Assembly: GCA_016280825.1 (NCBI GenBank)
Contig: JAEEHL010000191.1
Span: 1-33,082, forward strand
DNA: 33,082 nucleotides
Origin: Verrucomicrobiota bacterium
Lineage (GTDB): Bacteria > Verrucomicrobiota > Kiritimatiellia > RFP12 > UBA1067
Direction: 5' to 3'
How positions within the stretch are numbered: position 1 is the stretch's first letter; each line of letters begins with the position of its first letter. Positions 1 to 33,082 of the stretch are shown piece after piece. Below the pieces are notes generated by a model. That model did no database searches, had not been told where the DNA came from, and was given only the letters and a program-made list of their open reading frames with translations. A program made the position numbers and the translations under genes.

Positions 1-11
1 CGGCCGATTCG

Positions 12-371
12 GTGTCGATCACGCAGAAGAAGACGCTGAAGCTTTCGCGCCCGGGAGTGGCGTCGCGCCCGAAGTTCGGCATAAAGAAGCCGGGAGCGCC
101 GGCTGCAAAGGCCCCCGCGAAGCCTCAGGAGGCATCTGGCGGGGAAGTCGCCGAGCTTGAGCCGGTGGGCGACATACCGGACATTCCCGCGACGCCGCAG
201 CTCGCCCCGCAGGAACTGCCGCAGAACGTCATCCCCGCGGTGCCCAAAGGCGTCGCGATAGCGGGCGTCATACTCCAGATTGCCGCCTGCGCGGTCATCG
301 GCGTGCTTGCGTACTTCCTCTACCAGGATACGCAACTGCCGTATTTCTGCGGCGGCTGCACCCCTCCGTGA
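12..371 (+). CDS. Small basic/Pro-Ala-rich protein with one C-terminal transmembrane helix; 5' end may extend beyond the window
   Basis: ORF from GTG at 12; KKPGAPAAKAPAKP linker then hydrophobic segment GVILQIAACAVIGVLAYFLY. The frame is still open upstream to the window edge. Confidence 0.6.
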   Translation: MSITQKKTLKLSRPGVASRPKFGIKKPGAPAAKAPAKPQEASGGEVAELEPVGDIPDIPATPQLAPQELPQNVIPAVPKGVAIAGVILQIAACAVIGVLAYFLYQDTQLPYFCGGCTPP

Positions 372-1249
372 GGCGTTTCCTCGCGATAGCGAAGGCGACG
401 GCGCAGGAGTTGCTGGACGATCCGCTTTCGCTTCTCGTGGCGCTTTCGTCCGCGGCGCTTTCGGTGCTCGCGCCTACATTGCACTACCACCAGTTCGGCG
501 AACCGACGCGCATGGCGAGGGACGCCGGGCTTTCGTCGCTTCTTCTCGGCGGCGTGGTGTTCGCCGTCTTTGGCTGCGTGCGGTCCCTGAGGCGCGAGCT
601 TGAGAGCCGTACCGCCGAGCTTGCGCTTTCGCGCGCCGTCGGCAGGGGGGCTTTCCTCTGCGCGAAGTTCGCAGGCTGCACGCTGGCATACGCGGTCTTC
701 GTCCTGACGATTGCCTCGCTTGCGCTTGTCATGGTGCGCGGGGCGGCAATAGGCGGCGCCATCGCAGCCGCGAAGGGCGGGGACGTACCGAGAATGCACG
801 GCGTCTCGCTTGCGCTTGCGACAGGCGCGATTGTGCTTGCGCCCGCAGTCGCCGCGGCGCTGAACAGGCTCCGCCGCATCCGCTTCGTGCTTTCCGCGAA
901 CCTCCTTTTTGCGGCGTTCTCGCTTCTTGCCGTGTTCTATTCGCTTGACTGCGCCCTTGTGCTGAGGCATCTCCCGGTCGTTTTCTGCGCAGCGCTCCCG
1001 GCCGTCTTCCTCTCTTCGGTCGCGCTTGCGGCGGCAGTGCGGCTCAAGGCGAACGCCGCGGTGAGCGCAGGCGCGGTATGCGCGGCGCTCTTCATTCCGT
1101 TCATTGGCTCTTTCTACGTTCCGGAGGCGCTTGCAAAGGGAGGCTCCCTCGGCTGGTGGTATTCGCTGAAGGCGTTCGCCTCGCTGTTGCCGTGGACTGC
1201 GGCGGCGCTCGTCGCGGGAACTGCGCTCATGCGCGACATGGAGATCTGA
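368..1249 (+). CDS. ABC-2 type transporter permease
   Basis: Multiple hydrophobic segments; 4-bp overlap with the upstream ORF; immediately precedes an ABC ATPase. Confidence 0.75.
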   Translation: MRRFLAIAKATAQELLDDPLSLLVALSSAALSVLAPTLHYHQFGEPTRMARDAGLSSLLLGGVVFAVFGCVRSLRRELESRTAELALSRAVGRGAFLCAKFAGCTLAYAVFVLTIASLALVMVRGAAIGGAIAAAKGGDVPRMHGVSLALATGAIVLAPAVAAALNRLRRIRFVLSANLLFAAFSLLAVFYSLDCALVLRHLPVVFCAALPAVFLSSVALAAAVRLKANAAVSAGAVCAALFIPFIGSFYVPEALAKGGSLGWWYSLKAFASLLPWTAAALVAGTALMRDMEI

Positions 1250-1252
1250 AAA

Positions 1253-2014
1253 ATGGACGATAGCGCGGTAGTGAGGATAGACGGCGTCTCGAAGACTTTC
1301 AGGGACTTCTGGCTTAGGCCCGTCGTGAAGGCGGTCGACTCGCTCTCGCTCGAGATACGCAGGGGCGAGGTGTTCGGGCTCCTTGGCCCCAACGGCAGCG
1401 GCAAGTCCACGACCATCAGGATGCTTCTCGGCCTTTCGCGCCCGGATTCGGGGAAGGTGGAGCTTTTCGGCCTTTCCCCCGAGAGCGCAGAGGCGAGGGC
1501 GCGCACGGGCTACCTGCCGGAGCAGAGCTACCTCCATCCATTTCTCACCGCCGAGGAGACCATTCTCTACTACGCGGGGCTTTCCGGCCTCGACAGGCGT
1601 ACGGCGAAGCGCCGCACCAAGGAGCTTATCGAGATGATAGGGCTTTCCTCCGCCGCCCGCCGGCGGGTGGGCGAGTTCTCGAAGGGCATGGCGAGGCGCG
1701 TCTCGCTTGCAGCAGCGCTCGTCGGCAAGCCGCAGCTTCTCATAATGGACGAGCCCACCTCCGGCCTCGACCCCGTCTCCACCAAGGAGGTGAAGACGCT
1801 CGTGAAGGCGCTTGCCGCCGGCGGAATGACGATCCTGACGACGAGCCATCTTCTCGCCGATTCCGAGGACATCTGCGACAGGGTTGCCATCCTCGACGCG
1901 GGCCGCAAGGTCGCCGAGGGGAAAATCGGCGAACTCGGCGAGAGCCTTGAGGAGTTCTTCCTTGCAAAGGTCGGCAACGTCGCGGAATTCTCGCTTGCGG
2001 AGTTCCTGAAATGA
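1253..2014 (+). CDS. ABC transporter ATP-binding protein
   Basis: Walker A GPNGSGKST, signature-like FSKGMARRVSLA, Walker B LLIMDEPTSGLDP, H-loop TTSHLL. Confidence 0.95.
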   Translation: MDDSAVVRIDGVSKTFRDFWLRPVVKAVDSLSLEIRRGEVFGLLGPNGSGKSTTIRMLLGLSRPDSGKVELFGLSPESAEARARTGYLPEQSYLHPFLTAEETILYYAGLSGLDRRTAKRRTKELIEMIGLSSAARRRVGEFSKGMARRVSLAAALVGKPQLLIMDEPTSGLDPVSTKEVKTLVKALAAGGMTILTTSHLLADSEDICDRVAILDAGRKVAEGKIGELGESLEEFFLAKVGNVAEFSLAEFLK

Positions 2015-3240
2015 GCTTTCTTCTCGAGGCGAGGTCCCTTGCGAGGTCGAAGACGCTCGTCCTCCTTCTCGCCGCAAGTGCGCTTGCAGTCCTTCTCGCG
2101 CCGCATTTCATCGTGGGCGACGGCACCGACGAGGGGAGAAGCGTCGTCGAGACGTGCTATTCGCTCTGGGGTGCGATCGCGATTACGGCGGTGTCGGTGG
2201 CGTCGGCCGCGGCGACGTCGATCTCCGCCGACCGCGCCGCGAAGCGCCTGCAGCTCACGCTCTCGCGGCCTGTTTCGTTCTTCAAGGTCGCCGCCGGGCG
2301 GATTGCCGCGCTTGCGCTCCTTGGCTCGCTTTCGATGGGGGTCGCCTGCGCGGCGCTTGCCATGCGCCCGGGGCATCCGGTCTGCAGGCACGTCTATCGC
2401 CCGGTCATGGAGTCGGTGCAGGAGGAGGCGAGGAAGATGTACGAGGCGTACATGGCCGACCCGGAGACGGCGAAGGACCTGAAGCGCGTCCGCAAGGGGA
2501 CGGTGCTGAAGCTTCTGGCGCAGAAGGCCCAGGACCACTACATGCCGATGCCCACGAACGAGGTTACGAGCTGGGCCTTCAACGTCCCCGACGCACATGC
2601 GCACGAGCGCGCGACGGCGAGAATGCGCTTTTCCGACTCGTTCTCGCTGCGGCGGGACGTGCGCGGCACCATCTCGTTCGGCGACCGCTCCGGGGTCGTC
2701 TCGAACATTACGCAGGCCGTCCTCGAGTTTCCGCTCGAGGGGAAGCCGGGGAACGCGCGCACTCTCGAGTTCTCCAACGCCGGCGAGAGTTCGCTCATGC
2801 TGCGCCCGCGCCGCGACATAGAGCTTCTTTTCGACGCCGATTCGAGGGGCATGAACATCTTCAGGGCGTGGATCGTCCTTTCGTCGATGATGGCGCTCGT
2901 CGCGGCGTTCGGGATCTTCCTCGGAGCGGCGCTTTCGCGTCCCGTGGCGATATGGACGGTGCTTGTGATGCTCTTTCTCTCGCTTGCCTCGCCAGCCGTG
3001 GTGGACCAGTACCCCCACGCGCTCGACATAGGCGCCGGCGATGCGGCGGGGCTTGCGCTCAGCAGGGCGGTGACTGGCATTACAAGCCCGCTTACCGCGT
3101 TCTCGCCCGTCCATGCCATTTCCGAGAACGAGTGCGTGGAGTGGACTGCCGTGGCGGAGGCGTTCTCCCTTGACGCGATTCTCCTGCCGGCGCTTCTCGC
3201 CGCGCTCGCCGCGCTTGTCATGCGAAGGGTGAAGGGGTAG
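2011..3240 (+). CDS. ABC transporter permease with a large periplasmic domain
   Basis: N- and C-terminal hydrophobic helices around a ~200-aa soluble region; 4-bp overlap with the ATPase gene. Confidence 0.7.
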   Translation: MSFLLEARSLARSKTLVLLLAASALAVLLAPHFIVGDGTDEGRSVVETCYSLWGAIAITAVSVASAAATSISADRAAKRLQLTLSRPVSFFKVAAGRIAALALLGSLSMGVACAALAMRPGHPVCRHVYRPVMESVQEEARKMYEAYMADPETAKDLKRVRKGTVLKLLAQKAQDHYMPMPTNEVTSWAFNVPDAHAHERATARMRFSDSFSLRRDVRGTISFGDRSGVVSNITQAVLEFPLEGKPGNARTLEFSNAGESSLMLRPRRDIELLFDADSRGMNIFRAWIVLSSMMALVAAFGIFLGAALSRPVAIWTVLVMLFLSLASPAVVDQYPHALDIGAGDAAGLALSRAVTGITSPLTAFSPVHAISENECVEWTAVAEAFSLDAILLPALLAALAALVMRRVKG

Positions 3241-3242
3241 GG

Positions 3243-4565
3243 TTGGGCGGCGACGGCAGAGTCTCCGCGCGTCCGCGCCTCAAGTCGCGGTTCGGCTTCC
3301 TGATGCTCGCGGCCGGGTGCGCAGTCGGGCTTGGCAACGTCTGGCGCTTTCCGTTTGTCGTGGGGCAGAACGGAGGCGCCGCGTTCGTCCTCGTCTATCT
3401 CGTGTTCCTGGCCCTCATGGGCTATCCGCTTCTGACGGCAGAGCTTGCCATGGGGCGCGCTGCGAGGCGCGGCATTTCAGGCGCGATGCGCGAACTCGCG
3501 GCGGAGAGGCATCGCCTGTTCTGGTCGCGCGCCGGGAAGGTGATTTTCGCAGGGAACTTCCTGCTCATGATGTACTATACCGACGTCGCCGGGTGGCTTT
3601 TCAGGTATTCGCGAGACTATCTTCTCGCCGGTGCCCCTCAGGCGGACTTTGCCGCGGTTGCCGGCGACTGCGTCTCGTGCACTGCGTATCTCGCGATTGT
3701 CGTCGCGATAGCGGCGGTCATCTGCCTCCTCGGGGTGCGCAACGGCGTGGAGCGCGTGACAAAGTGGATGATGGTTGCGCTGCTCGCGCTTCTCGGGGTG
3801 CTTGCGGCGAAGGCGCTGACGCTCCCCGGCGCGAAGGAGGGGCTTTCGTTCTGTCTTTATCCCGACTGGGCGCGGTTTGCGGCGCGGCCCTGGCGTGCCC
3901 TGTTCGATGCGATGGGCCAGGCATTCTTCACGCTTTCGACGGGCGTCGGATGCATGACGATATTCGGCAGCTACATCGGCAGGGAGCGTTCGCTCGCCTC
4001 CGAATCGGCATGGATCATCGCGATCGACACGTGCGTTGCGATCCTCGCGGGGCTCGTGGTCTTTCCCGCCTGCTCGAGTTTCGGGGTGGACGTAACTTGC
4101 GGCCCCGGGCTTATATTCGAGGCGCTGCCGAAGGTGTTCGCGAACATGGCGCATGGGAGAATATGGGGTTTTTTCTTCTTCCTCTTCCTCTCGCTTGCGG
4201 CGCTGACCACGGTCTTGGCGGTCTTCGAGTGCATCGTGGGCGGGCTTGTGGATGAAATCGGCAAGTCGCGGGCGACGACGGCGGCGGTGACGGGGCTTGG
4301 CGTGTTTGCGCTTTCCCTGCCAACAGTGCTCTTCGCCCCCGTGCTCGGCTGGGAGGACTTTGTCTTCGGACAGTTCTGGCTGCCGCTCGGCGCGCTTTTC
4401 ATCTGCGTCTTCGTGACGCGGAGATTCGGGTGGGGAAGTGGGGAATTTGCTCGGGAGGCGTCCGCGGGGGAGGGCATCGCGTTCCCGGGGGCATTCGTCA
4501 GGCTCATGAAGGTCGTCGTGCCGCTCCTCATCCTCGCCACGATGTCCGCAGGTTTTGTGCGGTAG
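3243..4565 (+). CDS. Sodium-dependent (SNF/NSS family) transporter
   Basis: N-terminal SRFGFLMLAAGCAVGLGNVWRFPFVVGQNGGAAFVLVYL is the hallmark NSS TM1 motif; polytopic. TTG start is uncertain. Confidence 0.93.
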   Translation: MGGDGRVSARPRLKSRFGFLMLAAGCAVGLGNVWRFPFVVGQNGGAAFVLVYLVFLALMGYPLLTAELAMGRAARRGISGAMRELAAERHRLFWSRAGKVIFAGNFLLMMYYTDVAGWLFRYSRDYLLAGAPQADFAAVAGDCVSCTAYLAIVVAIAAVICLLGVRNGVERVTKWMMVALLALLGVLAAKALTLPGAKEGLSFCLYPDWARFAARPWRALFDAMGQAFFTLSTGVGCMTIFGSYIGRERSLASESAWIIAIDTCVAILAGLVVFPACSSFGVDVTCGPGLIFEALPKVFANMAHGRIWGFFFFLFLSLAALTTVLAVFECIVGGLVDEIGKSRATTAAVTGLGVFALSLPTVLFAPVLGWEDFVFGQFWLPLGALFICVFVTRRFGWGSGEFAREASAGEGIAFPGAFVRLMKVVVPLLILATMSAGFVR

Positions 4566-4587
4566 GGCGAATGTCATAATACGCCCA

Positions 4588-5178
4588 ATGACAACCAAGG
4601 ACGAGATTCGGCGCGAGATGCGCGAGCGACGCAGGGCGGTGACGGCCGCCGAGCGCGCCGAGGCCTCTGCCGCCGTCTGCGCGAAGCTTGCGCGCAATAT
4701 CGGCATGGGCGAGTGCATGGATCCGTTTGAGATCGGCTCGCCCATTGCCGTCTATCTCGCCTCGCCCGACGAAATCGACCTTCGCCCATACATCGAGCGG
4801 CTGCTGTGGCATGGCTGCAAGGTCGTCGCCCCGCGCTGGAACGGCGAGACCTACGAGCTTGCCGTCTTGAAGGGGCTCGACGCGCGGCACTTGCGCCGCG
4901 GCCCGATGGGGGTCATGGAGCCCGCCGACGCGGAGATCGTACCAGCGAAGGATGTCTATGGCTGGATAGTGCCTGGGCTTGCCTTCACGCGCGACGGGCG
5001 CCGCCTCGGCTATGGCGGCGGCTGGTACGACCGGCTTCTCGCCGACGCGCCGAGGGGCGCCGAGATGCTCGGAGTTGCATATTCGTTCCAGGTTGTCGAA
5101 GACCTTCCCGCCGAGCCGCACGACATTACGCTTACCGCCGTAGTCGATGATTCACTCGCTGACCGCGCGATGCAATAA
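4588..5178 (+). CDS. 5-formyltetrahydrofolate cyclo-ligase family protein
   Basis: MTTKDEIRREMRERRRAVT N-terminus and C-terminal RRLGYGGGWYDRLL motif; ATG at 4588 preferred over 4555. Confidence 0.92.
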   Translation: MTTKDEIRREMRERRRAVTAAERAEASAAVCAKLARNIGMGECMDPFEIGSPIAVYLASPDEIDLRPYIERLLWHGCKVVAPRWNGETYELAVLKGLDARHLRRGPMGVMEPADAEIVPAKDVYGWIVPGLAFTRDGRRLGYGGGWYDRLLADAPRGAEMLGVAYSFQVVEDLPAEPHDITLTAVVDDSLADRAMQ

Positions 5179-5220
5179 TTGCTATCTACGCGCCACCTTC
5201 AGAACGCGCGAGGAGTATAG

Positions 5221-5294
5221 TTCGAGTCGGAGTTCGAGTTCGAGAGCACCATGCACCAAGCACTAACGACTAGCGACTAACGACTAGACTAACG
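5221..5294. repeat. Two short tandem-repeat tracts (GTTCGAGT-type, then ACTAACGACTAG-type) in an intergenic region
   Basis: Read directly: ttcgagtcggagttcgagttcgaga (5221-5245) and actaacgactagcgactaacgactagactaacg (5262-5294). Confidence 0.85.
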
Positions 5295-5300
5295 CCTCAA

Positions 5301-5329
5301 TTGACTTTCTGCCGGGAAACGGCTATAAT
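5301..5329 (+). promoter_or_regulatory. Sigma70-type promoter for the GH20 gene
   Basis: TTGACT (5301-5306), 17-bp spacer, TATAAT (5324-5329). Confidence 0.8.
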
Positions 5330-5366
5330 ACAAGGCGGGTATGGGTTAACTTCATATAGGTGTATT

Positions 5367-6884
5367 ATGACACATTGCAGCTTGAAGGTGGCGATGGCGG
5401 CCGTTGCGGCGCTTTCGCTTGGCGCCTCCGCCGCGGAACTTGACTTCCGCAGGCCGGAGATAGTTCCTCAGCCGATGGAGCTTTCCTACGAGGCGGCGAC
5501 CGCCGTGAGAATCGACGCGGCGACGGAGTTTGCCGTGACTTGCCCGGAGGCCGGCGCGGCGGAATGGGTGAAGGCCAAGGTCGAGGCGTGGTTCGGCGTC
5601 GCGGGCGCGAAGGTTTCATCCGTCGCGGCGGAGGGCTACGGCGGCGGCGAGGAGGGCTATTCGCTCAAGGCGGTCCCCGGCAGGATCGAGATCGGCGCGA
5701 AGACCCTGCGCGGCGTCAAGTACGCGATGTATTCCCTTCGCCAGGCGGCGGAGCGCGAGAGCGCGGGCGCGGAGACGAAGGGCTACTGGCTGCCGGCGCT
5801 CGCCGTCCGCGACGAACCGAAGACCGCGTTCAGGGGAATTCACTTCTGCTTCTTCCCCGAGTGCTCCATTCAGCTCGTGGAGCGCTACATAAGGGCCGCC
5901 GCGTACTACAAGTTCAACTACATCGTGATCGAGAACTGGGGCGTCTTCAGGAGCGAGCGGTATCCGTTCCTCTCCGTGCCTGGGGCGCCGATGACGGTAG
6001 GGGAGGCGCGGCGGCTCGCGGCTGTCGCGAAGGACTGCGGCATAACGCTCGTCCCGCAGGTGAACGTGCTCGGCCACGCGGCGATGGAGCGGTCGGTGAG
6101 CGGCAAGCACGCGACGCTCGACGTGCATCCTGAATACCAGCCGCTTTTCGAGCCGGCCAACGGATGGAACTGGTGCCTCTCGAACCCCGACGCCATGAAG
6201 GTGCTGCACGGCTTCATCGAGGAGATGCACGAGGCGTTCGGCAACCCGCCGTTCTTCCATATCGGCTGCGACGAGGCCGACCCGCCGACGTGCCCGCAGT
6301 GCCGCGCGGTGAAGCCGTACGCGAAGCTCATGGGCGAGCACATCGCCTCCGTTGCCGATCTCCTGCGCAGGCGCGGCGCACGCGCGATGATGTGGCACGA
6401 CATGCTGCTTGAAAGGGGCAAGTGGAAGCCGTTCTACGCCAACGGCGGCGCAGACGAGGCGAAGATGGCCGATTCCCTGCCGAAGGACATCGTCATCTGC
6501 GACTGGTACTACGGCGACCCGCCCGCAAACCGCAAGTACCCTACGCTCGACTACTTCAAGTCGAAGGGCTTCGACGTCCTTACCTCGCCGGCCTACCGCA
6601 GCAACAAGGGCATAGAGGCGCAGTCGAAGTACGCCATCGAGAAGGGGCTTTTCGGCGTGCTGCAGACAGTGTGGCACCATTACAGGGGCAGCGACTTCGC
6701 GCGCAGGATGGAGATTTCCGCCTGCGCCGTATGGGGGCGCGGGCGTGCGGCTACGGGGCGGCACCAGGGAGGGCCGGTCTTCGCGACGCACTGGCGGCAG
6801 TGCGGCTGGGACGCGGGCGTGAAGGACTATTCCGAGACGGGGTTCTTCTCCAGCCAGGTCACGCGCGACGCGCTCGACAACTGA
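5367..6884 (+). CDS. Glycoside hydrolase family 20-like beta-N-acetylhexosaminidase, secreted
   Basis: Signal peptide MTHCSLKVAMAAVAALSLGASA; N-terminal GH20b-like domain; FHIGCDEAD resembles the GH20 catalytic H-x-G-G-D-E motif; PQVNVLGHAAME. Confidence 0.85.
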   Translation: MTHCSLKVAMAAVAALSLGASAAELDFRRPEIVPQPMELSYEAATAVRIDAATEFAVTCPEAGAAEWVKAKVEAWFGVAGAKVSSVAAEGYGGGEEGYSLKAVPGRIEIGAKTLRGVKYAMYSLRQAAERESAGAETKGYWLPALAVRDEPKTAFRGIHFCFFPECSIQLVERYIRAAAYYKFNYIVIENWGVFRSERYPFLSVPGAPMTVGEARRLAAVAKDCGITLVPQVNVLGHAAMERSVSGKHATLDVHPEYQPLFEPANGWNWCLSNPDAMKVLHGFIEEMHEAFGNPPFFHIGCDEADPPTCPQCRAVKPYAKLMGEHIASVADLLRRRGARAMMWHDMLLERGKWKPFYANGGADEAKMADSLPKDIVICDWYYGDPPANRKYPTLDYFKSKGFDVLTSPAYRSNKGIEAQSKYAIEKGLFGVLQTVWHHYRGSDFARRMEISACAVWGRGRAATGRHQGGPVFATHWRQCGWDAGVKDYSETGFFSSQVTRDALDN

Positions 6885-6894
6885 CGCGCCGCTG

Positions 6895-6924
6895 TTGCGG
6901 TTTCATCGGTGTTTTTGATATAAT
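6895..6924 (+). promoter_or_regulatory. Promoter of the kinase/sigma operon
   Basis: TTGCGG (6895-6900), 18-bp spacer, TATAAT (6919-6924). Confidence 0.65.
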
Positions 6925-6964
6925 ACGCCCAATTGGGAAAGTGAGGTTGGAGATTCCGCAGACA

Positions 6965-7783
6965 ATGAAGACTAGATACTTAGTTTTGGCGGTTGCCGCA
7001 GTTGGAGGGCTTGCCTGGTATTCCTCCTGGGCGCTCAAGTCGGGCGACGGGGAGAATCAGTCTCCCAATGTCATCGTCGGGCATGATCGCCGCGCCGACG
7101 GTGGCGTAGACGCCAAGAGCAGAAAACACGCAAAGCGGATCACGAAGATCCGCGACGAGAAGTCGACCATGTCCAAGGAGAAGCCCGTGTTCGACTTTGA
7201 CGACGAGGCCAATCTCAACGAGGAGCAGCGGGCGCTCATTGCGAAGATACGCGAAGCGCTTGACGACGAAGACAAGAAAACCGTCTTGCGGCTTGTGCAG
7301 AAGATGCAGAAGTCCGACGAATGGCCTGACGGCATCCCGAAAGCGGTCAAGATGGCCGCTATCGAGGCAATGGGCTGGTTCGGTCTTGGGTGTTTGCCGG
7401 AAATAGTCGGTTTTCTTGCCGACGGCGATCAGGAAGTCGTGCAGTCAACGCTTGAAAAGCTGGAGGAGGCCATTTCCGACATGGATTTGAGCGATCGTGA
7501 CCGATCCTCGATTCTCATGCAAGTAGCCAAGGTTGTAAATGATTCCGACACGATGGATTCCATTCTTTTCGAGTTGAACAACATGCGCCATTCCGTGGCG
7601 GTTGCGACTATCAAGGAACTGATGGTTTCGGGCAGCGATGCCACGAAGTCCGTCCTGCCGGACAATGTCGAGTTCTATACTGGCGAGGAGGGGCTTGACA
7701 CTCCCGAGAAACTCGACAAGTGGCTTGAGGAAAATCCTGACGACGAGGATGACGAGGATTATTATGGCGGGGCAAAAGACTAA
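6965..7783 (+). CDS. Membrane-anchored acidic helical (HEAT-like?) protein of unknown function
   Basis: N-terminal TM (YLVLAVAAVGGLAWYSSWAL), acidic low-complexity ends, helical middle. ATG at 6965 preferred over the longer ORF start at 6422, which lies inside the GH20 gene. Confidence 0.75.
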   Translation: MKTRYLVLAVAAVGGLAWYSSWALKSGDGENQSPNVIVGHDRRADGGVDAKSRKHAKRITKIRDEKSTMSKEKPVFDFDDEANLNEEQRALIAKIREALDDEDKKTVLRLVQKMQKSDEWPDGIPKAVKMAAIEAMGWFGLGCLPEIVGFLADGDQEVVQSTLEKLEEAISDMDLSDRDRSSILMQVAKVVNDSDTMDSILFELNNMRHSVAVATIKELMVSGSDATKSVLPDNVEFYTGEEGLDTPEKLDKWLEENPDDEDDEDYYGGAKD

Positions 7784-8441
7784 TAGACTGTTTGCCTTGC
7801 TTTTCATTGCCCTTGGGATAGCAATCCTAGGGATAACGCTCTATTTTTTCAAAAAACCCGTTGCTAATGGTGGTTTTGTCTCGCCTGCCGACCAGTTGGA
7901 CATTAAAAAGGGGGGTCTGTCCCCAACTTCAAAAAGGGGTCTGTCCCCAGTTAAAGGAAGCGAGTTAGCCCCAAATAAGCGAGGTCTGTCCCCAACCAGC
8001 GCAGACGAGGAGGAGCCTCAGGAGGAAGAGGAGGAACTTTCCGAAGACGAGCGGCGCGAACGCGAGGAGGAGGCGCTTGTTGACAAATTTGACGGGCTTA
8101 CCGACAAGTGGATGGAGGTCTCGGAGAAGAGCGTCACCATGGCCGATGTCGAGGCCTTCTCGCAGCAGTTTGCCAAGGTGCCCAAGGCCCGAAAGGAAGA
8201 GTGCCTCCACAGGGCGCTCAACCTCATACCCGACGAGAACGTAATGCTCCTTGCCGGCATCCTCATGGACAAGACCCAGGACAAGGAACTTGTGGAAATC
8301 GCATTTAACGACATCCTCAATCGCGACGAGGACGTGAAGAAGCCGATACTCCAGCAGATCATCAAGGACAAGACCCACCCGTGCTGGGCAGATACCGCGT
8401 GGATCCTCGACGTGACTGGAGAGGCATCGGAGGGGAAGTAG
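7764..8441 (+). CDS. Membrane-anchored acidic helical protein of unknown function, with an octapeptide repeat linker
   Basis: N-terminal TM (LFALLFIALGIAILGITLYFF); (K)RGLSPTS repeats; 20-bp overlap with the preceding gene and abuts the kinase gene. Confidence 0.75.
   Translation: MAGQKTNRLFALLFIALGIAILGITLYFFKKPVANGGFVSPADQLDIKKGGLSPTSKRGLSPVKGSELAPNKRGLSPTSADEEEPQEEEEELSEDERREREEEALVDKFDGLTDKWMEVSEKSVTMADVEAFSQQFAKVPKARKEECLHRALNLIPDENVMLLAGILMDKTQDKELVEIAFNDILNRDEDVKKPILQQIIKDKTHPCWADTAWILDVTGEASEGK
7912..7994 (+). repeat. Four direct repeats of a GGGGTCTGTCCCCA-type near-palindrome within a coding sequence
   Basis: Copies ending at 7925, 7949, 7973 (degenerate: gagttagcccca) and 7994; spacings 24, 24 and 21 bp, all multiples of 3. 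Confidence 0.9.
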
Positions 8442-9749
8442 GTGGCTGACGGCGAAGAGAGGACGATCGGCGGCCTTAGGATAGTGCGGCTACTTGGCAA
8501 GGGCGGCATGAGCGAGGTCTACGAGGCGGAAAACCCCCGCCTAGGTTCGCGTCACGCCGTGAAACTCTACACCTACCCACAGGACAACGAAGACGTGCGC
8601 CGGAGGTTCGAGGTCGAGGGCAGGCTCCTTGCGAAGCTCAGCCACCCGCGCATTGTGCACGTCACGGATTTCGGCGTCGACGACGAGACCGGACGCCCGT
8701 ACTTCGTGATGGATCTCGTGCTGGACGCTGACGGCGCCCACAGAAGCCTCGCAGACGTTCCGGCGGGGGAGGCCGACGAGACGGTAGTGGGCAGGTGGTA
8801 CGATGACATCAGGGAAGGCCTCGCATACATCCACAAGATGGGCGTTGTGCACCGCGACCTGAAGCTCCAGAACGTGCTGATCGGGCCGGACGGGCACGCC
8901 GTCCTCACCGATTTCGGCATATCGAAGATATGCGCTCCATCAAGCGGTGGAACCATAGTCGCCGACCCGGTGCAGACGATAGTGAGGGTTCGTGACGGCA
9001 AGAACCCGGTGATGGGGTCGGTTGGCTACATGGCGCCGGAACTGGAGATGGGCCTTGACGCCACCCCGAAATCAGACTGGTACGCGCTTGGGGTCATAGC
9101 CTACAAGCTTCTCACCGGCACATGGTGCGATGCCAGGACGGACATTGCAGACACGCTTTCCACATACGATCCAGCGTGGATACGCATAGTGCCGAAGCTC
9201 CTCCATTCCAATCCCGACGGACGCGAGTGCCTGTCCTATGCCGAGGAGCGCGAGCGGCTGCGCGAGCAGGCGGAAGCCGCCTCGGAGAGGCGCTTTCTGC
9301 GAGAGAAGGCCAGAGGCCACCTTGCGCGCCACGTCGCGAGATACCTGGCTGCGGCTGCGGCGGTCGTGCTTGTCGTGTCGGTCGTCTTGGCTCGTCGCCA
9401 TTCGCGCCTTCTTTCCGAGGCGGAGAGGCGCCTTGCGCTGCCTGACTTTGTCTCCCTGTTCGAAGTGCCGGCTGCCGCGAAGGAGGACGAGACGGACAAC
9501 ATGCCTTCGCGTGACCAGTTCAAGGCCGCCCTGATCGATGCGCTTGTCCTGACGCAGGACGTCTTTGCGGACCTCAAGAAGGGCGCCATAACCGGCGAGA
9601 AGGCGCGCGCGGAGCTGGTCAAGCTTCTCGACAGGGTGCGCAAGGAGGACATTGACCTTTTCTCCGACCTGCCAGATACATACGTCCCAAGCGGGGAGAA
9701 CGACGCGCTGGAAGTTCTCCTTGACGGGGCCGTCAGGAAGCTCAAATGA
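8442..9749 (+). CDS. Transmembrane serine/threonine protein kinase
   Basis: GKGGMSEVYEA Gly-loop, HAVKLY Lys, VHRDLKLQNVLI catalytic loop, DFGISK, VGYMAPE; TM LAAAAAVVLVVSVVLA then C-terminal extracytoplasmic region. GTG start directly after the upstream stop. Confidence 0.93.
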   Translation: MADGEERTIGGLRIVRLLGKGGMSEVYEAENPRLGSRHAVKLYTYPQDNEDVRRRFEVEGRLLAKLSHPRIVHVTDFGVDDETGRPYFVMDLVLDADGAHRSLADVPAGEADETVVGRWYDDIREGLAYIHKMGVVHRDLKLQNVLIGPDGHAVLTDFGISKICAPSSGGTIVADPVQTIVRVRDGKNPVMGSVGYMAPELEMGLDATPKSDWYALGVIAYKLLTGTWCDARTDIADTLSTYDPAWIRIVPKLLHSNPDGRECLSYAEERERLREQAEAASERRFLREKARGHLARHVARYLAAAAAVVLVVSVVLARRHSRLLSEAERRLALPDFVSLFEVPAAAKEDETDNMPSRDQFKAALIDALVLTQDVFADLKKGAITGEKARAELVKLLDRVRKEDIDLFSDLPDTYVPSGENDALEVLLDGAVRKLK

Positions 9750-10393
9750 CCGGCACATTCCCGGTTACCTCCGTCACCCTCATAGCCAAGATACGCAATC
9801 TCGGCCCCGGGCAGGATTCGTCTGAATGGGTCAGGTTCTGGGATTCGTATTCACTTGCGATCAGGCAGTTCGCCGCCTACAAGGGCGGAGAGGAAAACGC
9901 CGACGACATAGTGATGACGGTCCTCGGCAAGCTAGTAGAGGTCCTGCGCAGCGGGCAGTACACCCCGGAGAAGGGCAGATTCCATTCGTATCTCGCCACG
10001 ATGATCGTGAACGAGGTGCACATGGCGCACCGCAAGAACGTCGCCCGCGCAGGCGACAGGAAGGTGTCGCTTGACGAGGGCAATGCGGACGACGGCAAGG
10101 GTTCGCTTGCCGACACGCTTGCCGCGCCGGTGGAATCGCCTGAGTCCATTGACGAAGACTGGCGCAAGGCCGTGCTTGCAAGCGCCGTCGACCATGTCCT
10201 CACGAAGACGGCGCTTTCCGAGCGCGACCGCGCTGTGTACCGCGCATACGCCCTTGAGGGGCGCGACATCGCGGAGGTGGCGGAGAAGTTCGGCATCTCG
10301 CGCAATTCGGTAAGCCAGATAAAGACGCGCATAGACAAGCGCATAGTCGCCTTTGGCCGCGAGCTTGTGGCGAAAGAGGAACGAGGGGCCTGA
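9746..10393 (+). CDS. ECF-like RNA polymerase sigma factor
   Basis: Region 2-like ENADDIVMTVLGKLVE..GRFHSYLATMIVNE and region 4-like LSERDRAVYRAYALEGRDIAEVAEKFGISRNSVSQIKTRIDKRI; ATGA overlap with the kinase gene. Confidence 0.85.
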   Translation: MTGTFPVTSVTLIAKIRNLGPGQDSSEWVRFWDSYSLAIRQFAAYKGGEENADDIVMTVLGKLVEVLRSGQYTPEKGRFHSYLATMIVNEVHMAHRKNVARAGDRKVSLDEGNADDGKGSLADTLAAPVESPESIDEDWRKAVLASAVDHVLTKTALSERDRAVYRAYALEGRDIAEVAEKFGISRNSVSQIKTRIDKRIVAFGRELVAKEERGA

Positions 10394-10395
10394 AC

Positions 10396-10472
10396 TGGCG
10401 GGCCTGGCGGGAGTCGAACCCACTACCCGCGGTTTAGAAAACCGCTGCTCTATCCTAATGAGCTACAGGCCC
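10396..10472 (-). tRNA. tRNA-Arg (anticodon UCU), CCA encoded
   Basis: Minus strand GGGCCTG-TA-GCTC..GAGC-A-GCGGT-TTTCTAA-ACCGC-..-GGTTCGACTCCC..CAGGCCC-G-CCA; 7-bp acceptor stem, 5-bp anticodon stem, anticodon TCT. Confidence 0.95.
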
Positions 10473-10488
10473 TGTGAAACACCGCGAA

Positions 10489-10518
10489 ATTATATCACAT
10501 TCGCAGCCGCCCGGTCAA
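10489..10518 (-). promoter_or_regulatory. Promoter of tRNA-Arg on the - strand
   Basis: Minus-strand TTGACC (10513-10518), 18-bp spacer, TATAAT (10489-10494). Confidence 0.75.
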
Positions 10519-10556
10519 ATCGGCGCGGAGCGCTCGGCAATTGCGCCAAACAGTTC

Positions 10557-10585
10557 TTGCGAATTGCGGGCGAAAATGGTAAAAT
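10557..10585 (+). promoter_or_regulatory. Promoter of the GH78-like gene
   Basis: TTGCGA (10557-10562), 17-bp spacer, TAAAAT (10580-10585); AAGGAGG Shine-Dalgarno precedes ATG at 10626. Confidence 0.6.
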
Positions 10586-10625
10586 GCCCCGAACAATGTC
10601 ATTGACCGAAAACAAGGAGGTTCGT

Positions 10626-13600
10626 ATGGCCGGATGCAGCGGGTTTGCTGGGCTTGGATTCAACGCGTGCGGACGCGTCGCCGTCGTGGCGTTTTCGCTA
10701 TTCGCCTGTCAGGGCGCCGTTGCGGCAGATGCGCCGCTCGACCCGTTTTCCGTCACTCAGGCGGTGCGGCTCGCGAAGATGCGCGCCGACGTCGCGACCG
10801 CCAAGCTCAAGGTCGGCTATCCCGGCAAGTGCTACGAGCCTACCGAGGAGGAGATGAAGAGGAAGCTCGGCGAATTCACGCCAAAGCCGCGCAAGGTCGC
10901 CGCCGTCCTCGACTACTACGACATCGGCGAGGAGACGATAGGCTACGTCGAGGCGAAGGGCAAGTCGTGCCCGAAGCTCTATGTCGGCGAGTCCGTTTCC
11001 GAGATGCGCTCCACCGACAAGTCTGGCTTCGAGCAGACGACTGAGATGCGCGAAGTCTCGCCCGGCGTCTGGCGCAGCGTCGTGCCGCTTGCACTCAGGT
11101 ACTTCAGGTTCGTAGGCGCAGTAGCGGAAGTCAGGTTCCTCGAGGACGTCGACTCGTCCCTCGTCCTCAAGGGGGCGTTTTCGTCGATGGACCCGAAGAT
11201 GGACCGCATCTGGAAGGCCGCCGCCCGTACAGTCTTTCTCTGCTTGCGGCACTTCATCGTCGATGGCGTCAAGCGCGACAGGCTGCCGTGGGCGGGCGAC
11301 CTCTCGGTGAGCCTCCTTGCGAACGCCTACACCTACGCCGACGCGGAAACCGTGAAGCGCACAATCGCCGCGCTCGAGACTTTCCGCCCGGAGACAAGCG
11401 ACGTGAACGGCCTTATCGACTATTCGCTCTGGCTCGTCATTTCGCACGACCTCTTTCAGCTCTACTTCGGCGACATGGACTTTCTCCGCGTCCAGTATCC
11501 ATCCATCAGGAGCAGGCTCGAGGTCTTCGCCAGGCGCGCCGACAAGGACGGACTTCTGAGGAACGACGGCTTCGGCGGCGACGGGCTTGGCGGCGCGGGC
11601 GGCAGGATATTCGTCGACTGGACGCCGGAGATACGCGACAACGTCGGCGACGGCGCGGTGTCGTCGCTCAACATGGTCTACAAGGGCGCGCTTGACGCGG
11701 GCGCGCGCCTCGCCGAGCGCATGGGCCGCGCTGACGATGCCGCCCGCTGGCGCGAGCGCGCGAATGCGGTGAAGGCCGCCGCGCGCAAGAGGTGGCTCGA
11801 CGGGAAGACGGGGCTTTTCGGCCCGCTGCGCTACGCGAACTTCTACGCCGTCGCATTCGACGTCGCCGAGAAGGGCGAGCTAAAGGGGATCGGCGAGGCG
11901 CTCGCCTCGGGCGCGATGCCGCCCGTCGGAACCCCGTACTGCGCGTACTGGCAGAACGCGGCGCTTGTGAAGTGCGGCTTTGCCGATGTCGCGATGGAGA
12001 ACGTGATGAAGATGTGGGGCGGGATGCTCGACGACGGCGCGACAACGTTCTGGGAGGGGTGGAGCGAGGAGAAGCGCGGCGACGAGAAGTACGTCTTCTA
12101 CAGGCGCCCGTTCGCGAACAGCCTCTGCCACGCGTGGAGCGCGTCGCCAGCGTTTTTCTTTGCCCGCGAGATCGCAGGCATCCGCCCGCTTTCCGACGGA
12201 TGGAAGACGTGGGCCAAGAACCCGCTGCCGCAGGCGGAGGGGATGTCGTTTTCCGTGCCGACGCCGCGCGGCGAGATCAAGGTCGCAGTGCCAGGCAGTG
12301 AGGGCGAGGCGCGGCGGACTTTCGAGAAGGCGCGGCACGTCCGCGGCGACACGAACGTAAAGGCGCTTTCGGGGATAGACAACGCGTCGTGGATATGGGC
12401 CGCAGACGAGCCTGCGTTCGTGGTCCCGCAGGGGAACGAGTTCCGCAAGTTCCGCATCGAGTTCGATTCCACGGAAGAGGCGCCGCACCTCGACTTCTCC
12501 GTCTCCGCCGACTCGAGATACTATCTCACGATAGACGGGAAGTTCGTCTCCCGCGGGCCCAACAGGTCGACGACCGAGAACTGGCAGTTCCAGTCGTACC
12601 GCGTCGCCCTGAAGCCGGGGCGGCATGTCGTGGAGGCGACGGTCTGGCAGCTTACGAACACTATGGCCCCGCTCGCGCAGCTCACGTGGATGCCCGGCTT
12701 TGTGTTCTATGCCGCGGAGCCGTACCGCAAGGCGCTTACCACGGGAATCGCGAAGTGGAAGTGCGGCAAGGTAGACTGCATCAGGCCTTTCGGCGGCAAG
12801 GACACCGCCGGCTGCGGCTGGGCCACTGGCGGGCAGTGGGAGGTCGTCGGCACGGGGCCGTATGCGTGCGAGCCTAAGGAATGGAAGGACGTCGCCGTCG
12901 TGAGAAGGCCGATAACGGCCTACGGCTATGGCGGCAGGGCGCCGGGGTGGATGCTCTTCCCGACGCAGCTGCCCGACCAGACCGAGACGAAGGTCGCCCC
13001 CGGGCGCTTCCTCGCGGCAGTTCGCGGCGAGCCGATGCGCGCCATGTACGAATATACCGAGGCGGACACGAAGTCGCCCGACGTCGCGGCGCTCAACGAC
13101 CTTGTCGGCAAGGGAAAGAAGTTCGTCGTTCCGCCGAAGACGAGCATCCAGGCGGCGTGGCACCTTGGCGAGTACATCTGCGCCTATCCGGTACTGAGGA
13201 CGAACGGCGGCAAGGGCGCGAAGGTTTCGTGGACATGGGCGGAGTCGCCGAGGACGCGCGGCACGAAGGGGCACGGCGGCGACGGCAAGAAGGGCCGCCG
13301 CGACACGATCGTCGGCCAGTACCTGAACACGTACGGCGACGTCTTTGCCTGCGACGGGCGCGAAGGGGCGGAATTCTCGATACCGTGGTTCAGGTGCGGG
13401 CTATGGTGCAAGATCGACATCGTCACAGCCGACGAGCCGCTCGAGATAACGGGGATGGAGCTAATAGAGTCGCGCTATCCGCTCGAGGACGAGGCGGGTT
13501 TTTCGTCGAAGGACGACCCGTCGCTTGCGGACATCCGCCGCATCTGCCGCCGCGCCATGCAGATGTGCTGCCACGAGATGCTATTCGACTGCCCGTACTA

Positions 13601-14741
13601 CGAGCAGCAGATGTACCCGGGCGACACGAGGGTGCAGCTTCTCGTCCTGAGCGCGCTTTCGCGCGACGAGCGCATCATCAAGCGGGCGATCGAGCTATAC
13701 GACCTCGGGACGCGCGACGACGGGATGTGCCCGTTCAACTGGCCGACGCGCGGCCTACAGGAGGGCTTCACGTACACGCTCTGCTATCTCATGATGTACG
13801 GCGACTACGCCATGAACCACGCAGACCGCGCGTGGCTTGAGGCGCGCATCCCGGGGATGCGCAAGTCGATGGCGGGCTGCGAGATATACGAAAACTCAAA
13901 GGGGCTTGTCGAGAACACGCCCGGCTGGAACTTCATGGACTGGACGGTGGGCTGGAAGAAGGGCGTGCCGCCGGGCGGGCTCTGCGGCGAGGGGGTCAAT
14001 TCCGAGATAAACCTGCAGTGGCTTCTCGCGGTGGAAAGTGCGGCGAAGGCGGAACGCGCCCTCGGCAACGAACTTCAGGCGCAGTACTGGGACGAAAAGG
14101 CCGAGCGGCTGAAGAAGGCGATAGTCGATGCGTTCTGGTGCGAGGAGAGGGGGCTACTTGCCGAAACGCCCGACATGAGGACCTTCTCCGAGCATTCGCA
14201 GGCGATGGCGATCATCGCCGACGCGCTCCCGAAGGACAAGCTGGAGCGTTGCGCGAAGGCGCTTGTCGAAGACCCGGACCTCGCGCGGTGCACCGTCTAT
14301 TTCTCGTACTACCTCTTCGAGGCGTACTTCAAGATCGGCCGAGCCGACATTTTCGAGCGCCGCCTCGACATGTGGCGCGGGTATGTGGCGAAGGGCGTGA
14401 CGACGCTTCTCGAGGCGCCGGACGAGGGGAAGAACGGCCAGTCGGAGCCGCGCAGCGACTGCCACGCTTGGGGTGCGCACCCGATCTGGTTCATGCAGAC
14501 GGGGCTTGCCGGGATAAGGAGCGACGCGCCGTTCTTCGAGAAGGTGCTCGTGGAGCCGCAGCCGGGGGCGCTAAAGTCGTTCCACGTGCGCCATCCGCAC
14601 CCGAAGGGGTTTGTGGAAGCCGATCTCGAATTCAACGGGAGAAAGGCGTCTGGTACCGTGAAAACGCCAGTCCCGGGGACTTTCGTGTTTGGCGGCGCGA
14701 CAGTCGAGCTTAAGCCTGGCTGCAACGCGATACAGATGTAG
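10626..14741 (+). CDS. Large secreted alpha-L-rhamnosidase-like (GH78-like) protein with two catalytic-like modules in tandem
   Basis: First half RHFIVDGVKRDRLPWAGDLSVSLLANAY; second half MLFDCPYYEQQMYPGDTRVQLLV and C-terminal beta domain. ATG at 10626 with a strong SD; the ORF-track start at 10353 reads through antisense tRNA. Confidence 0.82.
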   Translation: MAGCSGFAGLGFNACGRVAVVAFSLFACQGAVAADAPLDPFSVTQAVRLAKMRADVATAKLKVGYPGKCYEPTEEEMKRKLGEFTPKPRKVAAVLDYYDIGEETIGYVEAKGKSCPKLYVGESVSEMRSTDKSGFEQTTEMREVSPGVWRSVVPLALRYFRFVGAVAEVRFLEDVDSSLVLKGAFSSMDPKMDRIWKAAARTVFLCLRHFIVDGVKRDRLPWAGDLSVSLLANAYTYADAETVKRTIAALETFRPETSDVNGLIDYSLWLVISHDLFQLYFGDMDFLRVQYPSIRSRLEVFARRADKDGLLRNDGFGGDGLGGAGGRIFVDWTPEIRDNVGDGAVSSLNMVYKGALDAGARLAERMGRADDAARWRERANAVKAAARKRWLDGKTGLFGPLRYANFYAVAFDVAEKGELKGIGEALASGAMPPVGTPYCAYWQNAALVKCGFADVAMENVMKMWGGMLDDGATTFWEGWSEEKRGDEKYVFYRRPFANSLCHAWSASPAFFFAREIAGIRPLSDGWKTWAKNPLPQAEGMSFSVPTPRGEIKVAVPGSEGEARRTFEKARHVRGDTNVKALSGIDNASWIWAADEPAFVVPQGNEFRKFRIEFDSTEEAPHLDFSVSADSRYYLTIDGKFVSRGPNRSTTENWQFQSYRVALKPGRHVVEATVWQLTNTMAPLAQLTWMPGFVFYAAEPYRKALTTGIAKWKCGKVDCIRPFGGKDTAGCGWATGGQWEVVGTGPYACEPKEWKDVAVVRRPITAYGYGGRAPGWMLFPTQLPDQTETKVAPGRFLAAVRGEPMRAMYEYTEADTKSPDVAALNDLVGKGKKFVVPPKTSIQAAWHLGEYICAYPVLRTNGGKGAKVSWTWAESPRTRGTKGHGGDGKKGRRDTIVGQYLNTYGDVFACDGREGAEFSIPWFRCGLWCKIDIVTADEPLEITGMELIESRYPLEDEAGFSSKDDPSLADIRRICRRAMQMCCHEMLFDCPYYEQQMYPGDTRVQLLVLSALSRDERIIKRAIELYDLGTRDDGMCPFNWPTRGLQEGFTYTLCYLMMYGDYAMNHADRAWLEARIPGMRKSMAGCEIYENSKGLVENTPGWNFMDWTVGWKKGVPPGGLCGEGVNSEINLQWLLAVESAAKAERALGNELQAQYWDEKAERLKKAIVDAFWCEERGLLAETPDMRTFSEHSQAMAIIADALPKDKLERCAKALVEDPDLARCTVYFSYYLFEAYFKIGRADIFERRLDMWRGYVAKGVTTLLEAPDEGKNGQSEPRSDCHAWGAHPIWFMQTGLAGIRSDAPFFEKVLVEPQPGALKSFHVRHPHPKGFVEADLEFNGRKASGTVKTPVPGTFVFGGATVELKPGCNAIQM

Positions 14742-14747
14742 CAAGGC

Positions 14748-14776
14748 TTGATTTTATTGCCGTCTTGTGATACAAT
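14748..14776 (+). promoter_or_regulatory. Promoter of the esterase/GH39-like operon
   Basis: TTGATT (14748-14753), 17-bp spacer, TACAAT (14771-14776). Confidence 0.7.
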
Positions 14777-14807
14777 CACCTGAAATTCTAGGAATACGGA
14801 GGACAAC

Positions 14808-16775
14808 ATGAGAAAAGTGCTGGTTGCGGCATTGATTGCGGGTGCGTTTACCGCGAGCGCAGACGATGGATGGGTGAAGGGGATTATCTCAAAGGACATC
14901 CTTCCTGCGAAGATGGGCGTGTCGTCCGAGGACGCCGTCTTCTCGAAGGTCGCCGAGGCCGACATCGCCGCCGACCGCGCGTGGCAGTCGCTCAAGAGCC
15001 GCGAGGAGTACGAAGCCTACCGCAAGGCCATGCACGAGAAGTACGTCGAGGCGATAGGCGGCTTCCCGGAGCGCACTGCGCTGAACCCGATAACTGTCGA
15101 CACCTACAAGTTCGACGGCTACGTTGCCGAGAAGGTGATGTTCGAGAGCCATCCAGGCGTGTACGTCACGGCGAACCTCTATCTGCCCGACAGCCCGCGC
15201 TTCCGCCCGCCGTACAAGGCGTGCCTTGTCACGTGCGGCCATTCGCAGGAAGGCAAGGGCGAGCGCGCCTACGGGCGCATGGGCGTGATGGCGGCGAAGG
15301 CGGGGCTTGCCTGCCTCGTGTACGACCCGATTTCGCAGGGCGAGCGCATACAGGTGCCGAGCACGATGAACGTGATGGGCCACTACAGGCTCGGCGTCCT
15401 TGCGGCGCTTCTCGGCAAGTCGATGGCGCTTTTCAGGATATGGGACGGCATCCGCGCGATGGACTATCTCGACTCGCGCGCCGACATCGAGCACGGCTCG
15501 TACGGCATAATGGGCAATTCGGGCGGCGGCACGATGACCTCGCTCATAATGTCAATCGACCCGCGCGTGAAGGCGGGCGCGCCCTCGTGCTTCATCTCGA
15601 CGATTTCCGACGTGTTCTCCGACATAGGCCCGCAGGATTCGGAGCAGGTCATCTTCGGCCAGCTCGCCTTCGGCCTCAACCATTCCTCGTTCGTGCTTCT
15701 CGGCGACAATCCCGTGAGGATGCACTGCGTGCATTCGGACTTCTTCGCGTTTCGCGGGTCGTTGAGGACGCTCGACGTAGTGAAGACGACGGCGCGCAAC
15801 TGCTCGCTCGGCGACCGCTACGCGATGACCGACGTGCAGGGGCCGCACGGCTGGAGGGAGGGCGCGAGGCAGTCGACGCTCCTCTGGATGCGCCGCTACA
15901 TCGCAGGCGACAGGACCGCGCCCGACGTCGATGTCGCGAAGTGCCGCGAGGCCGACGTGGGCTTCAGCATCTACAAGGCCGACTACGGGCTTTCCGGCAC
16001 GAACCACTGCGTTACCGCCGAGGGCGACGTCTCGAAGACGCCCGGCTTCCGCAGCGTGTACGACATTCTCAAGAAGGAGCTTGACGTCGTCGAGTCCACT
16101 CGCGAGAGGCTTTCGGGCGCGAAGCTTGCCGCGGCGGCGGCCAAGGCGGCCGGGATAGTCCAGCCCGACAAGTGCGGGCTTGTCGTCAAGGAGTGCGGGT
16201 CGTTCGCGACGAATGGCGTCACGTTCACGAAGCTGATGGTGCTCTGCCCCGACGCGCTCGTGCTGCCTGCGTTCCTCTGCCGCCCGGAGAAGGAGACCGC
16301 CGCTCCCGCGATAGTGACTGGCGTCAACCGCAGGGGGGCGTATGCCGACCTTGTCGAGAAGGCGCTTTCCGAGGGAAGGGCCGTTCTTTCCATGGACTTC
16401 ATCGGCGCAGGCGAGATAGGCGAGACGAAGAACACGTTCTACGGCCTCAAGCAGAACAAGGACGAGGGCCTTGCGGCGATGCTCTACACGCTCGGCAAGT
16501 CCCTTGTCGGCGAGAGGGCGACGGAAATGCTCTTCATGGCGTCGTACATGAAGCAGCTCACCGGCAAGAGCCCGAAGATCGTCGCCTGCAGGCGTATGGC
16601 CATCGCCGCGGCCCACGCATACGGCGTGAGGCGCGACCTCGTCGGCGAGGTGGAGCTCGTTGCGCGTCCGCTTTCGTGGGCAGAGGCGGTGCGCACCAGC
16701 GCAGACCTCTACTCCTATGCCAACACCGTGAACGGGGCGCTTCGCGTCTACGACTGGGTTGACCTCCTTGACTGA
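14808..16775 (+). CDS. Secreted alpha/beta-hydrolase, acetyl-xylan-esterase-like
   Basis: Signal peptide VLVAALIAGAFTASA; nucleophile elbow GNSGGG; GHSQEGK and YDPISQGER as in large esterase-type hydrolases. Confidence 0.7.
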   Translation: MRKVLVAALIAGAFTASADDGWVKGIISKDILPAKMGVSSEDAVFSKVAEADIAADRAWQSLKSREEYEAYRKAMHEKYVEAIGGFPERTALNPITVDTYKFDGYVAEKVMFESHPGVYVTANLYLPDSPRFRPPYKACLVTCGHSQEGKGERAYGRMGVMAAKAGLACLVYDPISQGERIQVPSTMNVMGHYRLGVLAALLGKSMALFRIWDGIRAMDYLDSRADIEHGSYGIMGNSGGGTMTSLIMSIDPRVKAGAPSCFISTISDVFSDIGPQDSEQVIFGQLAFGLNHSSFVLLGDNPVRMHCVHSDFFAFRGSLRTLDVVKTTARNCSLGDRYAMTDVQGPHGWREGARQSTLLWMRRYIAGDRTAPDVDVAKCREADVGFSIYKADYGLSGTNHCVTAEGDVSKTPGFRSVYDILKKELDVVESTRERLSGAKLAAAAAKAAGIVQPDKCGLVVKECGSFATNGVTFTKLMVLCPDALVLPAFLCRPEKETAAPAIVTGVNRRGAYADLVEKALSEGRAVLSMDFIGAGEIGETKNTFYGLKQNKDEGLAAMLYTLGKSLVGERATEMLFMASYMKQLTGKSPKIVACRRMAIAAAHAYGVRRDLVGEVELVARPLSWAEAVRTSADLYSYANTVNGALRVYDWVDLLD

Positions 16776-16810
16776 CGGGATCTGACAACGAACACGAAAG
16801 GAAGAAAGAC

Positions 16811-18265
16811 ATGCTGACAATCGCCGCACTTCTGGCCGTCACGATCACGGCGGACTTCAACGAAAAGGTAGGCGCCATCAGGCCCGAGCTGCACGGCTCC
16901 GGCTTCGGGCCGACGATATGCTCGTGCCCGCAGGCGAACATCGACATCATAAACGAGATGGGCTTTTCGTCGACGCGCACGCACGACTGGGCGCTCCTGA
17001 ACGAGAACGAGCGCGTGTGCGACTACTTCCACATCTTCCCGCTTCTCCACCGCGACCCGAAGGACCCGGCGAACTACGTCTTCGGGCCGACCGACTACCT
17101 GCTTAACCGAGTGCGCGAGGAGCTGACCGGCAAGAACCTGCTCTTCAGGCTCGGCACTTCCATCGAGCATTCCGGCCCGAAGGTGCACTTCAACAGCCTC
17201 ATCCCCGACGAGAAGGACTTCGACACCATTGCCGAGTCGTTCGCCGCGACGATGCGCCACTACAACAAGGGGTGGGCCAACGGCCACGAGTGGGGCATCA
17301 AGTACTGGGAGATATGGAACGAGCCGGACGGCCGCAACAACATGTGGTGCCTGCCGAGCGACGACACTACGCCGGCAAACGCTGCGGAGGGGAAGAGACA
17401 GGCCCTCTTCGCGAAGTTCTTCGCCAAGTGCCTGAAGCGCCTGAAGAGCGAGTTCCCCGAGGAGAAAGTCGGCGGGCCGGCGCTCTGCTCGCTCAAGAAG
17501 CCGTACTTCACCGCGCTATTCGAAGCCTGCAAGAAGGAGGGCGTGAAGCCCGACTTCATCTCCTGGCACCAGTACACCTGCGACCCGGAGAACATAAAGA
17601 GGTGCGCGACCGAGGCCCGCAAGCTCTGCGACGCGCACGGGCTCAAGGACTGCGAGATAATCCTCGACGAGTGGCACTATCTCGGGCGCGAGTACGGCGG
17701 GTTCTCCGGCCTCAGGTCATCCGACAAGAACCGGCGCAAGCAGGCGTGGACTGGTCCGGGGTCGCACAACGGCATAGACTCCTCGTGCTTCAACCTTGTC
17801 GTCCTTTCCGGCCTCCAGACCTCCCCGCTCGACAGGGCCTACTACTACGGGTGCAGGATGACCGGCGCGTGGGGCGCCATCGACGCGATGCGCAACAAGT
17901 ACAAGGTGTTCTACGGGCTCAAGCTCTTTGGCGGCCTCATGAGGGACTACAAGACCATATGCAGGTCGAAAAGCGACGGCAAGCCCGTGAACATGGGCTA
18001 TCAGGTCTCGTCGTTCGCCGTGAAGAGCGAGGATGGCCGCAAGATGGCCCTCCTTGTTTCCGACTTCCGGTCGAAGGCGAAGGAGTTTTCCATCGAGGTG
18101 AAGGGCGTCCCGGAGGGCGCGAAGGCGCGGGCGTGGGTGCACGACTACACGCGCGACATGGAGGAGGTCCCCGTCGAGGTCGGCGCCGACGGCAAGTTCA
18201 CCTTCACGAAGGCCGACGACAACAGCGCGGCGCTCTTCGTCGAGTTCGCGCTGCCGCAGGAATGA
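16811..18265 (+). CDS. GH39-like glycoside hydrolase
   Basis: RTHDWALL, LFRLGTSIEHS, KYWEIWNEPDG (acid/base NEP), IILDEWHYLG (putative nucleophile Glu). Confidence 0.8.
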   Translation: MLTIAALLAVTITADFNEKVGAIRPELHGSGFGPTICSCPQANIDIINEMGFSSTRTHDWALLNENERVCDYFHIFPLLHRDPKDPANYVFGPTDYLLNRVREELTGKNLLFRLGTSIEHSGPKVHFNSLIPDEKDFDTIAESFAATMRHYNKGWANGHEWGIKYWEIWNEPDGRNNMWCLPSDDTTPANAAEGKRQALFAKFFAKCLKRLKSEFPEEKVGGPALCSLKKPYFTALFEACKKEGVKPDFISWHQYTCDPENIKRCATEARKLCDAHGLKDCEIILDEWHYLGREYGGFSGLRSSDKNRRKQAWTGPGSHNGIDSSCFNLVVLSGLQTSPLDRAYYYGCRMTGAWGAIDAMRNKYKVFYGLKLFGGLMRDYKTICRSKSDGKPVNMGYQVSSFAVKSEDGRKMALLVSDFRSKAKEFSIEVKGVPEGAKARAWVHDYTRDMEEVPVEVGADGKFTFTKADDNSAALFVEFALPQE

Positions 18266-18293
18266 GTGTTCAGGTGCACGGAGCAAGGAGGTC

Positions 18294-19736
18294 ATGATGA
18301 CAACAAGACATGCAGTTCTGGCGGCGTCGGCGGTCTTCGCCGCTTTCGCCGCAATCGGGGCGGAGGAAGTCTCCGTCGACTTCTCGAAGGGCGCGGGCCG
18401 CGCGATACGCCCGCTTCACGGCGTGAACAACTCTCCCGTGAGGCTGAACGGGAACCTGCGCGAGTTCACCGACGCGAGGATACCCTTTACGCGCACGCAC
18501 GACACGGCCGGGGCCTACGGCGGCCACTGCTACGTAGACATACCGAACCTCTTCCCGAACTTCGACGCCGACGAGAACGACCCGGATTCCTACAGGTTCG
18601 AGTTCACCGACGAGCTTCTGAAGACGTTCACGAACAGCCACGTCAAGACGTTCTACCGCCTCGGCACGACGATCGAGAACAAGTGGAAGATACGCATCTA
18701 CAACATCGAGCCGCCGAAGGACTTCGCGAAGTGGGCGAGGGTGGCCGAGCACGTCATCATGCACTTCAACGAGGGCTGGGCGAACGGGCACCACTTCGGC
18801 ATCGAGTACTGGGAAATATGGAACGAGCCGGAGAACCCGCCGATGTGGCACGGCACGAAGGAGCAGTTCTTCGAGTTCTACAAGGTCGTCTCGTCGCACC
18901 TCAAGAAGCGCTTCCCCGCGCTCAAGATAGGCGGCTACGCAAGCTGCGGCTTCTACGCCCTCAACAGGGAGGAAGACAAGAAGAGCGACTTCGCGAAGTC
19001 GTTCCTCACCTGGTTCAACGAGTTCCTGCCGTTCGTGAAGAAGAACGGCCTGCCGCTCGACTTCTTCTCGTGGCATCTCTACTTCACCGACCCGCGCGAG
19101 ATAGCGATACACTCCGAGTACGTGCGCAGGCGGCTCGACGAGGAGGGCTTCAAGGACACCGAGAACATATTCAACGAGTGGAACGTATTTGACGAGGGCA
19201 AGGCGCATTGGGGCTGGGACGGCCTCAAGATGTTCCACGGCGCGAGCGGAACCGCCGCGGCGTTCGCGGTCATGCAGAAGGAGACGAGCATCGACAAGGC
19301 GATGTACTACGACGCACTCCCGACGCGCGCGTACTGCGGGCTCTACGAGTATCCGTCGCTGCGCACCACGCACACGTACTGCTCGTTCAAGGCCTTTGGC
19401 GAGCTGTATGGGCTTTCGAACGAGGTGGAGAGCGTCTCTTCCTCGCCCAAGCTATTCGTGCTTGCCGCGTCCGACGGCGAGAAGGGCGCGTTCTTCGTCT
19501 CCAACATGACGACGAATTCGGTCCCCGTCAAGTTCGACGTGAAGGGCGCGCCGAAGGGCGACGTGAGGGCATACGTGATCGACAGGGAGCGCATGCTCGA
19601 CGCCTACGCCTTCGACCCTGCCGAGACGGTGATCCCGAACCGCGGCGTTCTCTTTGTCGAATACAACATGCCGCCCCTGAAGGTCGTGCGCAACTGCGGC
19701 AACAAGCCGAAGAACGTCGCGGGGCTGCAGCAGTAG
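18294..19736 (+). CDS. GH39-like glycoside hydrolase, paralogue of the preceding gene
   Basis: RTHDTAGAYG, FYRLGTTIENKWK, EYWEIWNEPENPP, NIFNEWNVFDEG; same architecture as 16811..18265. ATGATG start ambiguous by one codon. Confidence 0.8.
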   Translation: MMTTRHAVLAASAVFAAFAAIGAEEVSVDFSKGAGRAIRPLHGVNNSPVRLNGNLREFTDARIPFTRTHDTAGAYGGHCYVDIPNLFPNFDADENDPDSYRFEFTDELLKTFTNSHVKTFYRLGTTIENKWKIRIYNIEPPKDFAKWARVAEHVIMHFNEGWANGHHFGIEYWEIWNEPENPPMWHGTKEQFFEFYKVVSSHLKKRFPALKIGGYASCGFYALNREEDKKSDFAKSFLTWFNEFLPFVKKNGLPLDFFSWHLYFTDPREIAIHSEYVRRRLDEEGFKDTENIFNEWNVFDEGKAHWGWDGLKMFHGASGTAAAFAVMQKETSIDKAMYYDALPTRAYCGLYEYPSLRTTHTYCSFKAFGELYGLSNEVESVSSSPKLFVLAASDGEKGAFFVSNMTTNSVPVKFDVKGAPKGDVRAYVIDRERMLDAYAFDPAETVIPNRGVLFVEYNMPPLKVVRNCGNKPKNVAGLQQ

Positions 19737-19758
19737 GGGGATGCCGATTCGATTCCGC

Positions 19759-19787
19759 TTGAAACGGCGAAGGGCATTTGGTATAAT
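19759..19787 (+). promoter_or_regulatory. Promoter of tmRNA
   Basis: TTGAAA (19759-19764), 17-bp spacer, TATAAT (19782-19787). Confidence 0.8.
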
Positions 19788-19808
19788 TCCCGCCAGTCCA
19801 GCACAATG

Positions 19809-20161
19809 GGGGTGATCCGGTTTCGACGGGATGCGTGGAGGTCGGGTTGCGCGTCGTGGATGCTCGTTGGCCACGCTAAAAAACGGGCAAAAAAAGTAAT
19901 TGCGAACAACGATTACGCTCTGGCCGCCTAATTAAAGGCCGCCATGTCGAAGCGCCGATGTCTGCTGAGCGCCGAGGCATCATCTAGCAGGCCACGCTTA
20001 AGGGGGCTCCGCTCGCCCGCTTAAGGGTGCCGAATCGAACGGATGGATGCGGATAAGCCCGTGCGTCGGCATACCGCATCCGAGACCAATGGCGCAATAC
20101 ACGCGTAGATTCTCGGGCAAAGCCGTTTCGGACAGGGGTTCGACTCCCCTCACCTCCACCA
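19809..20161 (+). ncRNA. ssrA: tmRNA (transfer-messenger RNA), tag ANNDYALAA, CCA encoded
   Basis: 5' GGGGGTGATCCGGTTTCGACGGGAT pairs with 3' GGTTCGACTCCCCTCACCTCCACCA; ACACGCGTAGAT; tag ORF GCG AAC AAC GAT TAC GCT CTG GCC GCC TAA at 19902-19931. Confidence 0.97.
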
Positions 20162-20180
20162 TCGTGCGTGAAACGAAAAC

Positions 20181-20210
20181 TTGCATCTCTGCATGTGTAT
20201 ATGCTATAAT
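20181..20210 (+). promoter_or_regulatory. Promoter upstream of the small membrane protein / nadC operon
   Basis: TTGCAT (20181-20186), 18-bp spacer, TATAAT (20205-20210). Confidence 0.7.
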
Positions 20211-20248
20211 ATACGGGAATGCGGCGCAAAGCAAGCGGAGAACGACTT

Positions 20249-20473
20249 ATGAAAATCAAGAAGAGCATAAAAAAACCGGGCAACGCGGCCATAGCCGACA
20301 GGCTCAAGATCGACAACGGTGCCTCCACGCCTGTTTCAGGCAATGTCGTCGGCAAACGCAGTTCTGCCTGGGCGCTGGTGCTCGGCTGCGCGGCGCTTGT
20401 CATTCTGTGCATTCTCACCTACACGCTCTACCGTCACTGGGAATACCTTGGAAGAGCCTGCAACGTCGCTTGA
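20249..20473 (+). CDS. Small single-pass membrane protein, basic N-terminus
   Basis: MKIKKSIKKPGNAA.. then WALVLGCAALVILCILTYTLY; directly upstream of nadC. Confidence 0.55.
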   Translation: MKIKKSIKKPGNAAIADRLKIDNGASTPVSGNVVGKRSSAWALVLGCAALVILCILTYTLYRHWEYLGRACNVA

Positions 20474-20478
20474 GGCTG

Positions 20479-21363
20479 ATGAGCGACGTGATGCTTTCGC
20501 CGCGCGCGCGCCAGGCGGTGGCGGCTGCGCTTGACGAGGATCTTCGTCCCGGGCCGGGCCACAGGCGGTGCGACGCGACCAGCGAGGCGCTTGTCGATGC
20601 AAAGGCGCGGGCGGTCGGCGAGATACACGCCAAGGGCGCGTCATGCGTCGTGAGCGGCACGACCGTGGCGCGGGCGGTGTTCAGGGCGGTCGATCCTTCC
20701 GTCAAGGTGCGCATACTCAAGAAGGACGGCTCCGTTGCAAAGCCCGGCGAGAGCATTCTCGAATTCTGCGGCAGGGCGAGATCGATCCTGATGGCGGAGC
20801 GCACGGCCCTCAACTTCATGCAGAGGATGTGCGCCACGGCGACTCTCGCGAAGAGGTTTGTCGACGCAACGGCGAAGTACGGCACTCTCATCCTCGACAC
20901 GCGCAAGACCACGCCTGGGCTCAGGGTCTTCGAGAAGTACGCCGTTAGGTGCGGGGGCGGCTCGAACCACAGGCTCGGGATGTACGACCGCGTGCTCGTG
21001 AAGGACAACCACAGGAGGCTATGGAAGGGCGGCGACCCGGACAGGCTCGACGAGGCGGTGAGGGCGGCGCGTCGCAAGTTCCCGAAGCTCGCAGTGGAGG
21101 TGGAGGTTGAAAGCCTGCGCGAGTGCGCCTCTGCCCTCAAGGCGAAGCCGGAGTGGATAATGCTCGACAACATGTCCGTTTCAGACATGGGGAAATGCGT
21201 GCGGATGTGCAAAGGCGTTTCGAAGACGGAGGCCTCTGGCGGCATCACGCTTGAGCGGGCGAGGGAAGTCGCTGCGACGGGAGTCACCGCCATTTCTCTC
21301 GGCTGCCTTACCCACTCCGCGGGCAGTGTAGACCTGTCGCTTGAATGGAGCGAGGCCAGATGA
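20479..21363 (+). CDS. nadC: Nicotinate-nucleotide diphosphorylase (carboxylating)
   Basis: GTTVARAVF, RTALNFMQRMCATATLAKRFV, TLILDTRKTTPGLRVFEKYAVRCGGGSNHRLGMYDRVLVKDNH, EASGGITLERAREVAATGVTAISLGCLTHS. ORF-track start at 20047 lies in tmRNA; ATG at 20479 chosen. Confidence 0.96.
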   Translation: MSDVMLSPRARQAVAAALDEDLRPGPGHRRCDATSEALVDAKARAVGEIHAKGASCVVSGTTVARAVFRAVDPSVKVRILKKDGSVAKPGESILEFCGRARSILMAERTALNFMQRMCATATLAKRFVDATAKYGTLILDTRKTTPGLRVFEKYAVRCGGGSNHRLGMYDRVLVKDNHRRLWKGGDPDRLDEAVRAARRKFPKLAVEVEVESLRECASALKAKPEWIMLDNMSVSDMGKCVRMCKGVSKTEASGGITLERAREVAATGVTAISLGCLTHSAGSVDLSLEWSEAR

Positions 21364-22103
21364 AGCTCCTGGTCGTGGATGTGGGCAACACCTCGACTGC
21401 GATGGGCGTCTGGACCGACGGCAGGGTCTCCCGCGCCGTGCATTGCGATGGATCGTTTGACGAGGCGGCTGCGCGGTTTGACGCGCTTGCAGGCGCGGCG
21501 AAGGGCGCGGCCGGGGTTGCGTACGCGAGCGTCGTGCCGCGGCTCGACTCCAAGTGGCGCGCACACGCTAAAAGGCGCGGCCTTGGGTTCGTCGCAGTCG
21601 GCCACAGGCTCGTGAAGGCGCCGCGGCTGGACTACAGGACACCTGGCACGATTGGCGCCGACAGGCTCGCGGACGCGGCGGGCGCTGTGGCGAGGTACGG
21701 CGCGCCCGTGCTCATAATGGATTTCGGCACGGCGCTCACGGCGGCCGTAGTGACGCCCGACGGCATATGGCGCGGCGGCGTGATTGCGCCCGGATTCCCG
21801 CTGATGAGGGACTATCTCTTCGAGAGGACTGCGAAGCTGCCGCACATGAAGCTGCCGCGCGGCAAGGAGCCGAAGATCGGGCGCTCCACGCTCGAGGCGA
21901 TGAAGTTCGGCGCAATGGTCGGATACCGCGGGATGGTGCGCGAGATCGTAGGCACGCTAAAGCGCAACTTCGGCTGCGCCTTCCGGCTCGTGGCGACCGG
22001 CGGCTTCGCACGCGAGGCGACGAAGGGGCTCGGAATGGATTTCACGGTCGATCCAACGCTTACACTGTACGGGACAGGTCTTCTATGCTCGCAAGAATTC
22101 TGA
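21360..22103 (+). CDS. coaX: Type III pantothenate kinase
   Basis: LLVVDVGNTSTAMGVW, TPGTIGADRLADAAGA, VLIMDFGTALTAAVV, GGVIAPGFPLMRDYLFERTAKLP; ATGA overlap with nadC. Confidence 0.96.
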   Translation: MKLLVVDVGNTSTAMGVWTDGRVSRAVHCDGSFDEAAARFDALAGAAKGAAGVAYASVVPRLDSKWRAHAKRRGLGFVAVGHRLVKAPRLDYRTPGTIGADRLADAAGAVARYGAPVLIMDFGTALTAAVVTPDGIWRGGVIAPGFPLMRDYLFERTAKLPHMKLPRGKEPKIGRSTLEAMKFGAMVGYRGMVREIVGTLKRNFGCAFRLVATGGFAREATKGLGMDFTVDPTLTLYGTGLLCSQEF

Positions 22104-22609
22104 CTGCCGCGGTCGCCGCGGCTACGCTTCTGGGATGCGGCCCATTCTGGGTCGATCCATACATCACCGTCGAGGATTCCCCCCTCAACTGGGTCCACAT
22201 TCACTACTACAACCTGAAGTCGAATCCCATAAGGAGGACAAGCGTGTACCTAAGCGGTGCAGGCCATGTCGAGGTGGTGAAGGGCACGAGCGAGCTTGTG
22301 TCGAACGACTTCGCCAAGGGCTACAAGGCCGAGAACTGGCACGACATAACGCCTTCGCGCAAGCCCGTCGACGTCAGGCACCTGAACGACGTCTTCCAGA
22401 ACCTCGTGAACCTCGGGCTCCTCGACAGGGAGAAGCTGTTCAAGGGCACTAAGAAGAAGTCGGTCTCGCGCTTTCTCGGCGTGAAGGCCAACATAAACAA
22501 CGTCACGTATTCCGAGAACGTCAACATCTTCGAGGCGGATCCGAACCTCGCCGAGGCGCTGCTCGACGTGGTGCATGAGTTCGACAACCCCGTCGGGAGG
22601 AAAAGGTGA
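22085..22609 (+). CDS. Putative lipoprotein of unknown function
   Basis: MLARILTAAVAAATLLGCG lipobox; overlaps coaX and the exonuclease gene. Confidence 0.7.
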   Translation: MLARILTAAVAAATLLGCGPFWVDPYITVEDSPLNWVHIHYYNLKSNPIRRTSVYLSGAGHVEVVKGTSELVSNDFAKGYKAENWHDITPSRKPVDVRHLNDVFQNLVNLGLLDREKLFKGTKKKSVSRFLGVKANINNVTYSENVNIFEADPNLAEALLDVVHEFDNPVGRKR

Positions 22610-23403
22610 TGCTTTCGCTTGACAGGCCCCTTGTCGTGTTCGACATCGAGTCAACGGGCACTTATCCCCGCAAGGACCGCATAATCGAGCTTGCGGCGAT
22701 CAAGGTCAACCCCGACGGCACGGAGGAGAGGCGGTGCTGGCTCCTGAACCCGACCGTCCACATCCCCGACGAGACGACGGCAATACACGGCATAAGCGAC
22801 GACGTCGTGAAGGACTGCCCGACTTTCGCCGACAAGGCGGCCGAGATATTCGCGTTTTTCGACGGGTGCGACCTTTCGGGCTTCAACGCCGACAGGTTCG
22901 ACATACCCTGCCTTGAGGAGGAGTTCGCCCGCACGGGAAGGGCGTTCGCGCCCTCCCAGAGGCGCCATGTCGATGTCCAGCGCATCTACCACCGCATGGA
23001 GCGGCGCGACCTCTGCGCGGCGGTGAAGTTCTACCTCGGGCGCGAGCACGAGGGTGCGCATGGGGCAGAGGCGGACGCGGAGGCGACCCTCCAGGTGCTC
23101 CGCGCGCAGCTTGAGAGGTATCCGGAGCTTCCGAAGACGACGGCGGAGATGGACGAGTACCTCGTTCCGCGCGATCCGCTCAACGCAGACCGCATGGGGA
23201 CGCTCCGCTGGAAGGACGGCGAGCTTACGGTCAACTTCGGCAGGAAGCGCGGCGAGAGCCTCAGGAAGCTCCTCCTGAACGAGCCCAACTTCCTTCGCTG
23301 GATGCTGAAAGGCGATTTCGACACCGAGGTCCTGATGATAGTCCGCGACCTCCTCGAACACGGGCGTCTCCCGCCCTGCCCGCCGGAGGCGCGGGCGAAA
23401 TGA
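22606..23403 (+). CDS. DnaQ-like (DEDD) 3'-5' exonuclease
   Basis: ExoI VVFDIESTG, ExoII LSGFNADRFDIPCLEEEF, ExoIII HGAEADAEATLQVL. Confidence 0.92.
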   Translation: MMLSLDRPLVVFDIESTGTYPRKDRIIELAAIKVNPDGTEERRCWLLNPTVHIPDETTAIHGISDDVVKDCPTFADKAAEIFAFFDGCDLSGFNADRFDIPCLEEEFARTGRAFAPSQRRHVDVQRIYHRMERRDLCAAVKFYLGREHEGAHGAEADAEATLQVLRAQLERYPELPKTTAEMDEYLVPRDPLNADRMGTLRWKDGELTVNFGRKRGESLRKLLLNEPNFLRWMLKGDFDTEVLMIVRDLLEHGRLPPCPPEARAK

Positions 23404-25418
23404 GCGAAGGGGCTCTCCTGCAGGATCTCGCGGCGATAACCGCGCTTGCGGGCATCGCTGCCGTTCTCTTTACGAAGCTCAGGTTCCCGAAGGTCGTAGG
23501 GTACCTTCTCGTAGGCGTGCTCATGAGCGCGAACACGTGGGGCGGGAGCTTCCTCCTCGATTCCGGCTCGGTGCGCATGATAGGCCAGCTCGGGGTCGTG
23601 TTCCTCATGTTCTCGATGGGGCTTGGCTTTTCGCCGTCGCGCCTGGGGGCGGTGAAGTCGGTCGCCCTGCCTGTCGCCGCAGTCGACACGCTCGTCATGC
23701 TGTGGGCGGGCTATACCGTAGGCACGAGGGTCTTCGGCTGGAGCTTTGCTGCGTCGGTCTTTCTCGGCGCCGCGATCTGCGATTCCGCGACGACGATGAT
23801 GGGCAGGGTGATCGACGAGATGAAATGGTCCTCGCGGCCGTTTGTTGACAGGGCAATTGGAATATCGATCTGCGAGGATATCGCATGCATCGGCGTTCTC
23901 GCCCTCGTTTCCGGCGTCATAGAGGGGGGAGGGGTTTCGCTGCGGGCGGTCGGGTGGTCGCTCGGCGCGCTTGGAGTGTTCCTTCTCGCCGTGACCGTGT
24001 TCGGCTTTGCCAACGTGCCGCGCCTCTTCGAGTCCGTGGCGAAGACGGGCGACAACGAGACGCTGCTCCTTTCCGTCCTCGGGTGCTGCTTCTTCGTCAC
24101 GTACCTCGCCTACAGGTTCGGCTATTCTCTCTCGCTCGGCGCCTTCCTCGTCGGCATGATCGCGGCGGCCAGCAGCTGCCGCAGGAGGATAGCGGAGCTT
24201 GCAGGCCCTCTCCGCACCATGTTCGCGGCAGTCTTCTTCATTTCCATCGGCCTTCTCGTCGACCCGGCGGCGTGCTTCCGGCTTCTGCCGCAGATAGCGC
24301 TGGTGACGGCAGTGGTGGTGGTCGGCAAGTTCCTCAACTGCACCCTCGTCTCCGTCGTCTGCGGCGAATCCGTGAAGACGGCGGTGCAGATCGGCATGTC
24401 GCTTGCGCAGATAGGGGAGTTCGCGTTCATGGTGGCGATGCTCTACGCAGCCGGAACTGGCGACTGGACCAGCCCCATGTACCAGATAACCGTCGCGGTG
24501 TCGCTTGTGACGACCATCCTGAACCCGTTCATGCTGCGCCTTTCCGAGCCCTTGGGCGAATGGACGGAGAGGCGGCTCGGGGTGCGCGTCCTCGGGAAGC
24601 TCGAGACGTATCGCGGGTTCGTCGCCAAGTACAGGTTCGGCACCAGGCCGGACGTCGCGGGCAGGCGGGCGGTGCGCCGCCATGTAGCGGTGCTTGCCAT
24701 ACTTGCAGTGCTTGTCTTCGCTGTCGCCTTTGCGATGTCGGCCCTGGCGTCTCGCGACTGGTCAGCGTTTTCAAGGTTCTTCGACGCCTACAAGCAGTTT
24801 ATCTTCTGCCTTGCCGCCAATCTCTTCGCGGCTGCGGCGCTCGCGCCGGCGGTAGTCGTGGCGAAGCGCCTCGGAGGGGATCTTGGGGAGCTTCTTTTCG
24901 GCGGCGAGCGGGCGAAGTGGCGCGATTCCATGCAGATGGCGGTGCGGCTTCTCGTGGTTATCGTCGTCATGGCTCTTTTCTTCGTGGAGGTTTCGATGCT
25001 CAACGTGAGCCTCGCCCCGCAGGGGACATGGGCCAAGCTCGCGATATTTGCGATACTTCTTGCCGCTGGCGCACTGGGCTGGAAGCGCTCGCTGCGCCTT
25101 GCGCGGCTTGCGGCGAGGCGCGTGCGCAGCGCGATGAACCAGGACGAGTTGGACGCCTCTCGCGGCGGCGCAGTTGACGGCGGCCAGGGGATAGGAGGCG
25201 TTTCGCGCATTGCGATACCGGAAGGGTCTGGCGCAATAGGCAGCACGCTGCGCTCCCTCGACATCCGCGCCCGAACGGGGACGCTTGTCATTTCGGTCGA
25301 GCGCGGCGGCGAGGTGACGGGCAATCCAGGCGCAGAGTGGGCGTTCGAGAAGGGCGACATCCTCGTGGTCCTTGGCGACGAATCGCAGGTGGCGTCGCTC
25401 CGCAGCATTCTTGTCTAG
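23400..25418 (+). CDS. Kef-type cation:proton antiporter with C-terminal TrkA-C/RCK-C-like domain
   Basis: CPA2 core FPKVVGYLLVGVLMSANTWGG and GYSLSLGAFLVGMIAA, polytopic; C-terminal GSTLRSLDIRARTGTLVISVERGGEVTGNPGAEWAFEKGDILVVLG. Confidence 0.9.
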   Translation: MSEGALLQDLAAITALAGIAAVLFTKLRFPKVVGYLLVGVLMSANTWGGSFLLDSGSVRMIGQLGVVFLMFSMGLGFSPSRLGAVKSVALPVAAVDTLVMLWAGYTVGTRVFGWSFAASVFLGAAICDSATTMMGRVIDEMKWSSRPFVDRAIGISICEDIACIGVLALVSGVIEGGGVSLRAVGWSLGALGVFLLAVTVFGFANVPRLFESVAKTGDNETLLLSVLGCCFFVTYLAYRFGYSLSLGAFLVGMIAAASSCRRRIAELAGPLRTMFAAVFFISIGLLVDPAACFRLLPQIALVTAVVVVGKFLNCTLVSVVCGESVKTAVQIGMSLAQIGEFAFMVAMLYAAGTGDWTSPMYQITVAVSLVTTILNPFMLRLSEPLGEWTERRLGVRVLGKLETYRGFVAKYRFGTRPDVAGRRAVRRHVAVLAILAVLVFAVAFAMSALASRDWSAFSRFFDAYKQFIFCLAANLFAAAALAPAVVVAKRLGGDLGELLFGGERAKWRDSMQMAVRLLVVIVVMALFFVEVSMLNVSLAPQGTWAKLAIFAILLAAGALGWKRSLRLARLAARRVRSAMNQDELDASRGGAVDGGQGIGGVSRIAIPEGSGAIGSTLRSLDIRARTGTLVISVERGGEVTGNPGAEWAFEKGDILVVLGDESQVASLRSILV

Positions 25419-25496
25419 CATTGCCGTTTCCACCGGCAGGGTGAAGGGCGATGACAGTCTGCATTCCACATTCCCCGCGCCGCGCTGCCCGCTAGG

Positions 25497-25525
25497 TTGA
25501 TTTCCGCGAAGGCATTTGATATAAT
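25497..25525 (+). promoter_or_regulatory. Promoter of the acyl/polyene-like operon
   Basis: TTGATT (25497-25502), 17-bp spacer, TATAAT (25520-25525). Confidence 0.8.
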
Positions 25526-25597
25526 TCGTGAGTAAGAGGAAAGCGTGGAACTGGTGAGAATTCTGTTGAAAACCCGACTGCAGTTGGAATTGGGGAC

Positions 25598-25879
25598 ATG
25601 AAGAGAAAAGACCTTGAGGACGGCATACGCGATGCGATTCTCGCATCCGTGGAGGTGGAGGGCCTGACGGCGGAGGATCTGCCGTCCGAAGCTCCGCTGT
25701 TTGGAGATGACGGGGTGGGGCTTGATTCAATAGACGCCCTTGAAATCGGCGTTGCGCTCAAGAAGAAGTACAACGTCAATTTCAAGGCCAATTCGGAGAA
25801 GAACCGCGAAAGGTTCAGGACGGTGTCTTCCCTGGCGAGCTTCATCTCGGAATCTGCCGGCATTGAACTGGAGGACTGA
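25598..25879 (+). CDS. Acyl carrier protein-like protein (1)
   Basis: GLDSIDALEIGVALKKKY phosphopantetheine-attachment Ser motif. Confidence 0.9.
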   Translation: MKRKDLEDGIRDAILASVEVEGLTAEDLPSEAPLFGDDGVGLDSIDALEIGVALKKKYNVNFKANSEKNRERFRTVSSLASFISESAGIELED

Positions 25880-25884
25880 TTGAC

Positions 25885-26136
25885 ATGTCAAAGCGCGAAG
25901 AAGTTCTGGAACGCATCAAGAAGACACTTTCCGGGGAGTTCGAGTGCCCTCCGGAGAAGATAACCGAAGAGGCGCGTTTCTACGAAGACCTCGACCTCGA
26001 TTCAATCGACGCCGTCGATCTCATCGTGAGGCTGCGCCAGGAAGTGGACTTTGACCTGAAAAGCGAGGATTTCAAGGCAGTACGCACGGTAGGCGACCTG
26101 CTGGACGCCCTCGAAAAAGCTGCCGTCGCCAAGTGA
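25885..26136 (+). CDS. Acyl carrier protein (2)
   Basis: FYEDLDLDSIDAVDLIVRLRQE phosphopantetheine motif. Confidence 0.93.
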   Translation: MSKREEVLERIKKTLSGEFECPPEKITEEARFYEDLDLDSIDAVDLIVRLRQEVDFDLKSEDFKAVRTVGDLLDALEKAAVAK

Positions 26137-26139
26137 GCG

Positions 26140-26541
26140 ATGCGCCGTTCCGTGACCAAGACAGTATTGCAGGCCGGCGCGACGATCCTGGCGGTCTGGC
26201 TCGTGTATCTGTTCAAGGGCAACGTCTGGTTCAGGCTCTACCCGGTCGTCGTGACCGGTGCCGTCTTCCTGGCGTTTGCGCTGTCGCTGCGTGGAACGCC
26301 GCTAGTCGAGCGCTTCGCCATGCGCATGGGCGCCGACCTTGACGGCGGCGGCAGGGAGTACTGCCTCAAGGCGACGGTGGCCTGGACCGTGTTTCTCGCC
26401 GTGCACCTGGCAGTGACGGCGGCAACGGTCTTCGCTCCCCTTGAGATATGGGCCCTTTACAACGGCTGCATTGCATACGTCCTCATCGGCGCGATGTTCA
26501 TCGGCGAGTTCGCCGCAAGAAAGATTGCCCGTCATGGATGA
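26140..26541 (+). CDS. Small polytopic membrane protein, COG4648-like, of the type found in aryl-polyene clusters
   Basis: Several hydrophobic helices including YLFKGNVWFRLYPVVVTGAVFLAFALSL; lies between ACPs and the adenylating enzyme. Confidence 0.65.
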   Translation: MRRSVTKTVLQAGATILAVWLVYLFKGNVWFRLYPVVVTGAVFLAFALSLRGTPLVERFAMRMGADLDGGGREYCLKATVAWTVFLAVHLAVTAATVFAPLEIWALYNGCIAYVLIGAMFIGEFAARKIARHG

Positions 26542-27844
26542 AATGTCGTTCATGACGTCCGGGTCGACCGGCGAGCCGAGGCGAATCGCCCGCAGCCTTG
26601 ACGAGATGAAGGCCGACGCGGCATCCCTCGCCGCCCTGTTCGGTGAATCGTTTTCAAGGGCCGCGTTCCTTGCGGCGACCGTTCCCGAGGAGCATTTCTA
26701 CGGCGCGCTCTGGCGCAGGCTTCTCCCGGAGGCTCTCGGCATGCCCGTGGCGGACGGGATACAGACTTCCGTAGAGGACCTTTCCGCCCTTGCGGAACGC
26801 GGGAGGTTCGTCCTCGTCACTACGCCGTCGTTTCTCGAAAAGGCCGTGCGCCACCCGGACTTCGCATCGCTCAAGTCGTCGGTCGTGGACGTCGTGACTT
26901 CCGGGGGCGCGCTTTCGCAGGGCGCCTCCGAGTCGGCCACGCTTGCCATTGGCGTTTCGCCGCTTGAGATATACGGCTCGACCGAGGCCGGGACGATTGC
27001 GTGGAGAAGGCGCTCCGTTTCGCGGCTCTTCCGCTTTGCGTCCGGCGTGTCGGGCCATGAGGACGAAGGCGGTCGCCTCGTGGTCGAGTCGCCATTTGCC
27101 GCGGAAAGGCCGCTTGTGATGCACGACGCCGTTCGCTTTGCGGATTCGGGCGAGTTCGAAATCCTCGGGCGCACCGACAGGCTTGCGAAGGTTCTCGAGA
27201 AGTTCGTTTCGCTCGATGCCGTGGAAAGGGCGTTCGAGGCCCATCCGTTTGTGGAAAGGGCGCGTGCCGAGGCCGTCGACGTCGGCGGCGTTGCGCGAAC
27301 GGGGGTGCTCGCGGTCCTTTCGAAGGAGGGGCGCGAATTTCTTGCCGGTTCCACATACGAGGCCGTCATGTCGCGCCTTCGGCACGACATAGCGCCGACG
27401 CTCTCGTCGGGGGCATTCCCCAGGCGCATGCGCTTCGTGGCGGAAATGCCCGTGGACGCAAGGGGCAAGACGACTGCCGCGGCCGTGCGCGCCGAGCTTT
27501 CCGCGGCCTGCCACGAGCCGGTAGTCCTATCGTGGACTGCCATGGAGCGGACGCTCGACGCGGAGCTTGCGTTCCCGCCTGACGGCGGGTGGTTCGACGG
27601 GCACTTCCCCGAATTCCCGATACTTCCCGGCGTCGTGCAGCTCATCGTCCTGAGGCGCTTTGCGCTTCGCGCATTCGGGCGGTTCCCCGGCGTTTCGCAG
27701 TGGAGGAAAGTGAAGTTCCGGCGGCTTGTCCGCCCGGGCGAGCGCGTTCGCCTGAAAGTCGAAAGGAGGGACGAATGCAGTCTTGCGTTCGAGTATTCGG
27801 TTGGCGCAAAGGTCGCGTCTTCCGGAACTGTGCTGCCGCAATAG
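26534..27844 (+). CDS. AMP-forming acyl/aryl adenylating enzyme (N-terminally short) fused to a hotdog 3-hydroxyacyl-ACP dehydratase-like (ApeI/FabZ-type) domain
   Basis: MTSGSTGEPRRI (A3), EIYGSTEAG (A5), GRTDRLAKVLEKFVSLDAVE (A8), ARGKTTAAAVR (A10 Lys); C-terminal FPPDGGWFDGHFPEFPILPGVVQLIVL is a hotdog DH motif. Confidence 0.88.
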   Translation: MDEMSFMTSGSTGEPRRIARSLDEMKADAASLAALFGESFSRAAFLAATVPEEHFYGALWRRLLPEALGMPVADGIQTSVEDLSALAERGRFVLVTTPSFLEKAVRHPDFASLKSSVVDVVTSGGALSQGASESATLAIGVSPLEIYGSTEAGTIAWRRRSVSRLFRFASGVSGHEDEGGRLVVESPFAAERPLVMHDAVRFADSGEFEILGRTDRLAKVLEKFVSLDAVERAFEAHPFVERARAEAVDVGGVARTGVLAVLSKEGREFLAGSTYEAVMSRLRHDIAPTLSSGAFPRRMRFVAEMPVDARGKTTAAAVRAELSAACHEPVVLSWTAMERTLDAELAFPPDGGWFDGHFPEFPILPGVVQLIVLRRFALRAFGRFPGVSQWRKVKFRRLVRPGERVRLKVERRDECSLAFEYSVGAKVASSGTVLPQ

Positions 27845-28404
27845 CCGCGGCGTTCTTTATCGCTGCGCCTTGCTTGGCAGGCGAAGACGGCATCCGCGAC
27901 ATTGCCGAGAAGGCGATGCGCAAGGCGCTTTCGTCGTCCGCCGCGTGGAAGATGGAGCGCACCCTCCCCGGCACCGAGAAGGTCTTTGTCTCGTCCGGCA
28001 CCGTCAGCTGCCATGTAGGGGCAGAGGGCATTGAATGGCGCACCCTCGAGCCGTTCAGCGCACTTGTCGCCATGAAGAAGGACGCAATGGTCTTTGAGGA
28101 CGAAGACGGCCGGCGCGAGAAGTCCGCCAGCGACATGCCGCGCTATTCCGACATCCGCAAGGCGACCGACGCATTCGCCAAAGGCGAGAAGACCGCGTTT
28201 GACGACGTGTTCGAGGTCAAGGTCGAGGCGCTCGGGGAAGGCCGCTGGAAGGCGGTGTTCGTACCCAGGAACTCGATGCTTCGCGGCCTGGTCGAGAGCC
28301 TGTCGGTAGAGGGGAAGGATCTCCCCGAAAAGGCCGAGCTCAAAAGCGGCAACGGGGCCGTGAGCCGCATAGCGTTCGAGGAAAGAGGGGGCGATGCCAA
28401 ATAG
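27775..28404 (+). CDS. LolA-like periplasmic outer-membrane lipoprotein carrier homologue
   Basis: Signal peptide AAAIAAAFFIAAPCLA; LolA-like beta-rich body; position between ligase-DH and RND exporter as in aryl-polyene clusters. ATG at 27775. Confidence 0.7.
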   Translation: MQSCVRVFGWRKGRVFRNCAAAIAAAFFIAAPCLAGEDGIRDIAEKAMRKALSSSAAWKMERTLPGTEKVFVSSGTVSCHVGAEGIEWRTLEPFSALVAMKKDAMVFEDEDGRREKSASDMPRYSDIRKATDAFAKGEKTAFDDVFEVKVEALGEGRWKAVFVPRNSMLRGLVESLSVEGKDLPEKAELKSGNGAVSRIAFEERGGDAK

Positions 28405-30994
28405 GCGGCCGGCATTCGCCTTTGCCGCATCCGCCGCGCTTGCGCTGGCGGCATTGCTTGCATTTCTCGCCATAAGGCCGAAGGTAGGCCTTTCCGTCTA
28501 CGCGATGCTCGGCGACGGCTCTTCCTTCGTGTCGGACGAAGAGCGGAGCGAATCGGCCGGCACGGCGTTTGCCGTGATCTCCTCGGGTTCCGGCCCGTCG
28601 GTGTGCAACGAGGCCGCAAGGCACTTTGCGTCGCTTCTGCCCGCCAGGTTTCTCAAGTCCCAGCCTGCGGACGTCGCCGGCGCGCAGGGCATCCCCTCGG
28701 CGCTTGCGAGATTCGCCGCCCGCGCCGGGGGGCTTGTCGCAAAGCGCGATTTCGAGGCGCTTTCTACTGGCGAAGGGCGGGCCAGGATCGCGAGGGACGC
28801 CATCAGGCGCTATGTCGCCTCTCCCATGCCGCCGGCGTTCGGCCCGGACGACGACCCGTTTTGCCTCAAGGACAGGTTCCTCATGTCGTTTGCCGATTCG
28901 GGCGTATTCGTGCTGCCGGTTTCGCTGGCGAATGAAACGACGTCCGACATGGACGCCCTTGCCGCGTTTGCATCCGCGATGCGCGGGGCGGCGGCCAGTA
29001 CTGAGGAGGCGTTCGGCGGCAGGGTCCGCGTCATGCCGTGCGGAGTGCCGGTCCACACCGCCTCTGCCGTCTCGAAGTCGAAAAGGGAGATAGGGGTGCT
29101 TTCCGCGGTTTCGTCGCTTCTTATCCTCGCGATCGCGCTCTTGGCGTTCCGCCCGCTTTCCCGCATCTGGTACGTTGTCGCGTCGCTCGTCTTCTCCGTC
29201 TCGGCGGGCGCGACGGCGCTTGTGGTCTCGTCGCCGTCGTTCCACGTGATGACCATTGTCTTCGGCACTGCGGTTCTCGGCCTTGTTGTCGACTATTCGT
29301 TCCACTGGCTTCTTTGCGCAGCCGACGACTGGAGGCGCCCTGCGCGGAATCTCGCCATATCGTTTGCGACGACAGCGCTCTCGCTTGCGCCGCTTTGGTT
29401 CTCGTCGCTTCCGATACTGCGCGAGACGGCGGTGTTCCTCGTCTCGTCCCTCGCGGCCGCCTTTGCGTTCGCGGTCTGCTTCTGCCCCGTGCCGGAAAAA
29501 ACCGACCCGCGTCTCGAAACGCCCCCGTGCCGCCCGCAGAGAATCGCGAAGGGGGCGCTTCGCGTAGTTCTCGTCTCGGCGATGGCGGCGGCGGCAGTCC
29601 TGGCATCCCGCCTGAAGGTTGCAACCGACCCAGCGTCGCTCTACGTCCCCTCGGCCGAGCTTATGGAGCCCGAGCGCATTATTGCGTCGCTTTTCGAGCC
29701 GCCGCCCGAATCCGTTGCCGCGGACGTCCGCAGGCTTTACGCCGAGCAGGGCGAGAAGGTCGCCCGCGCGCTCGGCCTTTCGGAAACGCCCAGGCCGCCG
29801 GCCGTTCGGCGAAGCGCGGCGGCTGAGCTTTCGGCCGTGATGAACGCCCTTGCCGACGAAACGGCGCGGCGCTTCGCCCTTGCGCTCGTTGCAATGTTCG
29901 CCGCGCTCTTCGCAGTTTTCAGGCTGGGCGCGTTTGCAGTTGCGGCCCCGCCTGTCTTCGCAGTCGCCGTAGCAGCGGCTGCAGTCGCCGCGACAGGCGG
30001 AACGGCAAACCTGTTCCATATCCTCGCCGCGATCCTTCTCGCGGGCATGTGCGTGGACTATGCGGTATTCCTGCGCTCCGGGGAACGCGGCGCGCTAAAG
30101 TCGTCCACTTGTTCGCTCCTTACGAGCCTTGCCGGGTTCGGGGCGCTTGCATTCGTGTCGTTCCGCCCGGCCGCCGCATTTGGCACCGTTCTCGGGGTAG
30201 GGCTCCCCTCGGGCTTCCTCGCGGCGCTCGCGCTTCGGCCGAATCGCCGGGAGAGCGGCGTCGAGAAGGCCGCTTCGCCGCTTGGCATGGAGATAGTCTG
30301 GCTGTTCTACCGCGTCTTCGGGCTTCGCGCCATGCGCCTACTTGCGCAGTGCGTGGCAAGCTGCGTCTGGGCGTTTTCGCCAGCCGTGCGCAGGGCCTCG
30401 CCTTCGCGCAGGAAGCTTGTCCTGTTCGCGCGGTCGCTCGCCGACAAGACGGCGGTGGGGAGCGGGCGCGTCAAGGCGCTGAAGGTGGTGGACGACGGCT
30501 CGCCAGACGCGCGGGAATTCGCAGACGACGTCACGTCAGGGCGCGGCGTTTTCATCCTCTCGTCACATTGCGGCACGGTGGAGGCGCTTCTCGCCCTTGC
30601 GGAGAACCCGCCTGTCTTCCATGCCTGGACGGATTTCGAGCGCACGTCCGCGTTCAACGAATTCTACCTAAGGCACATCTGCGGCGGGAAGATATGCCTG
30701 CATTCCGTCTCGGACATCGGCCTTGACACAGCGTTCAGCGCCATTGGATGGCTGGAGCGCGGCGAGTGCCTCGTCATGGCGGGCGACAGGGGAAGGGGCG
30801 CGTTCCGCTTTGCCGCCGCGCTTGGGCGGCCAGTCTATTTCGCGACGTGCATTGCCGACGGCCCGGGATACGTCGCCGTCATCCGCCGCCTGCGCGGCAA
30901 GGCGCCTGAAATCGAGAAGGGGTTCTTCGCCGTGCTTGGCGAGCTCGAGGCGAAGCACCCGGACCAGGTATATGAATGGGAAGGGGTGAAATGA
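28394..30994 (+). CDS. RND/MMPL-family exporter fused to a C-terminal LpxL/HtrB-type lysophospholipid acyltransferase-like domain
   Basis: Duplicated TM bundles with VVDYSFHWLLC and GMCVDYAVFLRSGERGA (MMPL motifs); C-terminal FILSSHCGTVEALLALAE (HX4E), VMAGDRGRGAFRFAAALGRPVYFATCI (LpxL-like). Confidence 0.87.
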   Translation: MPNRRPAFAFAASAALALAALLAFLAIRPKVGLSVYAMLGDGSSFVSDEERSESAGTAFAVISSGSGPSVCNEAARHFASLLPARFLKSQPADVAGAQGIPSALARFAARAGGLVAKRDFEALSTGEGRARIARDAIRRYVASPMPPAFGPDDDPFCLKDRFLMSFADSGVFVLPVSLANETTSDMDALAAFASAMRGAAASTEEAFGGRVRVMPCGVPVHTASAVSKSKREIGVLSAVSSLLILAIALLAFRPLSRIWYVVASLVFSVSAGATALVVSSPSFHVMTIVFGTAVLGLVVDYSFHWLLCAADDWRRPARNLAISFATTALSLAPLWFSSLPILRETAVFLVSSLAAAFAFAVCFCPVPEKTDPRLETPPCRPQRIAKGALRVVLVSAMAAAAVLASRLKVATDPASLYVPSAELMEPERIIASLFEPPPESVAADVRRLYAEQGEKVARALGLSETPRPPAVRRSAAAELSAVMNALADETARRFALALVAMFAALFAVFRLGAFAVAAPPVFAVAVAAAAVAATGGTANLFHILAAILLAGMCVDYAVFLRSGERGALKSSTCSLLTSLAGFGALAFVSFRPAAAFGTVLGVGLPSGFLAALALRPNRRESGVEKAASPLGMEIVWLFYRVFGLRAMRLLAQCVASCVWAFSPAVRRASPSRRKLVLFARSLADKTAVGSGRVKALKVVDDGSPDAREFADDVTSGRGVFILSSHCGTVEALLALAENPPVFHAWTDFERTSAFNEFYLRHICGGKICLHSVSDIGLDTAFSAIGWLERGECLVMAGDRGRGAFRFAAALGRPVYFATCIADGPGYVAVIRRLRGKAPEIEKGFFAVLGELEAKHPDQVYEWEGVK

Positions 30995-32100
30995 GCCATT
31001 GCCGATATATGCTTTCTGAAATGGGCATCGTCTGCGCGCTCGGCGCGGACGTCGGCGAGGTCGGACGCAGGCTTGCGGCAGGCGACCAGTCGGGCATGAA
31101 GCCGCTCGGCGGCCTTTCAGGCGGCGAGTCTACGTTCTTCGGCTTTGCCGCCCGGATGCCGTCGCCAGCGACGATTGGCGAGCGCGTGAAGTCAGTGCTA
31201 GGCCTGCCGCGCGTCGGCGTGCTCGTCGATGCCGCGATGGAGCAGCTTTCCGCCGCCCTCGAAGCGGCCAAGTCGAGATATGGCGCGGCGAGAGTCGGCG
31301 CGGTCGTCGGCACGAGCAATTCCACGATGGAGGAGTTCACCGACAACCCCGACGTAATCGACATGTCGTGGCCGGCGAGGAGGCTGCGCGAAAGGTGGGG
31401 CGTGGAAGGGCCTTGCTGGGCAGTGTCGACGGCCTGTTCGTCGTCGGCAAAGGTCTTCGCCTCCGCGCGGCGGCTAATGGAGCGCGGGATATGCGACGCA
31501 GTCGTAGTCGGCGGGGCAGACGCCTACACGCGCACCGTCGTGGAGGGGTTCCATGCGCTTGAGGCGCTTTCGCCCGGGCTCGCGCGCCCGCTCGCGCCAG
31601 ACCGCGACGGAATAAACCTCGGCGAGGGCGCGGCGTTCTTCCTGATGGAGCGCGACGAAAGGCCGGGAGAGGGCGTCTGGCTCTCCGGCGTCGGAGAGTC
31701 GTCTGACGCATACCATCTGACCGCACCCGATCCCGAGGGGAAGGGCGCGGAGGCGGCGATGAGGCGTGCACTGGAGGACGCCGGGCTCGCGCCTCGCGAA
31801 ATTGACTTCATAAACCTGCACGGAACGGGAACGCAGCAGAACGACGCCATGGAATGCGCCGCAGTCGGGCGGATATTCGGCGGCAGGGAGCCAGTGGAAG
31901 GCTGTTCGCCAGCCGACGGGCTTGAAGTGCGGGTTGTTTCCACAAAGAGCCTCACGGGGCATTGCCTTGGCGCGGCAGGGGCAATCGAGGCCGCGCTTTG
32001 CTGGATCGAGCTTATGCGCCGCCCGGCGACGTGCCTTTCCAACTCGTTTGCCTTCGGCGGCAGCAACGCGTCCCTCGTGCTCGCCTCGCGGCACGTCTGA
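30991..32100 (+). CDS. Beta-ketoacyl-ACP synthase (FabF/ApeO-like KS)
   Basis: Cys in VSTACSSSAKVF, His in INLHGTGTQQNDAMEC, His in STKSLTGHCLGAAGAIEA, terminal NSFAFGGSNASLVL; ATGA overlap with the exporter gene. Confidence 0.95.
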   Translation: MSHCRYMLSEMGIVCALGADVGEVGRRLAAGDQSGMKPLGGLSGGESTFFGFAARMPSPATIGERVKSVLGLPRVGVLVDAAMEQLSAALEAAKSRYGAARVGAVVGTSNSTMEEFTDNPDVIDMSWPARRLRERWGVEGPCWAVSTACSSSAKVFASARRLMERGICDAVVVGGADAYTRTVVEGFHALEALSPGLARPLAPDRDGINLGEGAAFFLMERDERPGEGVWLSGVGESSDAYHLTAPDPEGKGAEAAMRRALEDAGLAPREIDFINLHGTGTQQNDAMECAAVGRIFGGREPVEGCSPADGLEVRVVSTKSLTGHCLGAAGAIEAALCWIELMRRPATCLSNSFAFGGSNASLVLASRHV

Positions 32101-32193
32101 AGGTAGGGCCGTCTCGCGACCGGCTTAGGCTCAACGAGTGGGTGCTGTCTTTAGTTAGGTAGTTGCTGTGTCCGCGCCGTGCTGTGTCAACGT

Positions 32194-32353
32194 GCGGCAT
32201 GTTTCGCCGCAACGTTGCTCGCCCGCGACAACGGGCGATTTGCGCGTACCGCGACCGCTTGCTGTATACGTATACAGCGGCGGGTCGCGTTCCTGCGCAA
32301 CTCGCCTCGTTCTCGCGTGACTGCGCCCCGCTGACGGCGGCGAAACATGCCGC
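32194..32353. repeat. Long nested imperfect inverted repeat with a perfect central 18-bp palindrome
   Basis: GCGGCATGTTTCGCCGC (32194-32210) vs GCGGCGAAACATGCCGC (32337-32353); inner pairs CGCGA/TCGCG, GGCGA/TCGCC, TTGCGC/GCGCAA, GCGACC/GGTCGC; centre GCTGTATACGTATACAGC (32261-32278). Confidence 0.9.
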
Positions 32354-32693
32354 GTTAGCCATTCTGGTGGTGTCGGTCGCTTCGTTCGTGCCTCGGCGCT
32401 CGGCCCCGGTCGACGTTCCCGACGCTCTCACGCTCTGCATCGTCAATCCGCGGCACTCTGCTTCGTCGCCTCTCTACGCGGCTGATCGCCGCTTCGTTCG
32501 TCTCCTTGCATAGCACCGCGCCTTGCCGCGCATAGCGCGAACCGCGACGTGCCCGGCTCCCTCCGCCATACGCCTCGGCCTTCTCTCCGTGCCCGACTTT
32601 GACTTGTCGGGATTTGCGCCCCAGCCGTTGCAGTTGCAAAGTCATTCGCAAGTGCTGCGGCTCTAAGCGGAAGTTTCTTTTTCTCCGCGGCGG

Positions 32694-32721
32694 TTTTCGA
32701 GGCGGATTTTTTGATATAATA
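32694..32721 (+). promoter_or_regulatory. Promoter of the candidate structured RNA / methylase leader
   Basis: TATAAT at 32716-32721 in tttttgatataatatacgg, matching the -10 context of other promoters in the window; weak -35 (TTTTCG). Confidence 0.65.
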
Positions 32722-32727
32722 TACGGC

Positions 32728-32957
32728 ATCCTGCGAGGCGGAAGGCGCGGCGTAGGGTCATAGTCCGGGAAACGAACCCAATTCCACCGGGCGCATTAGT
32801 TTGTTGCACTGCTGCAACGCTGTCGTTCCCTGAAACCTGAGAAATTTCAAACAAGACGACGTGATTGCAGAGATGTGCCGTTTGGCACACCTCTACACGT
32901 TTCTTGTTGGGCTTCTCAGGGCCTCAGGGATGACGTGACTAGAGGGTGCCTCTTTTC
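32728..32957 (+). ncRNA. Candidate structured non-coding RNA or 5' leader, identity unknown
   Basis: Downstream of a TATAAT box; hairpin GTTGCA-ctgc-TGCAAC (32804-32819); long rod 32822-32934 (~38 bp in seven helices capped by GTGCC-GTTT-GGCAC); weak terminator-like AGAGG-GTG-CCTCT-TTT. Confidence 0.55.
32941..32956 (+). terminator. Weak intrinsic-terminator-like hairpin
   Basis: AGAGG (32941-32945), loop GTG, CCTCT (32949-32953), then TTT. Confidence 0.35.
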
Positions 32958-33000
32958 ATTTCCTGACACGCTGCCGCGGCGCTTGTCACGGAGATGAGGA

Positions 33001-33082
33001 ATGGCCAACAGGAATCTTTCGACTGCGAAGAACGCCGAGAACGCCGAGTTCTACACGCAGCTTAACGACATACAGGCGGAAG
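33001..33082 (+). CDS. N-terminal fragment resembling EcoRI-family adenine-specific DNA methyltransferases (truncated by window end)
   Basis: MANRNLSTAKNAENAEFYTQLNDIQAE resembles the conserved xxAKxxKxDEFYTQxxDIxxE start of EcoRI-type methylases; SD-like GGAGATGAGGA just upstream. Confidence 0.6.
   Translation, partial: MANRNLSTAKNAENAEFYTQLNDIQAE

Follow-up and report, generated by a model that had tools for sequence, protein, structure and literature searches.

Aryl-polyenes (APEs) are yellow antioxidant membrane pigments, and seven closely spaced genes that recall an APE gene cluster raise the question of whether so short an operon can be a biosynthetic system in its own right. The window analyzed here is an entire contig (C12, positions 1–33082; 33,082 nucleotides) from a MAG with estimates of 83% completeness and 4.7% contamination. 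The source is an uncultured gut/rumen Kiritimatiellae bacterium. A preliminary description of the window proposed an aryl-polyene-like operon, possibly a minimal polyene system that borrows the housekeeping enzyme FabG. The analysis below leads to a different answer: the operon belongs to a well-known pathway in rearranged form rather than to a minimal new one. Judging from sequence comparisons, it very probably supplies half of an APE pathway that has been relocated or interrupted, the ApeP-Q-R-C-D half being on a second contig, C162.

The seven open reading frames occupy positions 25598–32100, all on the plus strand, and are separated by gaps of 5 bp and 3 bp followed by overlaps, in agreement with the tight coupling described earlier. 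Each of the seven frames matches an ape protein of E. coli CFT073 by blastp, which is beyond chance, and the gene order (ApeE, F, G, H+I fused, L, M fused to the ApeJ acyltransferase, O) is that of E. coli CFT073. The features of the locus are as follows.

25497–25525, plus strand: candidate sigma-70-like promoter, TTGATT-17-(TG)TATAAT; consensus match, 0.7 expected by chance
25598–25879, plus strand: ApeE-like ACP, predicted aryl-starter carrier; matches E. coli ApeE with E=1e-22 and 48% identity
25885–26136, plus strand: ApeF-like ACP, predicted malonyl/extension carrier; matches E. coli ApeF with E=7e-23 and 46% identity
26140–26541, plus strand: ApeG, a 133-aa membrane protein of COG4648-like type; matches E. 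coli ApeG with E=2e-16 and 33% identity
26534–27844, plus strand: ApeH-ApeI fusion, adenylating acyl-ACP synthetase plus hotdog dehydratase subunit; E=4e-43 (ApeH) and 4e-5 (ApeI)
27775–28404, plus strand: ApeL, a periplasmic carrier resembling LolA, signal peptide present; matches E. coli ApeL with E=4e-6 and 21% identity
28394–30994, plus strand: ApeM (RND/MMPL exporter) in one fusion with ApeJ's LpxL-like acyltransferase half; E=1e-12 (ApeM) and E=5e-11 (ApeJ)
30976–32100, plus strand: ApeO, the catalytic ketosynthase (KS) in the KS-CLF pair ApeO:ApeC; matches E. coli ApeO with E=3e-78 and 38% identity
32101–32780, no strand: non-coding stretch of dispersed repeats directly 3′ of ApeO; cluster break point in the source genome

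Both boundaries noted earlier were recovered. The upstream neighbor is a CPA2-type antiporter (PF00999 + TrkA_C), and the ~0.9 kb that lies 3′ of the KS gene is repeat-rich and closes with the start of a gene truncated by the contig end. Pieces of these repeats occur on about 15 other contigs, with up to 86% identity over 270 bp, and the stretch includes 17-bp perfect inverted arms (32194–32210/32337–32353). As to the single promoter proposed earlier, the candidate listed above is the sole sigma-70-like match in 25300–33082 and lies ~72 bp 5′ of the first gene, but it is a weak one given its chance expectation.

Two dedicated carrier proteins open the operon. The alignments place their phosphopantetheine sites at GLDSIDAL in the ApeE-like ACP and DLDSIDAV in the ApeF-like ACP; the former scores 62.7 bits against NF006617, under the cut-off of 70, and the latter 94.7 bits against NF003757, over the cut-off of 65. 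The export genes ApeG, ApeL and ApeM are likewise assigned from their E. coli matches. ApeG aligns to residues 62–185 of the 193-aa E. coli protein, ApeL is preceded by a GGAGG ribosome-binding site, and Pfam searches gave no match for either. The ApeM protein comprises an exporter (residues 1 to about 630) and an acyltransferase (about 631–866) that aligns to E. coli ApeJ 261–446, keeps the HX4E motif (HCGTVE) and has no GT2 domain. This fusion is in frame at all 12 Kiritimatiellae loci checked.

The 438-aa ApeHI protein aligns over residues 6–321 to E. coli ApeH 135–445 and over residues 355–411 to ApeI, with Pfam AMP-binding and ApeI-like (PF22818) domains and PDB matches to ApeI (6qsr/3esi). 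An acyl-ACP synthetase is indicated by the conserved motifs TSGSTG and GSTEAG together with D198, R213 and K312. The first ~134 residues of E. coli ApeH are missing here and in all relatives checked; a hidden N-terminus was found neither in frame upstream nor by a search with E. coli ApeH 1–134. The best NCBIfam match of the ligase is 4-coumarate-CoA ligase (TIGR02372), which is also the best family of E. coli ApeH over the same profile region. An AlphaFold model (pLDDT 90.8) has the ANL fold, and its fold neighbors include aryl ligases but also many generic ANL enzymes and the 350-aa 4gs5, so that the fold search supports the modeled fold and not the substrate.

In alignment, ApeO keeps its catalytic Cys (TACSSS) and both His residues (NLHGTGT and TGHCLG). 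Its score against NF006618 is 359.5 bits, under the cut-off of 407. In the tree, it groups with E. coli ApeO, separate from FabF and ApeR, and thus inside the clade where an APE enzyme was expected; its best PDB matches are both ApeO chains of the ApeO:ApeC complex (6qsp_A and 7f28_B). Together with the ape matches, these results bear out the aryl-polyene assignment.

The same assembly holds, on a different contig, the majority of the apparently missing enzymes. Contig C162 carries adjacent genes for ApeP (dehydratase; PF22817, above cut-off), ApeQ (ketoreductase), ApeR (second KS), ApeC (chain-length factor, CLF) and ApeD (acyltransferase). ApeQ and ApeR are each 53% identical to their E. coli counterparts, ApeR has PDB matches 4ewg/7f27, and ApeC scores 99.6 bits against PF13723 with PDB matches 7f28_A/6qsp_B. 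Predicted parts of the heterodimeric dehydratase ApeI:ApeP are thereby divided between the window and C162. The reported absence of a ketoreductase, second KS/CLF, thioesterase, ammonia lyase and glycosyltransferase therefore holds for the window, but genome-wide it fails for the ketoreductase, KS and CLF; a search for ammonia lyase (PF00221) again found none. No complete canonical cluster was found elsewhere. The C162 locus is complementary, and only four PF00109 KS genes occur in the genome, namely FabF, ApeO, ApeR and, on contig C219, a divergent KS of PKS-like type. The last was rejected as a pathway member, as it has no ape neighbors and stands with an acyltransferase-phosphopantetheinyl-transferase protein.

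The two halves face each other at contig ends: 982 bp separate the 3′ end of ApeO from the C12 terminus, and 1979 bp the start of ApeP from the C162 terminus. A search for an overlap or repeat linking the two contigs yielded one 24-bp match only, far from the C162 ape genes. The two-locus layout observed here becomes a single locus in relatives. In the closest relative (G254; RUG14492), 12 genes are contiguous in the order E-F-G-HI-L-M/AT-O-P-Q-R-C-D, and since both ApeO and ApeR from the source genome group with the KSs of this same relative (both starred in the tree), the operon is best read as half of an APE pathway. The same 12 genes are contiguous at L125/L079 (closest relative), L030, L032, L033, L038 and the more distant L044, while L127, which comes from a different family in the order, adds GT2 and thioesterase genes to this set. 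Within the genus, the cluster is repeatedly broken after ApeO, and conserved flanks that would mark one ancestral split were not found, as the ApeO 3′ and ApeP 5′ neighbors vary between genomes. A single cluster is the usual layout for the family and is not essential to the chemistry, so the split does not bar membership among APE systems.

Several observations count against the split-pathway reading. The sequence matches of ApeL, ApeM and ApeI are weak, and the completeness and contamination estimates of the MAG also call for caution. Both the window and the C162 ape locus lack ApeA, ApeB, the thioesterase ApeK, the LolB-like ApeN and the GT2 half of ApeJ, along with any ammonia lyase gene; the best genome match to the thioesterase (36%) is on contig C148 among non-ape neighbors, and GT2 matches are generic. 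In E. coli, apeJ, apeK and apeD mutants retain partial pigment (PMC8253772). Supply of the aryl starter is a further difficulty, since aromatic ammonia lyase (PF00221) and chorismate lyases of the UbiC (PF04345) and Rv2949c (PF01947) types were found in 0 of 58 genus genomes, source genome included.

How these results bear on other explanations can now be weighed. The tight operon with no ketoreductase, CLF or second KS nearby would suit seven genes acting alone, with housekeeping FabG, FabF and FabZ covering the other steps. This is very improbable, however, given dedicated genes for ApeP, Q, R, C and D that relatives hold contiguous with the window genes. In addition, ApeO needs ApeC as its partner in a functional heterodimer (PMC8358021), and in vitro FabG failed to take the place of A. 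baumannii ApeQ (PMC8041823), which leaves the borrowed-FabG proposal unsupported. An equally faint prospect is that a binning error placed C162, from another organism, in a genome that truly lacks these five genes. The contamination estimate and the separate contigs speak for such an error, but C12 and C162 are similar in G+C and have a tetranucleotide correlation of 0.987, the KSs of the two halves cluster with one common relative, C162 also has serC, efp and cell-division genes, and ApeR was present in 17 of the 18 genomes searched for it.

The identity of the product allows more latitude. Gut and rumen are rich in plant phenolics. The same enzymes might use a non-aromatic or scavenged plant phenolic starter and yield a polyene lipid other than a classical 4-hydroxyphenyl APE, a reading that is unlikely but deserves some weight. 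The gut/rumen habitat (per record titles), the shortened ApeH of all relatives checked and the lack of a known aromatic-acid source in the genus point this way; the match of the ligase to the family and profile region of E. coli ApeH points the other, as do, less specifically, the aryl ligases among its fold neighbors. A flexirubin/dialkylresorcinol-type (DAR) cluster also shares an aryl-polyene part, and flexirubin initiation is reported to involve a 4-coumarate-CoA ligase like the best match here (PMC3992019). Yet such a cluster is highly improbable in view of the missing ammonia lyase and of the lack of DarA/DarB-like genes among those called at either locus.

For the split APE pathway, published APE work suggests what each enzyme does, in which order the steps run and what is made. 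Within ApeHI, the ApeH part would adenylate an aromatic acid and load it onto ApeE. ApeO from the window and ApeC from C162 would then condense this starter with malonyl units borne by ApeF, with ApeR assisting, and ApeQ would reduce each beta-keto group before dehydration by the ApeI part and ApeP to give an all-conjugated polyene. ApeD and the ApeM-fused acyltransferase may link this polyene, as its acid, with a lipid of the membrane, after which ApeM would carry it over the inner membrane and ApeL onward towards the outer membrane. The ApeM-acyltransferase fusion, the shortened ApeH, the loss of A, B, K, N and GT2 at these loci and the lack of a recognizable aromatic-starter source are real features of the lineage. 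A more speculative and rather doubtful proposal is that this branch has given up the known aromatic-acid supply, loads scavenged plant phenolic (or non-aromatic) acids by means of the shortened ligase and, without glycosyltransferase or thioesterase finishing, passes the polyene straight to the exporter-built acyltransferase, making a new type of polyene lipid.

In a fragmented metagenome-derived genome, an “incomplete” cluster can thus hold half the genes of a pathway that is complete. Here, even the subunits of one heterodimeric ketosynthase, ApeO and ApeC, lie on different contigs, and contig-by-contig cluster scoring will label such genomes deficient. If the acyltransferase-exporter fusion holds up, polyene-lipid attachment in APE biology becomes testable; if the missing starter supply does, so does the origin of aryl starters in bacteria without UbiC or ammonia lyase.

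Among known systems, the APE cluster of E. coli CFT073 (apeA-R, c1204–c1186; L078) corresponds one-to-one for E, F, G, H, I, L, M and O (window) and P, Q, R, C and D (C162), plus the acyltransferase half of J, and the relative order E-F-G-H-I-L-M-O-P-Q-R is common to both. The E. coli genes form one locus and those of the source genome two, and C and D come first in E. coli but after R in the source genome. There, moreover, H is fused to I and ~134 aa shorter, the J acyltransferase is fused to M without its GT2 half, A, B, K and N are absent, the CLF has 154 aa versus 240, and ApeO is shorter near its C-terminus. The A. baumannii cluster, published as one locus, shares the fusion of ApeI to the ApeH C-terminus, an ApeO:ApeC pair plus ApeR, and a CLF with a single thiolase fold (PMC8041823, PMC8358021). 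With the flexirubin cluster of Chitinophaga pinensis (PMC3992019), the aryl-polyene part and 4-coumarate-CoA-ligase-type starter activation are common features, whereas tyrosine ammonia-lyase and the added dialkylresorcinol set it apart from the source genome, which has no ammonia lyase. Further counterparts are the Kiritimatiellae loci L125/L079, L032, L033, L038, L044 and L127, which have the same gene set and both the HI and M-acyltransferase fusions but, unlike the source genome, keep them in a single contiguous cluster, with GT2 and thioesterase retained in L127.

The seven window genes (25598-32100) all lie on the plus strand, with spacings of 5 and 3 bp and overlaps thereafter, and a single sigma-70-like candidate promoter, recognized by consensus match, is located ~72 bp 5′ of the operon. 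Direct comparison with the ape cluster of E. coli CFT073 (L078) bore out the preliminary description's gene list in all seven cases: ApeE, ApeF, ApeG, an ApeH-ApeI fusion (ApeHI), ApeL, ApeM fused to the LpxL-like acyltransferase half of ApeJ, and ApeO. ApeO keeps its Cys, His and His, both acyl carrier proteins (ApeE and ApeF) keep the serine of DSID, and the adenylation motifs of the ApeH ligase part and the HX4E motif of the acyltransferase are likewise retained. The operon is a genuine half of an aryl-polyene (APE) cluster, rearranged across two loci and marked by fusions and losses specific to the lineage. The window also carries a tmRNA gene at 19808-20161 (Rfam RF00023, 175.5 bits).

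The window is the whole of contig C12 in a draft genome (2.32 Mb, 227 contigs, 83% complete). A search of this genome yielded four ketosynthases: FabF (C65), the window ApeO, a divergent PKS-like enzyme (C219), and one on C162 that forms the middle gene of an ApeP-ApeQ-ApeR-ApeC-ApeD run.

Genes of the C162 run, with identity to E. coli homologs
ApeP, 31%, dehydratase partner
ApeQ, 53%, ketoreductase
ApeR, 53%, second ketosynthase
ApeC, 29%, chain-length factor
ApeD, 32%, lysophospholipid-type acyltransferase

The set originally listed as absent is therefore largely present in the genome, namely the ketoreductase, second ketosynthase and chain-length factor. The listing holds for thioesterase ApeK and the GT2 half of ApeJ, which, like ApeA, ApeB and ApeN, occur at neither the window nor the C162 locus. 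A thioesterase on C148 shares 36% identity with ApeK of L127, a locus belonging to another family of the order; its neighbors are not ape genes, and a housekeeping role is more likely for it. Following ApeD on C162 is an RND periplasmic adaptor (HlyD_D23; L005 13137-14378, minus strand) with no match beside ape genes at relatives' loci. On C219 (L006 6690-11410, minus strand), the ketosynthase (476 aa) has as its neighbor a ~1100-aa protein that combines an acyltransferase domain, scoring below the Pfam cut-off, with a phosphopantetheinyl transferase domain at its C-terminus; together they resemble a small PKS or lipid synthase system in its own right.

The closest relative found, genome G254, has all 12 genes in a single run (L125), E-F-G-HI-L-M/AT-O-P-Q-R-C-D, where M/AT is the ApeM-acyltransferase fusion; L079, a locus of the rumen MAG RUG14492, is evidently identical with L125. 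L030, L032, L033, L038 and L044 share this layout. Since L127 has the same order plus GT2 and thioesterase genes inserted after HI, the window lineage probably lost both. In a ketosynthase tree, the window ApeO and C162 ApeR each group with the G254 copies (support starred), and the tetranucleotide profiles of C12 and C162 are near-identical.

True splits of the cluster exist: G040 and G037 have ApeO well inside a contig, unrelated genes after it, and P-Q-R on another contig. In G023, the ApeE-to-M and P-to-D parts lie side by side in divergent orientation and an M/AT-O piece occupies a further contig, while G047 has E-to-L and M/AT-O on separate contigs and a search there for ApeR found none. 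The genes flanking the breaks differ in each case, which suggests repeated rearrangement. As for the window genome, 982 bp separate the end of ApeO from the end of C12, the start of ApeP lies 1979 bp from the end of C162, and the halves point at each other; there may thus be one cluster, its assembly broken by an insertion at a repeat-rich site, or there may be two distant loci.

Window 32101-32780 consists of non-coding dispersed repeats, pieces of which match ~15 other contigs (up to 86% over 270 bp on C170), and includes a 160-bp element with 17-bp perfect inverted arms (32194-32210 / 32337-32353). At ~32990-33082, a gene start truncated by the contig end reads MANRNLSTAKNAENAEFYTQLNDIQAE, which may resemble the start of EcoRI-type adenine methyltransferases. 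A second lineage of ApeO, with 44-52% identity, occurs in same-genus genomes (L042-L058). In most cases only an ApeP-like gene follows it, and in the genomes searched for ApeR (G049, G005) that gene lies on a different contig; the APE genes of this group seem even more scattered.

Aromatic ammonia lyase (PF00221), UbiC (PF04345) and Rv2949c-type lyase (PF01947) were each found in none of 58 genus genomes by searches positive in control genomes, so the starter must come from another enzyme or uptake, or be non-aromatic. An aromatic starter still appears most likely, as the ligase best matches the 4-coumarate-CoA ligase family, like E. coli ApeH.

The window ApeHI has no counterpart of the N-terminal ~134 residues of E. 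coli ApeH; at none of nine other loci checked did the reading frame extend upstream by >50 residues, and a search with this E. coli segment as query gave no match. The confident AlphaFold model of ApeHI (pLDDT 90.8) matches ANL ligases in a fold search, including the comparably short 4gs5 (350 aa, Dyadobacter). The ApeH-ApeI fusion is not new, having been described in A. baumannii (PMC8041823). It also occurs in an APE cluster from a record labeled Candidatus Gastranaerophilales (Melainabacteria) (L104, MAG contig CALVGY010000020.1), which may reflect lateral transfer or misbinning. At each of the 12 Kiritimatiellae loci checked, ApeM and the acyltransferase are fused in frame, whereas L104 and E. 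coli lack this fusion; the literature consulted on APE systems contained no description of it.

By homology to reconstituted APE systems (PMC8358021; PMC8253772), ApeHI would load an aryl acid onto ApeE, ApeO:ApeC and ApeR would extend the chain using malonyl-ApeF, and ApeQ and ApeI:ApeP would carry out reduction and dehydration, respectively. ApeD and the ApeM-linked acyltransferase may then join the product to lipid, with ApeM and ApeL as putative exporters. The proposal that housekeeping FabG is borrowed is argued against by the inability of FabG to replace ApeQ in A. baumannii (PMC8041823). Gene order in E. coli CFT073 is that of the window except for the acyltransferase, placed at the end of ApeM in the latter, and since E. 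coli apeD, apeJ and apeK deletion mutants partly retain pigment (PMC8253772), polyenes could still form in a lineage that has lost ApeK and the GT2 half.

Follow-up and report, generated by a model that had tools for sequence, protein, structure and literature searches.

An ApeM-type exporter fused to an ApeJ-type acyltransferase in the aryl-polyene pathway of Kiritimatiellia

Introduction

How the carboxylic acid of an aryl polyene (APE), an antioxidant pigment, is anchored to lipid, and the route by which it reaches the outer membrane, are poorly resolved. In E. coli, where ApeJ consists of a GT2 glycosyltransferase and an acyltransferase and ApeM is an RND transporter, loss of apeJ or apeD leads to a build-up of APE whose attachment to lipid is defective (PMC8253772). 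The locus considered here lies within a 33,082-nucleotide stretch of Verrucomicrobiota DNA (hereafter, the window). In one of its ORFs, a sequence-only reading had recognized an RND/MMPL exporter and an LpxL-type acyltransferase joined in a single polypeptide. This raises the questions of whether such a protein is genuine, whether it belongs to the APE pathway and whether it couples lipidation to export.

Domain Composition of the Fusion Protein

The ORF in question (28394..30994, + strand) begins with ATG and encodes 866 amino acids in a single open frame with no internal stops. It overlaps a LolA-like gene at its 5' end (by ~11 bases) and a ketosynthase gene at its 3' end (by ~19 bases), as is expected in a tight operon. 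The product comprises an ApeM-type RND/MMPL exporter at residues 1-613 (28394..30232, +; boundary approximate), assigned by NCBIfam, profile and hydropathy evidence, and an LpxL/PatA-type acyltransferase domain of the ApeJ type at residues ~618-866 (30245..30991, +), assigned by phmmer, Foldseek and profile comparisons. All of the motifs previously singled out were located, namely VVDYSFHW (D300-Y301, in TM4), GMCVDYAVFLRS (D555-Y556, in TM10), SSHCGTVE (H725 and E730, the HX4E motif) and VMAGDRGRGAFRF (D798-R799). With one uninterrupted ORF, matches to both domains and recurrence in relatives (see below), the proposal of a single exporter-acyltransferase protein is borne out.

Hydropathy analysis revealed 12 TM segments in the exporter, arranged as 6 + 6, followed by two more hydrophobic helices that open the acyltransferase domain. 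Given the even number of TM helices, the acyltransferase would be placed on the cytoplasmic side of the membrane. Hydropathy and the helices of the model point to large periplasmic loops after TM1 and TM7, the second of which is short (residues ~407-485, ~80 residues, vs. ~195 for the first). The earlier description of a full duplicated membrane half needs correcting in this respect. This loop is strongly reduced in the window protein and in those encoded at loci L036 and L003, and is longer in most other relatives. The D300-Y301 and D555-Y556 Asp-Tyr motifs are invariant in an alignment of 17 sequences. In MmpL3, such pairs in TM4 and TM10 act as a proton relay, and the motifs are common to HpnN, MmpL3 and the fusion protein. 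HpnN and MmpL3 are lipid-exporting RND proteins, exporters of the same kind as the RND part described here, but lack the acyltransferase domain that the fusion protein carries.

Pfam scans of the window protein by itself assigned no family. As such, domain assignment leans on relatives, profiles and fold. When the window sequence alone was used to search solved structures, nothing useful was returned, and a full-length AlphaFold model was poor (pLDDT 54, too low to interpret). The RND part matched the NCBIfam entries HAE3 (1.2e-6) and HpnN (8e-4) weakly, under the NCBIfam cut-offs. Relatives matched Pfam MMPL at up to 9e-9, above the cut-off, and a family profile of the RND part matched a solved HpnN-type RND protein (8e-8) and MmpL3 (0.0012). 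Together with the 12 TM segments, these matches uphold the RND/MMPL identity.

Turning to the C-terminal domain, 25 fused and stand-alone acyltransferases all share H725 and D798/R799 (the Asp-Arg pair of MAGDR), with conservation of E730 at 90% or higher. The window domain matched the acyltransferase half of E. coli ApeJ by phmmer (3e-7), with other fused proteins matching this half more strongly, down to 1e-20. A model of the last 250 residues (pLDDT 75, pTM 0.75) was compared with the PDB using Foldseek, yielding LpxM (7e-9) and PatA (7e-7, TM 0.58-0.60), while the domain profile could be aligned over 268 columns with a PF03279 protein encoded in the same genome (E 5e-8). PF03279 itself was matched by 6 of 25 aligned homologues (best 2e-19), with the window domain alone giving no match. 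With the HX4E motif intact, and with searches that might have contradicted an acyltransferase instead returning LpxM, PatA and the ApeJ half, the assignment of the C-terminus as an LpxL-type acyltransferase stands. Judging from the model, that label should probably be refined to include PatA, which is among the nearest solved folds alongside LpxM. PatA is an acyltransferase that modifies the sugar of a glycolipid, and both LpxM and PatA acylate sugar-containing lipids; by homology, the domain considered here may act on such a lipid as well. A PlsC-type (ApeD-like) identity was also considered and rejected, as a profile comparison with the same genome's ApeD gave no meaningful match and ApeD is encoded separately, on contig C162.

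Recurrence of the Fusion

A search of 58 related genomes revealed homologues in 21, mostly as one uninterrupted frame across both halves. The four places returned by a contig search all belong to metagenome assemblies of Kiritimatiellia or Verrucomicrobia. Across 289 Verrucomicrobiota genomes, the fusion was detected in further genera of the same family and in a second family within the order, and in no other Verrucomicrobiota sampled. A plasmid search using the window protein gave no match. The set used for tree building comprised 23 distinct full-length single-ORF fusions of 851-1185 amino acids, from Kiritimatiellia genomes of two families, with the fused homologues retaining domain order and catalytic residues. 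Although the window belongs to a draft genome of 227 contigs that is 83% complete, there is next to no chance that a frameshift, deletion or other sequencing or assembly artefact joined two genes, since the same single-ORF fusion recurs, with the same domain order and catalytic residues, in independently assembled genomes of two families. The fusion is real and conserved across related gut Kiritimatiellia genomes.

Aryl-Polyene Pathway Context

The surrounding genes were named by searches with the APE proteins of E. coli CFT073 as queries, with functions taken from Table 1 of PMC8253772. Upstream of the fusion gene, all on the + strand, are genes encoding an ApeE-type acyl carrier protein (25598..25879; phmmer to E. 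coli ApeE, 2e-20; Pfam PP-binding), an ApeF-type acyl carrier protein (25885..26136; ApeF, 1e-19), an ApeG-type (COG4648) small membrane protein (26140..26541; ApeG, 2e-15), a fusion of an ApeH aryl/acyl-ACP synthetase and an ApeI 3-hydroxyacyl-ACP dehydratase (26534..27844, start inferred; Pfam AMP-binding and ApeI-like; phmmer ApeH, 1e-42, ApeI, 1e-5) and an ApeL-type LolA-like periplasmic carrier (27775..28404; ApeL, 2e-5). Downstream is an ApeO-type ketosynthase gene (30976..32100, +; ApeO, 6e-66; PRK09185). A sodium/proton exchanger with a TrkA-C domain is encoded directly upstream of the operon (23400-25418).

The order in the window is, therefore, apeE-F-G-H/I-L-M+acyltransferase-O. Related contigs run on with P, Q, R, C and D, and in the window genome apeP-Q-R-C-D are found together on contig C162. 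Between them, the window and C162 offer KS/CLF, KR, DH, ACP, AMP ligase, LolA and exporter genes. The aryl-polyene setting that had been proposed is accordingly supported by an operon that matches E. coli apeE-F-G-H/I-L-M-O and by the second half of the pathway on C162. The C162 half (L108:3183-11858) is set away from the window operon and adjoins cell-wall genes, with mraW and a gene for a penicillin-binding protein close by.

GT2 is a separate ORF at loci L036, L039, L089 and L093. In the window genome, at 83% completeness, the search for an APE-type GT2 yielded just a 41% match, bearing a GtrA domain and lying outside the cluster. A PF03279 acyltransferase gene adjoins this GT2-GtrA gene, the genome's closest APE GT2 match (L109:5987-8419, contig C78). 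A further comparison is afforded by L093, from another family, with the order E-F-G-H/I-GT2-K-L-M/AT-O/P-Q-R-C-D. This locus is collinear with E. coli from E to R, but its acyltransferase ends ApeM rather than ApeJ, no ApeN was detected, and C and D come after R instead of before E. Further fusions of APE genes were noted, namely ApeH-ApeI in the window (26534-27844), ApeG-H-I (L094:12622-14514) and ApeO-ApeP (L093:7391-8986).

The fused proteins are encoded in two settings, within APE operons or as orphans. Those of group A are mainly encoded within APE operons, and the ApeL-type gene is kept in the APE-linked relatives of this group. Most genes of group B are orphans beside rpL9, VWA, helicase or Mur ligase genes, with that at L094 being in an APE operon. 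Group C consists of two proteins, one in the APE operon at L093 and the other, from genome G274 (L092), encoded beside NAD synthase. At L047:9556-12915 and L048:129-3641, an orphan fused gene directly follows rpL9, with APE genes elsewhere in both genomes.

Such orphans, beside rpL9, NAD synthase or VWA genes, together with LpxM and PatA being the nearest solved folds, could be taken to mean that the fusion protein serves some other lipid, such as lipid A or a PIM-like glycolipid, its proximity to APE genes being coincidental. This reading is improbable, as genomes bearing orphans carry apeH and generally apeR elsewhere, whereas exporter-less congeners have neither. A search for ApeH succeeded in 29 of the 30 genomes bearing the exporter (the exception being G008) and in none of the 10 lacking it (Fisher p = 1e-8, uncorrected for kinship and just indicative, given that the genomes are related and incomplete). 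Likewise, an ApeR orthologue (>50% identity) is present in 27 of the 30 and in 0 of the 10. The acyltransferase, moreover, clusters with ApeJ-type domains and is separated from three LpxL-like paralogues encoded in the same genome, a split made less secure by long branches. The fusion is tied to the aryl-polyene pathway. With the same caveat of long branches, the tree also gives no support for the domain being a recent copy of any one of the genome's LpxL-like paralogues.

Origin of the Fusion

The APE cluster of E. coli CFT073 resembles that of the window in its exporter family, its acyltransferase domain and its gene order, E-F-G-H-(I)-...-L-M-...-O. The two differ in that the acyltransferase is joined to GT2 on ApeJ in E. 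coli but to ApeM in the fusion protein, with GT2 being separate where found; in the window, moreover, ApeI is fused to ApeH and no ApeN was detected between M and O. In clusters of Pseudoalteromonas (L114), Azospirillum (L116) and G329, a member of another Verrucomicrobiota family (L089), a homologous acyltransferase and an RND exporter likewise occur in one APE-type cluster. In these three clusters, however, each of acyltransferase, LolA and RND has a gene of its own, with that for the acyltransferase being upstream of lolA-RND. The free acyltransferase of G329, encoded beside apeL and apeM, matches the ApeJ acyltransferase at 2e-23. The flexirubin cluster of Chitinophaga pinensis also includes an acyltransferase, LolA, a glycosyltransferase and an exporter; in the portion of that report drawn upon here, these functions are listed separately and no fusion is described (PMC3992019).

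That exporter and acyltransferase are usually separate, as the sequence-only reading had it, is true of characterized clusters, with the refinement that in E. coli the acyltransferase is the second half of ApeJ rather than free-standing. The fusion can as such be seen as a domain that changed partner. Searches of open-access papers turned up no account of an MMPL-acyltransferase fusion in either APE or flexirubin clusters, and the protein represents a new domain arrangement within a known pathway. An automatic NCBI name in Bacteroidota reads 'trifunctional MMPL family transporter/lysophospholipid acyltransferase/class I SAM-dependent methyltransferase'. If real, that protein also joins MMPL and acyltransferase but differs by the extra methyltransferase, and exporter-acyltransferase fusions would not be unique to the Kiritimatiellia group.

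In the acyltransferase tree, all fused domains lie in one group (94/83), which also takes in three unfused domains that nest within group B. Three state changes are enough to explain this arrangement, for instance a single fusion followed by separation on two occasions. The same picture emerges from the RND tree, where the unfused exporter of G322 is nested as sister to a fused protein of its own genus. Both domain trees, in which outgroup placement is limited by long branches, are compatible with what may have been one ancient fusion.

Proposed Function and the Question of Coupling

Building on the domain identities, conservation, gene context, pathway co-occurrence and fusion history given above, an acceptor, a donor, a direction of transport and a degree of coupling can be proposed. 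The protein is probably the inner-membrane APE lipid exporter ApeM bearing a cytoplasmic C-terminal ApeJ acyltransferase domain that would acylate the APE glycolipid before export. GT2, a separate protein in relatives, would act at the inner membrane to make the glycolipid that serves as acceptor. With an ACP or CoA as donor, the His-Glu dyad of the C-terminal domain would then acylate a hydroxyl of this glycolipid at the cytoplasmic face, candidates for the acyl group being the APE chain carried by the neighboring ACPs, ApeE/F, or a fatty acid. Using the proton gradient via the Asp-Tyr pairs of TM4 and TM10, the RND part would next carry the completed lipid across to the periplasmic face, and from there the lipid would be passed to the LolA-like ApeL and on to the outer membrane.

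That the same domain has GT2 as its fusion partner in one phylum and the exporter in a second amounts to Rosetta-stone evidence. The two partners suggest that GT2, acyltransferase and RND exporter act together in one attachment/export step. It is, furthermore, the acyltransferase half of ApeJ, not PlsC-type ApeD, that is singled out as the partner of the exporter.

It is plausible that the fusion would physically couple lipidation to export. In the strongest form of this idea, the acylated glycolipid would go straight from the cytoplasmic active site to the RND path, with only completed lipids being exported and the short second loop being an adaptation to this end; such a machine seems unlikely. 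A reading with considerably more in its favor, albeit somewhat short of an even chance, shares the domain and pathway assignments of the preferred ApeM-ApeJ reading and differs on coupling alone. Here, the fusion would chiefly fix stoichiometry and location, anchoring the acyltransferase near the exporter, or would reflect loss of a stop codon. Consistent with this, the acyltransferase retains its own N-terminal hydrophobic helices and fusions are frequent in these operons (ApeH-I in the window, G-H-I at L094, O-P at L093). Against this reading, the fusion has been kept through deep divergence (~30% identity) and after the gene left the operon.

Split forms of the protein also bear on this point. 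In G016 and G283, the protein is encoded by three ORFs, corresponding to the first RND half, the second RND half and the acyltransferase, which overlap by 19-22 bases and are split at matching positions. In G322, exporter and acyltransferase are unlinked, being found on different contigs (L090/L091). Covalent linkage is, therefore, not indispensable, and the idea that lipidation is coupled to export is weakened, although the separate proteins may form a complex. At the three-ORF loci (L052:9692-12311, + strand; L099:8281-10896, - strand), one cut falls between the two RND halves. This natural version of the protein provides exact module boundaries for its dissection.
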